NCBI RefSeq assembly: GCF_004363725.1
Contig: NZ_SNZF01000023.1
Span: 1-64,000, forward strand
Direction of reading: 5' to 3'
From: Aquamicrobium defluvii
GTDB lineage: Bacteria > Pseudomonadota > Alphaproteobacteria > Rhizobiales > Rhizobiaceae
DNA length: 64,000 bases
Shown: in pieces, positions 1 to 64,000 of the stretch
Layout of the letters: every line of letters begins with the position of its first letter
Numbering within the stretch: position 1 is the first letter of the stretch
The notes under the pieces: generated by a model
Databases searched by the model: none
The model's input: only the letters and a program-made list of their open reading frames with translations
Told to the model about the DNA's origin: nothing
Position numbers and translations under genes: made by a program

Positions 1-95
1 GCCGCCCCTTGACCAAAACCTAAGACCCAAACCATACATGAAGGCGGGTCACTTCTCGGCGAAAATCCCGGGTCAGCTCTCAGCGGAAATCAACA
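1..95. mobile_element. terminal end of an IS21-family-like insertion sequence
   Basis: Two 21-bp direct repeats lie at 46-66 and 70-90, 24 bp apart. They agree at 17 of 21 positions, start GGGTCA and end AAAT, and are followed by ATCAACA ending at 95. Read on the minus strand the edge begins TGTTGATTTCC and contains two GACCC steps. Internal repeats behind a TG...CA terminus are typical of IS21-family (istA/istB) elements. No transposase is visible; it would lie left of the window. Coding similarity to a solute-binding protein starts immediately after 96, which fixes the junction. The family call is recognition from memory of IS21 ends, not a search. Confidence 0.6.
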
Positions 96-420
96 CTCGG
101 CGTCCTACTGGCTCGGCCGCCCGACGCAGGACCAGCAATATTCCACAGCCTACATCTCCTGCGCCGACTGGAACGAAAGGCGCTTCCGCCGTGAGGATTT
201 CGACCGGATGGTGGTCGCGGTGCGGGCCGAGCTGGATGAGGCGAAGCGCAAGACCCTGTATCGCGACATCGCCCTGATGGTGCGCGATGAAGGTGGAGCG
301 ATCATCCCCGTGTTCAACGACTGGGTGGACGCCGTTTCAGACAAGGTCGGCGGCTACCAGCCCCATCCGGCTGGCGAACTCATGTCGAGCATGGCGCTGG
401 TTTCCTGTTTCCAGCCGGTT
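96..420 (+). pseudogene. C-terminal remnant of a peptide-type ABC solute-binding protein gene
   Basis: From 97 the frame reads SASYWLGRPTQDQQYSTAYI and continues to about GYQPHPAGELMSS. This matches the C-terminal part of the intact binding protein encoded at 3968-5560 (CASYWGGRPTQD, ADWNDTRF, RAELDSAKRTEMYRDAAMIV). Only about 105 of a usual 530 residues survive. The start, signal peptide and substrate lobes are missing, and the 5' break coincides with the insertion sequence end. The frame stays open to a stop at 622-624, but the last 65 or so codons no longer look like the family and would overlap the end of the convergent ATPase gene, so the original 3' end is probably also damaged. The remnant is a diverged paralogue, not a duplicate, of the neighbouring gene. 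Confidence 0.75.
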
Positions 421-485
421 GCAGGAATGATCACGTTTCCGGACGGACGCCTGCCTTTCGGGAACGTACTCCGGAGCGGCAGACG

Positions 486-2162
486 TCAGTTGCCCGCCGC
501 CTCCATGCGCCTGTTCGAGATTGCCTTTTCCAGCCAGCCGACCTCCATCTCGGGAACGGACGACAGCAGGAGATCGGTATACGCGTCGAAGGGCGGGGTG
601 AGAACCTTGCCCTTCGGCCCGTAGCGCACCAGTTCGCCGCGATACATCACGGCGATGGAGTCGGCGATGGCTCTCACGGTCGCCAGATCGTGCGTGATGA
701 ACAGGTAGGCCACGTCTTCCTCGGCCTGAAGTTCGAGCAACAGCTTCAGAATGCCGTTCGCGACCAGCGGATCCAGCGCCGAGGTCACCTCGTCGCAGAT
801 GATGAGCTTCGGCTTTGCCGCCAGCGCCCGCGCGATGCACACGCGCTGTTTCTGGCCACCAGACAGCTCCGCCGGATAGCGGTCGGCAAATCCCTTGCCC
901 ATTTCGATCTTGTCGAGAAGTTCGGCCACACGGGCGTTGCGCTCGGCGCCGCGCATCCCGAAATAGAACTCCAGCGGCCGCCCGATGATGGTGCCGACCG
1001 TCTGGCGCGGGTTCATGGCCACGTCCGCCATCTGGTAGATCATCTGGAGCTGGCGCAGGTCCTCCTTGGGACGGTCCGCCAGCCTGTTGGCGAGCGTGCG
1101 GCCATCGAAGGTGATCGAGCCGCTTTCCGGGGGCAGCAGGCCGGTGATGGCGCGCGCCAGCGTGGATTTGCCGGAGCCGGATTCGCCGACGACGGCGAGC
1201 GTCTGGCCGGGGTGGATATCGACGCTCACATCGCGCAGGACCTTCACCCTGCCGCCGCCATAGGAGGCGGTGACGTTGTCGACCGTGAGGATCGGCACCG
1301 GCGTCGGTGCATGTTCCTCGTGGTCGATGGCGTGAACCGAAACCAGAGCTTTCGTGTAATCCTGCTTCGGCTTCTCGATGATCTGGCGCGTATCGCCCCA
1401 TTCCACCGTCTTGCCGTGGCGCAGCACCATGATGTCGTCCGACACCTGCGCCACCACGGCCAGGTCGTGGGTGATGTAGAGCGCCGCCACGCCCGTGTCC
1501 CGTATCGCCTTCTTGATCGCTGCCAGCACGTCGATCTGGGTGGTGACGTCGAGCGCCGTGGTCGGCTCGTCGAAGACGATGAGGTCGGGTTTCGAGCACA
1601 GCGCCATCGCCGTCATCACGCGCTGCAACTGCCCGCCGGAAACCTGATGCGGATAGCGGTCGCCGATATTTTCGGGATCGGGCAGGCTGAGCTGGCGGAA
1701 CAGGTCCACGGCCCGCTTTTCGGCCTCCTCGCGGCTCGAAACGCCATGTTCCAGCGTGGCCTCTACCACCTGCCGCATCAGCTTGTGCGCGGGGTTGAAG
1801 GCGGCCGCCGCCGACTGCGCGACGTAGCACACCTCCTTGCCGCGCAGCTTGCGCAGGCCCCGCTCGTCCCCGAGGATGTCGCGCCCGTTGAGGACGACCT
1901 CGCCGCCGGTGATGCGCACGCCCCCGCGGCCATAGCCCATGGACGACAGGCCGATGGTGGACTTGCCGGCTCCCGATTCACCGATCAGCCCCAGCACCTT
2001 GCCACGCTCGACGGTGAGCGAGACGTCATCGACGATGACGACGTTCTTCGGGTCCTCGCCGGGAGGGTAGACGGTCGCCTCGATGCGCAGGTTGCGTATG
2101 TCGAGCAGCGTGCCCGTGCCCCTGGCGGCTTCCTGCACCTTCTTCCTTGGCTGTTCAGCCAT
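486..2162 (-). CDS. fused double-domain ABC transporter ATPase (DppD-DppF type)
   Basis: Energises the peptide/opine-type importer encoded just upstream. Two complete nucleotide-binding domains lie in one chain of 558 residues. Domain 1 has Walker A GESGAGKST near residues 61-69, signature VSGGQ near 175 and Walker B LIVFDEP near 195. Domain 2 has GESGSGKST near 327, LSGGQ near 433 and LIICDE near 454. Most systems split these halves into two genes; rhizobia often fuse them. ATG at 2162 is chosen because GGGAGG lies 8 bases upstream; a GTG at 2168 is too close to it. The start overlaps the permease stop by 8 bases, indicating translational coupling. It is the last gene of the operon and faces the truncated binding-protein remnant. 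Confidence 0.93.
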   Translation of the reverse strand: MAEQPRKKVQEAARGTGTLLDIRNLRIEATVYPPGEDPKNVVIVDDVSLTVERGKVLGLIGESGAGKSTIGLSSMGYGRGGVRITGGEVVLNGRDILGDERGLRKLRGKEVCYVAQSAAAAFNPAHKLMRQVVEATLEHGVSSREEAEKRAVDLFRQLSLPDPENIGDRYPHQVSGGQLQRVMTAMALCSKPDLIVFDEPTTALDVTTQIDVLAAIKKAIRDTGVAALYITHDLAVVAQVSDDIMVLRHGKTVEWGDTRQIIEKPKQDYTKALVSVHAIDHEEHAPTPVPILTVDNVTASYGGGRVKVLRDVSVDIHPGQTLAVVGESGSGKSTLARAITGLLPPESGSITFDGRTLANRLADRPKEDLRQLQMIYQMADVAMNPRQTVGTIIGRPLEFYFGMRGAERNARVAELLDKIEMGKGFADRYPAELSGGQKQRVCIARALAAKPKLIICDEVTSALDPLVANGILKLLLELQAEEDVAYLFITHDLATVRAIADSIAVMYRGELVRYGPKGKVLTPPFDAYTDLLLSSVPEMEVGWLEKAISNRRMEAAGN

Positions 2163-2985
2163 TGCCACGGCCTCCCTTCAGGTCGGAGGTTCGGTTCAGC
2201 ACCCAGTCGGCCACGAGGTTCACCGAGATCGCCAGAAGCGCGATGGCGCCGGCCGGGATCAGCGCAGCCGGGATGCCGAACACGATGCCGTCCTTGTTTT
2301 CCTTGACCATGCCGCCCCAGTCGGCGTCCGGCGGCTGTACGCCAAGGCCGAGGAAGGAGAGCGCCGACAGGAACAGAACCGCGAAGATGAAACGCAGGCC
2401 AAGCTCGGCGACCAGCGGCGACAGCGCATTTGGCAGGATTTCCCGGAAGATGATCCAGGACCGGCCTTCGCCGCGCAGTTTCGCAGCCTCCACGAAGTCC
2501 ATGACGTTGATGTCCACCGCAACGGCGCGTGCGAGGCGATAGACGCGGGTTGCGTCGAGAATGCCCATGACGAGGATGAGGGTGATCAGCGTCGACGGCA
2601 GGACGGAAAGCACCACGAGCGCGAAGATCAGGGTCGGGATCGACATCAGAAGATCGACGAAGCGCGACATGGTCTGGTCGATCCATCCGCCTATCACCGC
2701 GGCGGTAAAGCCGAGCACGGAGCCGAGGATGAAGGAGAGCGCCGTGGCCGCCACCGCGATGAAAATGGTGATGCGCGCCCCGTAGATCATGCGCGAGAGC
2801 AGGTCGCGGCCAAGATTGTCGGTGCCGAGCAGATGCGTGGCGGACATCGGCCCCCATACGTCGCCGACGATCTCGCCATTGCCGTAGGGAGCGATCCATG
2901 GTGCGAACAGAGCCGCGAACAGGAACAGCGCTGTCAGGAAAAGGCCGATCAGGGCGCTCAGCGGAATGCGTTTCAGGTCAAGCAC
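2155..2985 (-). CDS. peptide-type ABC transporter permease (DppC-like)
   Basis: Inner-membrane permease of 276 residues with the BPD_transp_1 fold. An N-terminal membrane segment (ALIGLFLTALFLFAALFAPW) is followed by five more hydrophobic stretches. The EAA-type loop that contacts the ATPase is visible around residues 155-185 (DFVEAAKLRGEGRSWIIFREILPN split across the loop). A GTDNLGRD motif near residue 54 is characteristic of DppC/OppC proteins. It pairs with the DppB-like permease encoded 9 bases upstream. The substrate cannot be read from the sequence. Confidence 0.92.
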   Translation of the reverse strand: MLDLKRIPLSALIGLFLTALFLFAALFAPWIAPYGNGEIVGDVWGPMSATHLLGTDNLGRDLLSRMIYGARITIFIAVAATALSFILGSVLGFTAAVIGGWIDQTMSRFVDLLMSIPTLIFALVVLSVLPSTLITLILVMGILDATRVYRLARAVAVDINVMDFVEAAKLRGEGRSWIIFREILPNALSPLVAELGLRFIFAVLFLSALSFLGLGVQPPDADWGGMVKENKDGIVFGIPAALIPAGAIALLAISVNLVADWVLNRTSDLKGGRGNG

Positions 2986-2994
2986 GCGCGGGCC

Positions 2995-3957
2995 TCATTT
3001 CGGATGCCTGAGGCGGGGATTGGCCAGAATGGCCACGATGTCCGCGATCATGTTGAGGCCGATATAGACGGCGGCGAAGATCAGGCCCACAGCCTGCACC
3101 ACCGGCACGTCACGCTTGGAGACATGGTCGACCAGATACTGGCCCATGCCCGGATAGACGAAGATCACCTCCACGACGACGACGCCGACGATGAGATAGG
3201 CAAGGTTGAGCATCACCACATTGACGATGGGCGCCACGGCGTTGGGCATGGCATGCCTGCGGATGATGTCGAAGGCCGAAAGCCCCTTGAGTTCCGCCGT
3301 CTCGATATAGGCCGATTGCATGACGTTGAGGATCGCCGCGCGCGTCATGCGCATCATGTGCGCCAGCACCACCAGCGTCAGCGTGATCGCCGGCAGGGCG
3401 ATGGCCTGCAACCGCGCGCCGAACGACATGGTGTCGAAAACGGTCGAGCTGGCCGGAAACCATTGCAGTTCCACGGCGAAGAACAGGATCAGCAGATAGC
3501 CGATGAAGAATTCAGGCAGGGAGGTCGAGGCAAGCGCAAAGCCGGAGATCGCCTTGTCGATGACGCCGTTGCGGTAGCGCACGGCCAGCAGCCCGAGCAG
3601 AATGGCGAGCGGCACCGAGATCACCGCCGCGCAGCCGGCAAGGAACAGGGTGTTCCAGAGCCGCCCTCCGAGCGCTTCCGCAATATCGCGCCGGTTGGAC
3701 AGTGCGGTGCCGAAATCGCCGGTGAGCACGCCGCCAAGCCAGCGGAAATAGCGGATATAGGCCGGATCGTTGAGGCCGAGCTCGCGCCGGAGGTTCTCCA
3801 GCGCCTGAGGTGTTGCCGCCTGCCCGAGGATCGACTGGGCCACATCGCCCGGAAGAATCTGTGTGCCGGCGAAGATCAGCACCGAAACGGCGAAAAGGAG
3901 GAGAACGCCCAGCGCGAGACGCTGGGCGATCAGCCGCAGGATAAGCGCACTTCCCAT
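2995..3957 (-). CDS. peptide-type ABC transporter permease (DppB-like)
   Basis: Inner-membrane permease of 320 residues. It has the DppB/OppB N-terminus (RLALGVLLLFAVSVLIFAGT, then ILPGDVAQ), about six membrane segments and an EAA-type loop near residues 215-245 (YIETAELKGLSAFDIIRRHA then MPNA). It begins 10 bases after the binding-protein gene and ends 9 bases before the second permease gene, so all four transporter genes form one transcription unit. The family imports peptides, opines, nickel chelates or similar solutes. Confidence 0.92.
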   Translation of the reverse strand: MGSALILRLIAQRLALGVLLLFAVSVLIFAGTQILPGDVAQSILGQAATPQALENLRRELGLNDPAYIRYFRWLGGVLTGDFGTALSNRRDIAEALGGRLWNTLFLAGCAAVISVPLAILLGLLAVRYRNGVIDKAISGFALASTSLPEFFIGYLLILFFAVELQWFPASSTVFDTMSFGARLQAIALPAITLTLVVLAHMMRMTRAAILNVMQSAYIETAELKGLSAFDIIRRHAMPNAVAPIVNVVMLNLAYLIVGVVVVEVIFVYPGMGQYLVDHVSKRDVPVVQAVGLIFAAVYIGLNMIADIVAILANPRLRHPK

Positions 3958-3967
3958 CAGGTGCGTC

Positions 3968-5560
3968 TCACCCCTGCTTCAGCCAGACACGGATGGCCGC
4001 CTTGAGGTTGGAGGTTTCGTGGTTCGGGTCCATGACCCAGCCCTGGACTTCCTCGCGATGGGCATCGATGAAGTCGTTGAACATGGGCAGGATGAGGCCG
4101 CCGTCGTCGCGCACGATCATGGCCGCATCGCGGTACATTTCCGTGCGTTTGGCGCTGTCCAGTTCGGCGCGCGCCTCGAGGATGATCTTGTCGAACTTTT
4201 CGTTGAAGAAGCGCGTGTCGTTCCAGTCGGCACCAGTGATGTAAGCGGTCGAATACATCGAATCCTGTGTCGGGCGACCGCCCCAGTAGGAGGCGCAGAA
4301 AGGCTGCTTGTTCCAAACCTCGGTCCAGTAGCCGTCGCCCGGCTCGCGCTGCACCTGGATCTGGATGCCGGCCTTTGCCGCGCTCTGCTGGAAGAGCTGA
4401 GCGGCATCCACGGCGCCGGGGAAGGCGACGTCCGAGGTGCGCAGGAGGATCGGCCCGCTGTGGCCGGATTTCTCGAGATGGAACTTCGCCTTGTCAGGAT
4501 CGTAGGTCCGCTGCTCTATTCCTTCCGGATAGAGGGCATAGCTCTTGGAGATCGGGAAGTCGTTGCCGATCGAGGCGTAGCCCTGCATGATCTGCTGCAC
4601 CATCTGCTCGCGGTCGACGGCCAGCTTGAGCGCCATGCGCAGGTCAGCATTGTCGAACGGCGCGGTGTTGCAGAACATCGGGAAGATGTAGTGGCCCTTG
4701 GAGGGCACGTTGACGACGACGACGCCGGGAGCGCGCTTGAGCAGGGCGACGGTCTTGGGTTCCACGCGGTTGATGATGTGCACCTGACCGGATTGCAGCG
4801 CCGCCATGCGGGCGGTGGTGTCGTTCATGACGATCACCTCGACGGAATCGACATGGCCGACATCGTCGCGCCAGTAGCCGTCATATTTCACCGACATGTG
4901 GCGCACGCCGGGTTCGTTCACCTCCACCTTGTAGGGGCCGGTGCCGATGCCGGCAGTCGGGTCGTCGTAGCCGCCGTTCGGCTGGATGATCAGATGGTAG
5001 TCCGTCAGCAGCAGGGGCAGGTCGGCATTGCCGCGCTTGAGCTTGAAGACGACGTTGTCGCCGTCCACCACAACCTCGTCGATATCGCCCAGCACGCCGA
5101 GCGCGGCCGATTTCGTGTTCTCATCGGAGTGGCGGCGGATGGTCTGGGCGACGTCCTCGGGAGTGAGGTCCTTGCCGTTGTGGAAGGTGACGCCCTTGCG
5201 GATCTTGAACGCCCATTCGGAGGCGTCGTCGGAAGCGTCCCACGATTCCGCCAGAACCGGCTGGGCGCTGCCGTCTTCCGGCGACTGGAGCACCAGCAGC
5301 TCGCCCCAGGTGGAGCCGAAATTCTGCGGCACCTGCGTCAGGAACTGGGCCGGGTCGAGGCTGTTGGTGGACTCGCCCCCCACGAGGCCCATCTTGAGCG
5401 CGCCGCCTTTTTGCGGGGTCTGCGCACGGGCCGCGGTGGCGAGCATCGTGTTGGCCACTGCCGCACCGACGCCGAGCGCCGCGGCGCGGCCGAGGAAATC
5501 ACGCCGGCTGAGTTTGCCTGTTGCAACCGCACGGCTTAAAAAATCCAGTTCGCCTGACAT
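3968..5560 (-). CDS. ABC transporter substrate-binding protein, peptide/opine family (SBP_bac_5), Tat-exported
   Basis: Periplasmic binding protein of 530 residues, the normal length for the family. The N-terminus carries a twin-arginine signal (SRRDFLG, the pair at residues 19-20), a hydrophobic stretch and a likely cleavage site after ARA near residue 46, so it is probably exported folded. The mature part has family landmarks such as LAESWDASDDASEWAFKIRK, GTGPYKV and YPEGIEQRTYDPDKAK. GAGGGAG lies about 10 bases before the ATG. It is the first gene of the importer operon. The purine catabolic operon lies upstream in the same direction, which makes a nitrogenous substrate plausible but unproven. 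Confidence 0.92.
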   Translation of the reverse strand: MSGELDFLSRAVATGKLSRRDFLGRAAALGVGAAVANTMLATAARAQTPQKGGALKMGLVGGESTNSLDPAQFLTQVPQNFGSTWGELLVLQSPEDGSAQPVLAESWDASDDASEWAFKIRKGVTFHNGKDLTPEDVAQTIRRHSDENTKSAALGVLGDIDEVVVDGDNVVFKLKRGNADLPLLLTDYHLIIQPNGGYDDPTAGIGTGPYKVEVNEPGVRHMSVKYDGYWRDDVGHVDSVEVIVMNDTTARMAALQSGQVHIINRVEPKTVALLKRAPGVVVVNVPSKGHYIFPMFCNTAPFDNADLRMALKLAVDREQMVQQIMQGYASIGNDFPISKSYALYPEGIEQRTYDPDKAKFHLEKSGHSGPILLRTSDVAFPGAVDAAQLFQQSAAKAGIQIQVQREPGDGYWTEVWNKQPFCASYWGGRPTQDSMYSTAYITGADWNDTRFFNEKFDKIILEARAELDSAKRTEMYRDAAMIVRDDGGLILPMFNDFIDAHREEVQGWVMDPNHETSNLKAAIRVWLKQG

Positions 5561-5614
5561 TTCTAGAGCTCCCTCACTCTGTGGTTCGACCCTGCGGCCA
5601 TTTTTATTTTTTCA

Positions 5615-5643
5615 ATTACGATGAATAATGCGGTCTGGGTCAA
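5615..5643 (-). promoter_or_regulatory. candidate sigma-70 promoter of the ABC importer operon
   Basis: On the minus strand TTGACC (5643-5638) and CGTAAT (5620-5615) are separated by 17 bases, about 55 bases before the ATG of the binding-protein gene. The -35 matches five of six consensus positions and the -10 four of six. The nearest ATGTCGCA box starts 11 bases upstream of the -35, where an activator would bind. This is prediction from sequence only. Confidence 0.4.
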
Positions 5644-5654
5644 CCCGTAACTGG

Positions 5655-5850
5655 ACTGTATGCGACATGCGCTGGCGTAATTTGCATGTCGCAACTGGAG
5701 CAAGCGAGCCGCCGCCACCGGTCGAATTGAATGTCGCAAACAGACAAGAACCGCTATTCTGAGCGGGTTTGAGAGTGGAAATCGCCGATTTCCACGAACG
5801 AATTTCAAGGGTTTCATTCGGATGCGACGCTTCGAAATGTCGCAAACAGA
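5655..5850. promoter_or_regulatory. cluster of four ATGTCGCA boxes upstream of the ABC importer operon
   Basis: Four copies of ATGTCGCA occur in about 195 bp. The plus-strand copies are ATGTCGCAACTGGA at 5686-5699, ATGTCGCAAACAGA at 5731-5744 and ATGTCGCAAACAGA at 5837-5850. An inverted copy at 5668-5655 reads ATGTCGCATACAGT. Boxes one and two form a perfect 10-base inverted repeat, TGCGACATGC at 5661-5670 and GCATGTCGCA at 5684-5693. Three of the four share the extension ATGTCGCAWACAG. They fill the 297-bp gap between the deaminase stop and the binding-protein start, which otherwise holds no convincing gene. A binding array for a regulator is the natural reading; the regulator is unknown. 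Confidence 0.55.
5775..5795. promoter_or_regulatory. perfect 9-bp inverted repeat in the importer upstream region
   Basis: GTGGAAATC (5775-5783), spacer GCC, GATTTCCAC (5787-5795). It lies between the third and fourth ATGTCGCA boxes, about 215 bp before the importer start. It has no T-run, so it is more likely an operator than a terminator, although it also lies downstream of the deaminase gene. Function unassigned. Confidence 0.35.
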
Positions 5851-5857
5851 AAAGTTG

Positions 5858-6451
5858 TTAATTCAACGGGATATCGTTTTGATTCTTCCCCGCCTGATAG
5901 GCGGCGGACAGGTCGTCATAGCGAGCGGAAATAGCCGAAATGCGCTTTTCCAGCCGCTCCTGCTCTTCCCTGGGCGCTTCGCGCGCCAGTTTTCGAATTG
6001 AAAAACTTTTCCAGTAGGCATTCTCGGCATTGTAGCCGCCCGGTTCCAGCCTGAAGACCTCCTTAAGGATATTCAGGTCGTGGGGAATGGCGAAGCTGTC
6101 GCGGGAATCCTCATGGCTGAAGAGATAGTAGAAATTGTCGAAGCCAGCCCATGTGATGGCCGAAAGGCATAGCGAGCATGGCTCATGCGTGGAGAGGAAA
6201 ATCGCGTCTGCGGTTTCGATGCGTTCGGCCTTCGGGATTTCATAGAAGCGCTTCAGGCAATGCATCTCGCCGTGCCAGAGCGGGTTTTCAATCTCGTTGT
6301 TGGTTTCGGCCAGAACCAGCGACCTGTCGGACTTGCGCAGCAGCGCCGCGCCGAAAAGCTTGTTTCCCTTCGCCACTCCCCCGGCTGTCTTCGGAACGAT
6401 ATCGTTCTCGATGACATCGAGAAGGCGGTCGATCAGGGAAACGTCGCTCAT
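5858..6451 (-). CDS. zinc-dependent nucleoside/guanine deaminase-fold protein
   Basis: Member of the cytidine/deoxycytidylate deaminase superfamily, 197 residues. The zinc site is complete: WHGEMH supplies the His and catalytic Glu (residues about 59-63) and STHEPCSLCLSA supplies the PCxxC cysteines (about 87-98). The C-terminal 60 residues form a charged, helical extension (EEQERLEKRI), longer than in the small guanine deaminases. It is the last gene of the puuE-uraD / allE / allA operon and overlaps allA by four bases (ATGA). That ties it to purine-ring catabolism, but the real substrate is open: guanine, a pyrimidine, or a pathway intermediate. A separate amidohydrolase-type guanine deaminase is encoded at 17731. 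Confidence 0.75.
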   Translation of the reverse strand: MSDVSLIDRLLDVIENDIVPKTAGGVAKGNKLFGAALLRKSDRSLVLAETNNEIENPLWHGEMHCLKRFYEIPKAERIETADAIFLSTHEPCSLCLSAITWAGFDNFYYLFSHEDSRDSFAIPHDLNILKEVFRLEPGGYNAENAYWKSFSIRKLAREAPREEQERLEKRISAISARYDDLSAAYQAGKNQNDIPLN

Positions 6452-6957
6452 GCCTGAAACCCTTCCGGCAGGCGGATCTCATAAGGATGGGAGAAGTAGA
6501 ATTCCTCGAGATTGGAGCCGTCGCCGCCGCGATCGACCACGACGAAGTTCTGCGGCTCGCCGACAGGCGTGAGCACGCCGTGCCAGACATTGCGATGATA
6601 GTTGACGCCCTGTCCCGGCGCTGTGACGAAGGCTTGTGGCGTGCCGGGGCCGTCCGGCCCATCCGGGCAAACGATCACCACGAAGGAGCGCGGCGACAAG
6701 GGAACGAACGCCTGGCTGCCGAGCGGATGACGCTCGACCATGGAGAGCCGGTGCGGAAACGCGTAGGGCGTTCCGCAAAAGATGGAGATCAGCACCCGGC
6801 AGTTGGGTCCGGTCGCTTCCACCTTCGCGAGGTCATGATAGCGCTCGCACTTGCCGGCATTGATCGGATAGTGGGTGTCGCAATCGGTGTCGATCACATC
6901 GCCAAAGTCCGCGAAGCTGTCGCGCGTCAGCGGTCTGGCGACGATGGTGCCGTTCAT
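6448..6957 (-). CDS. allA: ureidoglycolate lyase
   Basis: Releases urea and glyoxylate from (S)-ureidoglycolate, the last step of ureide breakdown in the cytosol. The 169 residues match the AllA family length. Seen in the sequence: ADFGDVIDTD near the N-terminus, NAGKCERYHDLA, the region VERHPLGSQAFVPL, and GVNYHRNVWHGVLTP with PQNFVVVDRGG near the C-terminus. ATG at 6957 is chosen because it overlaps the allE stop in ATGA; the frame runs open much further upstream, antisense-like, with no better start. Four-base overlaps on both sides show tight coupling within the operon. Confidence 0.92.
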   Translation of the reverse strand: MNGTIVARPLTRDSFADFGDVIDTDCDTHYPINAGKCERYHDLAKVEATGPNCRVLISIFCGTPYAFPHRLSMVERHPLGSQAFVPLSPRSFVVIVCPDGPDGPGTPQAFVTAPGQGVNYHRNVWHGVLTPVGEPQNFVVVDRGGDGSNLEEFYFSHPYEIRLPEGFQA

Positions 6958-7808
6958 CCCTGTCTCCCGAAGCCGCCGAGAGCCGCGTGCCGGTTCACGT
7001 CCTTGTAGAGCAGGTAGCGGAAATTGCCGGACCCGCCCGCATAGCATGCCTGCGGGCAGAAGGCGCGCAGCCACATGTAGTCGCCGGCCTCCACCTCGAC
7101 CCAGTCCTGATTGAGACGGTAGACCGCCTTGCCCTCCAGCACATAGAGGCCATGCTCCATGACGTGGGTTTCGGGAAAGGGGATGATGCCGCCTGGCTTG
7201 AAGGTAACGACGGTGACATGCATGTCGTGGCGGATGTCTGCCGGATCGACGAAGCGGGTGGTCGCCCATTTTCCGTCCGTGTCGGGCATCGCCGCCGGCT
7301 CGATGTCGTTCTCGTTGGTGAAGATCGAGTCGGGCACGTCGACGCCGTCCACGAACTCGTAAGCCTTGCGAATCCAGTGGAAGCGGGCCGTTTCCCGACT
7401 GTCGTTGCGCAATGTCCAGCCGCTTGCGGGCGGCAGGAAGGCATAGCCTCCGGGGGTGAGCCGATGGGTCGTGCCGTCGAGCGTCACGGCGATCTCCCCC
7501 TCGACCACGAACAGAACGCCTTCGGCATCGGCATCGGGCTCGGGCCGGTCGCTGCCGCCGCCCGGCTGCACTTCCATGATGTATTGCGAGAAGGTCTCGG
7601 CGAAGCCGGACAGCGGGCGGGCGATGACCCACAGGCGCGTGTTTTCCCAGAAGGGCAGATAGGAAGCGACGATGTCGCTGAACTCCCGGCGCGGTATCAC
7701 CGCATAGGCGTCGGTGAAAACGGCGCGGTCCGTGATCAGATCGCTCTGGGGCGGCAGACCGCCTTGCGGAGCGTAATAGGTGCGTTTCGGCATGGCGGTC
7801 ATGTCCAT
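6954..7808 (-). CDS. allE: (S)-ureidoglycine aminohydrolase
   Basis: Bicupin enzyme of 284 residues that deaminates (S)-ureidoglycine to (S)-ureidoglycolate (YlbA/AllE/UGLYAH family). The first cupin spans roughly residues 60-125 (EGVLFVVEGEIAVTLDGT). The second, at about 190-270, carries the metal-site pattern PETHVMEHGLYVLEG and the end YLLYKDVNRH. AGGATT precedes the ATG by about 6 bases. It starts 10 bases after the puuE-uraD stop and overlaps allA by four bases. Its substrate would come from allantoate amidohydrolase, which is not in this window. Confidence 0.92.
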   Translation of the reverse strand: MDMTAMPKRTYYAPQGGLPPQSDLITDRAVFTDAYAVIPRREFSDIVASYLPFWENTRLWVIARPLSGFAETFSQYIMEVQPGGGSDRPEPDADAEGVLFVVEGEIAVTLDGTTHRLTPGGYAFLPPASGWTLRNDSRETARFHWIRKAYEFVDGVDVPDSIFTNENDIEPAAMPDTDGKWATTRFVDPADIRHDMHVTVVTFKPGGIIPFPETHVMEHGLYVLEGKAVYRLNQDWVEVEAGDYMWLRAFCPQACYAGGSGNFRYLLYKDVNRHAALGGFGRQG

Positions 7809-7818
7809 GATTGGAATC

Positions 7819-9297
7819 CTACAGGGGAAGGAGATCTCCGAGGCGGTGCAGGGCGATGCGCTCGACCTGCCGGCACGCCGTGGCGAACTCCGTGGCGCGG
7901 TCGTTGTCTATGCGGGTCCGGAAGGCGGCGAGGATGCTCGCCTTCGTATTGTCCTTGACCGCGATGATGAAGGGGAAGCCGAACTTCTCCACATAGGCGG
8001 CATTGAGCCGGGTGAAGGTCTCGCGCTCCTCGTCGGTCAAAGCATCCAGCCCTGCGGACGCCTGCTCGGCGGTCGATTCGGGCGTCAGGCGTTTCGCCTG
8101 CGCCAGCTTGCCGGCAAGGTCGGGGTGGGCGGTGAGCACGCCCAGACGCTCCGTTTCGCTGGCGGAGCGGAAAGCGCGGCAGAGCGCATTGTGCAGCCCG
8201 CCGGCACTGTCATGGGCGGGACCGAGCTCCAGCTTCCACGCGCGCTCGGCGATCCATGGCGAATGCTCGAAGATGCCGCCGAACGCCTTGACGAAGCTTG
8301 CCTCGTCCATGCGGGAAGGGCGCAGCGCCGGAGCCTTGTAGGGATGATGCTCCTTCCAGTGCCGGGCAATGTCGATGCGGCGCGGCAGCCAGACCTTGTC
8401 GTGGCTTTTGACATAGTCGATGAAGCGCTTCAGCGCCGCCACGCGGCCCGGCCGCCCGATCAGGCGGCAATGCAGGCCGATCGACATCATCTTCGCCTTG
8501 CCGGTCTTGCCTTCCTCATAAAGCGTGTCGAATGCGTCCTTCAGATAGGTGAAGAATTGCTCGCCCTCGGTGAAGCCAGCCTGAATGGCGAAGCGCATGT
8601 CGTTGGCGTCGAGCGTATAGGGGATGACCAGTTGCGGCGGGATGGCGTTGCCGTGGCCGTCATGGTCGAGCCAGTAGGGCAGGTCGTCGTCATAGGTGTC
8701 GGAGATGTAGTCGAAGCCGCCTTCGGCCGCGGCCAGCCGGACCGACCAGACCGACGTCCGGCCCAGATACATGCCCCGCGGCCGCTCGCCGACGACTTCC
8801 GTGTGCAGGCGGATCGCTTCGATGAGGTCGGCGCGCTCGGCGTCTTCCTCATGGTCGCGATAGTCGATCCAGCGCAGGCCGTGGGTGGCGATTTCCCAGT
8901 CCGCCGCCTGCATGGCGGCGACCTGATCGGGCGAGCGGGCAAGCGCGGAGGCGACGCCGTAGACGGTGACCGGCACGTCTGCTTGCGTGAACAGCCGGTG
9001 CAGCCGCCAGAAGCCGGCGCGGGCGCCGTATTCGTAGATGGATTCCATGTTCCAGTGGCGCTTGCCCGGCCATGGCACCGCACCCGTCACTTCCGACAGG
9101 AAAGCTTCGGACGCCTTGTCGCCGTGAAGGATGCAGTTTTCACCGCCTTCCTCGTAATTGACCACGAATTGCACCGCGACATGCGCACCGCCCGGCCATG
9201 CCGCATCCGGTGGATTGGCTCCATAGCCGCGCATGTCACGCAGATAACGCATGTTCGAAAGCTCCAGGCTGGCAATTTCCATCGACAGAGTATCCAA
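7819..9297 (-). CDS. puuE-uraD: fused allantoinase (PuuE) / OHCU decarboxylase (UraD)
   Basis: A two-enzyme fusion of 492 residues. Residues about 20-320 are a polysaccharide-deacetylase-type allantoinase (RDMRGYGANPPDAAWPGG, VQFVVNYEEGGE, GDKASEAFLSEVTGA, SIGLHCRLIGRPGR). Residues about 330-492 are 2-oxo-4-hydroxy-4-carboxy-5-ureidoimidazoline decarboxylase (FGGIFEHSPWIAERAW, HPDLAGKLAQA, LNAAYVEKFGFPFI). The fusion performs two consecutive steps, OHCU to (S)-allantoin and allantoin to allantoate, although the domains are in reverse reaction order. The start is uncertain: TTG at 9297 gives the full frame and ATG at 9282 is in frame; neither has a strong ribosome site. First gene of the minus-strand purine operon. 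Confidence 0.93.
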   Translation of the reverse strand: MDTLSMEIASLELSNMRYLRDMRGYGANPPDAAWPGGAHVAVQFVVNYEEGGENCILHGDKASEAFLSEVTGAVPWPGKRHWNMESIYEYGARAGFWRLHRLFTQADVPVTVYGVASALARSPDQVAAMQAADWEIATHGLRWIDYRDHEEDAERADLIEAIRLHTEVVGERPRGMYLGRTSVWSVRLAAAEGGFDYISDTYDDDLPYWLDHDGHGNAIPPQLVIPYTLDANDMRFAIQAGFTEGEQFFTYLKDAFDTLYEEGKTGKAKMMSIGLHCRLIGRPGRVAALKRFIDYVKSHDKVWLPRRIDIARHWKEHHPYKAPALRPSRMDEASFVKAFGGIFEHSPWIAERAWKLELGPAHDSAGGLHNALCRAFRSASETERLGVLTAHPDLAGKLAQAKRLTPESTAEQASAGLDALTDEERETFTRLNAAYVEKFGFPFIIAVKDNTKASILAAFRTRIDNDRATEFATACRQVERIALHRLGDLLPL

Positions 9298-9454
9298 AGG
9301 GAAGGTGTGGCATTCCCCTCAAAAAATTTGAAAGTGTTTTTGGGCTCCGGTCGGGCGGCAGCCCTTATGCCGCGCCGTTAAATGACGCACAATCAACTGC
9401 TGCAATTTTGGCATGGATTGCATATCCGGCGTAGCTTGAACGGGAGGCGAACAG
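9298..9454. promoter_or_regulatory. divergent promoter region between puuE-uraD and hiuH
   Basis: This 157-bp gap separates the two head-to-head purine operons, so it must hold both promoters unless transcription enters from elsewhere. It is more AT-rich than the flanks (a run around 9321-9345). A good ribosome site, GGGAGG, lies 8 bases before the hiuH GTG. No clear palindromic operator or canonical promoter pair was found. Confidence 0.5.
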
Positions 9455-9829
9455 GTGGGAGCGAAGGCAGAGGCGGCGGGTGGCCGTCTGACAACTCATG
9501 TGCTCGATACGGCATCCGGCAAGCCGGCGGCGGGACTTTCCATAGAGCTGTTTCGTGTCGAGGCGGGTGAGTGCATGCTGCTCAAGACCGTCGTCACCAA
9601 CTCGGATGGCCGCTGCGACGCGCCGCTTCTGGCGGGAGAGGAATTCCGTACCGGCGAGTACGAACTGGTTTTCGCTGCCGGCGACTATCTGCGCGGGCAG
9701 GGCACGGCATTGCCGGAGCCCGCTTTCCTCGACATCGTGCCGATCCGGTTTGGCATGGCGGAACCGAAGCACTATCATGTGCCTTTACTGATATCGCCCT
9801 ACGGATACTCCACCTATCGGGGGAGCTAA
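9455..9829 (+). CDS. hiuH: 5-hydroxyisourate hydrolase
   Basis: Transthyretin-like enzyme of 124 residues that hydrolyses 5-hydroxyisourate, the product of urate oxidation, to OHCU. The family hallmarks are the N-terminal [14 protein letters not shown] with its active-site His and the C-terminal [12 protein letters not shown] and [20 protein letters not shown] lie between and at the end. There is no signal peptide, so it is cytosolic. It starts at GTG 9455 behind GGGAGG and ends 4 bases before xdhA, forming one operon with the xanthine dehydrogenase genes. Confidence 0.95.
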
Positions 9830-9833
9830 AGCG

Positions 9834-11315
9834 ATGGCCGCAGCAATACGCCACGAGCTACGCTTCATTCTGAACGATCGCGATGTGGTGCTCACTTCGG
9901 TGGCGCCGGATCAGACGCTGCTCGACTGGCTGCGTCTGTCGCAGAACCTGCGCGGCACCAAGGAAGGCTGTGCCGAGGGCGACTGCGGGGCCTGCACGGT
10001 TCTGGTCGGCAAGCGGGTCGGCGGCGAACTGGTCTATGAGGGCGTCAACGCCTGCATCCGCTTCACGGGTTCGCTCGATTGCTGCCATGTCGTGACGGTC
10101 GAGCATCTGGCGCCGAACGAAGGGCGGCTGCATCCGGTGCAGCAGGCCATGGTGGATTTCCACGGCTCGCAATGCGGCTTCTGCACGCCGGGCTTCGTCA
10201 TGTCGCTCTACGGGCTGTGGATGCGCTCGCCAGACCCCTCCGATTTCGAGATCGAGAAGGCGTTGCAGGGCAATCTTTGCCGCTGCACCGGCTATGAGGC
10301 CATCATCCGCTCCGCGCGCGCCATTTCCAGCTATGGCAGGGTGAGCGAGGACCCGCTGGCCAGTGAGCGCGCCTCGATCCTCGCGCGGCTGGCGCGGATG
10401 GATGACGGTTCCCGCGTCGAGGTCGGCGAGGGCGGTGGGCGCCTGATCGTGCCGGCCGATGTCGATGATCTTGCCGCGGTTCTGGAGGCGGAGCCGAAGG
10501 CGACCGTGGTGGCGGGCTCCACCGATGTCGGGCTCTGGGTCACCAAGATGATGCGCAACATCTCGCCGGCCGTCTTCATCGGCGGCGTGCGGGAACTGCG
10601 CTCCATGAGCGAGGAAAACGGCGTCGTCACCATCGGCGCCGGCGTCACCTACAGCGAGGCGTTCGACTATCTTTCGCGGCGTATCCCGGCACTTGGCGCT
10701 CTGGTGGCCCGCATCGGCGGCGAGCAGGTCCGCAACATGGGAACCATCGGCGGCAACATCGCCAACGGCTCGCCCATCGGCGACACGCCGCCGCCGCTGA
10801 TTGCGCTTGGCAGCAGGCTCACCCTGCGCAAGGGCGCGGCGCAGCGCACCATCCCGCTGGAAGAGTTCTTCATTGCCTATGGCAAGCAGGACCGTCAGCC
10901 GGGCGAGTTCGTCGAGGCCGTTCATGTGCCGGTGCCGGGCGAAGGCATCCATTATGCGGTTCACAAGATTTCCAAGCGCCGCGAGGAAGACATCACCGCG
11001 ACCCTGGGCGCATTCCATCTCGAACTTGCCGCCGACGGCACGGTGAAGGAAATCCGCATCGCCTATGGCGGCATGGCCGCGACGCCGAAACGGGCAAGCG
11101 CGGTCGAGGCCGCACTGACCGGAAAACCGTGGACGGAAGCGACGATCGAGGCGGCGATCCCTGCCTATGAGCAGGATTTCACACCGCTGACCGACATGCG
11201 CGCCACGGCGGAATATCGAATGCTGGCGGCGAAGAACCTGTTGCGCCGCTTCCATCTGGAAACATCCGGGGCAAAGGTTCCGGCGCGCGTATCGAGATAT
11301 ACCGTTGCGGCCTGA
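9834..11315 (+). CDS. xdhA: xanthine dehydrogenase small subunit (2Fe-2S and FAD)
   Basis: Electron-transfer subunit of xanthine dehydrogenase, 493 residues. The first 2Fe-2S cluster is bound by Cys46, Cys51, Cys54 and Cys74 (GCAEGDCGACTV). The second uses Cys114, Cys117, Cys149 and Cys151 (CGFCTPG, NLCRCTGYEA). From about residue 195 onward is the FAD-binding domain (VVAGSTDVGLWV, GGEQVRNMGTIGGNIANGSP) and the CO-dehydrogenase flavoprotein C-terminal domain. It passes electrons from the XdhB molybdenum site to NAD. It follows hiuH by 4 bases. Confidence 0.96.
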   Translation: MAAAIRHELRFILNDRDVVLTSVAPDQTLLDWLRLSQNLRGTKEGCAEGDCGACTVLVGKRVGGELVYEGVNACIRFTGSLDCCHVVTVEHLAPNEGRLHPVQQAMVDFHGSQCGFCTPGFVMSLYGLWMRSPDPSDFEIEKALQGNLCRCTGYEAIIRSARAISSYGRVSEDPLASERASILARLARMDDGSRVEVGEGGGRLIVPADVDDLAAVLEAEPKATVVAGSTDVGLWVTKMMRNISPAVFIGGVRELRSMSEENGVVTIGAGVTYSEAFDYLSRRIPALGALVARIGGEQVRNMGTIGGNIANGSPIGDTPPPLIALGSRLTLRKGAAQRTIPLEEFFIAYGKQDRQPGEFVEAVHVPVPGEGIHYAVHKISKRREEDITATLGAFHLELAADGTVKEIRIAYGGMAATPKRASAVEAALTGKPWTEATIEAAIPAYEQDFTPLTDMRATAEYRMLAAKNLLRRFHLETSGAKVPARVSRYTVAA

Positions 11316-11332
11316 GTGGCCGCGAGGCGCGC

Positions 11333-11430
11333 AGAGCATTTCCAGCAAAAGTGCGAAGCGGTTTTGCGTCCGGGAATGCGAAAAAAATGCCTGGAGGGGT
11401 TTCGGCGATTTCGTCAAAACCGCTCCGGGC
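11333..11430. repeat. dispersed intergenic repeat, copy between xdhA and xdhB
   Basis: AGAGCATTTCCAGCAAAAGT at 11333-11352 is followed by GCGAAGCGGTTTTGCGTCCG. The copy at 48179 reads GAGCGATTCCAGCAAAAGCA then CGAAGCGGCTTTGCGTTCGG; a third, more diverged copy lies at 63209. Such palindromic elements are scattered through intergenic DNA of Rhizobiales. This one fills most of the 150-bp gap between two subunit genes of one enzyme. Confidence 0.65.
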
Positions 11431-11465
11431 ACCGCCAAGGGGGCGGGATCGATGAGGCAGGATCG

Positions 11466-13820
11466 ATGACGAAGCACACAAGCAATCTCAAGGCCGAGAA
11501 GATCGTCGGCGGCGTCCATGCGTCGCCGCGCCATGATTCCGCGCACAAGCATGTCACCGGCACGGCGGTCTATATCGACGACATCGTGGAACCTTTCGGC
11601 ACCCTGCACGCCGGGCTTGGCCTCGCCAACGTCGCCCATGGCACCATCCGCTCGATGGATCTGTCCGCCGTGCGGGCGGCTCCCGGCGTTGTCGATGTGC
11701 TGACGGCGAGCGACATACCCGGCGTCAACGAGATTTCGCCGAGCGGCATGAACGACGACCCGGTGCTTGCCGATGGCAAGGTCGAATTCCATGGCCAGCC
11801 GATCTTCTGCGTCATCGCCGAGACGCGCGAACAGGCGCGCCGCGCCGCGAGGCTGGCGAAGATCGAATATGAGGAACTGCCGGCGGTCATCGACATCTGG
11901 GATGTCGATGTCGAAACCCACAGGCAGGTGACCACACCGCTGACCTTGAAGCGCGGCGACGCGGCCGCAGCGCTTGCCAGCGCGCCGCGCCGGGTGAAGG
12001 GTCGCATGCGTCTCGGCGGGCAGGACCATTTCTATCTCGAGGGCCAGGTGTCGCTGGCCATTCCGGGCGAGGACGAGGACGTTCTCGTCTACTGCTCGAC
12101 GCAGGGGCCGAGCGAAACCCAGCACATGGTCGCCCATGCGCTGGGGGTTCCCAGCCATTCGGTCGCCATCGAGGTGCGCCGCATGGGTGGCGGTTTCGGC
12201 GGCAAGGAAACGCAGGCCAACCAGTGCGCGGCGCTGGCGGCAATCGCCGCCAAGAAGCTGAAGCGCGCGGTCAAGCTGCGCCTCGACCGCGACGAGGACA
12301 TGCTTGCTACCGGCAAGCGGCACGATTTCGCCATCGACTACGATGTCGGCTTCGACGAAGAGGGCCGCATCCTCGGCGTTGACTACACCTTCGCGCTGCG
12401 CGCGGGTTTCTCGGCAGACCTGTCCGGACCGGTAGGCGACCGGGCCCTGTTCCACTGCGACAACGCCTATTTCTTCCCGCATGTGCACGCGAAGTCGGCG
12501 CCGCTCTACACCAACACCGTGTCGAACACGGCCTTCCGTGGCTTCGGCGGGCCGCAGGGCATGGTGGGCGCCGAACGCGTCATCGACGAGGTGGCATTCG
12601 CCGTCGGCAAGGACCCGCTGGAAATCCGCAAGCTGAATTTCTACGATGCGATGGGCGTGGATGGCGAGCGCAATATCACGCCCTATCACCAGAAGGTCGA
12701 GGACTGCATCATCCAGCGCATCGTCGCCGAACTGGAAGAGAGCGCCGACTATGCCGGACGGCGCAAGGCGATTGCCGAGTTCAATGCCGGCAGTCCGGTG
12801 GTCAAGCGCGGGCTGGCGCTGACGCCGGTGAAATTCGGCATCTCCTTCACCAAGACCGAGTCCAACCAGGCCGGCGCGCTGGTGCATGTCTACACCGACG
12901 GTTCGGTGCACATGAACCACGGCGGCACCGAGATGGGGCAGGGCCTCCATCTGAAGGTCGCGCAGGTTGTCGCGGAAGAATTCCAGATCGACCTCGATCG
13001 GGTGAAGATCACCGCCACCACCACGGCCAAGGTGCCCAACACCTCGCCCACCGCCGCCTCGTCCGGCGCCGACCTGAACGGCATGGCGGCGCAGGATGCG
13101 GCGCGCCAGATCAAGGATCGCCTGATCGATTTCGCCGCCGAAACGCATCAGATCCCGCGCGATCAGGTGGTGTTCCTGCCCAACCGGGTGCGGGTGGGCA
13201 ACGAGGAGATTGCCTTCAACGAACTGGTCAGGCAGGCCTACATGAACCGCATCCAGCTTTCGGCTGCGGGTTTCTACAAGACCCCGAAAATCCACTGGGA
13301 CCGCGCCAAAGGGCGTGGCCACGCTTTCTACTACTACGCCTATGGCGCTGCCTGTTCGGAAGTCTCGGTCGACACCCTGACCGGCGAGTATGTCGTCGAG
13401 CGCACCGACATCCTGCACGATACCGGCCGCTCGCTGAACAGGGCCATCGACATCGGACAGGTCGAGGGCGGCTTCATTCAGGGCATGGGCTGGCTGACCA
13501 CCGAGGAATTGTGGTGGGATGACAAGGGCCGCCTGCGCACCCATGCGCCTTCCACCTACAAGATACCGCTGGCATCGGACCGGCCGAAGATCTTCAACGT
13601 GGCGCTGACCAACTGGTCGGAGGCTTATGAGCCGACCATTCATCGCTCCAAGGCCGTGGGTGAGCCGCCGCTGCCGCTGGGGCTTGCGGTGCTGCATGCA
13701 TTGTCGGATGCCGTTGCCAGCGTTGCGGATCACCGGATCTGTCCGCGCCTCGATGCGCCGGCCACGCCGGAACGGGTGCTGATGGCCGTGGAGCGGCTGA
13801 AGGCGCAGGTCGCGAAGTAG
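11466..13820 (+). CDS. xdhB: xanthine dehydrogenase large (molybdopterin) subunit
   Basis: Catalytic subunit, 784 residues, that hydroxylates hypoxanthine and xanthine to urate at a molybdopterin centre. Landmarks in order are VTGTAVYIDDI near residue 25, GQDHFYLEGQ near 184, RRMGGGFGGKE near 240, NTAFRGFGGPQG with the substrate-binding Arg near 355, EMGQGLHLKVAQ near 490 and VGEPPLPLG with the catalytic Glu at about 733. ATG at 11466 is chosen because the family begins about here; the open frame extends upstream through the repeat. The 150-bp gap after xdhA contains that repeat but no obvious terminator. Confidence 0.95.
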   Translation: MTKHTSNLKAEKIVGGVHASPRHDSAHKHVTGTAVYIDDIVEPFGTLHAGLGLANVAHGTIRSMDLSAVRAAPGVVDVLTASDIPGVNEISPSGMNDDPVLADGKVEFHGQPIFCVIAETREQARRAARLAKIEYEELPAVIDIWDVDVETHRQVTTPLTLKRGDAAAALASAPRRVKGRMRLGGQDHFYLEGQVSLAIPGEDEDVLVYCSTQGPSETQHMVAHALGVPSHSVAIEVRRMGGGFGGKETQANQCAALAAIAAKKLKRAVKLRLDRDEDMLATGKRHDFAIDYDVGFDEEGRILGVDYTFALRAGFSADLSGPVGDRALFHCDNAYFFPHVHAKSAPLYTNTVSNTAFRGFGGPQGMVGAERVIDEVAFAVGKDPLEIRKLNFYDAMGVDGERNITPYHQKVEDCIIQRIVAELEESADYAGRRKAIAEFNAGSPVVKRGLALTPVKFGISFTKTESNQAGALVHVYTDGSVHMNHGGTEMGQGLHLKVAQVVAEEFQIDLDRVKITATTTAKVPNTSPTAASSGADLNGMAAQDAARQIKDRLIDFAAETHQIPRDQVVFLPNRVRVGNEEIAFNELVRQAYMNRIQLSAAGFYKTPKIHWDRAKGRGHAFYYYAYGAACSEVSVDTLTGEYVVERTDILHDTGRSLNRAIDIGQVEGGFIQGMGWLTTEELWWDDKGRLRTHAPSTYKIPLASDRPKIFNVALTNWSEAYEPTIHRSKAVGEPPLPLGLAVLHALSDAVASVADHRICPRLDAPATPERVLMAVERLKAQVAK

Positions 13821-13901
13821 CGCTGGCCGGGTTGGGAGCCTATCTTATGGGCATGAAGGATTTGTCCGTTTGCAGAGCCGGGAAATGTGCGGAGGCATGA
13901 A

Positions 13902-14774
13902 GTGGCCTCGACCGTTCACAGTCTGAAGTCCTTTCTCGCGGGCGCGGGCAGGTTCGCGCTGGTCAGGGTGGCCGGAACCAAAGGCTCCACGCCGCGCGAG
14001 ACCGGCGCGTGGATGCTGGTGTCGACCCTGACCACTTATGGCACCATCGGTGGCGGCCAGCTCGAATATATGGCCATCGACAAGGCCCGGCAGGTTCTCG
14101 GCAAATCCGGCGATGCGCCAACCATGCTCGACGTGCCGCTGGGACCGGAAATCGGCCAGTGCTGCGGCGGGCGGGTCGAGGTCGAGATCAGGCTTGGCGA
14201 TGACGGGCTGGCCTCCGGCCTGATCCGCGAGGCCGAGCGGGAGGAGGCGATGCTGCCCCATTTCTATATTTTCGGTGGCGGCCATGTCGGCAAGGCGATT
14301 GCGGCTGCTGTCGCCCTGCTGCCCGTGCATGCCATCGTCGTGGAAACCCGCGCCAGCGAGCTGGAAGGCATTGTGTCCGGCGTGGAGACGATGCTGACGC
14401 CCATGCCGGAGGAGGCTGTGCGTGCAGCGCCGGCCGGATCGGCCTTCGCCATCCTGACCCACGATCATGCGCTGGACTTCCTGATCGTCGCCGAAGCTTT
14501 GAAGCGGCGCGATGCGGCCTATGTCGGCATGATCGGCTCGAAAACCAAGAAGGCCACGTTCCGAAGCTGGTTTCTGAAGGTTGCCGATGGCACGGAAGAA
14601 GAGTTTTCGCATCTCGTCTCGCCCATCGGTGGCGAGGCGGTGCGCGACAAGCGACCGGCGGTGATCGCGGCCCTTGCAGCCGCGGAGATCATGTCCGCGC
14701 TGACCCTGCATGAAGGGGCGGCTCAGGCGTCCTGCCGGAAGGCCGCGAACGGCCTCCCGGCAAGGCATGGATAA
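13902..14774 (+). CDS. xdhC: xanthine dehydrogenase accessory protein
   Basis: XdhC proteins insert the sulfurated molybdenum cofactor into XdhB. The 290-residue product has the N-terminal XdhC/CoxI segment (VRVAGTKGSTPRETGAWMLV, TIGGGQLEY, GPEIGQCCGGRVEVEI) and a C-terminal Rossmann-type domain starting FYIFGGGHVGKAIA with YVGMIGSKTKKATF. GTG at 13902 is preferred because GGAGG ends 6 bases before it; an in-frame GTG at 13887 lacks this. It is the last gene of the hiuH-xdhABC operon and ends 2 bases from the convergent dps gene. Confidence 0.93.
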   Translation: MASTVHSLKSFLAGAGRFALVRVAGTKGSTPRETGAWMLVSTLTTYGTIGGGQLEYMAIDKARQVLGKSGDAPTMLDVPLGPEIGQCCGGRVEVEIRLGDDGLASGLIREAEREEAMLPHFYIFGGGHVGKAIAAAVALLPVHAIVVETRASELEGIVSGVETMLTPMPEEAVRAAPAGSAFAILTHDHALDFLIVAEALKRRDAAYVGMIGSKTKKATFRSWFLKVADGTEEEFSHLVSPIGGEAVRDKRPAVIAALAAAEIMSALTLHEGAAQASCRKAANGLPARHG

Positions 14775-14776
14775 GG

Positions 14777-15265
14777 CTATTCCTTTTCCTGCGTGTGAGC
14801 TTCCAGGAACCACAGGAACTTGTCGAGCGAGCGCGAATAGGCGGTGAAGATATCCGCGGTATCGGCATCGCCGGCCTCGTCCGTCTCGTCGATTGCCTCG
14901 CGTACACTCTTCGCTGCGGTCGCATAGGCGTCGATCAGTGCGGCAAGATGGTCCTTGGTCTTGTGAATGTCGGTGGGGTAGGGGGCCAGCTTCGTGTCCT
15001 TCGCCACAACCTGCGATGTGCCGTAAGCGGTGCCGCCGAGCTGCACGGCGCGTTCAGCGATCGTGTCGACATGGCCATCCAGTTCGGTGCGGAACGTGTC
15101 GAGCATTTCATGAATGGCAATGAACTGCGGACCCTTCACGTTCCAGTGCGCCTGTTTGGTGATCAGCGCCAGATCGATGGCGTCTGCCAGCCGTGCGTTC
15201 AGCACCTCTATGGAGGAGGCGCGCGTGTTCGACTTCAGATCGTTGCGGGTCTGGATCATTGCCAT
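14777..15265 (-). CDS. dps: Dps-family ferritin-like DNA-protection protein
   Basis: A 162-residue ferritin-like protein forming dodecamers that oxidise and store iron and protect DNA. The ferroxidase motif is clear: LITKQAHWNVKGPQF near residue 36, followed by HEMLDTFRTELDGHVDTIAE with the acidic ligands, then a C-terminal helix ending LDKFLWFLEAHTQEKE. ATG 15265 follows a purine-rich GGAAGGGAAAG. It sits between the xanthine dehydrogenase operon and the LysR gene. Xanthine and urate oxidation generate peroxide, so the location may be functional, but chance is not excluded. Confidence 0.93.
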   Translation of the reverse strand: MAMIQTRNDLKSNTRASSIEVLNARLADAIDLALITKQAHWNVKGPQFIAIHEMLDTFRTELDGHVDTIAERAVQLGGTAYGTSQVVAKDTKLAPYPTDIHKTKDHLAALIDAYATAAKSVREAIDETDEAGDADTADIFTAYSRSLDKFLWFLEAHTQEKE

Positions 15266-15366
15266 TGGACTTTCCCTTCCATGATTGATCGATGGGGCGC
15301 GGCAAGACCGCGCCACCTCGCCCAACAATGTGTGGCCCCGTGATCGGTTCCTCAAGCTGCCTGCGG

Positions 15367-16308
15367 CTATTTGGCAGCGATATTCGCCGGCCGGCGCTCC
15401 AGCGCCTCGCGAATGAGCCGCTGGCAGCGTTCCGCCATGAAGTCGAGCAGCAACCGTACTTTCGGATCCTGCAGCTTCTTGTGCGGATAAACCGCGGCAA
15501 GCTGAACCGGGGTAGGCGGCGTCTGTGCGAGGATGACGCGCAGACGCCCCTCGCGCAGATAGGGTTCGACCTCGAAACGCGGCTTGTTGACGATGCCCCG
15601 TCCACCGAGCGCCCATTCCGTCAGCACATCGCCGTCGTCGCTGTCATAAGGACCGCGAAACTCGAATTTCTGCGGACCTGAAGGCGTCTGCAATATCCAG
15701 TAGAACTCGCGCGAGCCCGGATAGCGCAACATCAGGCAATCGTGCTTCTTCTCGATGAGCTCGCTGATGCTGACCGGTTCTCCGCGCCGTTCCAGATAGG
15801 CCGGCGAGGCAACCAGAACCCGCTCGCATTCCATGATGCCGCGCAGGCGCAGCGACGAATCCTCGATGACACCCAGGCGGAACGCGACGTCGATGCCCTC
15901 CTTCAGGATATCGACATTGTGGTCGGAGAGGCGAAGGCGCACCTCGATGTCGGGATATTTGTCGTGGAACTCCGGAATGCCTGAAGCGATGAGGCGGCGT
16001 CCGAGCCCCAGCGGCGCGGTAACGCGGATGGTGCCGCGCGGCTGGCCGGAAAGAGCGGTAACGGCGGCTTCCGCTTGGGCGACGGCGTCGAGAATCTGCT
16101 TCGCGCCGGTGTAGAAAACGGTTCCCTGCTCGGTAGGCATCAATTGCCGTGTGGTGCGGTTGAACAGCCTCACGCCGAGGTGCTTTTCCAGCTCCTTGAT
16201 CCGGTTGGACGCGACGGCAGGGGAAATGCGCATGTCGCGGCCGGCGGCCGACAGGTTTCCCAGTTCGACGACACGGACGAAGACGGCAATATTGTCGAGA
16301 TAGGCCAT
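15367..16308 (-). CDS. LysR-family transcriptional regulator
   Basis: A 313-residue regulator with an N-terminal winged helix-turn-helix at about residues 3-62 (GNLSAAGRDMRISPAVASNR, KHLGVRLFNRTTRQL) and a substrate-binding domain from about 90 (GTIRVTAPLGLGRRL). The Cys/charged pattern resembles the DsdC/AaeR-like subgroup that reads small metabolites. It is transcribed divergently from puuD across a 139-bp gap, the usual arrangement for a LysR protein and its target, so urate or another purine intermediate is a reasonable inducer guess. ATG 16308 fits the family's usual start; the upstream extension of the frame is not family-like. Confidence 0.9.
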   Translation of the reverse strand: MAYLDNIAVFVRVVELGNLSAAGRDMRISPAVASNRIKELEKHLGVRLFNRTTRQLMPTEQGTVFYTGAKQILDAVAQAEAAVTALSGQPRGTIRVTAPLGLGRRLIASGIPEFHDKYPDIEVRLRLSDHNVDILKEGIDVAFRLGVIEDSSLRLRGIMECERVLVASPAYLERRGEPVSISELIEKKHDCLMLRYPGSREFYWILQTPSGPQKFEFRGPYDSDDGDVLTEWALGGRGIVNKPRFEVEPYLREGRLRVILAQTPPTPVQLAAVYPHKKLQDPKVRLLLDFMAERCQRLIREALERRPANIAAK

Positions 16309-16447
16309 GCGGATTTCGTGGCTTTCATGAAGCTGCGTGCGGCGACGATAGTATTTTCCAATTTTTTTTGAAAGTCCTCGTGCCATTGCCCCCTTTTCGT
16401 TCAGGAGGCAGTCCGTAAAGTCGTTCTCTGCCGAACAGGGGTGGAGC

Positions 16448-17668
16448 ATGCTGGATTTCGCGATTTTCTGGGACTGGTTGTCGTTTGCCGTGCGGTGGCT
16501 GCACGTCATTACGGCCATCGCATGGATCGGTTCGTCCTTTTACTTCGTGGCCCTCGACCTTGGGCTGCGGCAACGGCCCGGCCTGCCCGAAGGCGCCTTT
16601 GGCGAGGAATGGCAGGTTCATGGCGGCGGTTTCTACCATATCCAGAAATATCTGGTGGCCCCGGCCGCCATGCCGGAGCATCTGACCTGGTTCAAATGGG
16701 AGAGCTATGCCACCTGGCTGTCGGGTTTCGCGCTGCTGTGCATCGTCTATTATGCGGGTGCGGACCTCTTCCTGATCGATCCCAGCGTGCTCGACGTTTC
16801 CGTGCCGGTCGGCATCGGCATTTCGCTGGCCACGATCGGCGTCGGCTGGCTGTTCTACGACAATCTGTGCAAGTTCTCGCTCGGCAAGAGCGACACCGGC
16901 CTGATGATCGTGCTTTACGTCATCCTGGTGTTCATCGCCTGGGGGCTGACCCATCTGTTCACCGGCCGCGCCGCTTTCCTGCATCTGGGCGCGATTACCG
17001 CGACGATCATGTCGGCCAACGTCTTCATGGTCATCATTCCCAACCAGAAGATCCTGGTGGCCGACCTGATCGCCGGCCGCAAGCCGGACCCCAAATATGG
17101 CAAGATCGCCAAGCAGCGGTCGGTTCACAACAACTACCTGACCCTGCCCGTCCTGTTCCTGATGCTGTCGAACCACTACCCGCTGGCGTTCGGCACCCAG
17201 TACAACTGGGTCATCGCCTCGCTGGTGTTCCTGATCGGCGTGCTGATCCGCCACTATTTCAACACCGGCCATGCCCGCAAGGGCAACCCGACCTGGACCT
17301 GGCTGGTGGCGGCGATCCTGTTCGTCATCATCATCTGGCTGTCCACCGTGCCGAAGGTGCTGACCGGCGAGCCGAAGGCTGCTTCCGCCACCGGCGAAGT
17401 CTATGTCGCCTCCACGCATTTTCCCGCCGTGCGCGACACCGTGATGGGGCGTTGCGCCATGTGCCACTCCGCCGAGCCGTTCTATGACGGCATCTATCAT
17501 GCGCCCAAGGGCGTGGTGCTGGACAGCGACGATGCCATCGCTTCCCACGCTCGCGAAATCTACCTTCAGGCCGGCCGCAGCCATGCCATGCCGCCGGCCA
17601 ACGTCACCCAGATGACGGATCGCGAGCGCCAGTTGCTCATTGCCTGGTTCGAAGACGGGCGCGAATGA
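16448..17668 (+). CDS. puuD: membrane-bound urate hydroxylase with cytochrome c domain
   Basis: Converts urate to 5-hydroxyisourate and passes electrons to the respiratory chain instead of oxygen, replacing soluble uricase. The 406 residues show an N-terminal membrane part of about eight hydrophobic helices (residues 1-310: WLHVITAIAWIGSSFYFVAL at the start) and a C-terminal periplasmic cytochrome c domain. Heme is attached at CAMCH (336-340), with a likely axial Met near 381 (SHAMPPANVT). GGGGTGGAG precedes the ATG. This is the PuuD of purine catabolism, unrelated to E. coli PuuD. No soluble uricase or FAD urate hydroxylase is seen in the window. Confidence 0.93.
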   Translation: MLDFAIFWDWLSFAVRWLHVITAIAWIGSSFYFVALDLGLRQRPGLPEGAFGEEWQVHGGGFYHIQKYLVAPAAMPEHLTWFKWESYATWLSGFALLCIVYYAGADLFLIDPSVLDVSVPVGIGISLATIGVGWLFYDNLCKFSLGKSDTGLMIVLYVILVFIAWGLTHLFTGRAAFLHLGAITATIMSANVFMVIIPNQKILVADLIAGRKPDPKYGKIAKQRSVHNNYLTLPVLFLMLSNHYPLAFGTQYNWVIASLVFLIGVLIRHYFNTGHARKGNPTWTWLVAAILFVIIIWLSTVPKVLTGEPKAASATGEVYVASTHFPAVRDTVMGRCAMCHSAEPFYDGIYHAPKGVVLDSDDAIASHAREIYLQAGRSHAMPPANVTQMTDRERQLLIAWFEDGRE

Positions 17669-17730
17669 TGTAAGCCTTCCGGCGGGCCGACGCGCCGGAT
17701 CGTCCTCAGCCAAAAAGCGAAGGATCTGCC

Positions 17731-19044
17731 TTGACCGAAACTCTTTTGCGTGGCCGTACGCTCACCTTCCTGCGCTGGCCCGAAGCGATCGACGATCATG
17801 GAGCGTGGCGCTATGAGGAAGACGGCGGCCTCTTGATGAAGGACGGCAAGATCGTCGCCGCCGGCGCCTATGCCGATGTCGCCCCGAAAGCCGCGGACGA
17901 TGCGGCGAGGGTCGACCACCGCCCGCACCTGCTGATGCCGGGCTTCATCGACGCACATGCCCATTTCCCGCAGATGCAGGTCATCGCCTCCTATGGCGCG
18001 GAACTGCTGGAGTGGCTCAACACATATACCTTCCCGGAAGAAACGAAGTTCCTGAACGCCCAGCACGGCCGCCGCATCGCGCGCCTGTTCCTCGACGAGG
18101 TGATCCGCCACGGCACCACCACGGTCGCCGCCTATTGCTCGGTGCACAAGGAGTCGGCGCAAGCCTTCTTCGCCGAGTCGCACGACCGCGACATGCTCAA
18201 CATCGCCGGCAAGGTGATGATGGACCGCAATGCGCCGGACGGTCTCACCGACACGCCGCAATCCGGCTACGACGACTCGAAGGCGCTGATCGCAGAATGG
18301 CACGGCAAGGGCCGCCAGCATTATGCCATCACGCCGCGCTTCGCCATCACCTCGACCCCCCGGCAGATGGATATGGCCGGCGCACTGGCGAAGGAATTTC
18401 CCGATCTGCACATCCAGACGCATCTGTCGGAAAACCATGCCGAGATCGCCTATACCTGCGAGCTCTATCCGCAGGCGAGAGACTACACGGACGTCTATGC
18501 GCATTACGGCCTGCTGGGATCGCGCACGCTGCTCGGCCACTCCATCCATCTGTCCGAACGCGAGGCGGACGCCCTTTCCGACACCGGCTCGGTGGCGGTT
18601 TTCTGCCCCACCTCCAACCTCTTCCTCGGCTCCGGCCTGTTCGACTACCAGCGCTATCGTCGGCGCGAAAAACCCTTGCGCATCGCGGCGGCCACGGATG
18701 TCGGCGGCGGCACCAACTATTCCATGCTGCGCACCATGGACGAGGGCTACAAGGTGATCGCCTTGCAGGGCGAGAAGCTGAACCCGTTCCAGTCCTTCTG
18801 GCAGATCACGCGCGGTAACGCCGAAGCCCTCTCTGTAGCCGGTCGCGTCGGCACGCTGGAGGAAGGCACCGATGCCGATATCGTCGTGCTGGACAGCCGT
18901 GCAACTTCCGTCATGGAACTGCGCATGGAGACGGTGACGTCCCTCGCCGAGGAACTGTTCCTGTTGCAGACATTGGGCGACGACCGCGCCGTGCGGGAAG
19001 TGTATGTCGCCGGCAAACCGGCAAAGAGCGTCATTGCCGGATAA
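17731..19044 (+). CDS. guaD: guanine deaminase (amidohydrolase family)
   Basis: Hydrolyses guanine to xanthine, feeding xanthine dehydrogenase. The 437 residues carry the amidohydrolase metal signature PGFIDAHAHFPQMQ near residue 70 and the guanine deaminase block ASYGAELLEWLNTYTFPEE. HGTTTVAAYCSVH near 128, QTHLSENHAEIAY near 230, LGHSIHLSE near 267 and AATDVGGGTNYSML near 325 follow. It starts at TTG 17731, 62 bases after puuD and co-directional, so co-transcription is likely. The glycerate kinase gene follows. Confidence 0.95.
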   Translation: MTETLLRGRTLTFLRWPEAIDDHGAWRYEEDGGLLMKDGKIVAAGAYADVAPKAADDAARVDHRPHLLMPGFIDAHAHFPQMQVIASYGAELLEWLNTYTFPEETKFLNAQHGRRIARLFLDEVIRHGTTTVAAYCSVHKESAQAFFAESHDRDMLNIAGKVMMDRNAPDGLTDTPQSGYDDSKALIAEWHGKGRQHYAITPRFAITSTPRQMDMAGALAKEFPDLHIQTHLSENHAEIAYTCELYPQARDYTDVYAHYGLLGSRTLLGHSIHLSEREADALSDTGSVAVFCPTSNLFLGSGLFDYQRYRRREKPLRIAAATDVGGGTNYSMLRTMDEGYKVIALQGEKLNPFQSFWQITRGNAEALSVAGRVGTLEEGTDADIVVLDSRATSVMELRMETVTSLAEELFLLQTLGDDRAVREVYVAGKPAKSVIAG

Positions 19045-19114
19045 CGCAGTGTCATGCGGCTTGACCGCGCAAGTGCGGCCATACAAAGAAATTCCATAAT
19101 TGGGGAAGGAGCCT

Positions 19115-20377
19115 TTGACCGTGGACCCGAAGCCGTTTCTTGCGTCGATCTTTGAGGCGGCTGTTGCCGCTGCCGATCCGGAGAGGGCGATCCGCGATCG
19201 CCTGCCTGAGCGGCCCAAAGGGCGCACCGTCGTCATCGGCGCCGGCAAGGGCGCGGCGCAGATGGCGGCCGCCTTCGAAAAGGTATGGGACGGGCCTGTC
19301 GAGGGACTTGTCGTCACCCGCTACGGTTATGGCGCGCCGACCAAGCGCATCGAGGTGATCGAGGCTGCCCATCCTGTGCCTGACGATGCCGGGCTCGAAG
19401 CCGGACAACGCCTGTTGCGGCTGGTGGAGGGGTTGAATGAAGACGATCTCGTCGTGGCGCTGGTCTGCGGCGGTGGCTCGGCCCTGCTGCCGGCTCCCGC
19501 CGGTTCGCTGACGCTGGCGGATGAAATCGCCGTCAACGAGGCGCTGCTCGCATCAGGAGCGCCGATCTCGGTCATGAACGCCATCCGCAAGCATGTCTCC
19601 GCCATCAAGGGCGGCAGGCTGGCGGCGGCGGCCTGGCCGGCGCGTGTGGTGTCGCTGATCGTGTCGGACATTCCAGGCGACAATCCGGCGCTGGTGGCGT
19701 CCGGCCCTACGGTGCCTGACGCAGCCAGCCGTGCCGATGCGCTGAAGGCTGTCCAAACCTACGGCATCGAGCTGCCGGAACGTGTGATGGCGCATCTCAA
19801 CTCGCCGGAAGCCGACGCGCCGCGCCCCGACGATGAGCGCTTCGTCCGCAACGAGGTGAAGCTGATCGCCTCTGCCGCCGTTTCGCTGGAGGCTGCCGTG
19901 GCGGAGGCGAAAAGGCAGGGCGTCGAGGCCGTCATCCTGTCCGATTCCATCGAGGGCGAGGCGCGCGAGGTGGGGTCGGTCCATGCCGCGATAGCCCGCG
20001 AGATCGCCACCCGTAACCGGCCTTTCCGGAAGCCCGTGCTGCTGCTGTCAGGTGGCGAAACGACAGTGACGCTGCGGGCCAAAGGCAAGGGCGGCCGCAA
20101 CACCGAATTCCTGCTGTCCTTCGCGCTCGGCATCGACGGCGTCGACGGCATCCATGCGCTGGCGGCCGACACCGACGGCATCGACGGTTCCGAGGACAAT
20201 GCCGGCGCTTTCTGCGATGGCGAAACCGTGCGCCGCATGCGGGCCTCCGGTGTCGATGCGCGCGCCATGCTGGCAGCCAACAATGCGTGGACGGCCTTCG
20301 ATGCGGTGGACAACCTGTTCGTTCCGGGGCCGACCGGAACGAATGTCAACGACCTGCGCGCCATTCTGGTGCGCTGA
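19115..20377 (+). CDS. glycerate 2-kinase (GckA/TtuD, MOFRL family)
   Basis: Phosphorylates D-glycerate to 2-phosphoglycerate. The 420 residues carry an N-terminal GckA domain (VVIGAGKGAAQMAAAFE, VVALVCGGGSALLPAPAGSL, KHVSAIKGGRLA, IVSDIPGDNPALVASGPTVP) and the C-terminal MOFRL domain (LSGGETTVTLRAKGKGGRN, ADTDGIDGSEDNAGAF). TTG 19115 is chosen because GGGGAAGGAG lies just before it; a longer frame from 19100 would start inside that ribosome site. It is the last gene of the puuD-guaD run. Glyoxylate from ureidoglycolate can enter central metabolism through glycerate, which fits the island, but glyoxylate carboligase is not seen here. Confidence 0.9.
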   Translation: MTVDPKPFLASIFEAAVAAADPERAIRDRLPERPKGRTVVIGAGKGAAQMAAAFEKVWDGPVEGLVVTRYGYGAPTKRIEVIEAAHPVPDDAGLEAGQRLLRLVEGLNEDDLVVALVCGGGSALLPAPAGSLTLADEIAVNEALLASGAPISVMNAIRKHVSAIKGGRLAAAAWPARVVSLIVSDIPGDNPALVASGPTVPDAASRADALKAVQTYGIELPERVMAHLNSPEADAPRPDDERFVRNEVKLIASAAVSLEAAVAEAKRQGVEAVILSDSIEGEAREVGSVHAAIAREIATRNRPFRKPVLLLSGGETTVTLRAKGKGGRNTEFLLSFALGIDGVDGIHALAADTDGIDGSEDNAGAFCDGETVRRMRASGVDARAMLAANNAWTAFDAVDNLFVPGPTGTNVNDLRAILVR

Positions 20378-20382
20378 AGCTT

Positions 20383-20404
20383 TATGTAAGTTTTTGCTTA
20401 CATA
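20383..20404. terminator. hairpin between convergent glycerate kinase and ligase genes
   Basis: TATGTAAG (20383-20390), loop TTTTTG, CTTACATA (20397-20404). The 8-base AT-rich stem sits in the 33-bp gap between two converging genes. There is no GC clamp or strong T-run after it, so termination may be weak. Confidence 0.4.
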
Positions 20405-20410
20405 TTCTGC

Positions 20411-21796
20411 CTACACCTCATGCAGATAGAGGTGGTAGTCCAGTTCGCTCACCGTGCGTGCGACCCGGAAATATTCGGCCTGCTTTATGGCGGTGAAGGT
20501 GTTGTGCAGGTCAGGTCCCAGCGCCTCGCGCAGGAACGCAGATGCAGTTGCCGCATCGATCGCTGCCCGCCAGTCCGCCGGCATGGCGCTGTCGCAGCTG
20601 TCGGCCTCATAGCCGTTGCCGGTCGTCTCCGGGCCGGGGTCCAGTTCCTCGTCGATGCCCCTGGCGATGCCGGCCAGCACCGTAGCTGCAACCAGATAGG
20701 GATTGGCATCGACGCCGGACGGGCGATGCTCGATGCGCCGGTTCTTCGCGTCTCCGGCCGGCACGCGCAGCGCCACCGAGCGGTTGTTGACGCCCCATGT
20801 CGGCGCCACCGGAGCATAGGATTGCGAGACGAAGCGCCGCCACGAATTGGCGTGCGGGGCGAAAACCAGCATGGATTCGGCCATGGTGGCGGCAAGCCCG
20901 CCCAACGCATGAAGCAGCAGCGGCGACCATGTTTCGCCCGGCTTTTCGGTGAAGGCGTTCTGCTCCTCGCGGTCGAGCAGGGAAACATGCAGGTGCATGC
21001 CGGAGCCGGCATATTGCTCGATGGGCTTGGCCATGAAGCACGCGGTAACGCCATGGCGGCGCGCCTGCGTCCGCACGATTCGCTTCAGCATCACCAGATC
21101 GTCGGCGGCGCGCAATATATCCTTGCGGTAGTTAAGCGTAAGCTCGTACTGACCGGGTGCGTATTCCGAGATCACCGTCTCGGCCGGAATGCCCTGTTCC
21201 TTCGCAGCCGCATAGATGTCGGAGAACAGCGGCTCCATGCCGTGGAGGTGATCGACGGAATAGACTTCCGTCTTGGCCGAGCGCCGCCCGTCCAGCACCG
21301 CGCCGGCCGGCTGTACCTTGCCCTCGGCATCGCGCTCATTGGCGAGCAGGAAGAATTCCAGCTCGAAGGCGCCGGCCGGATGCAGGCCTTTTTCGGCCAG
21401 CTTTGCTACCTGTCGTGCCAGCGCGTGGCGTGGATCCGAGCTCATCGGCGCGCCGTCGAGGTGGTACATGGCCATCAGCACCTGCCCGCGCGCCGGGCTG
21501 GTGCCGTAAAGCGGCACCAATGTTCCCGGGACAGGCCACGCACGCAGGTCGCCGTCGCCCGAATCCCAGATCAGCCCGGTTTCGTGAACGTCCTCGCCGG
21601 TGATGTCGAGGCCGAGGATCGAGATCGGCATGTGCCTGCCGCCTGTGTACAGGCCCAACAGCTCATGACGGCGGATGATCTTGCCGCGCCCGACGCCATT
21701 GGCGTCGGTCAGCACGATGTCGAAGGCTTCGATCTCCGGATGGACGTCCAGAAAAGCCTGGGCTTCGCCGGGCGTCGAGCCCGAGGGGGAGGTCAT
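20411..21796 (-). CDS. glutamine synthetase-like ligase (gamma-glutamyl amine synthetase type)
   Basis: ATP-dependent ligase of the glutamine synthetase fold, 461 residues, in the PuuA/GlnA3-like branch that glutamylates amines or other small acceptors. Family blocks are visible: the beta-grasp DIVLTDANGVGRGKIIRR, the catalytic GAFELEFFL, EYAPGQYELTLNYR, GSGMHLHVSL, NNRSVALRVP and RIEHRPSGVDANPYLVAATV. ATG 21796 follows CGGAG with 9-base spacing. It lies 63 bases downstream of a class III aminotransferase gene, so the two probably act together. The acceptor substrate cannot be deduced; adenylylation-type regulation is not expected for this branch. Confidence 0.88.
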   Translation of the reverse strand: MTSPSGSTPGEAQAFLDVHPEIEAFDIVLTDANGVGRGKIIRRHELLGLYTGGRHMPISILGLDITGEDVHETGLIWDSGDGDLRAWPVPGTLVPLYGTSPARGQVLMAMYHLDGAPMSSDPRHALARQVAKLAEKGLHPAGAFELEFFLLANERDAEGKVQPAGAVLDGRRSAKTEVYSVDHLHGMEPLFSDIYAAAKEQGIPAETVISEYAPGQYELTLNYRKDILRAADDLVMLKRIVRTQARRHGVTACFMAKPIEQYAGSGMHLHVSLLDREEQNAFTEKPGETWSPLLLHALGGLAATMAESMLVFAPHANSWRRFVSQSYAPVAPTWGVNNRSVALRVPAGDAKNRRIEHRPSGVDANPYLVAATVLAGIARGIDEELDPGPETTGNGYEADSCDSAMPADWRAAIDAATASAFLREALGPDLHNTFTAIKQAEYFRVARTVSELDYHLYLHEV

Positions 21797-21859
21797 GATG
21801 GGTATCTCCGGAAAGGAATGCCGATTTGCCGATACGGGTAATCGACGCAAGCGTGATGA

Positions 21860-23233
21860 TCAATCGGTGAGCCGTTTCACGACATCGCCGAAGGCACGGA
21901 TCAGCCGGTCCACCTGCGCGGGCCTCGTGGCAGGGGAAATCAGCATCATGTTGTGGAAGGGGGCGATCAGCACGCCACGGTTGACCAGCGCGACATGCAG
22001 CGCCGCTTCCAGTTCCGGCGCATGGGCGGCTTCCGCCTCGCCGCCATTTTTCAAAGGCCCCGGCGCGCAGATGAACTCGACCCGCGCGCCGGCCCGCGCG
22101 ACATGCCAGGGCAGGCGATAGCGGTCGATGACGGCGGTGAGCCCGGCGTCGAGACGCCGCGCCAGATGCTCCATATGCGCGTAGTTTTCCGCCGTCATTA
22201 CCTCTTCGAGCGTGGCGCGCATGGCTGCGAATTGAAGCGGATTGGCGGACAGGGTGGTGCCCATGCCGGAATAGCCGGGTTCATGGGTGCGCCGATAATC
22301 GGCGTAGCGCGAGGCGACATCCTCGCTCATCCCCCACACGCTGGCCGGCACGCCCCCGGCCACCGGCTTGCCGAGCACGAACAGGTCCGGCTCCAGCCCG
22401 AAGGCGCGCGTGTAGCCGCCGGGGCCGGTCGAGATGGTGTGCGTCTCGTCGATCAGGAGCAGCGTGCCGGCATCGCGGGTCAGGCGGCGCAGCGCCGCGT
22501 GGAAGTCCGGATCGGGCAGGACCATGCAGGAATTGGTCAGCACCGGCTCGGTGATGACGCAGGCCACGTCCCGGCCGGCAAGCGCGGCCCCGAGGGCCGC
22601 AATGTCGTTGAACTCCACGATCTTCGCCGTGCGTGTCAGGTCGCGGAATTCACCGGCCAGTCCCGGTCTGTTGATCGGCTTTCCGTCCTTCAGCCGCACC
22701 ATCGTCTCGTCCACCGAGCCGTGATAGCAGCCATTGAAGACAAGGATCTTTTCGCGCCCCGTCACCGCCCGCGCGATGCGCAGCGCGAATCGGTTGGCAT
22801 CGGTGGCCGTGGTGGCGATCTGCCAGAAAGGCAGGCCGAATTTCTCCTGCAACAGCGGACCTGTGGCCATCGCCTCTTCCGAGGGCAGCATGTAGGTGAG
22901 GCCGCGCCCCGCCTGCCTGCGGATGGCGCGCGCCACCGGTGGCGGCGAATGGCCGAACATCGAGCCGGTATCGCCAAGGCAGAAATCGTCCAGCCGGTTG
23001 CCGTCGATGTCGGTGATGGTGGCCCCGCGCGCCTGATCGACCAGTATGGGGAAGGGCGTCGGCCAGTCCTTCATCCAGTGCATAGGCACGCCGTCGAGGA
23101 AGCCGGCAATACCGTTGCCCAGCCTCGCGGCGGTTTTGGGCCGGGCCTCGCGAAACGCCTTCGCCTCCCTCTCACGCACAGCTCCTATGCGCTCCTGCCC
23201 GATCCCGCCCTGCGCCTGTCCGCTGCCCGCCAT
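21860..23233 (-). CDS. class III pyridoxal-phosphate aminotransferase / aminomutase
   Basis: A 457-residue enzyme of the glutamate-1-semialdehyde aminomutase/omega-transaminase group. Seen: the N-terminal DIDGNRLDDFCLGDTGSMFG, NGCYHGSVDETMVR near residue 168, the aspartate motif LLLIDETHTIST near 262 and the cofactor lysine in LVLGKPVAGGVPASVWG near 293. It is probably not the biosynthetic HemL, because the family context is a ligase operon and the first 45 residues form an unusual polar extension. The following gene encodes a glutamine synthetase-like ligase, suggesting amine or amino-acid turnover. Confidence 0.85.
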   Translation of the reverse strand: MAGSGQAQGGIGQERIGAVREREAKAFREARPKTAARLGNGIAGFLDGVPMHWMKDWPTPFPILVDQARGATITDIDGNRLDDFCLGDTGSMFGHSPPPVARAIRRQAGRGLTYMLPSEEAMATGPLLQEKFGLPFWQIATTATDANRFALRIARAVTGREKILVFNGCYHGSVDETMVRLKDGKPINRPGLAGEFRDLTRTAKIVEFNDIAALGAALAGRDVACVITEPVLTNSCMVLPDPDFHAALRRLTRDAGTLLLIDETHTISTGPGGYTRAFGLEPDLFVLGKPVAGGVPASVWGMSEDVASRYADYRRTHEPGYSGMGTTLSANPLQFAAMRATLEEVMTAENYAHMEHLARRLDAGLTAVIDRYRLPWHVARAGARVEFICAPGPLKNGGEAEAAHAPELEAALHVALVNRGVLIAPFHNMMLISPATRPAQVDRLIRAFGDVVKRLTD

Positions 23234-23380
23234 GTCCTGTCCGCTACAAAAGAACCGGCGTCACTATATAGGGGCGTTTAGGCACGGCAACTGGCCGCGC
23301 GGCGAATCTCCATTGGCTCAGCGCGGGCTTGACCCGTTGCCTGCGATGTCGATCATGCGGCGTTTCAGGAGCAGGTCGCG

Positions 23381-23833
23381 ATGCGTGCAATCATCTGGTT
23401 CTTCCCGGCAATGCTGGCATCCGGCCCGGTTGCGGCTTCGGGCGGATTTTCGTGCAGCGCCGAAGGCAAAGCGGTGTCGATCGAGGTGAGCGGCGGCGTC
23501 ACCCACGGCATGGGCAGTCCAGTGTTCAGCCTTCAGGGCGCAATCGAAATCCGTGACGATGTCGTGGCGGAAGATCTGCGCAAGGTGGGCTTCGAGCGCG
23601 GGCATCTGGCGCAGTACTGGCTGGACGGCTCCGAATTGCGGCTGGTGCTCTATCGCGAACGGGAAGGCGACCGGCCGCACGGCTATGCCGAACTCACCAT
23701 GAAGACGGTGGCGGGTGAGGCTGGAACCTTTGCGGGCGGCTATGCGCTCGAAGTGTTCGATATGACCGGGGCAACCGGCGGTGAGGGGAAAACCGCTATC
23801 TTCGAGGGCAAGGTGTCCTGTTCCGTTGAGTGA
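23381..23833 (+). CDS. exported protein of unknown function
   Basis: A 150-residue protein with a short signal peptide (MRAIIWFFPAMLASGPVAAS, cleavage probably after residue 19). The mature domain looks beta-rich (VSIEVSGGVTHGMGSPVFSL, YALEVFDMTGATG), with one cysteine near the start (FSCSAEG) and one at the end (GKVSCSVE) that could pair. AGGAG precedes the ATG by 9 bases. It diverges from the aminotransferase gene and converges on the WD40 gene. I do not recognise the family. Confidence 0.75.
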   Translation: MRAIIWFFPAMLASGPVAASGGFSCSAEGKAVSIEVSGGVTHGMGSPVFSLQGAIEIRDDVVAEDLRKVGFERGHLAQYWLDGSELRLVLYREREGDRPHGYAELTMKTVAGEAGTFAGGYALEVFDMTGATGGEGKTAIFEGKVSCSVE

Positions 23834-23863
23834 AATCCGGCTCTCTTAACCGGCCCGGTCCTT

Positions 23864-24838
23864 TCAGCCTGCAATGTCGATGACGCCGCAATCGCCAGCA
23901 GCGCTGCCGAACGCGATGCGGCGCTCTTCGCTGTCCCATGCCATGGAGGTGATCGCTCCCTTGCCAGGGCGGCGCAGAAGCACCTCCTTGCCGTCGGCGA
24001 AACGTGCTGCCAGCACCATGCCATCGTCATAGCCGATGGCTGCGACATCCTGGCTGGGGTGGCAGCTTACACATGTGACCATGGCGTTGCCGCGTGTGCC
24101 GAGCTCCAGCGGCGCCTTGCCCATCGGCCCGTCCTTGCCCTGAAAGGGCCAGACGATGGCCGCCGGCGCACCCGAGCTGGCCAGCCAGCGGCCCTTCGGC
24201 GACCACGAAAGGCTCTTTACCTTGGCCGGATAGCCGGTCATGCGCATATGCTTGCCATCGGCCAGCTTCCAGCCGTGCAGGGCGTTTTCCTGCATGGTGG
24301 TGACGAGGAAATTGCCGTCCGGCGAGAAGGCGATGCCGGTATGCGCGCCCGCCCATTCCAACTCGACAGGCTTGCCCTCGGTGGCGGCGAAATGCAGGGT
24401 CGCGCCATTGTAGCGGGCAACGCCGATGCGCATGCCCTTGGGCGCGAAGGCGATGCCTTCCACCGAGCGCGGATGGGTGAATTCCTTAACCTTGCCGTCC
24501 GCGAACCGCACGAAGGCGGTGCGCCCGGAAGCGTAGGCGATCGCGCCTTGCGGGCCTGCGGCGACGCTGGTGATCCATTTGCGGCCGGCCTCGGCCAGTT
24601 GCTCCACCGCGCCGCCCGCTTGAACCGCGAACACCTTGCCGTCCTCGCCGCCGGTGATCAGCCGGTCGTTGGCGCTATCGTGGAAGGCGCACAGCAGCCC
24701 GTCATTGGCCTGTTCGGTCTTGTGGCCGTGATCCAGCCGGTGGATGGAGCCGTCGGCGAGCGCGAAATGTGGAACGTCATCGAGAAATACAGCGGCCACG
24801 CAATGGCCTTCGAGATCGAGCGGGGCGACTGTCGGCAT
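23864..24838 (-). CDS. WD40-repeat beta-propeller protein linked to a CobW GTPase
   Basis: A 324-residue protein made of repeated 40-residue blades, with recurring patterns such as GPQGAIAYASGRTAFVRFAD, FAPKGMRIGVARYNGATLHF, FSPDGNFLVTTMQENALHGW and SPKGRWLASSGAPAAIVWPF. No signal peptide is visible, so it is probably cytosolic. It starts 7 bases after the CobW-family gene, and the two are almost certainly co-transcribed. From memory this pairing recurs in alphaproteobacteria, which suggests a scaffold or partner for metal delivery. Exact function unknown. Confidence 0.85.
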   Translation of the reverse strand: MPTVAPLDLEGHCVAAVFLDDVPHFALADGSIHRLDHGHKTEQANDGLLCAFHDSANDRLITGGEDGKVFAVQAGGAVEQLAEAGRKWITSVAAGPQGAIAYASGRTAFVRFADGKVKEFTHPRSVEGIAFAPKGMRIGVARYNGATLHFAATEGKPVELEWAGAHTGIAFSPDGNFLVTTMQENALHGWKLADGKHMRMTGYPAKVKSLSWSPKGRWLASSGAPAAIVWPFQGKDGPMGKAPLELGTRGNAMVTCVSCHPSQDVAAIGYDDGMVLAARFADGKEVLLRRPGKGAITSMAWDSEERRIAFGSAAGDCGVIDIAG

Positions 24839-24845
24839 GTCCGGA

Positions 24846-25967
24846 TCACGCCGCCTGACACGCTTCGAAGCTCTTCCTTAGCCGGTCGGCGTCGAGCTCG
24901 CGGCCGATGAACACGAGCCGGCTCTCGTGCTTTTCGTTGTCCTTCCAGGCGCGCTGGTGGTCGCCCTCGATGATCATGTGGACGCCCTGGATGACGTAGC
25001 GTTCCGGGTCGTCCCTGAAGGCGACGATGCCCTTGAGGCGCAGGATGTTCGGGCCTTCCATCTGCGTGATCTTCTCGATCCACGGGAAGAACTTCTTCGG
25101 GTCCATCTCGCCGCCGCGCAGCGATACGGACTGCACTGTCACATCATGTATCGGGGATGCGTGGTCGTGCCCGTGATGGTCATGATGGTGGTGATCGTGC
25201 CCGTCATGATGGTGGTGATGATCGTGATCGCAGCCGGGGCCGCAGACATGATCATGGTCGTGATCGTGCGCTTCGAGGAAGTGCGGGTCGTTTTCCAGCG
25301 CGCGCTTCAGGTCGAAGGCGCCGCGGTTCAGAACTTCGGCCAGATCGACACCGGAGCGCTGGGTGCGGTGGATCTTCGCGGCCGGATTGATGGCGCGCAC
25401 CGTGGCTTCCACCGCGCGCAGCTCGTCCTCGGAAACGAGGTCGGTCTTGTTGAGCACGATGACGTCGGCGAAGGCGATCTGGTCCTCGGCTTCCCTGGAG
25501 TCCTTGAGGCGAAGCGGCAGGTGCTTGGCGTCGACCAGCGCCACCACGGCGTCCAGCTTGGTTTTGGAGCGCACGTCGTCGTCCATGAAGAAGGTCTGCG
25601 CCACCGGCGCGGGGTCTGCGAGGCCGGTGGTCTCGACCACGATGGCGTCGAAGCGGCCGGGGCGGCGCATCAGACCCTCGACCACGCGGATCAGGTCGCC
25701 GCGCACCGTGCAGCACACGCAGCCATTGTTCATCTCGTAGATTTCCTCGTCGGATTCCACGATGAGGTCGTTGTCGATGCCGATCTCGCCGAACTCGTTG
25801 ACGATGACGGCGTAGCGCTTGCCGTGGTTTTCCGACAGGATGCGATTGAGCAGGGTGGTCTTGCCGGAGCCGAGATAGCCGGTCAGCACGGTGACGGGGA
25901 TTTGCGCCCCGCTTTCACCTGCTCCGGTCTCGCTGGATCGTGTGTCGCTCATCTGAGTGTCGCTCAT
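24846..25967 (-). CDS. CobW/COG0523-family GTPase, probable zinc metallochaperone
   Basis: G3E-family GTPase of 373 residues. Walker A is [12 protein letters not shown] near residue 26. The conserved metal-binding [11 protein letters not shown] (CxCC) is near 78, and the GTP specificity motif VLNKTDLV near 165. A histidine-rich stretch of about 40 residues near 225-265 ([17 protein letters not shown], then more HD repeats) is a strong metal buffer. The CobW C-terminal domain follows ([19 protein letters not shown]). ATG 25967 follows GAGG; a longer frame to 26039 lacks family similarity. Zur regulation is common for such genes, but no convincing Zur box was found upstream. Confidence 0.9.
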
Positions 25968-26222
25968 GGGAACCTCGAAATGGATATGCGCTCCATATAG
26001 GACGTGGCCGCCGCGATTGCACGGGTCAAAAACGGGCATCTGCGGACGGGTGTCGACCCGGATTGTTTGTCATCTAACTGAAATAAACATCTGTCATTAG
26101 CCGTTGCATGCGCCGCGAAACTTGCCGGCAAAGCTGTTTGCGGCACGCATGTTTGGAAGCGCGATTGCCAACCGGTTCGTGTCGGGCCATGGTTGCGGCG
26201 CGTATGCAGTCGAGAGGACGAT

Positions 26223-26759
26223 ATGGCCAAGGCTGACAGAACGGCTACGATGAACCGCCTGCATTCGGCCGCGCGGCTTGCGCGCACCGCGCTTGCCGCG
26301 CGTCTGCTGGAGCACGGTTTCTACGCCGGGCAGGACCAGATCATGCTGGCGCTGGATCGCGATGACGGCCAGACCCCCGGCGCTCTGGCCGACCGGCTGG
26401 GCGTACGTCCGCCCACCATCACCAAGACGATCAACCGCCTCCAGGCGCAGGGATTTCTGGAAAAGCGAACCTCGAATTCCGATGCCAGACAGGCGCATAT
26501 CTTCCTCACCGATGCAGGCCGCGAAATGATCGTGGCCATTGAGAAATCGGTCAAGAAGACCGAAAAGCAGGCGCTCAAGGGCCTCGACAAGAAAGACCAG
26601 AAGGCTCTGGCGAAGCTCCTGGCCCGTATCGAGGCCAATCTGACCAACGAGGAAATCGTCTTCACCGACGACGAGCCCGAGACGGAAGCCGAGACGAAGA
26701 CGGAAGGCAAGAATGCCCCGAAAGCCGAGGACGAGGCGATCGCCGGGGCGGATGCCTGA
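26223..26759 (+). CDS. MarR-family transcriptional regulator
   Basis: A 178-residue regulator. The winged helix is at about residues 45-100 (GALADRLGVRPPTITKTINR, LEKRTSNSDARQAHIFLTDA), preceded by a dimerisation helix rich in Leu/Ala/Arg. The C-terminal 30 residues form an acidic, low-complexity tail (EPETEAETKTEGK), unusual for the family. GAGGA lies 6 bases before ATG 26223. It is divergent from the CobW gene and upstream of the DMT transporter gene, either of which could be its target. Confidence 0.88.
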   Translation: MAKADRTATMNRLHSAARLARTALAARLLEHGFYAGQDQIMLALDRDDGQTPGALADRLGVRPPTITKTINRLQAQGFLEKRTSNSDARQAHIFLTDAGREMIVAIEKSVKKTEKQALKGLDKKDQKALAKLLARIEANLTNEEIVFTDDEPETEAETKTEGKNAPKAEDEAIAGADA

Positions 26760-26885
26760 ATACGGCAGCTCCCAAAGGTGTTGAGGCCAGCGCCATCTTC
26801 GTGACAGGCCAGCCGCATTAGCACTTGCGGAGCGGCCCGGACTGGCCCAAAGCTCGCAAGACAAGTTCAGCGATCCGGCTTTGGC

Positions 26886-27830
26886 GTGAGTTCCCCCAGT
26901 CGTTCACAAGACAGCGCGGCCCCCGCCGCGGCTATCCTCTACATGGGCGCCGCCTATGTCCTGTTCACCTTTCTCGACTCGTCGAGCAAATACCTGGTGC
27001 TTGCCGGCATTGCGCCGATGTTCATCGCATGGATGCGCTTTGCAGGCCATGTCGTGCTCGTTGCCGGCCTGTTCAGAAGCTGGCGCGATCCTTCGCGCTT
27101 CCGCGCCGCAAGCCTGACCGCCCATGTCGTACGCGGGGCCTTGCTGTCGGGCTCCACCATCTTCAACATACTTGCGCTGCGCTACCTGCAACTGGCCGAG
27201 ACGACCTCGATCTATTTCTTCGGGCCCATGGTCATCGCGGCGCTTGCCGGACCTTTGTTGGGCGAATGGGCGGGCTGGCGGCGCTGGCTGGCCATCCTTG
27301 CCGGTTTCGCCGGTGTTCTGGTCATCACCCGGCCGGGGGTGGGGGTGTTCGGCATCGGCCATGTGTTCGCCCTCTGTTCGATGTTGTCGAACTCGATCTA
27401 TGTGATCATGACCCGGCGCATGTCGGCCACCGAAACCCCGGAAAGCCTGATCTTCTATTCAGCCCTTGCACCGATGATCCTGCTGACGCCGGCGCTGTTC
27501 TACATAGGATGGCCATCGCCGGGCTCTCCCTTTCAGTGGTTCATCCTGCTGTTGCTTGGCCTGTTCGGCGGTCTCGGCCACTGGTGTCTGATCCAGGCCT
27601 ACCGACAGGCGACCACCACGGCGCTCGCGCCCTATCCCTATATGCAGATGGTGTGGATGATCCTTGCCGGATGGCTGATCTTCGGCCAGCTTCCCGACGG
27701 CTGGACCCTTGTCGGAGCCGCGATCATCGTGGCAAGCGGCCTCTATATAGTGCACCGGGAGCACCGGTTGCGCGTGCGGAACCGGGCGATTCCCGACGCC
27801 GAAGCCGAGGCCGTGGCGAAAAAGCTTTGA
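26886..27830 (+). CDS. EamA/DMT-family membrane transporter
   Basis: Inner-membrane protein of 314 residues with about ten hydrophobic helices in two EamA repeats (first about residues 20-150, second about 165-295). Landmarks include ILYMGAAYVLFTFLDSSSKY, ALRYLQLAETTSIYFFGPMV and GLGHWCLIQAYRQATTTALA. The family includes exporters of amino acids and related metabolites; the substrate is unknown. GTG 26886 gives a full first helix, but there is no clear ribosome site, and ATG 26943 would remove part of it. Confidence 0.85.
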   Translation: MSSPSRSQDSAAPAAAILYMGAAYVLFTFLDSSSKYLVLAGIAPMFIAWMRFAGHVVLVAGLFRSWRDPSRFRAASLTAHVVRGALLSGSTIFNILALRYLQLAETTSIYFFGPMVIAALAGPLLGEWAGWRRWLAILAGFAGVLVITRPGVGVFGIGHVFALCSMLSNSIYVIMTRRMSATETPESLIFYSALAPMILLTPALFYIGWPSPGSPFQWFILLLLGLFGGLGHWCLIQAYRQATTTALAPYPYMQMVWMILAGWLIFGQLPDGWTLVGAAIIVASGLYIVHREHRLRVRNRAIPDAEAEAVAKKL

Positions 27831-27857
27831 CTTGGCCGGCAACGATGGCATAAGCCG

Positions 27858-27876
27858 CATTTAAAAAATTTAAATG
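27858..27876. promoter_or_regulatory. palindrome overlapping the LacI-family gene start (putative operator)
   Basis: CATTTAAA (27858-27865), spacer AAA, TTTAAATG (27869-27876): perfect 8-base arms. The last three bases are the ATG of the regulator gene. Autoregulation by the encoded LacI-type protein is the simple interpretation. Its position would block initiation directly. Confidence 0.5.
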
Positions 27877-28914
27877 ATGCGGGGAGCAGTAGCGCTGGCT
27901 CAGAAGGTCAAGCTTTCCACGATCGCTGATGCGCTTGGCGTGTCGACGGCAACGGTGTCGCTCGCACTTCGCGACAGTCCGCTGGTGGCCGGATCGACCC
28001 GTGAACGCATCAAGGAACATGCGCGCGAGATCGGCTATATCTACAATAGGCGCGCGGCGTCGCTGCGCACCTCCCGCTCGGGCATCGTGGGCGTCGTCGT
28101 CCACGACATCATGAATCCGTTCTATGCGGAAATCCTGCGCTCCATCGAACATGAGCTGGATCGTTCGCGCCAGACCTTCCTGCTGTCCAATCACTACGAC
28201 AAGCTCGACAAGCAGCGCACCTTCATCGACACGCTGCTGCAACTCGGCGCCGACGGCGTGATCATGTCTCCCGCCATCGATACGCCTGCAAGCGACATCC
28301 GCATGGCCGAGGATAACGGCCTGCCGGCGGTTCTGATCGCCCGCGATGTCGAGGGCGCGCATGTGCCGGTGTTCCGCGGCGACGACGCCTATGGCACCGC
28401 GCTCGCCACCAACCATCTGATCTCGCTCGGCCACCGGCGCATCGCCATGGTCGGCGGCACGGACCAGACTTCGACAGGGCGCGACCGCTATCAGGGCTAT
28501 CTGCGCGCCATGCGGGAGGCCGGGCTCGAAGTCCAGCCTTCATGGCGCATAGCCGGCCCGCGCACCAAGCAGGGGGGCTTCGAGGCGGCGAACCAGTTGC
28601 TGGCGCTGAAGGACAAGCCGACTGCCGCCTGCTGCTGGAACGACCTCGTCGCCATCGGTCTCATGAACGGCATTGCACGTGCGGGGCTGACGCCCGGCGT
28701 GGACATTTCCGTGACCGGCTACGACGATCTGGAGGAAGCGGCCATCGCAACGCCCGCCCTCACCACCGTCTGGAACGGCCAGCGCGAGGTCGGCCGGCGC
28801 GCGGCCAGCGCGCTGCTCGACAAGCTCAACGGTCAGACCGTCGGCCAGACCCAGGAACTGATCAGGCCGGAACTGCATGTGCGCCAGTCGACCGGCCGTC
28901 CCGTGGAGCGTTAA
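27874..28914 (+). CDS. LacI-family transcriptional regulator
   Basis: A 346-residue repressor. The helix-turn-helix near residues 14-35 reads KLSTIADALGVSTATVSLAL, followed by the hinge helix (YIYNRRAASLRTSRSG) and a periplasmic-binding-like sensor domain (VGVVVHDIMNPFYAEIL, GADGVIMSPAIDTP, LISLGHRRIAMVGG, ISVTGYDDLEEAAIATPALT). ATG 27874 and ATG 27877 are the only normal start codons before the DNA-binding domain. Neither has a ribosome site; GGGGAG instead lies just downstream at 27880-27885, so initiation may be leaderless. The dehydrogenase gene follows 4 bases later and is the probable target. Confidence 0.92.
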   Translation: MMRGAVALAQKVKLSTIADALGVSTATVSLALRDSPLVAGSTRERIKEHAREIGYIYNRRAASLRTSRSGIVGVVVHDIMNPFYAEILRSIEHELDRSRQTFLLSNHYDKLDKQRTFIDTLLQLGADGVIMSPAIDTPASDIRMAEDNGLPAVLIARDVEGAHVPVFRGDDAYGTALATNHLISLGHRRIAMVGGTDQTSTGRDRYQGYLRAMREAGLEVQPSWRIAGPRTKQGGFEAANQLLALKDKPTAACCWNDLVAIGLMNGIARAGLTPGVDISVTGYDDLEEAAIATPALTTVWNGQREVGRRAASALLDKLNGQTVGQTQELIRPELHVRQSTGRPVER

Positions 28915-28918
28915 GTTC

Positions 28919-29893
28919 ATGACCGCAGCCGCCGCGCCTGTAACCGTTCTCGTTTCGGGACAGGTGCACGACCACGTCGTGAAGCGCATCGCAGATGCAT
29001 TCCGGCTGATCCACATCGACCGCCCCGACCCGTCATTGCTGTCGCCGCAGGACATTGCGGCCGTGCGCGGAATTTCGGCCTTCGGTGGTATCGATGCGGC
29101 TTTCATCGATGCGTTTCCCAATCTGGAAATCATCGCCAATTTCGGTGTCGGATACGATTCGGTGGATGCCGTTCATGCCGGCGCCAGGGGCATCATGGTC
29201 ACCAACACGCCGGATGTGCTGACGGAGGAAGTGGCGGATTTCACGGTTGGCCTTCTGCTGGCGACCCTGCGTGAGATCCCGAAGGCCGAGGCATGGCTCC
29301 GGCAGGAGAAATGGACAAAGGAAGGCACCTATCGGCTGAGCCCGCTCAGCCTGCGCGGCCGGCGCATCGGCATCTTCGGGCTCGGACGAATCGGACTCGC
29401 GGTGGCGAAGCGGCTGGAGGCTTTCGGCGTTTCCATCGCCTATCACAATCGCAGGCCGGTCGAGGGTGTCTCCTACGCCTATTTCGCGACGCTCAGGGAC
29501 CTCGTCGAGGCCGTCGATACGCTGGTGTCGATTGCACCGGGTGGAGCAGCAACCGAAAAGGCGATCAACGACGACATTCTGAAGGCGCTGGGACCGGAAG
29601 GCGTCCTTGTCAATACGGGGCGTGGCAGCACGGTCGATGAGGATGCCCTGGCGGCCGCGCTCTGCGACGGCACGATAGCCGCCGCCGGTCTCGATGTGTT
29701 CGCCGACGAGCCGAATGTGCCGCAGGCTCTGCTCGATGCGCCTAACACCCTGCTTCTGCCGCACATCGCTTCGGCGTCCGTGGTCACGCGCAGGGCCATG
29801 GCCGATCTGTGCGTCGACAATCTCGTTTCATGGTTTGCCGGGCGCGAGGCACTGACGCCGGTGCCGGAAACGGCGCATGTGAAGGCGAGGTAG
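28919..29893 (+). CDS. D-isomer-specific 2-hydroxyacid dehydrogenase (glyoxylate/hydroxypyruvate reductase-like)
   Basis: NAD(P)-dependent oxidoreductase of 324 residues. The nucleotide-binding fold is GIFGLGRIGLAVAKRL near residue 150. Catalytic elements are LVNTGRGSTVDEDAL with the Arg near 235, AGLDVFADEPNVP with the Glu near 264 and LLPHIASASVVTR with the His near 282. The Arg following the GxGxxG strand (YHNRRPVEG) suggests NADPH preference. ATG 28919 follows GGAG. With the LacI-type gene 4 bases upstream this is a two-gene unit. Glyoxylate or hydroxypyruvate reduction would suit the purine island, but the substrate is not proven. Confidence 0.9.
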   Translation: MTAAAAPVTVLVSGQVHDHVVKRIADAFRLIHIDRPDPSLLSPQDIAAVRGISAFGGIDAAFIDAFPNLEIIANFGVGYDSVDAVHAGARGIMVTNTPDVLTEEVADFTVGLLLATLREIPKAEAWLRQEKWTKEGTYRLSPLSLRGRRIGIFGLGRIGLAVAKRLEAFGVSIAYHNRRPVEGVSYAYFATLRDLVEAVDTLVSIAPGGAATEKAINDDILKALGPEGVLVNTGRGSTVDEDALAAALCDGTIAAAGLDVFADEPNVPQALLDAPNTLLLPHIASASVVTRRAMADLCVDNLVSWFAGREALTPVPETAHVKAR

Positions 29894-29898
29894 CGGGC

Positions 29899-30675
29899 CT
29901 ATTCGGCCGCCGCCCGGGCGGCCAGCCTGGCCGCCGCGTGCTGGCGTGCGGCATCGCCGAAAGCCCTGAACACCTTCTGCGACACGCTGTCGGACTTCAC
30001 CCAGTATTCGGGATGCCATTGCACGCCGACTGCGAAGGCCCGCGCATCCTTCACCGAAACGGCTTCCACCGTCCCGTCCTCGGCCACGGCCTCGATCTGG
30101 AGCTTCGGCGCCAGCCGCCCGGCCGCCTGCCTGTGTACGGAGTTAACCGCGATGTCGCCGGCACCGAGCACGCCGGCAAGGCAGGAGCCGGGTTTGATCG
30201 TCACCTTTTGCCGGATGGCGAAACGTTCGTCCTGATCGTCGCTCACCGGAGCGCGGTGATCCAGCATGCCCTCACGCTCATGGATTTCGCTGGCAAGCGT
30301 GCCGCCAAGCGCCACGTTGAGTTCCTGAATGCCGCGGCAGATCGCAAGCAGCGGCACGCCGCGCTCGATCGCCTTGCGGATAAGCGGCAGGGTGGTGGAG
30401 TCGCGGGCTTCATCGTAGGGCCCGTTGGCCTCGCCGGAATCGCCCCCGTAGAGCGCGGGATGAACGTTGGTTTTCGAGCCGGTCAGCATCACGCCGTCGA
30501 CAGCCGACAGCAATGCATCGAGGTCGAGGCGCTCTCCAAACGAAGGCACCATGACGGGAAGCGCGCCGGCCCCTGCCACAACCGCCTCCAGATATTGCTG
30601 GGGCGTTGCGTGCCAGGTGTAGTTTTCAAACTGTCTGACATCTGTCGAGACGGCGATCAGAGGCTGCGTCATCAT
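29899..30675 (-). CDS. class I glutamine amidotransferase-like gamma-glutamyl hydrolase
   Basis: Cysteine hydrolase of 258 residues in the peptidase C26 group that includes gamma-glutamyl-GABA hydrolase. The nucleophile is Cys113 in LLAICRGIQELNVALGG; His221 and Glu223 (VGVQWHPEY) complete the triad. The oxyanion region GVMLTGSKTNVHP is near residue 61. Start at 30675 or the adjacent ATG at 30672. It converges on the dehydrogenase gene with 5 bases between. A gamma-glutamyl ligase-like gene lies 8 kb away (20411), which hints at a gamma-glutamyl intermediate pathway. Confidence 0.88.
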   Translation of the reverse strand: MMTQPLIAVSTDVRQFENYTWHATPQQYLEAVVAGAGALPVMVPSFGERLDLDALLSAVDGVMLTGSKTNVHPALYGGDSGEANGPYDEARDSTTLPLIRKAIERGVPLLAICRGIQELNVALGGTLASEIHEREGMLDHRAPVSDDQDERFAIRQKVTIKPGSCLAGVLGAGDIAVNSVHRQAAGRLAPKLQIEAVAEDGTVEAVSVKDARAFAVGVQWHPEYWVKSDSVSQKVFRAFGDAARQHAAARLAARAAAE

Positions 30676-30935
30676 GGGGAACCCGGTACCTGCCTGGAAA
30701 TCGGTCTCTCCGGAAATAGGAGCTTTGCAGCGCATTTACCATGGCCACCATCGACCTGTGAAGGAGACCAGCTTCAGATCAGGCCCGAATGCTATTGCGC
30801 TTGACGCTACGATGGATGCATCCTGCCGCAGGGTGATTTGGAATGGGATACAAGAACGACATTGTGCGCGATTGTCGGTTTCTGCCTTCTAAAAGTTTTT
30901 TTAATGCGATTGTGCCATTACTTCCGCATGGATGA

Positions 30936-33257
30936 GTGCCGGATGTGACCGCGATCAAGCGAAAAGAGCTGCCTGACGACGTCTACATTCCGTTCGTGGA
31001 GACGCTGTTCCGCGACGGCTTCACTCTCGCTATCGGTATCTCCGCCCAGACGGCTCTCATGTGTCTGGTCTGGGCAAAGTCCGGCAATCATTCCTATCTG
31101 ATCCTGGCGGCCGTTCTGGTCATGGTGGGCGTCGTGCGCGTCCTCAACATGCGCCGCTTCTCGGCTCTGCCGCCCGTCGAAACGCGCCAGGAAGCGCGGC
31201 GGCGCGAAAACCGCTACATCGTCTACGGCGCGATGCACGGGCTTGTGCTGGGCACCTTCTGTCTGGTCGCCATCTATACCGCGCAGGACGCTTTCTCCGA
31301 GATTGCCGCCGTCTGTATCGTTCTTGCCACCGCAACCGGCATTGCTGGCCGCAACTACGGCTCGCCGAGGATGGTCAATATCCTCATCCTGACGCTGGCC
31401 TGCCCGATGGCGCTGGGCTTCATCCTGCGCGGCGATTTCTACCATGTGACGCTGGGCTTTCTGTCGGTGCCCTTCCTGCTCGCCATCCACCGCTATGCCG
31501 ACACGGTGCGCGACGTGCTGTTCACCGCCATATCGGCGGAAAAGCTCGCCAACAGGCTGGCGCAACGCTTCAACAGGGCGCTCAACACGATGCCGCACGG
31601 GCTCATCATGCTCGATCCGGACGGCAAGGTTGTCGTCGCCAATGCCGAAGCGGCCCGCCTGCTGTCGATCCATTCGCCCGACGATCTGCTCGGGCGCTCG
31701 GTCCATTCGCTGCTGATGCGCGGCGTGGTGGGCGGCATGCTGACACGCAAGGACTGCCAGTTCATCGAGACGCAATTGACGAGGGCGCTGCGCGAGGGCC
31801 GGGACCGCAAGGTCCTTGTCGGTTTTTCCAATGGCCAGCACTATGAGTTCTCCGCGCGTGAAGGCAGTCAGGAACTCGGCGTCATCACCTTCGAGGACGT
31901 GACCGCGCGTGTCGAGGCGGAAGAGCGCATCCGGTTCATGGCCCGTTACGACAGCCTCACCGGCCTGCTCAACCGCGCCTACTTTCACGAACTGGTCGAG
32001 GAAAGCATGGCTTCCGGCGACCAGAGCCGCTATTGCGCCATCGCCACCATCGACCTCGACGACTTCAAGAGCGTCAACGATACGGTCGGCCATCCGGTCG
32101 GCGACGGCCTGATCTATGCGGTTGCGGAGCGGCTTGCTGTCTTTTCCGCCCCCGGCATCAAGATCAGCCGCTTCGGCGGTGACGAGTTCATGGTGTTCTT
32201 CGACCGGGTGGAAAGCGAGAGCCACCTCGCCCGGATGCTGGACGACATCTTCGCCGGGCTGAAGGGCGAGGTGGATGTCGCGGGCCATGTGCTGCGCGTT
32301 CAGGTAAGTGCCGGTGCCGTTCTGGCCCGTGTCGAGACGAGCGATGTCGACGAGATGATCGTCAAGGCCGATCTGGCGCTTTACAAGGCAAAGGAACTTG
32401 GCAAGAACGGCTGGCAATTGTTCGAATCGTCGATGGACGATGCCTTCCGCGACCGGCAGAGGATGAAGGCCGATCTGCGCAGCGCGGTGGAAGCGGCCAC
32501 ACTGCGAGTCGTTTACCAGCCGATCGTGGCCATGGCGACGATGCGCATTTCCGGCTGCGAGGCGCTCTGCCGCTGGGATCATCCCGAACTCGGCCCGATT
32601 TCGCCCGGCGTTTTCATTCCGCTGGCGGAAGAGATGGGTATCATCTCGCAGATCAGCACCTTCATGCTGAATGCAGCCTGTGCCGAATGCTCCAGATGGC
32701 CGGAGCACACCAATGTCTCGGTCAATCTGTCGGCCAAGGACTTCCGCAACCGGGACGTGGTCCAGAAGGTCCGCGACGCGCTCGCGGCGTCCGGGCTGTC
32801 CCCGCACCGTCTCGAAGTCGAGGTGACGGAAACGGCGTTGCTCGACGACAAGTCGGAAACGCGCCAGATCCTGCACGATCTCAAGGCGCTCGGCGTGCAC
32901 ATCGCCCTCGACGACTTTGGCACCGGCTATTCGAGCCTCAGCTATCTGCACAAGCTGCCGCTGGACAAGGTCAAGATCGATCGCTCCTTCCTGTCGGACC
33001 TGACCGAGAGTTCGCGCTCACTGGAACTGCTCAAGGGTATCGTGGCGCTGTCGCGTTCACTGGGCCTGATCGTGACCATCGAGGGCGTCGAGACCTTCGA
33101 GCAGCTTCGCCTCCTGTCGCGACAGGTCGAACCGGAACTCGTCCAGGGTTTTCTGTTCGGCGCTGCCCTCAGCGCATCCGGCATCGAAACCATGTCCACC
33201 GCGCGCTGGCCCTTCGCGCATGAAGAGATCGTGGCCTCCGGCACAAGCCGCAGCTAG
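30936..33257 (+). CDS. membrane-anchored GGDEF-EAL protein with PAS domain (cyclic-di-GMP turnover)
   Basis: A 773-residue signalling protein. Residues 1-190 contain about five membrane helices. A PAS-like domain spans roughly 210-325 (RALNTMPHGLIMLDPDGKVV). The GGDEF domain at about 330-490 has an intact active site (RFGGDEF, residues 414-418), so cyclase activity is possible. The EAL domain at about 500-755 has EAL at 542-544 and DDFGTGYSSLSYL near 659, consistent with phosphodiesterase activity. No RxxD inhibition site is seen five residues before GGDEF. It starts at GTG 30936. It faces away from the amidotransferase gene across a 260-bp gap in which no gene or clear promoter was recognised. 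Confidence 0.92.
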   Translation: MPDVTAIKRKELPDDVYIPFVETLFRDGFTLAIGISAQTALMCLVWAKSGNHSYLILAAVLVMVGVVRVLNMRRFSALPPVETRQEARRRENRYIVYGAMHGLVLGTFCLVAIYTAQDAFSEIAAVCIVLATATGIAGRNYGSPRMVNILILTLACPMALGFILRGDFYHVTLGFLSVPFLLAIHRYADTVRDVLFTAISAEKLANRLAQRFNRALNTMPHGLIMLDPDGKVVVANAEAARLLSIHSPDDLLGRSVHSLLMRGVVGGMLTRKDCQFIETQLTRALREGRDRKVLVGFSNGQHYEFSAREGSQELGVITFEDVTARVEAEERIRFMARYDSLTGLLNRAYFHELVEESMASGDQSRYCAIATIDLDDFKSVNDTVGHPVGDGLIYAVAERLAVFSAPGIKISRFGGDEFMVFFDRVESESHLARMLDDIFAGLKGEVDVAGHVLRVQVSAGAVLARVETSDVDEMIVKADLALYKAKELGKNGWQLFESSMDDAFRDRQRMKADLRSAVEAATLRVVYQPIVAMATMRISGCEALCRWDHPELGPISPGVFIPLAEEMGIISQISTFMLNAACAECSRWPEHTNVSVNLSAKDFRNRDVVQKVRDALAASGLSPHRLEVEVTETALLDDKSETRQILHDLKALGVHIALDDFGTGYSSLSYLHKLPLDKVKIDRSFLSDLTESSRSLELLKGIVALSRSLGLIVTIEGVETFEQLRLLSRQVEPELVQGFLFGAALSASGIETMSTARWPFAHEEIVASGTSRS

Positions 33258-33304
33258 AGCATTTTGCAGTCGGACGGAATCGGCTGACGCCGCATAAATG
33301 CGGC
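33255..33304. repeat. diverged intergenic repeat with hairpin after the GGDEF-EAL gene
   Basis: TAGAGCATTTTGCAG at the stop codon resembles the leading part of the repeat at 11333 and 63209. It is followed by a hairpin GCCGCAT (33289-33295), AA, ATGCGGC (33298-33304). There is no T-run, so termination is uncertain. Confidence 0.4.
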
Positions 33305-33595
33305 CCGCAAAAGAAGCCGGAACGGTGTTGTGATAGCGACATCGCAGGGAACCGGACCGAGATCCGCTGCCTGATCCGTTCCGGCGCAATGCGCTGCCCA
33401 TGCTTCCGTTCTTTTCCCGATTGTCCGGAGAGCCGTCGGCGGGTTGATCGCTTCGGCTTGGCCTCATGCTCTTGCGAGCGTGAAAACCATTTTGTTAAGG
33501 TTAATTTTGGGTAAAGACGAATTTCTTTAATTAAAACTTTACAGATGTGCTTCAACGCTTACCGTGCGTGACGCGGCCTGACAGAGGGTAAGCCG
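33305..33595. other. AT-rich upstream region of the N-acyl synthase-like gene
   Basis: The gap after the repeat has no convincing gene. Its last 110 bases are strongly AT-rich for this genome (33482-33545), with several TTAA steps at 33495, 33501, 33527 and 33531, and GAGGGTAAG stands just before the ATG. This is the likely promoter zone; no clean -35/-10 pair or CtrA spacing was found. Confidence 0.4.
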
Positions 33596-34369
33596 ATGGT
33601 GACCCGGCAATTGAAGCTGGATGCAGATGCTGAACAGCTAAAGCCGGGCCTGTCCGGTTCGAGCTTTTCGAACAAGGTTTTCGAGCTGCTTGACCGGTCC
33701 GAGTATCGCCGGTGCGACAAGGGCGAGGATCTCGAGGACATCTACCGGCTGCGCTACAAGGCCTACCGGTTCAACGACATGGTGCCGGACGTAGACACGC
33801 ACACGATCAGCGATGCGCTGGACGAGGCGCCCAACGTCTATCGCTTCGGCGTCTATGTGGACCAGCATCTGGTTTCCACCATGCGCATCCATCACGTTAC
33901 GCTGGAAACGCCGGTGTCGCCGTCGGTGCAGGCTTTCGGCGATATCGTAATGCCGATGCTGGAGGCTGGCGATACATTCGTGTGCATGAGCCGCCTGGCG
34001 TCCGATCCGGAATGGACGCGCGTCTATCCGCAACTGGTCTACGTGACGCTGCGGCTGGCGGGCATGGCCTGCGAGTATTTCAAGGCGCCCTACGGTCTTT
34101 CGACGGTGCGCGAGGATCACGCCGGTTTCTACAAACGCATCTATTATTCGGAACAGATCAGCGAGGCCCGCTCTTATCCGGGCGTGTTCAACAAGGTCAT
34201 GCTGTTCCGCACGAATGCGGTGGCAAACCGCGAGCGCTTCTATGCGCGCTTCCCCTTCTTCCGTTCGACGGAGTGGGAGCGCCGGCTCTTGTTTGCCAAG
34301 GTCGATGCCGGCGAATTGCAGCCGCTGACGATATTGCCAAGCGCCAGATATCTGAGTGATGCGGCCTGA
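33596..34369 (+). CDS. GNAT-fold N-acyl-amino-acid / autoinducer-synthase-like protein (FeeM-like)
   Basis: A 257-residue protein resembling the FeeM and LuxI-related acyltransferases that make N-acyl amino acids or acyl-homoserine lactones. YRLRYKAYRFNDMVPD near residue 52 recalls the conserved Arg and aromatic residues of the acyl-donor pocket. RFGVYVDQHLVSTMRIHHV near 84 and FVCMSRLASDPEWTR near 127 match the fold's core strands, followed by AGFYKRIYYSEQIS. No LuxR-type receptor gene is adjacent. It follows a GGDEF-EAL gene by 338 bp and converges on hrcA. The assignment is by remembered family features; the product is unknown. Confidence 0.55.
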   Translation: MVTRQLKLDADAEQLKPGLSGSSFSNKVFELLDRSEYRRCDKGEDLEDIYRLRYKAYRFNDMVPDVDTHTISDALDEAPNVYRFGVYVDQHLVSTMRIHHVTLETPVSPSVQAFGDIVMPMLEAGDTFVCMSRLASDPEWTRVYPQLVYVTLRLAGMACEYFKAPYGLSTVREDHAGFYKRIYYSEQISEARSYPGVFNKVMLFRTNAVANRERFYARFPFFRSTEWERRLLFAKVDAGELQPLTILPSARYLSDAA

Positions 34370-34381
34370 CAGCGACCCGGT

Positions 34382-35473
34382 TCAGCGCAGCATGCGCGAG
34401 ACGAGCTGGGCGGTGTAATCGACCATGGGCACGATGCGGGCATAGTTGAGCCGTGTCGGGCCGATGACGCCGAGTGCGCCGACCACACGCGCTTCCGCAT
34501 CGCGGTAGGGGGCGACGACCAGCGACGAACCGGACAGCGAGAACAGCTTGTTCTCCGAGCCGATGAAGATGCGCACGCCCGGACCTTCCTCGGCGAGGTC
34601 GAGCAGTTGCAGCAGCCCGTCCTGCGTCTCCAGATCGTCGAACAGGTTCTTCAGCAGCTCCATGTCCGCCTGCGCGGTGATGTTTTCCAGAAGATTCGCC
34701 CGCCCGCGCACGATCAGGCGCGCCGGCAGGTCGCTCTCGGTTCCCGCCCACACCGCCAGTCCCTTTTCCACCAGAGCCTGCGACAGCGAGTCGAGGGCCG
34801 CCCGCGTTTCTTCCTTGATGCGCGAGATTTCCGTCCGCGCCTCGGCCAGCGTCCGCCCGCGTATATGGGCGTTCAGAAAATTGGACGCCTCGTGCAGTTG
34901 CGAGACGGTGACGCCGGCCGGCAGGTCGATGATGCGGTTTTCGACATCGCCGTTCTGCGAGACCAGCACTGTCAGCGCCTTGGTGGGCTCGAGCTGGATG
35001 AACTCGATATGCTTGAGCGAAGCCTCGCTCTTGGTCGCCAGCACCAGCCCCGCGCCGCGCGACATGCCCGACAGCAACTGGCTGGCCTCGGTCAGCATGT
35101 GTTCGAGCGAGGTCTCGTTGCCCGAAGCCTTGATCTGTGCCTCGATGCTGCGCCGCTCCTCGTCGCCAAGGTCGCCGATCTCCATGAAGGCATCGACGAA
35201 GAAGCGCAGGCCCGCCTGAGTGGGCAATCGTCCCGCCGAGACATGCGGCGCATAGATGAGCCCCAGATGCTCCAGATCGCTCATCACGTTACGGATGGTG
35301 GCAGGCGACAATGTCGACGGCAGGATGCGCGACAGGCTGCGCGAACCGACCGGCTCGCCGTCCCTGAGATAGGAATCGACGATGCGGCGGAAAATCTCGC
35401 GTGAGCGCGTATCGAGCGATTGCCATTGGGAGGCAGGAAGGGGCGGTGTCGGCGCGGAACTGTGCTTTGTCAT
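34382..35473 (-). CDS. hrcA: heat-inducible transcription repressor
   Basis: HrcA represses chaperonin genes through CIRCE elements. The 363 residues carry the winged helix at about 15-85 (RIVDSYLRDGEPVGSRSLSR, LSPATIRNVMSDLEHLGLIY, HVSAGRLPTQAGLRFFVD) and the C-terminal inserted dimerisation and sensor domain ending in LGVIGPTRLNYARIVPMVDY. ATG 35473 has GGAGG 6 bases upstream. No CIRCE repeat is seen in its own promoter. It is divergent from rph, a common rhizobial arrangement. Confidence 0.96.
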   Translation of the reverse strand: MTKHSSAPTPPLPASQWQSLDTRSREIFRRIVDSYLRDGEPVGSRSLSRILPSTLSPATIRNVMSDLEHLGLIYAPHVSAGRLPTQAGLRFFVDAFMEIGDLGDEERRSIEAQIKASGNETSLEHMLTEASQLLSGMSRGAGLVLATKSEASLKHIEFIQLEPTKALTVLVSQNGDVENRIIDLPAGVTVSQLHEASNFLNAHIRGRTLAEARTEISRIKEETRAALDSLSQALVEKGLAVWAGTESDLPARLIVRGRANLLENITAQADMELLKNLFDDLETQDGLLQLLDLAEEGPGVRIFIGSENKLFSLSGSSLVVAPYRDAEARVVGALGVIGPTRLNYARIVPMVDYTAQLVSRMLR

Positions 35474-35599
35474 CTCGAACCTCCGATACAAGGATATAGA
35501 CGCACCTGACGCCAGTGCAAGCGGCCCGTTTTCCTTTGCGCATCGGGCCGCGTAGGGCTACAAGCCGCTCACAATCAGCACAGCATCAGAGAGACCGAC

Positions 35600-36316
35600 A
35601 TGCGCCCCTCCAAACGCCAGCCAGACGAAATGCGCGCCATCTCCTTCGAGCGCGGCTTTTCCAAGCACGCCGAGGGTTCCTGCCTCGTCAAATTCGGTGA
35701 CACCCATGTCCTGTGCACCGCAAGTCTTGAGGAAAAGGTGCCGGGCTGGATGCGCAATTCCGGCAAGGGCTGGGTAACGGCCGAGTACGGCATGCTGCCG
35801 CGTTCGACCGGCGAGCGCATGCGCCGTGAGGCTGCCGCCGGCAAGCAGGGCGGGCGCACGCAGGAAATCCAGCGTCTCATCGGACGTTCGCTCCGTGCTG
35901 TTGTCGACATGCAGGCGCTGGGTGAGCAGCAGATTACCATCGACTGCGACGTGCTCCAGGCCGACGGCGGCACGCGCACGGCCTCGATCACCGGTGCGTG
36001 GATCGCGCTGCATGACTGCCTGCGCTGGATGGAGGCGCGCCAGATGGTAAATGTGCAGCGTGTCCTGAAGGATCATGTCGCCGCCATCTCGTGCGGCATC
36101 CATGATGGCGTTCCGGTCATCGACCTCGATTATCTGGAGGATTCCGCAGCCGGCACCGATGCCAATTTCGTCATGACCGGCAAGGGCGGCATCGTCGAGA
36201 TCCAGGGCACGGCCGAGGGCGAGCCTTTTTCCGACGCGCAGTTCGCCGAGCTGATGGGCCTTGCCCGCAATGGCATCGCGCGGCTGGTCGAGTTGCAGAA
36301 GCTGGCCGTCGCCTGA
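35600..36316 (+). CDS. rph: ribonuclease PH
   Basis: Phosphorolytic 3' exoribonuclease that trims tRNA precursors; 238 residues, full length. Seen: [20 protein letters not shown] at the start, [58 protein letters not shown] with its phosphate-site Arg, and [20 protein letters not shown]. It heads the rph / VOC / rdgB / hemW run on the plus strand. Confidence 0.97.
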
Positions 36317-36329
36317 GAGCCCGGATGTC

Positions 36330-36758
36330 ATGAAACCCGCCGCCGTCCTTGAATCCGCGCTCTACGTCACCGATCTCGAAGCAGCCGAAGCTTTCTACGG
36401 CGATGTGCTGGGTCTGGAACGGATTGCGAAGGTCGAGGGGCGGCATGTGTTCTTCCGCTGCGGGCAGGGCGTGGTGCTCCTGTTCGATGCCGGGGCGACG
36501 ATGCAGCCGCCCGCGCCCGATGCGCGGCTGCCGGTGCCGCCGCACGGGACCGTGGGGCAGGGACATCTGTGCTTTGCCGCCAGCGCCGATGAAATCGACG
36601 CATGGAAGAGCCGGCTGGAAGCGGCGGGCGTTGCCATCGAAGCCGATTTCGCGTGGCCGCCCCGTTCTGGTGAAACGAGCGGCGGCCGCTCCATCTATAT
36701 CCGCGATCCTTCCGGCAATTCGCTGGAATTCGCCGAACCGCGTATCTGGGGCCTGTAA
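36330..36758 (+). CDS. VOC-superfamily (glyoxalase-like) protein
   Basis: A 142-residue protein of the vicinal oxygen chelate fold: [20 protein letters not shown] opens the first beta-alpha-beta-beta-beta module, [10 protein letters not shown] opens the second and [18 protein letters not shown] closes it. Candidate metal ligands are a Glu/His in each module (HLCF, ELEF-type LEFAE). ATG 36330 lies 13 bases after rph, and the stop overlaps the rdgB start in TAATG. It is therefore co-translated with a nucleotide-sanitising enzyme. The substrate is unknown. Confidence 0.85.
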
Positions 36759-37402
36759 TGCATCCTTTGGACAAGAAGATCGTCGTCGCCAGCCACAATG
36801 AAGGCAAGCTGCGCGAATTCGCGGACCTGATGGCGCCCTTCGGCTTCGAGGCGAAGTCGGCGCGCGAGTTCGGCCTGCCGGAACCCGATGAAACCGGCAC
36901 AACCTTCGAGGAAAACGCCTATATCAAGGCTTTCGCGGCAGCGAAGGCCACTGGCCTGCCCGCCCTTTCCGACGATTCCGGCCTGTGCATCGACGCGCTG
37001 GGCGGCGATCCGGGCGTCTACACCGCCAACTGGGCCGAAACGCCGGATGGCAAGCGCGATTTCGGCATGGCCATGGAAAAGGCCGAGGCCGCCATGCAGA
37101 AGGCGGGCGCGGTGGAGCCTGCGCAGCGCACCGGCCGTTTCGTTGCCGTGATCTGTCTGGCTTTTCCCGATGGCGAGGCGGAGTATTATCGCGGCGAGAT
37201 CGAGGGCCATCTGGTGTGGCCGCCGCGCGGCGAACTCGGTTTCGGCTACGACCCGGTGTTCCTGCCGGACGGCTATGACGGGACCTTCGGCGAGATGACC
37301 GCCGAGCAGAAGCACGGCTGGAAGCCAGGCGCGCCCGACGCTCTGTCGCACCGCGCCCGCGCCTTCCAGAAATTCGCCCGGGCAAGATTGGGAGTGTCGT
37401 GA
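36758..37402 (+). CDS. rdgB: non-canonical purine NTP pyrophosphatase (XTP/dITP)
   Basis: HAM1/RdgB enzyme of 214 residues that removes ITP, dITP and XTP from nucleotide pools. Motifs: [19 protein letters not shown] at the N-terminus (substrate loop), [31 protein letters not shown] with catalytic acids, and [12 protein letters not shown] and [10 protein letters not shown] near the C-terminus. The start overlaps the preceding VOC stop (TAATG) and the end overlaps hemW by 4 bases. Confidence 0.96.
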
Positions 37403-38556
37403 CGCTGGACCGTTCTCCCGGTTTCGGAGTCTATCTCCACTGGCCGTTCTGCGCGGCCAAATGCCCTTACTGCGACTTCAACAGCCATGTGCGCCATCAC
37501 AGGATAGATCAGGAGCGCTTCGTGCGCGCTTTCGCCGCCGAAATGGCATCGATGCGCGCGCGCACCGGCCCGCGAGAGGTGACGTCGATCTTCATTGGCG
37601 GCGGCACGCCTTCGCTGATGGAGCCGGCAACCGTAGACGCAATATTGGGAGAGGTGGCCCGCAACTGGACGGTTCCCGCCGGCATCGAGGTGACGCTGGA
37701 AGCCAATCCGTCCTCGGTCGAGGCGGAGCGCTTCCGCGGCTATCGTGCCGCCGGCGTCAACCGCGTCTCGCTGGGCGTTCAGGCGCTCAACGACGCCGAC
37801 CTGCGCTTTCTCGGCCGCCTGCACGATGTTTCGGAAGCGCTGCATGCGATCAGGCTGGCGCGCGAGATCTTTCCGCGCCTGTCCTTCGACCTCATCTATG
37901 CCCGCCCCGGCCAGACACCGGAAGCATGGGAGGCGGAACTGAACGAGGCCATCGGCCATGCCGCCGATCATCTGTCGCTGTATCAGTTGACCATCGAGGA
38001 AGGCACCGCCTTCCACAAGCTTTATGCGGCCCGCAAATTCGAGATGCCGGTTCCCGATCTTGCCGCCGATCTCTACCAGCTCACGCAGGACGTCACCGCC
38101 GCGCGCGGCCTGCCGGCCTATGAAGTTTCGAACCACGCGCGCCCCGGCGCGGAGAGCCGCCACAATCTGGTCTACTGGCGCTATGGCGAATATGTCGGCA
38201 TCGGTCCGGGCGCGCATGGCCGCTTCGTGGAAGATGGCACCCGCGTCGTCACCATTGCCGAACGGCACCCGGAGACATGGGCGGACCTGGTGGAGCGGCA
38301 GGGACACGGCATCGTCGATGGCGAGCGGCTGACCCGCGAGGAGGAAGCCGACGAATTCCTCATGATGGGGTTGCGTCTGGTCGAGGGCATCGATCTTGCC
38401 CGTTTCGAAGCCTTGTCCGGGCGCACGCTACCGCGCCGACAACTGTCCATCTTGCAGGAGGAAGGGCTTGTCGCGCCGGTCGGAAATTCGGGCCTGCGGG
38501 CCACGCCCTCAGGAATGATCGTGCTGAATTCTCTTGTGGCCGAACTGGCGCGTTAG
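37399..38556 (+). CDS. hemW: radical-SAM heme chaperone (HemN-like)
   Basis: A 385-residue radical SAM protein. The 4Fe-4S cluster motif CAAKCPYC is at about residues 16-23 inside [13 protein letters not shown]. Further blocks are [43 protein letters not shown] and the HemN C-terminal domain [13 protein letters not shown]. The extra N-terminal cysteine needed for coproporphyrinogen oxidase HemN is absent, so this is HemW, which transfers heme to respiratory enzymes. GTG 37399 overlaps the rdgB stop as GTGA. Confidence 0.92.
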
Positions 38557-38660
38557 ATCGTCGCGCATCCATACGCCACTTTTCGGTCCGATGCTCTGAC
38601 GGCTTTTCTTTCGCCTGCCGCCGTTCCAGTATGGCGACCCACAATCTGGCGGTGCATGGC

Positions 38661-39095
38661 ATGAGCCTTTCCCTTTCATCATGGCAGTTCTGGGCGCTGC
38701 TTTCCGCTGCCTTTGCCGCGCTCACGGCGATCTTCGCCAAGGTGGGCGTGGAAAACGTCAATTCCGACTTCGCCACCCTGATCCGCACCGCCGTTATCCT
38801 GCTGGTCATCGCGGCAATCGTCATGGCGACCGGGCAAGGGCAGCCGCTCGGCTCCATTTCCGGCAGCACCTATATATTTCTCGCGCTGTCGGGTCTGGCG
38901 ACGGGCGCATCGTGGCTATGCTATTTTCGCGCGCTGAAGCTCGGACAGGCCGCGCAGGTAGCGCCCATCGACAAGCTGAGCGTCGTTCTGGTGGCCGTGT
39001 TCGGCGTGATCTTTCTGGGCGAGCGTCTGTCCGCCGCCAACTGGCTCGGCGTCACGCTCATCGCGGCTGGCGCGGTGCTGGTGGCATGGCGCTGA
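38661..39095 (+). CDS. single-repeat EamA-family membrane protein
   Basis: A 144-residue protein with about five hydrophobic helices, one EamA unit rather than the usual two (WALLSAAFAALTAIFAKVGV, LIRTAVILLVIAAIVMATG, GLATGASWLCYFRALKLGQA, GVTLIAAGAVLVAWR). It would have to dimerise to form a transporter. ATG 38661 is preferred; ATG 38631 adds ten residues. It lies between hemW and rsmI on the same strand. Substrate unknown. Confidence 0.85.
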   Translation: MSLSLSSWQFWALLSAAFAALTAIFAKVGVENVNSDFATLIRTAVILLVIAAIVMATGQGQPLGSISGSTYIFLALSGLATGASWLCYFRALKLGQAAQVAPIDKLSVVLVAVFGVIFLGERLSAANWLGVTLIAAGAVLVAWR

Positions 39096-39137
39096 ACGGG
39101 TTTTGCAACGGCCAGTGATCCGTGCCACAGGAGCGTG

Positions 39138-40049
39138 ATGGAAAAACACGCGGACGAACAGCACAAACGCTCATTCCTGATCGGGCAGGCCGAATTTCCT
39201 GCCCGGCCGCTGGGGCCCGCGCTCTATCTGGTGGCGACGCCGATCGGCAATCTGGGCGACATCACCGTCCGCGCGCTGGAAACGCTGGCCGCCGCCGACG
39301 TTCTGGCCTGCGAGGACACGCGGGTGTCGCGCGTTTTGCTGGAGCGCTACGGCATCCGCCGCCGCACCACCGCCTATCACGAGCACAATGCCGCCGAGGC
39401 CGGTCCGCGACTGATCGCGGCGCTGGAGGAGGGCAGGAGCGTCGCGCTGATTTCCGATGCCGGCACGCCGCTGGTCTCCGATCCCGGCTATCGGCTGGTC
39501 GGCGAGGCGCTGGAACGCGGCTTGCGCGTCGTGCCCATACCGGGACCGTCGGCCGCACTTGCGGCGCTCACCGTCTCCGGCCTGCCTTCGGATGCCTTCC
39601 TGTTCGCGGGTTTCCTGCCGGTGAAGGCCGGACAGAGGCGCGCCCGGCTGGAGCAGTGGCAGGCGGTGCCGGCCACGCTGATCTTCTTCGAATCGCCGCG
39701 CCGCGTGGCGGACACGCTTGACGCGATGGCGCAGGTGCTGGGGGCAGGGCGACGGGCCGCCGTGTGCCGTGAACTGACCAAGACTTTCGAGGAAGCCCGC
39801 CACGGCAGCTTGCAGGAACTGGCGGCGCATTACGCTTCTGCCGACACGCCGAAGGGCGAAGTCGTCATCTGCGTCGGCCCGCCTGCGGATGACAATGCGG
39901 CGCCTGCCGATGTGGACGCGCTGCTGGTCGGCCTCGCGGCCGAAATGCCGGCCTCGAAGGCTGCGGCCGAGGCGGCGCGCATGACCGGGCAGCCCAAGCA
40001 GGAGCTTTACCGGCGCTTGCTCACGTTGAAGGAAGGTTCCGGTGGCTGA
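39138..40049 (+). CDS. rsmI: 16S rRNA (cytidine1402-2'-O)-methyltransferase
   Basis: SAM-dependent enzyme of 303 residues that methylates C1402 in the ribosomal decoding centre. Motifs: [79 protein letters not shown] and [15 protein letters not shown] 39138 is chosen because AGGAG ends 4 bases upstream; the GTG at 39135 would sit too close. It overlaps yraN by 8 bases. Confidence 0.96.
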
Positions 40050-40413
40050 CGCCGCAACCCGCCGCCGCAAAGCCTACCGGCACGGCCATCGCAGCGAGTG
40101 GCTGGCCGCTGTGGCGCTGATGGCGAAAGGGTTCCGCATACTGGAGCGCCGCTATCGCACCCGGCTTGGCGAGATCGACCTGATTGCCCGGCGCGGCGAT
40201 CTGGTGCTGATCGTCGAGGTCAAGGCGCGGCGCTCGCTGGTCGAGGCGATGGAGGCCATCGCGCGCCAGTCCGAGCGCCGCATCGAGGCCGCCGCCGATA
40301 TCTGGCTGTCGCGCCAGCCGGATTATGGCCGGTTTTCCGTGCGCTTCGACATGGTGGCCGTGCTGCCCTGGCGCTGGCCTGTGCATGTGGAGAACGTGTT
40401 CTACGGACGGTAA
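40042..40413 (+). CDS. yraN: YraN/UPF0102-family endonuclease-like protein
   Basis: A 123-residue protein of the restriction-endonuclease-like YraN family. The core pattern E..AA..L...G..IL...[22 protein letters not shown] is visible ([20 protein letters not shown]), with the acidic and lysine residues of a PD-(D/E)XK-like site. It starts at GTG 40042 inside the end of rsmI, the usual neighbour. Its cellular role is not established. Confidence 0.92.
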
Positions 40414-40421
40414 ACGGGCTT

Positions 40422-40700
40422 TCAGCGCAGGATGCGGAAGTTGACCGGCACTTCCTGTACACAAGGTGACAGAATCTCCACATCGCTGACCACAGCGCCT
40501 CTCGGGCCCAGATGGAGCCTCTCCAGCATTTCGGCGACGGCTTTGTCCGCACCGCTGAGCAGCGCCTTGACGGAGCCGTCCGGTTCGTTGCGAACCCAGC
40601 CGAAAAGGCCGAGCCGTTCGGCCTCTTCCTGTGTCCAGTAGCGAAAGCCGACGCCCTGCACGCGGCCCCGAACACGCACCGTCACCGTACGGGCGCTCAT
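40422..40700 (-). CDS. acyP: acylphosphatase
   Basis: A 92-residue enzyme that hydrolyses acyl phosphates such as 1,3-bisphosphoglycerate. The active-site signature GRVQGVGFRYWTQEEAERLG with the phosphate-binding Arg is near residues 12-31; GWVRNEPDGSVKALLSG with the catalytic Asn is near 34-50. ATG 40700 overlaps the P450 stop by four bases (ATGA), so it is translated together with the P450. The frame extends far upstream but only as an antisense reading. Confidence 0.93.
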   Translation of the reverse strand: MSARTVTVRVRGRVQGVGFRYWTQEEAERLGLFGWVRNEPDGSVKALLSGADKAVAEMLERLHLGPRGAVVSDVEILSPCVQEVPVNFRILR

Positions 40701-42088
40701 CGGCGGCTCACCCGCATCGGCAGGCCACCCTGCGGTTGCGTGGTCAGCTTCTGCACCGGCCATGGCCTGGTTTCGCTGACGGTCTCGAAACGGAAGCGCG
40801 ACAGAAGCACAGCCAGCGCGATGATCGCCTCCTGCATGGCGAAGCTGGCGCCGATGCAAACGCGCGGGCCGGCGCCGAACGGCAGATACTGGTAGCGGTC
40901 GATGCGGTCGCGGTTTTCGGGGTGGAAGCGTTCGGGCATGAAGGCGTCCGGCGCTTCCCAGAGCTTGCGGTGGCGATGCACCGTCCACGGCATCACCAGC
41001 ACCTGTGCGCCCTTGCGCAGTTCGAGATCCTTGTAGTGGTCGGTTTCGACCGGCTCGCGGTTGATGGAGGGGGCCGGGGGGTAAAGCCGCAGCGCTTCCT
41101 CGAAGGCGGCGCGCGTCAGCGGCATGGCGTCCAGCCATTTCACCGGATCGGGTTCTCGCGCCAGAACCGCGTCGATCTCCTGCTCGATCCGCTCGCGCTC
41201 CCATGGCGCTTCGGCGAGGCAATAGAGCGTCCAGCCCAGCGCCCGCGCCGTGGTCTCGTGGCCGGCGCCGATGAAGGTGATGATGTTGTCCTCGATCTCG
41301 GCGCGGGTCAGCCCGTCGGGACCTTCGGCGCGCAGGAGAAGGGTGAGGAAATCGTTCGGCACCGTGTCGCCCTCGCGATCCCCGCCGCCGGCCATGCGCG
41401 CGCGCCGCAAGGCCATGGTGTCGGCCACGATCTGGCGGAAAAAGGACATGGTGCGGCGGCCGCGGATGCGGGTGAGGCGCGGCAGCCAGTCCGGCGCGCG
41501 CAAAAGGTCGAGCGGATCGACACGGCCCATGGTCTCGAACAGGCGGTCGATCTGCCGGGCGAAGCTGCCCGGTTCGCCGGCGATCTCGCCGGAGAACAGC
41601 GTCTCGGCCAGTATCTCGTAGGTGAGCATCGTCATGTCGTGGGCGATGTCGAATGTTCCGCCTTGTTCGTAGCGCTCCACGAAGGCGTTCGTGCAGGCCA
41701 GCATGGGCGCAGCAAAGCCGAATATGTGGCGCGGGGTGAACACCGGCGCCATGGCCTTGCGCGAGCGCTTCCACACCGCCCCTTCGGCCGTCAGCAGCCC
41801 GTCGCGCAGGATCGGCCGCAGCACCTTCTGGCGCACGGTGGCCATCTTGTAGTTCTTTGCATTGTCCACCAGCACGTGGCGGATGAGACCGGGATCGTTG
41901 GCGATGACGAGCGGCCCGCCGATGCCGCTGATCGAGATCCACGGCTCGTTGTAGGAAGGCTCGCCCCACAGTTCGAGCGGGTTACGATAGACGATGCGCA
42001 TCATTTCCAGCGTGGAAGGCGGGCTGGTGCGCGGCTTCGGGGCCGGGGGCACGAAGGGGGCGGGGGCTGCTTCCGTCACGGTGGCCAT
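40697..42088 (-). CDS. cytochrome P450
   Basis: Heme monooxygenase of 463 residues, soluble (no N-terminal anchor). The I-helix oxygen motif is GAGHETTARALGWTLYCLAE, the K-helix ExxR is EALRLYPPAP, and the heme-binding loop is FGAGPRVCIGASFAMQE with the thiolate Cys. WKRSRKAMAPVFTPRHI is the C-helix region. No ferredoxin or reductase gene is adjacent. The substrate is unknown; long-chain or terpenoid substrates are typical of class-alike enzymes. Its stop overlaps the acylphosphatase start. Confidence 0.93.
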   Translation of the reverse strand: MATVTEAAPAPFVPPAPKPRTSPPSTLEMMRIVYRNPLELWGEPSYNEPWISISGIGGPLVIANDPGLIRHVLVDNAKNYKMATVRQKVLRPILRDGLLTAEGAVWKRSRKAMAPVFTPRHIFGFAAPMLACTNAFVERYEQGGTFDIAHDMTMLTYEILAETLFSGEIAGEPGSFARQIDRLFETMGRVDPLDLLRAPDWLPRLTRIRGRRTMSFFRQIVADTMALRRARMAGGGDREGDTVPNDFLTLLLRAEGPDGLTRAEIEDNIITFIGAGHETTARALGWTLYCLAEAPWERERIEQEIDAVLAREPDPVKWLDAMPLTRAAFEEALRLYPPAPSINREPVETDHYKDLELRKGAQVLVMPWTVHRHRKLWEAPDAFMPERFHPENRDRIDRYQYLPFGAGPRVCIGASFAMQEAIIALAVLLSRFRFETVSETRPWPVQKLTTQPQGGLPMRVSRR

Positions 42089-42272
42089 GGCCTGTATCTA
42101 GGTTCATGGCAGGCAAGCGTCTACCGGGATTCCTCATCGTGTCTGAAACGTGAACGCACTGTCACCGTCAAAAACCATGGCTTTGAGAAAAATCTTCTCT
42201 TGCCGGAGACGGATAAAAGTCCCATCTGGGCGCAGTCACTTTTGGTGACCGACATCACAGGGATTTCCGACA

Positions 42273-42857
42273 TTGACGTATAGACTCAACATCATCGTGG
42301 GCAGCACCCGGCCGGGCCGCGTGGGGCCGATCTTCGCCAGGTGGTTCGCCGACTTCGCCCGCGAGCACGGCAAGTTCGAGCCGGTTCTGGTCGACATCGC
42401 CGAATTCGACCTGCCGCTTTTCGACGAGCCGAAGCATCCGCGCCTCGGCCAGTATGAAAATGCCCATACAAAGCGCTGGTCGCAGACTATCGCCGAAGGC
42501 GACGCCTTCGTCTTCGTGACGCCGGAGTATAATTATTTCATCCCCGCGCCGCTGGTGAACGCCATTACCTATCTGTCGACGGAATGGAACTACAAGCCGG
42601 CCGGCTTCCTCTCCTATGGCGGTGTTTCCGGCGGCCTGCGCGCCGTGGAATCGGCCAAGCCGCTGCTCAACACGGTGAAGGTGGTGCCAATCCCGGAAGG
42701 CGTGCCGGTGCCGGGCTATCCGCAGCTTCTTGTCGATGGCGAGTTCAGGCCGAACGAGCTGATCACCACCGGAGCGACCACCATGCTGGACGAACTCCAC
42801 CGCTGGACCGGCGCGCTCAAGGCGCTTCGTCCCGAGGCTGCGGTGGCCGCTGCCTGA
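42273..42857 (+). CDS. NADPH-dependent FMN reductase-like flavoprotein
   Basis: A 194-residue flavodoxin-like oxidoreductase. The FMN phosphate loop is IIVGSTRPGRVGPIFARWF near the N-terminus, and the conserved FVFVTPEYNYFIPAPLVNAI near residues 77-97 binds the isoalloxazine ring. FLSYGGVSGGLRAVE follows. It starts at TTG 42273, which gives the canonical N-terminus. The upstream 184-bp gap is shared with the divergent P450. A strong terminator follows. Confidence 0.9.
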   Translation: MTYRLNIIVGSTRPGRVGPIFARWFADFAREHGKFEPVLVDIAEFDLPLFDEPKHPRLGQYENAHTKRWSQTIAEGDAFVFVTPEYNYFIPAPLVNAITYLSTEWNYKPAGFLSYGGVSGGLRAVESAKPLLNTVKVVPIPEGVPVPGYPQLLVDGEFRPNELITTGATTMLDELHRWTGALKALRPEAAVAAA

Positions 42858-42888
42858 GCGGCTGGTCGGCACAGATCTGCCCTTTTTG

Positions 42889-42926
42889 AACGGCTCCGCC
42901 GGAGGACATCCGGCGGAGCCGTTTTT
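42889..42926 (+). terminator. rho-independent terminator before gyrB
   Basis: A 13-base GC-rich stem, CGGCTCCGCCGGA (42891-42903) and TCCGGCGGAGCCG (42909-42921), encloses the five-base loop GGACA, is extended by AA/TT pairs, and is followed by TTTTT at 42922-42926. It ends the FMN reductase transcript. Confidence 0.92.
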
Positions 42927-43016
42927 CAGTGGCAAACTCCTTGGAAAACTTGGAAAAATGGCCTGAAACGCCTATATCTGGTGGATCGGCGGGCGTTCGA
43001 TTCGCGACGTTCTTGA

Positions 43017-45530
<2,514 letters not shown>

Positions 45531-45549
45531 TCGGGAAAAATGTTTTGCA

Positions 45550-45586
45550 AAAAGCCGCGCCGGAGTGCTTTTCCGGCGCGGCTTTT
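45550..45586. terminator. bidirectional terminator after gyrB
   Basis: AAAAGCCGCGCCGGA (45550-45564), loop GTGCTTT, TCCGGCGCGGCTTTT (45572-45586). The perfect 15-base stem has an A-run on one side and a T-run on the other, so it can serve both gyrB and the converging binding-protein gene. Confidence 0.93.
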
Positions 45587-45625
45587 CGTTCTGGTTTCAG
45601 AATCGGTAAGCCGTCGGGGGGTATT

Positions 45626-46393
45626 TCAGGGTCTGAGGCGCAGGGTCTCGAAATATGTGCGTTCGATCTTCCTGAAGGTGCCGTCCGCGACGATTTCGTC
45701 GATAAGCCTGTCGATGGCCTCTCCAAGCGGGTCGTTGCCTTTGGCGACCGCAATGCCCATCTCGGTGCCGAGCGCCGGATCGGTGATGTTCGGGCCGATC
45801 TGCTCATAGGCATCCATCCCGCCGTTCCGCTCCATCCATGGGAACATGGCGACGGACTCGGCGAAGACTGCATCCAGCCGGCCGTTCTGGAAATCGAGAA
45901 ACATGTCGTCGCTCGACGAGTAGGCGTGGATGGAGATCGCGGTGCCGAAACGTTCCCGCAGCCAGTGCTCGTGCGTGGTGGATGCCTGCACGCCGATGGC
46001 GCGGCCTTCGAGGCTCCCGGGCGTGAATTGCAGGCCGCTGCCCTTCTGCGCGACCATCAGGCCGTAGGAGAAGTAATAGGGCTTTGAAAACCGCACCTGC
46101 TGGTGCCGCTCAGGCGTCATGGTCACCGACGACATCAGGACGTCGAACTTGCCGGCTTGCAGGGCCGGTATCAGCCCGTCCCATTGCACGACGATCCATT
46201 CGCACCGCCGTTGCAGGCGTTTGCACAGCTCTTCGCCGAAATCGATGTCGAAGCCGTGCACCTTTCCATCGGAGCCGACGGCATTGAAAGGCGCATATGC
46301 GCCTTCTACACCCATGCGCAGGGGCGGATCGTCCGCGCGCGCCGCACCTCCTGCGAGCAGGATGGACAAAGCGGCGAAAAGCGCGGTCTTCAT
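45626..46393 (-). CDS. amino-acid ABC transporter substrate-binding protein (family 3)
   Basis: A 255-residue periplasmic protein with a signal peptide (MKTALFAALSILLAGGAARA, cleavage near 20) and the polar amino-acid binding fold. Landmarks are LRMGVEGAYAPFNAVGSDGK, GFDIDFGEELCKRLQRRCEW, MSSVTMTPERHQQVRFSKPY and the hinge GRAIGVQASTTHEHWL. No permease or ATPase gene is adjacent, so it is an orphan that must work with a transporter elsewhere or act as a sensor. Confidence 0.9.
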   Translation of the reverse strand: MKTALFAALSILLAGGAARADDPPLRMGVEGAYAPFNAVGSDGKVHGFDIDFGEELCKRLQRRCEWIVVQWDGLIPALQAGKFDVLMSSVTMTPERHQQVRFSKPYYFSYGLMVAQKGSGLQFTPGSLEGRAIGVQASTTHEHWLRERFGTAISIHAYSSSDDMFLDFQNGRLDAVFAESVAMFPWMERNGGMDAYEQIGPNITDPALGTEMGIAVAKGNDPLGEAIDRLIDEIVADGTFRKIERTYFETLRLRP

Positions 46394-46422
46394 TGGGCCG
46401 TCCCGTAATGGCTGGGGCGTTT

Positions 46423-46989
46423 TCAGTCCTTGGCGCGTTCCACGTAGGAACCGTCGGCGGTCATCACCACGATGCGGGTGCCGACGGTGATGTGCGGCGG
46501 CACGGCCGTCTTGACGCCGTTGGACAGGATCGCCGGCTTGTAGGATGAGGATGCGGTCTGGCCCTTGGTGGTCGGCTCGGTCTCCACCACCTCGTAGATG
46601 GCGCGCTGCGGCAGTTCCAGCGCGATGCCCACGCCCTCGTGCACCGACAGCGTCACCGACATGCCTTCCTGCAGGTAGGGCGCGCTGTCGCCCACCACGT
46701 CCTCGGACACGGCGATCTGGTCGTAGCTTTCCGGATTCATGAAGTGGAAGCCTTCGCCGTCCGCGTAGAGGAAGGTGTGCTCGCGGTCCTCGACGTGCGC
46801 GCGCTCGACCTGCTCGGTGGTGCGGTAGCGCTCGGAGACCTTCACGCCGTCGGAAATGCGGCGCATGTCGAGCTGGGTGACGGGCGTGCCCTTGCCGGGA
46901 TGGATGTTCTCGGCGGAAAGGATCACGTAGAGCTTGCCGTCCTTGTCGACGACGTTGCCTTTACGGAGGGAACTGGCAATTACCTTCAC
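46423..46989 (-). CDS. efp: translation elongation factor P
   Basis: Relieves ribosome stalling at polyproline. The 188 residues match the standard length. [20 protein letters not shown] starts the first domain; the modified lysine is Lys33 in NIHPGKGTP; the C-terminal OB domains include [17 protein letters not shown] and [22 protein letters not shown] 46989 is chosen over the longer frame (to 47022) because it gives the family N-terminus and has AGGAAG 7 bases before it. The modifying ligase gene epmA is divergent, 124 bases away. Confidence 0.96.
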
Positions 46990-47113
46990 AAGTCTGCTTC
47001 CTGAAAATCGTGTTGCGGCCAAACGGCTGTGGCAGCCATAGGGGGCGCTTTACCCTATAAGTACGCCAATCGCCAGCCGGTTCAAAAACATCAGTTCAAA
47101 GACGACCCGAAAA

Positions 47114-48169
47114 ATGACCCTTGAAGCTTCGCCCTGGTGGACGCCGCACGTCCATGCCGACCGCCGTCCGCGCCTGCTGCTGCGCAATCGCATTGCCAGC
47201 GCGATCCGCGATTTGTTTGCCGCACATGACTTCGTGGAGGTCGATGCGGCGGCTCTCCAGATCTCACCCGGCAACGAAACCCATCTGTCGGCCTTTGCAA
47301 CCGCCGAAATAAAGCTGGATGGAAGCACGCAGCCATTCTATCTGCATACGTCGCCGGAGTTCGCCTGCAAGAAGCTGCTGGCTGCGGGTGAGCAGCGCAT
47401 CTTTTCCATGGGGCCGGTATACCGCAACCGCGAACGTTCGGCCCTGCACCACCCCGAATTCACCATGCTCGAGTGGTATCGGGTCGGCGAGGCTTATGAA
47501 CGTCTGATGGAGGATTGCGCCGCATTGCTGGCGCTGGCGGCCGACCGGGCTGGCGTGCGGACATTCTCCTTCCGCGACCGCACGGCCGATCCTTATGCCG
47601 AGCCGGAGCGTGTCAGCGTCGCGGAGGCGTTCCGTCGCCACGCCGGCATCGACCTTCTGGCGACGGCCGCGCAAGACGGCAGCACCGACCGCGACGCGCT
47701 GCATGCGGCGCTGGTCCAGGCTGGCCTTCGCACCGCGCCGGACGATACATGGTCCGACCTCTACAGCCGGGTGATGGTGGAATGCGTTGAGCCGCAACTG
47801 GGGCAGGGGCGGGCCACGGTGTTGTGCGAATACCCGATCGTCGAGGCGGCACTTGCCCGCCCCGCGCCGCACGATCCGCGCGTGGCCGAGCGCTTCGAGC
47901 TTTATTGCTGCGGCGTCGAACTCGCCAACGGCTTCGGTGAGCTGACCGATCCGGTCGAGCAGCGCAAGCGCTTCGAGGCCGACATGGACGAGAAGGAGCG
48001 CATCTATGGCGAGCGCTATCCGATCGACGAGGAGTTTCTGGCGGCGCTCGCCATCATGCCGGACGCCAGCGGCATTGCACTTGGCTTCGACCGTCTGGTG
48101 ATGCTGGCGGCGGGTGCCAACCGCATCGAGGACGTGATCTGGACGCCGGTGGCCGGCCGCTGGGGCTGA
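47114..48169 (+). CDS. epmA: EF-P lysine ligase (EpmA/GenX)
   Basis: Class II lysyl-tRNA-synthetase-like enzyme of 351 residues lacking the anticodon-binding domain; it attaches (beta-)lysine to EF-P. Motif 2 is FSMGPVYRNRERSALHHPEF, preceded by YLHTSPEFACKKLLAAG; motif 3 is GIALGFDRLVMLAAGANRIE. FELYCCGVELANGFGELTDP carries the amino-acid pocket. It lies head to head with its substrate gene efp. The lysine aminomutase gene epmB is not in the window. Confidence 0.95.
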   Translation: MTLEASPWWTPHVHADRRPRLLLRNRIASAIRDLFAAHDFVEVDAAALQISPGNETHLSAFATAEIKLDGSTQPFYLHTSPEFACKKLLAAGEQRIFSMGPVYRNRERSALHHPEFTMLEWYRVGEAYERLMEDCAALLALAADRAGVRTFSFRDRTADPYAEPERVSVAEAFRRHAGIDLLATAAQDGSTDRDALHAALVQAGLRTAPDDTWSDLYSRVMVECVEPQLGQGRATVLCEYPIVEAALARPAPHDPRVAERFELYCCGVELANGFGELTDPVEQRKRFEADMDEKERIYGERYPIDEEFLAALAIMPDASGIALGFDRLVMLAAGANRIEDVIWTPVAGRWG

Positions 48170-48177
48170 TGCCAACG

Positions 48178-48290
48178 GGAGCGATTCCAGCAAAAGCACG
48201 AAGCGGCTTTGCGTTCGGAATTGCGTAAAAAAAAAGTTCAGAGCGTTTCTGCGGTTCGAGGAGACGCGGAAAGGCTCGGGCAAGCCGCTC
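48178..48290. repeat. dispersed intergenic repeat, copy after epmA
   Basis: GAGCGATTCCAGCAAAAGCA (48180 onward) followed by CGAAGCGGCTTTGCGTTCGG and a nine-A run parallels the copy at 11333-11430. The second half (GAGCGTTTCTGCGG) again resembles the start of the copy at 63209. It lies directly behind the epmA stop. Confidence 0.6.
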
Positions 48291-48299
48291 CACAAAAGA

Positions 48300-48329
48300 A
48301 AACGGCCCTGAAGCGATTCCGGGCCGTTT
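48300..48329. terminator. bidirectional hairpin between epmA and pntB
   Basis: AAACGGCCC (48300-48308), a 12-base loop, GGGCCGTTT (48321-48329). The 9-base stem with A/T flanks lies between converging genes and can terminate both. Confidence 0.75.
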
Positions 48330-48352
48330 CGTTTCAGCGGGGAAAGGGTGGA

Positions 48353-49753
48353 TCAGTGATCCATTGCCTTGACGATTTCCTCGGTCATTTTCTTGGCGTC
48401 GCCGAGCAGCATCATGGTTCCGTCCTTGTAGAACAAGGTGTTGTCGATGCCGGCATAGCCGGAGCCGAGCGAGCGCTTGACGAACAGGCAGGTGCGCGCC
48501 TTGTCGACGTCGAGGATCGGCATGCCGTAGATCGGCGAGGACTTGTCGTCGCGGGCCGAGGGGTTGGTGACGTCGTTGGCGCCGATGACATAGGCGACGT
48601 CGGCCTGCGCGAACTCCGAGTTGATGTCCTCGAGCTCGAACACCTCGTCGTAAGGCACGTTGGCCTCGGCCAGCAGCACGTTCATGTGGCCGGGCATGCG
48701 GCCGGCGACCGGGTGGATGGCGTACTTGACCTCGACCCCGTTGGCCTTGAGCTTGTCGGCCATCTCGCGAACGGCGTGCTGGGCCTGTGCCACCGCCATG
48801 CCGTAGCCGGGCACGATGATGACCTTCTGGGCATTCATCATCAGGTAGGCGGCGTCGTCGGCCGAGCCTTGCTTGACGGTACGCTCGATGCCGTCGTCGC
48901 CGCCTGCGGAAGCCGCCTCGCCGCCGAAGCCGCCGAGGATGACCGAGATGAAGGAGCGGTTCATGCCCTTGCACATGATGTAGGACAGGATGGCGCCCGA
49001 GGAACCCACCAGAGCACCGGTGATGATCAGTGCCAGATTGCCGAGGGTGAAGCCCAGTGCCGCCGCTGCCCAGCCCGAATAGGAATTGAGCATCGACACC
49101 ACCACCGGCATGTCGGCGCCGCCGATCGGGATGATCAGCAGCACGCCCAGCACCAGCGACAGGGCCACGATCAGCCAGAACACGGTGGTCGACTGAGTGG
49201 TGACCAGCATGACGATCAGCACCACCAGGCCAACGCCCAGCACGATGTTGATGAGGTGGCGTGCCGGCAGCATGATCGGCTTGCCGGACATGCGCCCATC
49301 GAGCTTGAGGAAGGCGATGACCGAGCCGGTGAAGGTGATGGCGCCGATGGCGACGCCAAGGCTCATCTCGACCAGCGCCTGGCCGTGGATGGCGCCGATG
49401 GTGCCGATGCCGAAGCTCTCCGGCGCATGGATGGCGGCGGCCGCGACCATCACCGCGGCGAGGCCGACGAGCGAGTGGAAGGCGGCGACCAGCTGCGGCA
49501 TCGAGGTCATGGCGATGCGCCGCGCCACCACCGCGCCGACGCCGCCGCCGATGGCGAGGCCGAGCAGGATCAGCACCAGCCCGCCGGCCGACGGCGTTGC
49601 CAGCGCGAGCGTGGTGAGGATGGCGATGCCCATGCCCACCATGCCGTAGATGTTGCCCTGGCGGCTGGTGGTCGGATGCGACAGGCCCCTTAGCGCCAGG
49701 ATGAACAGAATGCCGGAGACCAGATAGAGGAACGAAGCGAGGTTGACGGACAT
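48353..49753 (-). CDS. pntB: NAD(P) transhydrogenase beta subunit
   Basis: Proton-translocating transhydrogenase subunit of 466 residues. The first 290 residues hold about nine membrane helices (ASFLYLVSGILFILALRGLS; LIVALSLVLGVLLIIPIGGA). The C-terminal domain III binds NADP (VIIVPGYGMAVAQAQHAVRE, IHPVAGRMPGHMNVLLAEAN, VIGANDVTNPSARDD, KRSLGSGYAGIDNTLFYKDG). It is the last gene of the pntA1-pntA2-X-pntB operon. The unknown gene X ends one base before the pntB ATG. Confidence 0.96.
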   Translation of the reverse strand: MSVNLASFLYLVSGILFILALRGLSHPTTSRQGNIYGMVGMGIAILTTLALATPSAGGLVLILLGLAIGGGVGAVVARRIAMTSMPQLVAAFHSLVGLAAVMVAAAAIHAPESFGIGTIGAIHGQALVEMSLGVAIGAITFTGSVIAFLKLDGRMSGKPIMLPARHLINIVLGVGLVVLIVMLVTTQSTTVFWLIVALSLVLGVLLIIPIGGADMPVVVSMLNSYSGWAAAALGFTLGNLALIITGALVGSSGAILSYIMCKGMNRSFISVILGGFGGEAASAGGDDGIERTVKQGSADDAAYLMMNAQKVIIVPGYGMAVAQAQHAVREMADKLKANGVEVKYAIHPVAGRMPGHMNVLLAEANVPYDEVFELEDINSEFAQADVAYVIGANDVTNPSARDDKSSPIYGMPILDVDKARTCLFVKRSLGSGYAGIDNTLFYKDGTMMLLGDAKKMTEEIVKAMDH

Positions 49754-49754
49754 G

Positions 49755-50303
49755 CTACTCTATGGCCTCCATCGTACCGCCGGAGAATTCGACGGCTGCA
49801 AATTCGGGGTAGACCTGACGCAGGATAGCCACCTGCTGCAGGTCGTTGACGCGGACGAGGTACCATTGGCCTTCGTCCAGCAGGGCCAGCGTTTCCGATT
49901 TCGCCCGCATCCTGCCGGTGGCTTCGGAATTCATCACCGTCTCGGTCGGGATCAGGGCATAGGGTTCGCCGTCGGCAAGCTCGGCCTGCTTCAGCGCGTC
50001 CATGTCCATGCCGAATTCTTCCAGTTCGACGGCGGCGAGGGCGGCCTCCATCTGCTGCACCACAACGGTGCGCAGAGCCTCGACCTCAAGGCCGGCCTGC
50101 TTTGCAATGAACGCCATCACGCGCGGCGGAATGGTGTTGGCGACCTTGTCGTAATCCTCGTCGCGCATGGCCTTGTCGAAGGCCGCGACGGTCTGCTGCA
50201 GCTTCTCCTTCTCCTCCCCGCTCAGCGGACGCGCGCCGGCCGGTGCGGCAAGAATGGAAAGGGCGGCAAGGACAGGCAGGAAGGGCTTGAGAAGCGCTCT
50301 CAT
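49755..50303 (-). CDS. exported protein of unknown function inside the transhydrogenase operon
   Basis: A 182-residue protein with a signal peptide ([20 protein letters not shown], cleavage near PAGARP). The mature part is mostly helical and acidic: a helix around residues 28-60 ([20 protein letters not shown]), [20 protein letters not shown] near 68, then [20 protein letters not shown] and a beta-like end [23 protein letters not shown] 50303 overlaps the pntA2 stop in ATGA and its stop lies one base from pntB. It therefore looks like an integral operon member, not an insertion scar. Family not recognised; a periplasmic role linked to the pump is a guess. Confidence 0.8.
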
Positions 50304-50713
50304 CGTCCGTCCTTCTTCTTGTACATGGCCAGCATGCGCTGGGTGACGAGGAAGCCGCCGAAGATGTTGACGGCAGCCAGCACCAGCGCCACGAAGCCGA
50401 AGCCGGTGGCAAGGCCGGCAGCCGAGATGCCAACGGCCAGCAGCGCGCCGACCACGATCACCGAGGAGATGGCGTTGGTAACCGCCATCAACGGCGTGTG
50501 CAGCGCCGGCGTCACCGACCACACCACATAGTAGCCGACGAAGATCGCCAGCACGAAGATGGCGAAACGGAACACGAAGGGATCGACCATGCCGCCCGAC
50601 AACGCGTGGGCGGCATCGCCGGCGGCACCGGAAGTGGCCAGATCCTGTACCGCCATGCGCACCGCGGCGCTGGCCTGGTCGAGCTGGTCGAGGGCTTTCT
50701 GCAGAGTTTCCAT
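50300..50713 (-). CDS. pntA2: NAD(P) transhydrogenase alpha subunit, membrane part
   Basis: The second half of a split alpha subunit, 137 residues, with about four membrane helices ([59 protein letters not shown]) and the conserved [16 protein letters not shown] segment. ATG 50713 shares its bases with the pntA1 stop (TGATG). In E. coli this is fused to the NAD-binding part; the split form is usual in alphaproteobacteria. Confidence 0.95.
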
Positions 50714-52005
50714 CACGCGTTCTCCCCACCGGTCTTTCTGGAGGATGTGGCCGTCGACGGCTTTCTGGCCGCTTTAGGCGCAGCAGGTTTTTTCGCAGCC
50801 GCGCTTTTTGCTTTCGCCGCTGCCGGAACCCTGGCCTTCGCGGCTTCCTTCGCGGGCGCTGCCTCCTCCGCCTTGCCGGCAAAGTTCGGGTGCACGATCT
50901 TGCCGGTGTCGGTCAGCATGGTGGCTTTCACCAGCTCGTCCTCGCGGTTGATCGCAACCTGCCTGCTCTCCTTGTCGATCATCGTCTCGAGGAAAGCATA
51001 GAGGTTCCTGGCGTAGAGCAGCGAGGCCGAAGCCGCCACGCGGCCGGGCACGTTGAGATGGCCGACGATCTTCACGCCATTGGCGGTGGTCACGATCTTG
51101 CCCGCCTCGGCGCCTTCGACGTTGCCGCCACGCTCCACAGCCAGATCGACGATCACCGAGCCGGGCTTCATGCTGGCCACCACATCCGCCGCGATCAGGC
51201 GGGGGGCGGGGCGCCCGGGGATCAGCGCCGTGGTGATGACGATGTCCTGCTTGGCGATATGCTCGGCCGTCAGCGCGGCCTGCTTCGCCTGATATTCTTT
51301 GGACATCTCCTTGGCGTAGCCGCCCGCCGTCTCGGCCGCCTTGAACTCCTCGTCCTCAACGGCGAGGAACTTCGCGCCCAGCGACTGGACCTGCTCCTTC
51401 ACGGCGGGGCGCACGTCGGTGGCCGTCACCACCGCGCCCAGACGCCGTGCCGTGGCGATCGCCTGAAGTCCTGCCACTCCGACGCCCATCACAAACACCT
51501 TCGCCGCCGGCACGGTGCCTGCCGCCGTCATCATCATCGGCAGCGCCCGGTCGTATTCGGCCGCCGCGTCGATCACCGCCTGGTAGCCGGCAAGGTTGGC
51601 CTGGCTCGACAGCACGTCCATCACCTGCGCGCGGGTGATGCGCGGCATGAACTCCATCGCAAACGCGGTCACCCCCGCACGCGCCATGGCTGCGACGGAA
51701 GCCTCGTTGCCGTAAGGGTCCATGGTGGCCAGAACCGCCGCACCCGCCTTGTAGCCCTTCAGCTCCGCGTCTGTGGGGCGCCGAACTTTCAGCACCACAT
51801 CTGCCCTGGCGGCGTCGGAAGCCTTGCCGATTTTGGCGCCGGCTTTCGAAAACTCATCGTCGACGATGCGCGATGCCAAACCGGCACCGGCCTCGACGAT
51901 AACGTCGAAGCCAAGGCCGACAAGTCGCTTTACGCTGTCTGCCGAAGCCGCAACGCGAGCTTCGTTGGCTTCAACCTCGCGAGGTATGAAGATGATCTGT
52001 CCCAC
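50713..52005 (-). CDS. pntA1: NAD(P) transhydrogenase alpha subunit, NAD-binding part
   Basis: Soluble domain I of transhydrogenase, 430 residues, of the alanine dehydrogenase/PNT family: [20 protein letters not shown] at the start, [20 protein letters not shown] near 135, the NAD fold [20 protein letters not shown] near 170 and [20 protein letters not shown] near 290. The last 55 residues form a Lys/Ala/Pro-rich tail ([20 protein letters not shown]), longer than a usual linker and probably disordered. It starts at GTG 52005. It heads the operon, 88 bases downstream of the cytochrome oxidase subunit IV gene. Confidence 0.94.
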
Positions 52006-52093
52006 CGCAGGATCCTTTCGGCTGGATTATTGCCTAGCCCGCATCGGTGGCGACCCTCTTGATGCCGCCCCGAGGGTCAAAGGGATTAAGTGA

Positions 52094-52318
52094 TCAGCGC
52101 AGGAGAAAGGCGCCAACGACGAAGGCAAGCAGGAAGACAATAAAGCCGGAAACGGCTCCCCCCGCAAAAAAACCGAAGGCCATGCCGATCAGGATGGCCG
52201 CGCATCCCAGCGCGGAATATTTCGTCAGCGACGTAAACAGATTGTAGGTTTTCTCATGCTCGGCATAGTCCATCTGGGCGCCGAGTTCGACAGGACCCGC
52301 GGGCGAATGGTCAGCCAT
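52094..52318 (-). CDS. aa3-type cytochrome c oxidase subunit IV
   Basis: A 74-residue membrane protein of the bacterial CoxIV family: a short polar N-terminus (MDYAEHEKTYNLFTSLTKYS) and a hydrophobic hairpin (AAILIGMAFGFFAGGAVSGF, IVFLLAFVVGAFLLR). This small gene is regularly found before pntA in Rhizobiales. The ATG follows a GGAGGGG ribosome site. It may share a promoter with the pnt operon. Confidence 0.88.
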   Translation of the reverse strand: MADHSPAGPVELGAQMDYAEHEKTYNLFTSLTKYSALGCAAILIGMAFGFFAGGAVSGFIVFLLAFVVGAFLLR

Positions 52319-52514
52319 AGGAAATACCCCTCCGAAATTATCTCAGGGGCACATAGCGAAAACGGGACCCGAGGGCAATGGTGCTGTTGCCGCACCGGTA
52401 TGAACCGGACGGCTTTTTTGCCACTGGCGCAATCGAAGGCCGGAACAGGCGATTTCCACGCGGGCCGGATCGTGCGAAATGCTGTCTTGGTCATCTGAAG
52501 GAGACGGACATTTC

Positions 52515-53132
52515 ATGACGCCAGCCAGCTTCCTGGCCTACAGTGCGGCGCTGGGTATTGCCGCCGCCATCCCCGGCCCGGGTGTCACCGCACTGGTCGC
52601 GCGGGCGCTGGGCTCCGGATTCCGCTCGTCCTTCACCATGCTGATCGGTCTCCTGCTCGGCGATCTGTTCTACCTGACCGCCGCCGTGCTCGGTCTTGCC
52701 TTCGTTGCCCAGCAGTTCGGCATGGTTTTCACGGTCATCAAATGGTTCGGCGTGCTTTATCTCGCCTGGCTTGGCTGGCGCTTCTGGCGCGAAGGCATCA
52801 CGCCGGAGAACATCGAGGCCGGCAGGGCGCGGGGCGGGCTTCTGTCGAGTTTCCTCGGCGGGCTGACCCTGACGCTCGGCAATCCCAAGACCATGGTGTT
52901 CTATCTCGCGATCACGCCGACCGTTATCGATCTGAACAGCATCACCCTGTCCGACTATGTGGTTCTTGCCTTGATCACGGCGGTGGTTCTGACCGTCGTG
53001 CTGCTGCCCTATCTGGTGCTTGCCTCGCGGGCACGCTGGTTCCTGTCTTCGCCAAGGGCATTGAAGATGCTCAACCGCACGGCGGCGACTTTCATGGTGG
53101 GGGCTGCCGCAGCCATTGCCGCCCGGCACTGA
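52515..53132 (+). CDS. LysE/RhtB-family amino-acid exporter
   Basis: A 205-residue inner-membrane protein with about six helices. The family signature is near the N-terminus: FLAYSAALGIAAAIPGPGVT, and GARALGSGFRSSF-like sequence follows. LGWRFWREGI and FLGGLTLTLGNPKTMVFYLA are also typical. ATG 52515 is preferred to the longer frame from 52479, which lacks similarity. Substrate unknown. A hairpin overlaps the stop. Confidence 0.92.
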   Translation: MTPASFLAYSAALGIAAAIPGPGVTALVARALGSGFRSSFTMLIGLLLGDLFYLTAAVLGLAFVAQQFGMVFTVIKWFGVLYLAWLGWRFWREGITPENIEAGRARGGLLSSFLGGLTLTLGNPKTMVFYLAITPTVIDLNSITLSDYVVLALITAVVLTVVLLPYLVLASRARWFLSSPRALKMLNRTAATFMVGAAAAIAARH

Positions 53133-53169
53133 AGCGCAAGGAGCTTTCAGATCCGCTCCTTGCGCTTCA
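53130..53169 (+). terminator. 15-bp hairpin overlapping the LysE-family stop codon
   Basis: TGAAGCGCAAGGAGC (53130-53144, including the TGA stop), loop TTTCAGATCC, GCTCCTTGCGCTTCA (53155-53169). The stem is perfect. A T-run (TGTTTTTA) follows 7 bases later, so termination is likely though not classic. Confidence 0.7.
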
Positions 53170-53183
53170 GGTTCCTGTTTTTA

Positions 53184-53230
53184 CGCATGCCGTTGTCCCG
53201 AAACCGGTTCCCGCTTTCGGGCGACATGCT
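53184..53230. repeat. palindromic intergenic repeat (CCCGAAA...TTTCGGG type)
   Basis: Nested inverted repeats: GCATG (53185-53189) with CATGC (53225-53229), and CCCGAAA (53197-53203) with TTTCGGG (53215-53221) around CCGGTTCCCGC. This element type is widespread in Rhizobiales genomes and differs from the repeat at 11333. Confidence 0.55.
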
Positions 53231-53282
53231 TTGGCTGGCGCCCCATTTCGGAGACGGATCGGATTATTTTTTCATGATTATA

Positions 53283-53313
53283 AAAATATAGGGAATGAAT
53301 TTTCTTATATTTT
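53283..53313. promoter_or_regulatory. AT-rich inverted repeat upstream of cysK
   Basis: AAAATATA (53283-53290), 15-base spacer, TATATTTT (53306-53313), within an AT-rich patch at 53263-53325, about 110 bases before cysK. It may be an operator or part of the promoter. No known sulfur-responsive riboswitch fold was recognised. The rest of 53133-53424 holds only the hairpin and repeat listed separately. Confidence 0.3.
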
Positions 53314-53424
53314 AATTTTAGAGCAAGGGAACCGCTCGGATATTGCCGTTGCGCACCCTATGTCTTGGCGTGACAAGCCTGCGCCCAGAAATCCTGTGCG
53401 ACAAACCCTGCGAGAGCGAGTTCC

Positions 53425-54405
53425 ATGACCAAGGCAGAAACCTTTCCGAAAGCTCCCGGCCGCGGCCGCATCTACGATTCCATTACCGAAACCGTCGGCA
53501 ACACGCCGCTGGTGCGGCTCGACCGTTTTGCCGCCGAGAAGGGCATCGTCGCCAGACTGGTCGCCAAGCTGGAATTCTTCAATCCCATCGCCTCGGTCAA
53601 GGACCGGATCGGCGTCGCCATGATCGAGGCGCTTGAGGCCGAAGGCAGGATCGCGCCCGGCAAGACCACGCTGATCGAGCCGACCTCGGGCAATACCGGC
53701 ATCGCGCTTGCCTTCACCGCCGCCGCCAAGGGTTATCGCCTGATCCTGACCATGCCGGAAACCATGTCGGTGGAGCGCCGCAAGATGCTGAGCCTGCTCG
53801 GCGCGGAACTGGTTCTGACCGAAGGCGCAAAGGGCATGAAGGGGGCGATCGCCAGGGCCGACGAACTGGCCGCGTCCATTCCCGACGCCATCATTCCCCA
53901 GCAATTCGAGAACCCGGCCAATCCGCAAATCCATCGCAACACGACAGCCGAGGAAATCTGGAACGACACGCATGGCGAGGTGGACATCCTCGTTTCCGGC
54001 ATCGGTACGGGCGGCACCATCACGGGCGTCGGCCAGGTGCTGAAAAGCCGCAAGCCGTCCGTGCAGGTGGTGGCGGTCGAGCCGGAGGCGTCGCCTGTGC
54101 TTTCCGGCGGCGCACCGGGTCCGCACAAGATCCAGGGAATCGGCGCGGGCTTTGCGCCCAAGGTGCTCGACACCGCCGTCTACGACGAGATCGTGACGGT
54201 TTCCAACGAGGACGCCGTCGCCAATGCCCGCCTTGTCGCGCGGCTGGAGGGGGTTCCGGTCGGTATCTCGTCAGGCGCGGCCCTGCAAGCGGCGGCGGTG
54301 GTCGGCTCGCGACCCGAAAATGCCGGCAAGACGCTTGTCGTCGTCATCCCGTCCTTTGCCGAGCGCTATCTGTCGACGGTGCTTTTCGAAGGGCTCGGCG
54401 GCTGA
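53425..54405 (+). CDS. cysK: cysteine synthase A (O-acetylserine sulfhydrylase)
   Basis: PLP enzyme of 326 residues that makes cysteine from O-acetylserine and sulfide. The cofactor lysine is in [20 protein letters not shown] near residue 58; the substrate loop is [20 protein letters not shown]; the phosphate cradle is [32 protein letters not shown] is near the C-terminus. The N-terminus [19 protein letters not shown] is standard. It is monocistronic, with a terminator behind it. Confidence 0.96.
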
Positions 54406-54430
54406 CGCCTGTGGCCTGCGCGGCATGGAA

Positions 54431-54464
54431 AAAGGGCGGCGTACCGAAAGATGCGCCGCCCTTT
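54431..54464. terminator. terminator hairpin after cysK
   Basis: AAAGGGCGGCG (54431-54441), 12-base loop, CGCCGCCCTTT (54454-54464). The 11-base stem has A/T ends on both sides, so it can also end the small minus-strand ORF run that stops at 54483. Confidence 0.8.
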
Positions 54465-54482
54465 GTCGTCGAAAGCGGAAGA

Positions 54483-54614
54483 TCAGCGCCGGCGCAGATC
54501 TGCGGGGCGCGGGCTGTGATAGGTGGTGATGCGGGCCGCCCGGCCTGCCATGTCGATGCCCTTGCGCGCCGCGTTGCCGGGAACCCTGCTCGTATGCATG
54601 GACGGCATGCTCAC
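54483..54614 (-). CDS. small ORF, 43 residues, last of an overlapping chain
   Basis: The product would read VSMPSMHTSRVPGNAARKGI and end in PRPADLRRR. GTG 54614 overlaps the stop of the preceding small ORF in GTGA; ATG 54608 is the alternative. By hand count 37 of 43 sense codons end in G or C, as in real genes here, although high GC makes that weak evidence. The peptide is basic with no membrane helix. A terminator hairpin lies 19 bases downstream. No family recognised. Confidence 0.35.
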   Translation of the reverse strand: MSMPSMHTSRVPGNAARKGIDMAGRAARITTYHSPRPADLRRR

Positions 54615-54745
54615 ATCTTGCCGGCGCTGCGGCGCAGGGTTGCTGGTCCTGGTCCGCGCATATAATGGCGTTCGGGCTTGTAGGCAGGGGCGATGAGCTG
54701 GCGCAGGGCCGCCGCGAAGCGGCGCAAAAGGTTCAAGATCGTCAT
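54611..54745 (-). CDS. small ORF, 44 residues, amphipathic basic N-terminus
   Basis: The product begins MTILNLLRRFAAALRQLIAP and ends RRSAGKM. The first 18 residues would form an amphipathic basic helix. About 77 percent of codons end in G or C. Its ATG overlaps the stop of an upstream 8-codon ORF in ATGA, and its stop overlaps the next ORF in GTGA. There is no ribosome site of its own, so coupling would be needed. Could be a small membrane-associated protein or a chance frame. Confidence 0.35.
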   Translation of the reverse strand: MTILNLLRRFAAALRQLIAPAYKPERHYMRGPGPATLRRSAGKM

Positions 54746-54768
54746 GTCGCGTCGTCCGGTTTACCCAT
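54742..54768 (-). CDS. possible 8-residue leader ORF
   Basis: ATG 54768 opens MGKPDDAT and stops at 54742 in a four-base ATGA overlap with the next ORF. GGGAGG lies only 2 bases before the ATG, closer than ideal. It would be the first of three coupled mini-ORFs. Very short, so support is weak. Confidence 0.2.
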   Translation of the reverse strand: MGKPDDAT

Positions 54769-55082
54769 GTCCTCCCGATGCGTGCACCATAGCCTTGCAG
54801 GCGTGAATAAGCGGTGAACGCAATCTTAACTTTTCCCATAAAACGCGCCGCTTCGTGACCGGATTGCGGCTCGTTCGCGCCCTTTTCGTGCCATCGGAAA
54901 TGAAGTCCAGCCGCTGTGTCTTTTGCGTCACATGGCGGCGGGACGGAACGAACCATTTCCTGCTTCGTTGTCCTTCCCCGAGGACGTGAGATCGGGAAGA
55001 TGCCATGGCGCCGTGCCAGTCCTGAAAAACACTGCCAGGTTCTCGCCCGTAACCTGTGCGAGGAGAAAGGGCGGAGGAGATC
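54769..55082. other. non-coding gap between the small ORFs and the LigD-domain gene
   Basis: About 310 bases with no convincing gene on either strand. Its left part would hold the promoter of the minus-strand small ORFs, and its right part that of the polymerase gene. GGAGGAG at 55071-55077 is the ribosome site of the latter. Nothing else was recognised. Confidence 0.4.
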
Positions 55083-55985
55083 GTGCAGGAGAAGCCGAAA
55101 GCCGCGAAAAACGCGAAGACCCCCGCGATAAAATCCTCCGTTACGCTTTCCCACCCCGACAAGTTGCTGTGGCCGCGGGAAAAAATCTCCAAGAGCGGCC
55201 TGCTCGACCACTACAGGCTCGTGTGGCCGCGCATGGAGCCGTTTGTGGTGGAGCGTCCGCTGGCGCTGGTGCGCGCGCCGGACGGGGTCGAAGGCGAGCG
55301 CTTCTTCCAGAAACACGCCTCACCCGGCATGAGCGATCATATCCATCGCGCCACGGATCCGGAGGATGGAGAGGAAATCCTGTATATCAAGGACTTCGAC
55401 GGGCTTGCAGCGCTCGTGCAGATCGGGGTCGTGGAAGTCCATGTCTGGGGCGCGACGATCGACCGGATCGACACGCCCGACCAGATCGTCTTCGACCTCG
55501 ATCCGGATGAAGGCATCGGATCCGACAGGGTTCGCGACGCGGCGCTCGATATCCGCGCCCGGCTGGATGAGCTTTCGCTGCCAGCCTTCGTCAAGACCTC
55601 GGGGGGCAAGGGCTATCATGTCGTGGTGCCGCTGAAGCCTAAGGCCGGCTGGAGCGAGGTGAAGGGGTTCGCCCACGACTTCGCCCAAGCGATGGAACAG
55701 GCCGCGCCGGAGCGCTTCACCGCCACCTTGTCGAAAAAGGCGCGCGAGGGGCGTATTTTCATCGACTACCTGCGCAACGGCCGCGGTTCGACCACGGTCG
55801 CACCCTATTCGTCGCGGGCGAAGAAGGGAGCCACCGTCGCCATGCCGGTGCGGTGGGACGAGGTGGAGGCCGGCGTCGCGCCCGATGCCTTTCCGCTCGG
55901 CGGCAGGGCCACCCTGCGGCGGCTGGCGCAGGACGATCCGTGGGCGGATTTTTTCAGCAGGGGCAAGCTGCTCGACCGCAAGTGA
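55083..55985 (+). CDS. stand-alone LigD-type polymerase/primase domain protein
   Basis: A 300-residue archaeo-eukaryotic-primase-like domain, the polymerase part of the DNA end-joining ligase LigD. It shows LSHPDKLLWPREKISKSGLL at the start, FFQKHASPGM, the catalytic aspartates in QIVFDLDPDEG near residue 147, FVKTSGGKGYHVVVPL with the metal/nucleotide-binding His near 185, and RIFIDYLRNGRGSTTVAPYS. The ligase and phosphoesterase domains of full LigD are absent and no ku gene is nearby. GTG 55083 follows GGAGGAG. The N-terminal 20 residues are Lys/Ala-rich and probably disordered. Confidence 0.88.
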   Translation: MQEKPKAAKNAKTPAIKSSVTLSHPDKLLWPREKISKSGLLDHYRLVWPRMEPFVVERPLALVRAPDGVEGERFFQKHASPGMSDHIHRATDPEDGEEILYIKDFDGLAALVQIGVVEVHVWGATIDRIDTPDQIVFDLDPDEGIGSDRVRDAALDIRARLDELSLPAFVKTSGGKGYHVVVPLKPKAGWSEVKGFAHDFAQAMEQAAPERFTATLSKKAREGRIFIDYLRNGRGSTTVAPYSSRAKKGATVAMPVRWDEVEAGVAPDAFPLGGRATLRRLAQDDPWADFFSRGKLLDRK

Positions 55986-55991
55986 ACCGGC

Positions 55992-56975
55992 TCAGGCGCT
56001 GCCTATCAGCACACCTGTCGCGAACACCAGCCCGCCGCCCAGCACCACCTGGAAGGCGGCGCGCAGGAACGGCGTTTCCATGAAGCGGTTCTGGATGAAG
56101 GCGATCGCCCACAATTCGAAGAACACGATGACGATGGCAACGCTCGTTGCGGTCCAGAAATCCGGGATCAGATAGGGCAGGGCATGGCCGAGCCCGCCCA
56201 GCGCGGTCATGATGCCGGATGCAAAGCCGCGCCTGACCGGCGAGCCGCGCCCCGAAAGCCTGCCGTCGTCCGACGCGGCCTCGGTGAAGCCCATGGAGAT
56301 GCCGGCGCCGAGCGAGGCGGCGAGACCGACGAGGAACGTCTGCCATGTATCGTGCGTGGCGAAGGCGGCGGCGAAGATCGGCGCCAGCGTCGAAACCGAG
56401 CCGTCCATCAGCCCGGCAAGGCCCGGCTGGACATAGGTGAGTATGAATTGCCGCCGTTCTGCTTCGGCTTCCTCGTCGCGAGCCTCGCCCGTAACATGCT
56501 GTCGTTCCAGCCTTTCGGCCAACTTCTCATGACCCTGTTCGGCGGCGGCGAGATCGCCAAGCAACTTACGCGTCGAGGCGTCGGAGGTGCGCTTTGCCGC
56601 CTCGATATAGAAGGCGTGGGCCTGGCGTTCCATCAGTGCGGCCTGGGCGCGCACTTTTTCCACGCCAAGCGGGCGCACCAGCCAGTCGGGCTTGCGCTCA
56701 TAATAGCCGGAAACATGCTCGCGCCGGATCAGCGGGATGCGCTCGCCGAAGCGCTTGCGGTGCATGTCGATGAGCGCGGCGCGGTGTTGGTCCTCCTCCC
56801 TGGCCATTTCCTCGAACATTTTTGCCGAATGGGGGAAGCCCTCGGCCAGCCCATCCGCATAAGAGCGGTAGATGCGTGCATCGTCCTCCTCCGAGGAGAT
56901 GGCGAGCGCCAGAATTTCCTGCTCGGAAAGCGAATCGAAGGCGCGGCGGCCGAAGCCGAAAATACGGGAAAGCAT
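55992..56975 (-). CDS. mbfA: MbfA-type iron exporter: ferritin-like domain plus VIT1/CCC1 membrane domain
   Basis: A 327-residue fusion. Residues about 15-165 are a rubrerythrin/ferritin-like domain with repeated Glu and ExxH ligands (SEEDDARIYRSYADGL, EMAREEDQHRAALIDMHRKR, LMERQAHAFYIEAAK, AAEQGHEKLAERLE). Residues about 180-327 are the VIT1-type membrane domain (FILTYVQPGLAGLMDGSVST, GLAASLGAGISMGFTEAASD). Such proteins export iron and are repressed by Irr under iron limitation. A perfect Irr-type box lies 14 bases upstream of the ATG. Confidence 0.93.
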   Translation of the reverse strand: MLSRIFGFGRRAFDSLSEQEILALAISSEEDDARIYRSYADGLAEGFPHSAKMFEEMAREEDQHRAALIDMHRKRFGERIPLIRREHVSGYYERKPDWLVRPLGVEKVRAQAALMERQAHAFYIEAAKRTSDASTRKLLGDLAAAEQGHEKLAERLERQHVTGEARDEEAEAERRQFILTYVQPGLAGLMDGSVSTLAPIFAAAFATHDTWQTFLVGLAASLGAGISMGFTEAASDDGRLSGRGSPVRRGFASGIMTALGGLGHALPYLIPDFWTATSVAIVIVFFELWAIAFIQNRFMETPFLRAAFQVVLGGGLVFATGVLIGSA

Positions 56976-56988
56976 GAGAGTCTCTATC

Positions 56989-57011
56989 TACTTTAGAATA
57001 ATTCTAAAGTA
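56989..57011. promoter_or_regulatory. Irr-type iron control element (ICE) upstream of mbfA
   Basis: TACTTTAGAA (56989-56998), spacer TAA, TTCTAAAGTA (57002-57011): a perfect palindrome with 10-base arms. Its core fits the TTTAGAA-N3-TTCTAAA pattern known for Irr boxes in Rhizobiales. Lying 14 bases before the start codon, it would act as a repressor site, consistent with Irr control of mbfA. Confidence 0.85.
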
Positions 57012-57047
57012 AACGCTGGTCGAAATGGTGTCAACGGTTTCTCTCGC

Positions 57048-58184
57048 TCAGTCGAGCGTGCGGCGGAAACGCAGCAGCGCGAAGCTGGAGAAAAGCGCAA
57101 CGAAACCCAGCAGCCACAGGATTTCATTGGCCACCGCCGGGAATTCCGCGCCCTTCAGCATCACCGCGCGCACGATGCGCAGGAAGTGGGTGAGGGGGAA
57201 TATCTCGCCGAGCCACTGTGCCCACACGGGCATGCCCCGGAACGGGAACATGAATCCGGAAAGCAGGATCGAAGGCAGGAAGAAGAAGAAGGTGAGTTGC
57301 ATGGCCTGCATCTGCGTGCGCGCCACGGTCGAGATGGTGTAGCCGAGCAGAACCAGACCCAGAACGAAGACGATGATGGAGGACAGGAGAAGCGGCAGCC
57401 CGCCGACGAAGGGGATGTGGAAAAGCAGCCTGGCGGCGATCAGCACCACCACCACCTGCACGGCGCCGACGCCGGCATAGGGCAGCACCTTGCCCAGCAT
57501 GATCTCCAGCGGGCTCGACGGCATGGCAAGCAGGTTCTCCATGGTGCCGCGCTCGGTCTCGCGCGTGAGCGCGATGGAGGTCATCATCACCATGGTCATT
57601 TGCAGGATGACGCCGAGCAGGCCGGGCACGATATTGTACTGCGAAACGCCTTCGGGATTGTAGCGCCGGTGCACGACCACATCGAGCCGGCTTCGAGCAT
57701 CTTCCGCAGCCACCGCCTGAAGGCCCTGCGCCCTCAATAGCGCCTGACTGGCGACCGTGCCGAGTGCGGAAACCGCGCCGGTGGCCACTGCGGGATCGGT
57801 CGCGTCCGCCTCGATCAGGATCTGCGGCCTGTCCCCGCGCTCCACCCGATGGCTGAAATCGGCGGGAATCGTGACGAGGAAGGCAATGTCGCCGCTGGCC
57901 ATGAGTGCGTCGGCCCCGGCTTCGGTGGCGGCGATATGGTCGAACCGGTAGTAATCGGTGTTTTCCAGCGCCGTCACCATGGCGCGCGTATACTGGTCGT
58001 TGCTCATCGCCAGCAGCGCCGCCGGCAGGCCCTTGGGGTCGTTGTTGATGGCGAAGCCGAACAGCACCAGAAGCATCAGCGGCACGCCGAGCATCATGGC
58101 GAAGGTCACCCGGTCGCGGCGCATCTGGATGAATTCCTTGATGAGCAGCGCATTGAGCCGGGCGATGGAGAAGATGCCGCTCAT
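57048..58184 (-). CDS. ABC-2 type exporter permease (YbhS/YbhR-like)
   Basis: A 378-residue permease: one N-terminal membrane helix (RDRVTFAMMLGVPLMLLVLF), a large extracytoplasmic domain of about 150 residues, then five helices with the ABC-2 core (LTRETERGTMENLLAMPSSP, HIPFVGGLPLLLSSIIVFVL, PSILLSGFMFPFRGMPVWAQ). ATG 58184 overlaps the ATPase stop in ATGA. E. coli has two such permeases in the equivalent operon; only one is seen here, so it probably forms a homodimer. Confidence 0.92.
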   Translation of the reverse strand: MSGIFSIARLNALLIKEFIQMRRDRVTFAMMLGVPLMLLVLFGFAINNDPKGLPAALLAMSNDQYTRAMVTALENTDYYRFDHIAATEAGADALMASGDIAFLVTIPADFSHRVERGDRPQILIEADATDPAVATGAVSALGTVASQALLRAQGLQAVAAEDARSRLDVVVHRRYNPEGVSQYNIVPGLLGVILQMTMVMMTSIALTRETERGTMENLLAMPSSPLEIMLGKVLPYAGVGAVQVVVVLIAARLLFHIPFVGGLPLLLSSIIVFVLGLVLLGYTISTVARTQMQAMQLTFFFFLPSILLSGFMFPFRGMPVWAQWLGEIFPLTHFLRIVRAVMLKGAEFPAVANEILWLLGFVALFSSFALLRFRRTLD

Positions 58185-59101
58185 GCCATATTGTCCTTCG
58201 ACCCGGCCATGAACTGGATGAACACGTCTTCCAGGCTGGTTTCGCCGGGCGATACCGTCACGCCCGGGTGCGCATTCTCCATGGCGGCCAGCGAAGCGGA
58301 GAGAGCTGCCTTGTCCGAGCCGACGACATGCAGGGTTGCGCCAAAGGGGGCGACCTGCTCGATGCCCGGCTTGCCGGCAAGAGCCGCCGCGATCGTGTCG
58401 AGTTTCCTGCCGTGCACCACGAAAGTGGTGAGGCCGGCATTCTTCACCACCTCGTCCACCGTGCCGGTGGCGAGCATGCGGCCATAGGAAATGTAGCTGA
58501 TGCGGTGGCAACGCTCGGCCTCGTCCATGTAATGGGTGGAAACCAGCACGGTGAGGCCGCCGCTGGCCAGAAGGTGGATTTCGTCCCAGAACTCGCGCCG
58601 CGCCTTGGGGTCGACGCCGGCGGTCGGCTCGTCGAGCAATAGGAGCTTCGGCTTGTGCATGATGCAGGCCGCCAGCGCCAGCCGCTGCTTCCAGCCGCCT
58701 GACAGCGTGCCGGCAAGCTGGTTGCGCCGCGATGTCAGGCCGAGGTCGGCGAGCGTGTCGGCGACATGAGTCTCCACCGGCTTGAGGCGATAGAGGCGGG
58801 CCACGAATTCGAGGTTCTCGGCAATGGTCAGGTCCTCGTAGAACGAGAACCGCTGTGTCATGTAGCCGACCTCGCGCTTGATCTTCGGCCCCTCGGTGCG
58901 CAGGTCGAAGCCGAGCACCGTGCCTTCGCCTTCATCAGGGGTCAGCAGGCCGCACATGATGCGGATCGTCTTGGTCTTGCCGGACCCGTTGGGACCGAGA
59001 AAGCCGACGATCTCGCCCTGTGCCACGGTCATGTCGACATGGTCGACGACGGTCTTGTCGCCGAAACGTTTGACCAGACCGCGAACGTCGATGGCGTTCA
59101 T
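58181..59101 (-). CDS. ABC exporter ATPase (YbhF-like, single domain)
   Basis: A 306-residue ATPase: Walker A GPNGSGKTKTIRIM near residues 36-49, signature LSGGWKQRLALAACIMH, Walker B LLLLDEPTAGVDPKARREFW and the switch His in LVSTHYMDEAERC. The C-terminal 80 residues are the regulatory extension seen in ABC-2 systems. E. coli YbhF has two nucleotide-binding halves; this protein has one. It is coupled by four-base overlaps to both neighbours. Confidence 0.94.
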   Translation of the reverse strand: MNAIDVRGLVKRFGDKTVVDHVDMTVAQGEIVGFLGPNGSGKTKTIRIMCGLLTPDEGEGTVLGFDLRTEGPKIKREVGYMTQRFSFYEDLTIAENLEFVARLYRLKPVETHVADTLADLGLTSRRNQLAGTLSGGWKQRLALAACIMHKPKLLLLDEPTAGVDPKARREFWDEIHLLASGGLTVLVSTHYMDEAERCHRISYISYGRMLATGTVDEVVKNAGLTTFVVHGRKLDTIAAALAGKPGIEQVAPFGATLHVVGSDKAALSASLAAMENAHPGVTVSPGETSLEDVFIQFMAGSKDNMA

Positions 59102-60054
59102 TTTGCCTCGTCCCCGGACAATGCCACGTCCACGATCTGGCCGGGCTTCAGCGCCATGGCGTCGCCTTCGGGGCGGGCCTCGACCAGGTAGACGAGCTTC
59201 TGGCGGTTTTCGAGCGAGTAGATCACCGGCGGCGTGAATTCGGGCTCGGTCGAGACATAGCTCACCCGCGCCTTGAGATCGGGACCACAGCCGTCGCAGT
59301 GCACGGCGAGTTCCGAACCGACCTTGACGGATGCGAAAGCATCCTGCGGCACGAAGACGGTGAGCTTGACCGCGCCTTCCGGCAGGATCGAGATCACCGG
59401 CGCGGTCGGTCCCGCCGTATCGCCGGGGTTGCGGATGACATCGGTGACGCGGCCGGGCGAGGGAGCGGCCAGCGCGCGCTTGGAAAGCCGCCATCGCGCC
59501 TGCTCCAGCGCCGCCTCGGCCTGTTCAACCGCGCCGCGCGCCGCCTCGATCTCCTCCGCTCGCGCGGGCAGGCCCGCCACCGCCAGATTGGCCTCGCTCT
59601 GGCCGATGGCGGCGTCGGCCACTTCCACGGCGGTCGTCGCCTCGTCGAGCTGCGCCTGCGTGGCGATGCCGCGCCGGTGCAGGTCGCCTGTGCGCTCCAG
59701 CACGCGCTGCGCCTCCTTGGCCTGCGCATGGGCGGAGCGCACCGTCGCTTCCAGCACCGCGATCTCCTGCGGCCTCTTGCCGACCTGAAGGTTGGCGAGC
59801 TGCGCCCTAGCCTGCGCCAGCGCTGCACTGGCCTGAGCCACCGCGATCTCGGCATCGGCGCTTTCCAGCCGAACCAGCGGCACGCCGGGCCTGACCGTGT
59901 CGCCCCGCCGCACGGCCACCTCCTGCACCTGCGCCACCTCGATAGGCGCAAGCAGCACATAGTCGCCCTCGACATAGCCGACGGCGAGCGTGGCGGGCGC
60001 CGCGCAGGCGGAAAACAGCGTTGCGGCAAGGGGAAGGGAGCAGAGAAGGCTCAT
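59098..60054 (-). CDS. HlyD-family periplasmic adaptor (YbhG-like)
   Basis: A 318-residue membrane-fusion protein. The N-terminal signal or anchor is MSLLCSLPLAATLFSACAAP, possibly a lipoprotein signal with Cys near residue 17. A biotinyl-like half (VAQVQEVAVRRGDTVRPGVP), a long coiled-coil hairpin at about 70-205 (AQASAALAQARAQLANLQVG; AARGAVEQAEAALEQARWRL) and the second half (SPGRVTDVIRNPGDTAGPTA) follow. It links the ABC pump to an outer-membrane channel. It is coupled to the regulator and ATPase genes by ATGA overlaps. Confidence 0.92.
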   Translation of the reverse strand: MSLLCSLPLAATLFSACAAPATLAVGYVEGDYVLLAPIEVAQVQEVAVRRGDTVRPGVPLVRLESADAEIAVAQASAALAQARAQLANLQVGKRPQEIAVLEATVRSAHAQAKEAQRVLERTGDLHRRGIATQAQLDEATTAVEVADAAIGQSEANLAVAGLPARAEEIEAARGAVEQAEAALEQARWRLSKRALAAPSPGRVTDVIRNPGDTAGPTAPVISILPEGAVKLTVFVPQDAFASVKVGSELAVHCDGCGPDLKARVSYVSTEPEFTPPVIYSLENRQKLVYLVEARPEGDAMALKPGQIVDVALSGDEAK

Positions 60055-60743
60055 GCGTCGCCTGCCTTTCGTGAACAGAGGATGGCCGCGAGATTGTCGC
60101 GCACGACGTCGAGCACCTTGGCGGCCTCCGGCTTGCCGAACGCTTCCCATCCCATGCGCCGCAGCACCACTTCGGTGCCGATGCGAAAATAAAGGACCTG
60201 CCCCAGAAGGGTGAAGACGGTGAGCCGTGTCCGCTCGCTCTCGGCGGGCTCGCCCGTTGCCTGTTCCCAGATGAGGCACAGCCGCTTGTGGACCGGCTCG
60301 AACACGCCCTGATAGATGCGGTCGAGCGCGGCTGAGGGCTGCGCCATCTCGCGCAGCATGAAGCGCACGATGTCGCCCGCCTCGGGTCGCGCCACGACGA
60401 AGGCGACCATGCGCTCCAGCCCGTTGGCAAGCTGGACCCGCGCCGCTTCCGCGCCGGCTGAACCGGTCGGCTGCGCCTGAATCCCGCCGATGGCCTGTGT
60501 GGCGATTTTCCGGATCGTCTCGACGATGAAATCCGCGACGGCGATGCGCAGACCCTCCTTGCCGCCGAAATGATAGGCGATGGAGCCGATATTGGCATTG
60601 GCGAGCGCAGCCAGCTCGCGCGTGGAGGTGCCCTCGAAACCACGGCTGCCAAACAGCTTCAGAGCCGCGTTCACGAGTGCTGCGCGGGTCGCGTCCGCCG
60701 GAGAGGCGGCGCGCGGGGACGGATCTGGAGTCTTCGTAATCAT
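60051..60743 (-). CDS. TetR-family regulator (CecR/YbiH-like)
   Basis: A 230-residue regulator with a TetR helix-turn-helix at about residues 39-62 (TSTRELAALANANIGSIAYH, FGGKEGL) and a CecR-type C-terminal domain (RFMLREMAQPSAALDRIYQG). In E. coli CecR controls the ybhGFSR exporter; here the regulator is the first gene of the same operon, followed by adaptor, ATPase and permease. ATG 60743 lies 6 bases from a perfect palindrome, leaving no room for a ribosome site, so initiation may be leaderless. Confidence 0.92.
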   Translation of the reverse strand: MITKTPDPSPRAASPADATRAALVNAALKLFGSRGFEGTSTRELAALANANIGSIAYHFGGKEGLRIAVADFIVETIRKIATQAIGGIQAQPTGSAGAEAARVQLANGLERMVAFVVARPEAGDIVRFMLREMAQPSAALDRIYQGVFEPVHKRLCLIWEQATGEPAESERTRLTVFTLLGQVLYFRIGTEVVLRRMGWEAFGKPEAAKVLDVVRDNLAAILCSRKAGDA

Positions 60744-60749
60744 GAAATT

Positions 60750-60775
60750 ATTTTAATCAATCGAATGATTAAAAT
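60750..60775. promoter_or_regulatory. palindromic operator upstream of the TetR-family gene
   Basis: ATTTTAATCA (60750-60759), spacer ATCGAA, TGATTAAAAT (60766-60775): perfect 10-base arms, 6 bases before the regulator start codon. Size and position fit a self-regulating TetR site. Almost fully AT in a GC-rich genome. Confidence 0.75.
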
Positions 60776-60875
60776 CAATACAGGCTGTGCGGCGTGTAGA
60801 CGCGGCGGCCTCCCTGAGGCGTTTTTGCTTGCCTGCGAGATTGATCTGGCCGCGCTGCGGCGTTTAACTCAGCGC

Positions 60876-61349
60876 ATGGCGCGGGAAGTGGAACGCAAGT
60901 TTCTGGTGCGGGACGGGAGCTGGCAGGAGCGGGCGGAGGCCCGCATCTCCATGGTCCAGTTCTATCTGGCCGTCACTGGCGAGCGTTCGGTGCGGGTTCG
61001 GATTTCCAACGGAAGCAGGGCGAGGCTGACGCTGAAGTTCGGCAGCGACCTCCGCGCCCGTGACGAGTTCGAATATGACATTCCGCTGGCCGATGCGAAG
61101 GAGATGCAGGCTTTCGCGCTCGGCAAGGTCATCGTCAAGACCCGCCACCATGTGCGCCATGGCGGCTATCTCTATGAGGTCGACGTCTTTTCCGGCGAGC
61201 ATGAAGGTCTGGTCGTGGCCGAACTGGAGACACCGGACAAGGTCGGGAACGCCGCGCTGCCGGATTGGCTGGGACGTGAGATCACCGGAGACATTCGTTA
61301 TTCCAACGCCTCGCTGGCCCTGAACGGTTTTCCTCCCGCCGTCGGGTGA
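60876..61349 (+). CDS. CYTH-domain protein (inorganic triphosphatase type)
   Basis: A 157-residue tunnel-fold protein. The signature ExExK is Glu4, Glu6, Lys8 in MAREVERKFLV. Further conserved charges follow: SVRVRISNGSRARLTLKFGS, DEFEYDIPLADAKEM, VIVKTRHHV, YLYEVDVFSGEHEGLVVAEL and LGREITGDIRYSNASLAL. Family members hydrolyse triphosphate or thiamine triphosphate; the short single-domain form suggests tripolyphosphatase. ATG 60876 gives the canonical N-terminus. It is divergent from the TetR operon. Confidence 0.9.
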   Translation: MAREVERKFLVRDGSWQERAEARISMVQFYLAVTGERSVRVRISNGSRARLTLKFGSDLRARDEFEYDIPLADAKEMQAFALGKVIVKTRHHVRHGGYLYEVDVFSGEHEGLVVAELETPDKVGNAALPDWLGREITGDIRYSNASLALNGFPPAVG

Positions 61350-61365
61350 GAAAGCCACTCGGGCT

Positions 61366-63105
61366 TCATGCCGCGGGTTCGGGTTCCGGCCGGCGTACCT
61401 GTGCGCGGGCGTGGGATTTGGCGGAGGCCACCGTGGCGCGGTAATGAACCAGCGGCGGCTTCACCCCATGCGCGGTCAGCAGCTTGCGCATCTGCGGCGA
61501 GGCGCCGGCGATGTAGAACAGCACGCCCTGCTTCGCGGCCTTGTGCGCGACGCCTTCCAGCACGTTCGCGCCGGTCGAATCCACCAGCGGGATACCCGAA
61601 CAGTCGAGAATGAACGTCTTGCGCTGGTCGGCGATGCGGTCGAGCACGGTGCCGACCGTGGAAGCTGCACCGAAGAAGAAAGCGCCGGATATGCGATAGA
61701 CGACGATGTCGGGATCGGTCACGGCCGCAGCATCGTAAGCCTCGCGCTCGCCATTGGCGGTGTCGGCAAGGTCGCCGGCCACCAGCGGTGCCTCCGCCTC
61801 GACCTCGATCGACTTGGCCATGCGGTCGATGAACAGCAGCGCGCCAAGCGAGAAGCCGACGACGATGCCGGTGGTCAGGTCGCGGAAGACGACCAGCGCG
61901 AAAGTGATGAGCAGCACCGCCGCATCCCCGCGCGAGGAACGCATCAGCGCACGGAAGGCGGGCCGCTCGATCATGTTCCACGCCACCACGGCCAGAACGC
62001 CGGCAAGCGCGGCCAGCGGTATGTAGCTGGCAAGCGGGGCCGCCAGAAGCATGAAGGCGAGCAGGAAGGCGGAATGCAGCATGCCGGAGACAGGGCTGTG
62101 CGCGCCGGCCCGCACATTGGTGGCGGTGCGTGCGATGGTGCCGGTCACGCAGATGCCGCCGAACAGGGCCGAACCTATGTTGGCAGCGCCCTGGGCCACC
62201 AGTTCGCAGTTGGAGCGGTGGCGACGCCCGGTCATGCCATCCGCGACCACGGCTGAAAGCAGCGATTCGATGGCCCCGAGCAGGGTGAAGGCAACGGCGT
62301 CGGGCAGCACGGCCAGCACCTTGTCCGCGCTCATTGCGGGCAGCGAAGGGCTGGGCAGCATGGAAGGAATGCCGCCGAAGCGGGTGCCGATGGTCTCGAC
62401 ATCGAGGCCGGTCGCGGCGACAGATGCGAGTGCGACGGCAATCAGCATGCCCGGCCATGACGGGCGCCAGCGTTTCAGGCCGACGATCACCGCGATCGTC
62501 AGCGCAGCTATCGCCACCGCGCCTGCATTGACGGTCGGCGCGGCATTGAAAAGCGCCACAAGCTTGGGAATGAGGTCGCCCGGCTCCTTTTCGGTGAGCG
62601 TAAGCCCGAACAGGTCCGTAAGCTGGCTGGCGAAAATGATGACGGCGATGCCGGCGGTGAAGCCGACGGTGACGGGATAGGGAATGAACTTGATGTAGGT
62701 GCCGAGCCGCAGCCACCCGGCCGCTGCCAGCAGGATACCGGACATCATCGTCGCCAGAACGAGGCCGTCGACGCCATGGCGGTCGGCGGTTGCCGCCACG
62801 AGCACGATGAAGGCTCCGGCCGGACCGCCGATCTGGAAGCGGCTGCCGCCGAGCATCGAGACGAGGAAGCCGCCGACGATGGCCGTGAACAGGCCCTTTT
62901 CCGGCCCGACGCCGGACGCGATGGCGATGGCCATCGACAGCGGCAGCGCAACGATGGCCACGGTAAGGCCCGCGATTGCGTCGGCCTTGAACTGGGGAAG
63001 GTGGTAGCCTTCCCGCAGGACAGTTATCAGTTTCGGCGTGAAAAGCTCCCGGAAGGAGGGATCGTTGCTTTCCGGACGCTGCCTCGACCTGCGGCGCTGT
63101 TTCAT
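61366..63105 (-). CDS. SulP-family anion transporter with STAS domain
   Basis: A 579-residue transporter of the SLC26/SulP family. About ten to twelve membrane helices span residues 40-430 (DAIAGLTVAIVALPLSMAIA, GGSRFQIGGPAGAFIVLVAA, TGTIARTATNVRAGAHSPVS). A cytoplasmic STAS domain covers about 460-560 (VVYRISGAFFFGAASTVG, FILDCSGIPLVDSTGANVLE). Substrates in the family include sulfate, bicarbonate and dicarboxylates; which one is not evident. ATG 63105 is chosen; the upstream part of the open frame runs into repeat sequence. Confidence 0.93.
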   Translation of the reverse strand: MKQRRRSRQRPESNDPSFRELFTPKLITVLREGYHLPQFKADAIAGLTVAIVALPLSMAIAIASGVGPEKGLFTAIVGGFLVSMLGGSRFQIGGPAGAFIVLVAATADRHGVDGLVLATMMSGILLAAAGWLRLGTYIKFIPYPVTVGFTAGIAVIIFASQLTDLFGLTLTEKEPGDLIPKLVALFNAAPTVNAGAVAIAALTIAVIVGLKRWRPSWPGMLIAVALASVAATGLDVETIGTRFGGIPSMLPSPSLPAMSADKVLAVLPDAVAFTLLGAIESLLSAVVADGMTGRRHRSNCELVAQGAANIGSALFGGICVTGTIARTATNVRAGAHSPVSGMLHSAFLLAFMLLAAPLASYIPLAALAGVLAVVAWNMIERPAFRALMRSSRGDAAVLLITFALVVFRDLTTGIVVGFSLGALLFIDRMAKSIEVEAEAPLVAGDLADTANGEREAYDAAAVTDPDIVVYRISGAFFFGAASTVGTVLDRIADQRKTFILDCSGIPLVDSTGANVLEGVAHKAAKQGVLFYIAGASPQMRKLLTAHGVKPPLVHYRATVASAKSHARAQVRRPEPEPAA

Positions 63106-63208
63106 GGATCGGCCTTCGCTCACACCTTTGCGTGGCGGACTGTCGGCATCGGAATGATCGCCGGCCGCCGTCGCGACCTGTTTGCCGATCCGCAGGAAGG
63201 CTGCGACC

Positions 63209-63307
63209 AGAGCGTTTCCAGGAAAAGTGAAAACACTTTTCCGGTTCGGAAACGCGTCAAAACAAGACCTTGAGCCGTTCAGCGATTCCGTGAAATGCTG
63301 AACGGTT
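63209..63307. repeat. dispersed palindromic repeat upstream of the SulP gene
   Basis: Begins AGAGCGTTTCCAGGAAAAGT, like the copies at 11333 and 48180. It contains two perfect hairpins: GGAAAAGTG/CACTTTTCC around AAAA, and CCGTTCAGC/GCTGAACGG around a 15-base loop near its right end. It ends at the stop of the XRE regulator gene, so the second hairpin could also terminate that gene. Confidence 0.65.
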
Positions 63308-63562
63308 CTAGCGGTTCCGGAGACGCACGCCCCGTCCACCGCGCTCGCTGGGCTGGTTCTCGCCGATGAGTTCGACCCCGGCCTCATCGAGCGCCTGAAT
63401 CACCTTCATCAGCGTGTCCACCACGCCCCGGACTACGCCATCGCTGGCTTCCATCCGCTGGATGGTCGGAAGCGAAACCCCGGCCCGCTCTGCGAGCGTC
63501 TTCTGGTCGATGCCGGCGAGTGCTCGCGCGGCGCGCATCTGCGCTGCTGTGATCACCGGCAC
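63308..63562 (-). CDS. XRE-family helix-turn-helix regulator
   Basis: A small DNA-binding protein of 84 residues. The helix-turn-helix covers about residues 6-60 (QMRAARALAGIDQKTLAERA, GVSLPTIQRMEASDGVVRG), followed by a short helix (LMKVIQALDEAGVELIGE) and an Arg-rich end. GTG 63562 follows GGGAG; GTG 63556 is an alternative with better spacing. A frame extending to 63619 would begin within the promoter. No toxin partner is adjacent; the target is unknown. Confidence 0.85.
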   Translation of the reverse strand: MPVITAAQMRAARALAGIDQKTLAERAGVSLPTIQRMEASDGVVRGVVDTLMKVIQALDEAGVELIGENQPSERGGRGVRLRNR

Positions 63563-63588
63563 AGTCTCCCGTCTGGATCTGCAATATG

Positions 63589-63619
63589 AATATATGATAC
63601 GTTCATTGTGATGTGTCAA
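63589..63619 (-). promoter_or_regulatory. candidate promoter of the XRE regulator gene
   Basis: On the minus strand a perfect -35 TTGACA (63619-63614) is followed by TATATT (63594-63589) at 19 bases or CATATA at 17 bases. The -35 overlaps the stop codon of the PAP2 gene. The region is strongly AT-rich. Confidence 0.45.
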
Positions 63620-64000
63620 ACATCATTATGAATGTTTGAAGCTTGATTGCGGGAAGCCGTGTCCGAACCTCCGTTCGGCTGTATCAGCCGCGCCGCCATC
63701 CACCACAGCATGGCCCATGCGAAACCGGCGCACCAGCCGGCCATCACGTCCGAAGGCCAGTGAACGCCGAGATAGAGGCGCGAAATGCCGACCAGCAGCG
63801 ATACGAACACCGCCAGCGACAGGATGTAGATGCGCGTCGCCTGATTGTGCGCGGTCTGGCTGGCCAGTGCGCCGAGCGTCAGATAGACCAGCGCCGAGAT
63901 CATCGCGTGTCCGCTGGGGAAGGACAGCGAGCTTTCCTGCATCAGATGCGGCACCACATCGGGGCGGGGACGGTCGATGCCTGTCTTCAGCAGGGTGGCG
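63616..64000 (-). CDS. PAP2-family phosphatase, C-terminal part (gene runs off the window)
   Basis: The frame is open to the window edge, about 127 residues visible. All three phosphatase motifs are present: KTGIDRPRP (motif 1, near 63960-63990), PSGHAM (motif 2) and SRLYLGVHWPSDV (motif 3 with the nucleophilic His). Three membrane helices remain (ISALVYLTLGALASQ, YILSLAVFVSLLVGI, GWCAGFAWAMLWWM). Such enzymes dephosphorylate undecaprenyl diphosphate or phosphatidate. The start lies beyond 64000. Confidence 0.9.
   Translation of the reverse strand, partial: ATLLKTGIDRPRPDVVPHLMQESSLSFPSGHAMISALVYLTLGALASQTAHNQATRIYILSLAVFVSLLVGISRLYLGVHWPSDVMAGWCAGFAWAMLWWMAARLIQPNGGSDTASRNQASNIHNDV

Follow-up and report, generated by a model that had tools for sequence, protein, structure and literature searches.

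Between pntA2 and pntB, in the NAD(P) transhydrogenase operon of Aquamicrobium defluvii, lies a small gene, here called X, and its position raises the question of whether its product serves the enzyme in whose operon it is encoded. We analysed the locus within a stretch of 64,000 nucleotides (hereafter the window) and compared it with its counterparts in other genomes. On the minus strand the genes follow one another in the order COX4_pro_2, pntA1, pntA2, X, pntB, the three transhydrogenase genes being identified by Pfam and NCBIfam matches (Table 1). Re-reading of the coordinates confirmed the anatomy described in an earlier note on this DNA: X overlaps the end of pntA2 by an ATGA, and a single spacer base (49754) separates its stop codon from the pntB ATG (49753). 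Given this overlap and this gap, X belongs to the transhydrogenase operon and is probably translated with it, as the note had also held, and probably by coupling through the ATGA; in that case X would be produced whenever the transhydrogenase is. No Rfam family matched between positions 47500 and 53500 of the window, and a promoter and terminator scan stayed at background (one promoter-like site against a mean of 0.7, four terminator-like sites against 3.0).

Table 1. Features of the X locus, in window coordinates
Feature	Position	Strand	Basis
Gene X, 182-aa probably exported NTF2-like protein (P0002)	49755..50303, stop codon included	minus	ORF, relatives, AlphaFold, dN/dS
Predicted signal peptide of X, residues 1-24 (AGA before RP)	50232..50303	minus	sequence reading, alignment, low pLDDT of residues 1-21
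Predicted NTF2-like domain of X, residues 28-182: helices 29-47, 51-55, 60-70, 74-90, sheet, helix 155-164	49758..50222	minus	AlphaFold and structure comparison
ATGA overlap, X start and pntA2 stop	50300..50303	minus	sequence; translational coupling inferred
pntA2, membrane subunit (PNTB_4TM), GTG start	50300..50716	minus	Pfam
pntB, NAD(P) transhydrogenase beta subunit	48353..49753	minus	Pfam and NCBIfam
pntA1, AlaDh_PNT_N and AlaDh_PNT_C domains	50713..52005	minus	Pfam
COX4_pro_2 small protein, upstream of pntA1	52094..52318	minus	Pfam; near X also where pnt was lost

A spurious reading frame can be ruled out for X, which is conserved and constrained: it stands above chance because the frame is open in 12 other genomes of the genus and is under purifying selection. 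The dN/dS ratio (Nei-Gojobori) was 0.103-0.283 in all 11 pairs of X genes, two of them involving genome G067 (see below), while pntB gave 0.016-0.098 in all six pairs. X is therefore constrained, less tightly than pntB.

The product of X starts with a hydrophobic segment of 24 residues that ends in AGA, is followed by RP and was read as a Sec signal peptide. A24 and R25 are invariant in an alignment of 13 sequences, and residues 1-21 are the sole segment of the AlphaFold model with pLDDT below 50. Cysteine, and with it a lipobox, is absent from the protein, nor did inspection by eye show another membrane segment. The signal peptide and periplasmic location proposed in the earlier note are consistent with these features, and X is probably exported by the Sec route. 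The model, built from 15 sequences (pLDDT 87.0, pTM 0.78), places the N-terminal helices ahead of the strands. Foldseek returned no match to it at E ≤ 0.001 (best E 0.0025). VIA-align, used as a second look at Foldseek's own match list, gave Z scores of 8.3-10.2 to the NTF2-like chains in the rows shown, above the typical best Z of 7-8 stated for it; ketosteroid isomerases and scytalone dehydratase are among these matches. On this model we take the fold of X to be NTF2-like, a resemblance that by itself shows no function.

The best VIA-align match was PBP3 of B. subtilis, a class B penicillin-binding protein (Z 10.2, rmsd 2.2, 103 residues). The NTF2-like N-terminal domain of class B penicillin-binding proteins, which we take to be MecA_N, is extracytoplasmic. 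X differs from it in being a free protein that has neither a transpeptidase nor a sequence match (Foldseek E ~0.003). With NTF2-like and cystatin-like proteins such as ketosteroid isomerase, scytalone dehydratase, SnoaL2 and bile-acid 7-alpha dehydratase (the last at Z 9.6, rmsd 3.8, 126 residues aligned) X shares helices packed on a curved antiparallel sheet, but it has no Pfam match to these enzymes, is probably exported, and is 6-19% identical in the rows shown. At the level of sequence, P0002 had no Pfam match even at E up to 1, NCBIfam gave nothing near its cut-off, and the X profile found no convincing relative among PDB sequences. Searches of Pfam, NCBIfam and PDB sequences with P0002 and with a 24-member alignment (A3, from which rows L041 and L043 were dropped) gave nothing usable; in A3 one member matched DUF4440 weakly (0.019) and one SnoaL_3 weakly (0.023). 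Structure prediction, a check that the earlier note had proposed, yielded an NTF2-like fold, and the sequence searches yielded no named family. X, with no Pfam match of its own, would be the window's representative of an alphaproteobacterial NTF2-like family that is uncharacterised and probably exported.

Single-sequence and profile searches agree on the presence of X in 13 of 146 genomes of the genus, in 12 of which it lies between pntA2 and pntB; it was not found in the other 133. A pntA2-like match is present in all 146. The coordinates of the pntA2 and pntB matches were surveyed, and every genome is accounted for. A gap of 10-16 nt separates the two in 129 genomes, and nowhere in these genomes was X found; in 11 the gap is 549-610 nt, and all 11 carry X. 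X lies at a contig end in G078, where pntB is cut short, and G001, G116 and G118 have no pntA2-linked PntB among the matches listed. The remaining two, G067 and G098, are absent from the pntA2 matches listed, and their best PntB match has an E of ~1e-132, against ≤1e-265 for most others. The X of G013 is 95% identical to that of the window.

In wider profile searches, X-family members turned up in at least 24 of 394 genomes from the family, at least 10 of 397 from the order and at least 4 of 367 from the class. These samples overlap and include the window's own genome, and three different profiles were used with at most 8-9 candidates per genome scored, so that the counts may miss members. Other genomes with X at the pnt junction are G189 (same family, genus g45), G835 (family f2) and G770, G956, G958 and G953 (family f23), which makes four genera and three families in all. 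When the best 30 loci were read out of 55 PntB-positive genomes in each of f2 and f23, all 60 junctions were readable, and X was present in one of 30 (L108) and in four of 30 (L138-L141), respectively. This recurrence in three families rules out a strain-specific gene, an outcome that the earlier note had named as speaking against its proposal. One of the f23 loci (L141, G953) has two tandem X genes between pntA2 and pntB, at 2898-3473 and 3479-4039 of the minus strand. At the junction of G871 (L109, 1288-1491, plus strand) there is a 68-aa ORF with a hydrophobic N-terminus unlike that of X; its last 20 residues match the C-terminus of X, with 77% nucleotide identity over 130 nt into pntB, and it may be a truncated X remnant or a shortened derivative.

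In a PntB tree of 79 rows chosen from the fetched loci and built by a quick method (the G078 row fills 12% of the columns), the families separate and the presence of X requires at least nine changes. The X tree is poorly resolved and cannot decide between one and several insertions; the data do not reject a single clade that joins pnt-embedded X with the gene of G067 (p-AU 0.219).

X is one of several kinds of gene found at this junction. In family f2 of the order, DUF2798 and Colicin_immun-like genes are likewise small extras between pntA2 and pntB, although they are unrelated to X by Pfam and are not exported NTF2-like proteins. Both were recognised by Pfam at L120 (Colicin_immun-like, E 1.3e-6), DUF2798 by eye at L137 and Colicin_immun-like genes by eye at L114 and L117; L156 and L212 have one membrane-like ORF each, with no Pfam match above the cut-off. 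The junction is therefore a repeated host of unrelated small genes, and a gene located there is not by itself evidence of a role in the transhydrogenase. A limited survey of open-licence PMC papers turned up no account of a gene inserted between pntA2 and pntB.

The relation between X and the enzyme can be read most directly in G067, the one X-bearing genome of the genus in which the linked pnt genes have been lost. Its X locus is syntenic with the window, the flanks aligning at 79-90% nucleotide identity, and COX4_pro_2 is again found upstream of X. No match to pntA1 or pntB was found in the 17-kb stretch around X, and pntA2 is a decayed remnant with gaps and stops (L015, 8410-9000; alignment score 78.5, where the highest of 100 letter shuffles reached 46.1). 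X is intact and 78-80% identical. Its divergence from the X of the window at the three codon positions is 0.104/0.088/0.357, whereas that of the pntA2 remnant from the window's pntA2 is 0.347/0.340/0.363; as a yardstick, the intact pntA2 of five relatives diverges by ≤0.122 and ≤0.074 at codon positions 1 and 2. Such evenness across codon positions suggests neutral evolution of pntA2 during much of the divergence, with strong constraint maintained on the X beside it. G067 also has a distant PntB, 54% identical in one search and 51% in another, on another contig (C4; L014, L210), and no match to X was found in the 10.5-kb stretch around it (L210). X may act in trans with this distant enzyme.

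A second case is provided by the Agrobacterium-type genomes (g34), among whose genes that of Agrobacterium cavarae (L061) groups in the X tree; the X of an uncultured Agrobacterium (L060) is 87% identical to it. We read eight such loci (L193-L196, L198, L060-L062), from seven distinct genomes, as L196 and L062 (an A. rubi record) are one contig. All eight have COX4_pro_2 upstream of X and on its strand, identified by Pfam in L061, as in the window, and by tblastn in the others, and no pnt match was found in any of the stretches. An extra gene separates COX4_pro_2 from X in two of five genomes, G405 and G178 (L196/L062 and L198). COX4_pro_2 also precedes pntA1 in ten of ten X-bearing pnt loci examined (L054-L059, L063-L066) and in all seven other pnt loci of the family that were read far enough upstream (L245, L246, L248-L252; by tblastn, the L252 match spanning 69 nt); the Agrobacterium locus therefore looks like a pnt locus from which pnt is missing. 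The simplest reading is that this lineage lost pnt and retained X, the direction being taken from synteny and not from a species-tree reconstruction.

Five of the Agrobacterium-type genomes with X were searched for PntB, the named records L060 and L061 being left out. None has a native-type PntB; three have only a PntB of 54-55% identity elsewhere in the genome, and G405 and G178, both 99% complete, gave no PntB match at E ≤ 1e-20. By comparison, 22 of 23 tested genomes of the family with no X match do have a PntB match. The dN/dS of X is 0.13 for G522-G349, 0.28 for G280-L061 and 0.17 for L060-L061; for G405-G178 it is 0.19, a rough estimate because dS is 1.86, and two further pairs of this set were too diverged for the calculation.

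X and the transhydrogenase are thus separable in both directions. The enzyme seems not to need X, since X was not found in the 129 of 146 genomes of the genus that have adjacent pntA2 and pntB, and on this result we also reject X as a subunit required for activity. Conversely, X seems not to need the enzyme, since it is constrained where the linked pnt genes were lost, including two genomes with no PntB match. The stability, assembly or proton-path partner envisaged in the earlier note finds no support in this distribution. The survey of pnt operons that the note had suggested, and the lack of co-conservation with pnt that it would have held against its own proposal, have a divided outcome: linkage does exist and recurs in three families, but it is patchy and is broken both ways. 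In the same manner, X shares an operon with PntA1-PntA2-PntB, with reading frames that overlap or abut theirs, yet it matches no Pnt family and is present elsewhere with no linked pnt. Of three features expected of an accessory subunit, X shows one, its location in the operon; it is neither present wherever the enzyme is, nor absent or relaxed after the enzyme is lost. G067 and the Agrobacterium-type genomes, which keep the embedded gene constrained in the absence of linked enzyme genes, make a clean case that position in an operon does not equal membership in a complex.

We therefore consider it probable that X is an exported NTF2-like protein which is co-expressed with pnt and selected for a periplasmic job of its own, and that it is not a PntAB subunit. 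X would be a soluble periplasmic protein, and its gene a guest at the pntA2/pntB junction; judged from the fold alone, its job would most likely be ligand binding or scaffolding, as for other NTF2-like domains. Several observations weigh on the other side: the recurrent placement at the junction and the tandem X of G953 hint at a benefit from this particular operon, the distant PntB retained in G067 and in three of five Agrobacterium-type genomes could be served by X in trans, and COX4_pro_2 is separated from X by an extra gene in G405 and G178. A facultative or regulatory interaction between X and the transhydrogenase is possible. In its full form, such a reading would have X bind the periplasmic loops of PntA2 and PntB and tune stability or proton flow; once the native enzyme was gone, X would serve the distant PntAB or persist for a second role. 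The exact and repeated position between both membrane subunit genes in three families favours it, as do the tandem and the distant PntB genes just named, but we think it unlikely, given the many genomes of the genus with adjacent pntA2 and pntB in which X was not found, the amino-acid-level constraint on X in G405 and G178, and the distant X family, albeit of remote relatives, in five small genomes in which PntB was not found (G327, G386, G543, G515 and G253; four of g107, one of g109). Nor is there a matching signal in the enzyme. In a scan of 13 X-bearing and 32 X-free rows of the family, no PntA2 column was tied to X, and past the start codon no PntB column marks all five X-bearing clades. 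The PntB scan returned the start codon and five columns, these common to the same three of the five clades; the five residues are also found in X-free rows (L168, L169, L171-L173, L096), most of them near two of these clades in the PntB tree, and are therefore attributed to shared ancestry and not to co-evolution.

The constancy of COX4_pro_2, still found upstream of X in G067 and at all eight Agrobacterium-type loci although pnt is gone, might mean that X pairs with this small membrane protein in an energy-membrane module of which pnt is the removable part. Yet no COX4_pro_2 was found by tblastn in the 2.3-2.9 kb upstream of pntA1 at four X-bearing loci outside the family (L241-L244), it occurs with no X at six of the seven further pnt loci of the family, and distant homologues of X are located elsewhere, for example beside glutamine synthetase, which makes the pairing very unlikely. 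A wider version, quite unlikely as we see it, has X as the periplasmic part of a COX4_pro_2, transhydrogenase and X energy-membrane module, able to bind either type of PntAB and with a PntAB-independent role besides; if true, X would be, to our knowledge, the first periplasmic factor tied to transhydrogenase. Finally, the patchiness of X on the PntB tree and the truncated remnant in G871 are what a neutral or selfish passenger of no benefit to the cell would leave, but dN/dS is low in every pair, and X is strongly constrained beside the decayed pntA2 of G067, so that we give this explanation hardly any credence.

X-family genes were also observed in several other settings. In G366, G423 and G285, X lies away from the pnt operon, the pntA2/pntB junction of which has no X. 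Plasmid records of Bartonella sp. HY328 and HY329 contain a 25.5% match over 84% of X, annotated 'hypothetical protein'. Distant relatives follow a VWA-domain protein at two loci (L199 by Pfam, L200 by resemblance). Others, in small genomes, are directly downstream of glutamine synthetase (L201 by Pfam; L202, L206 and L208 by resemblance), and at L201, L202 and L206 a gene that resembles PII in sequence lies upstream as well.
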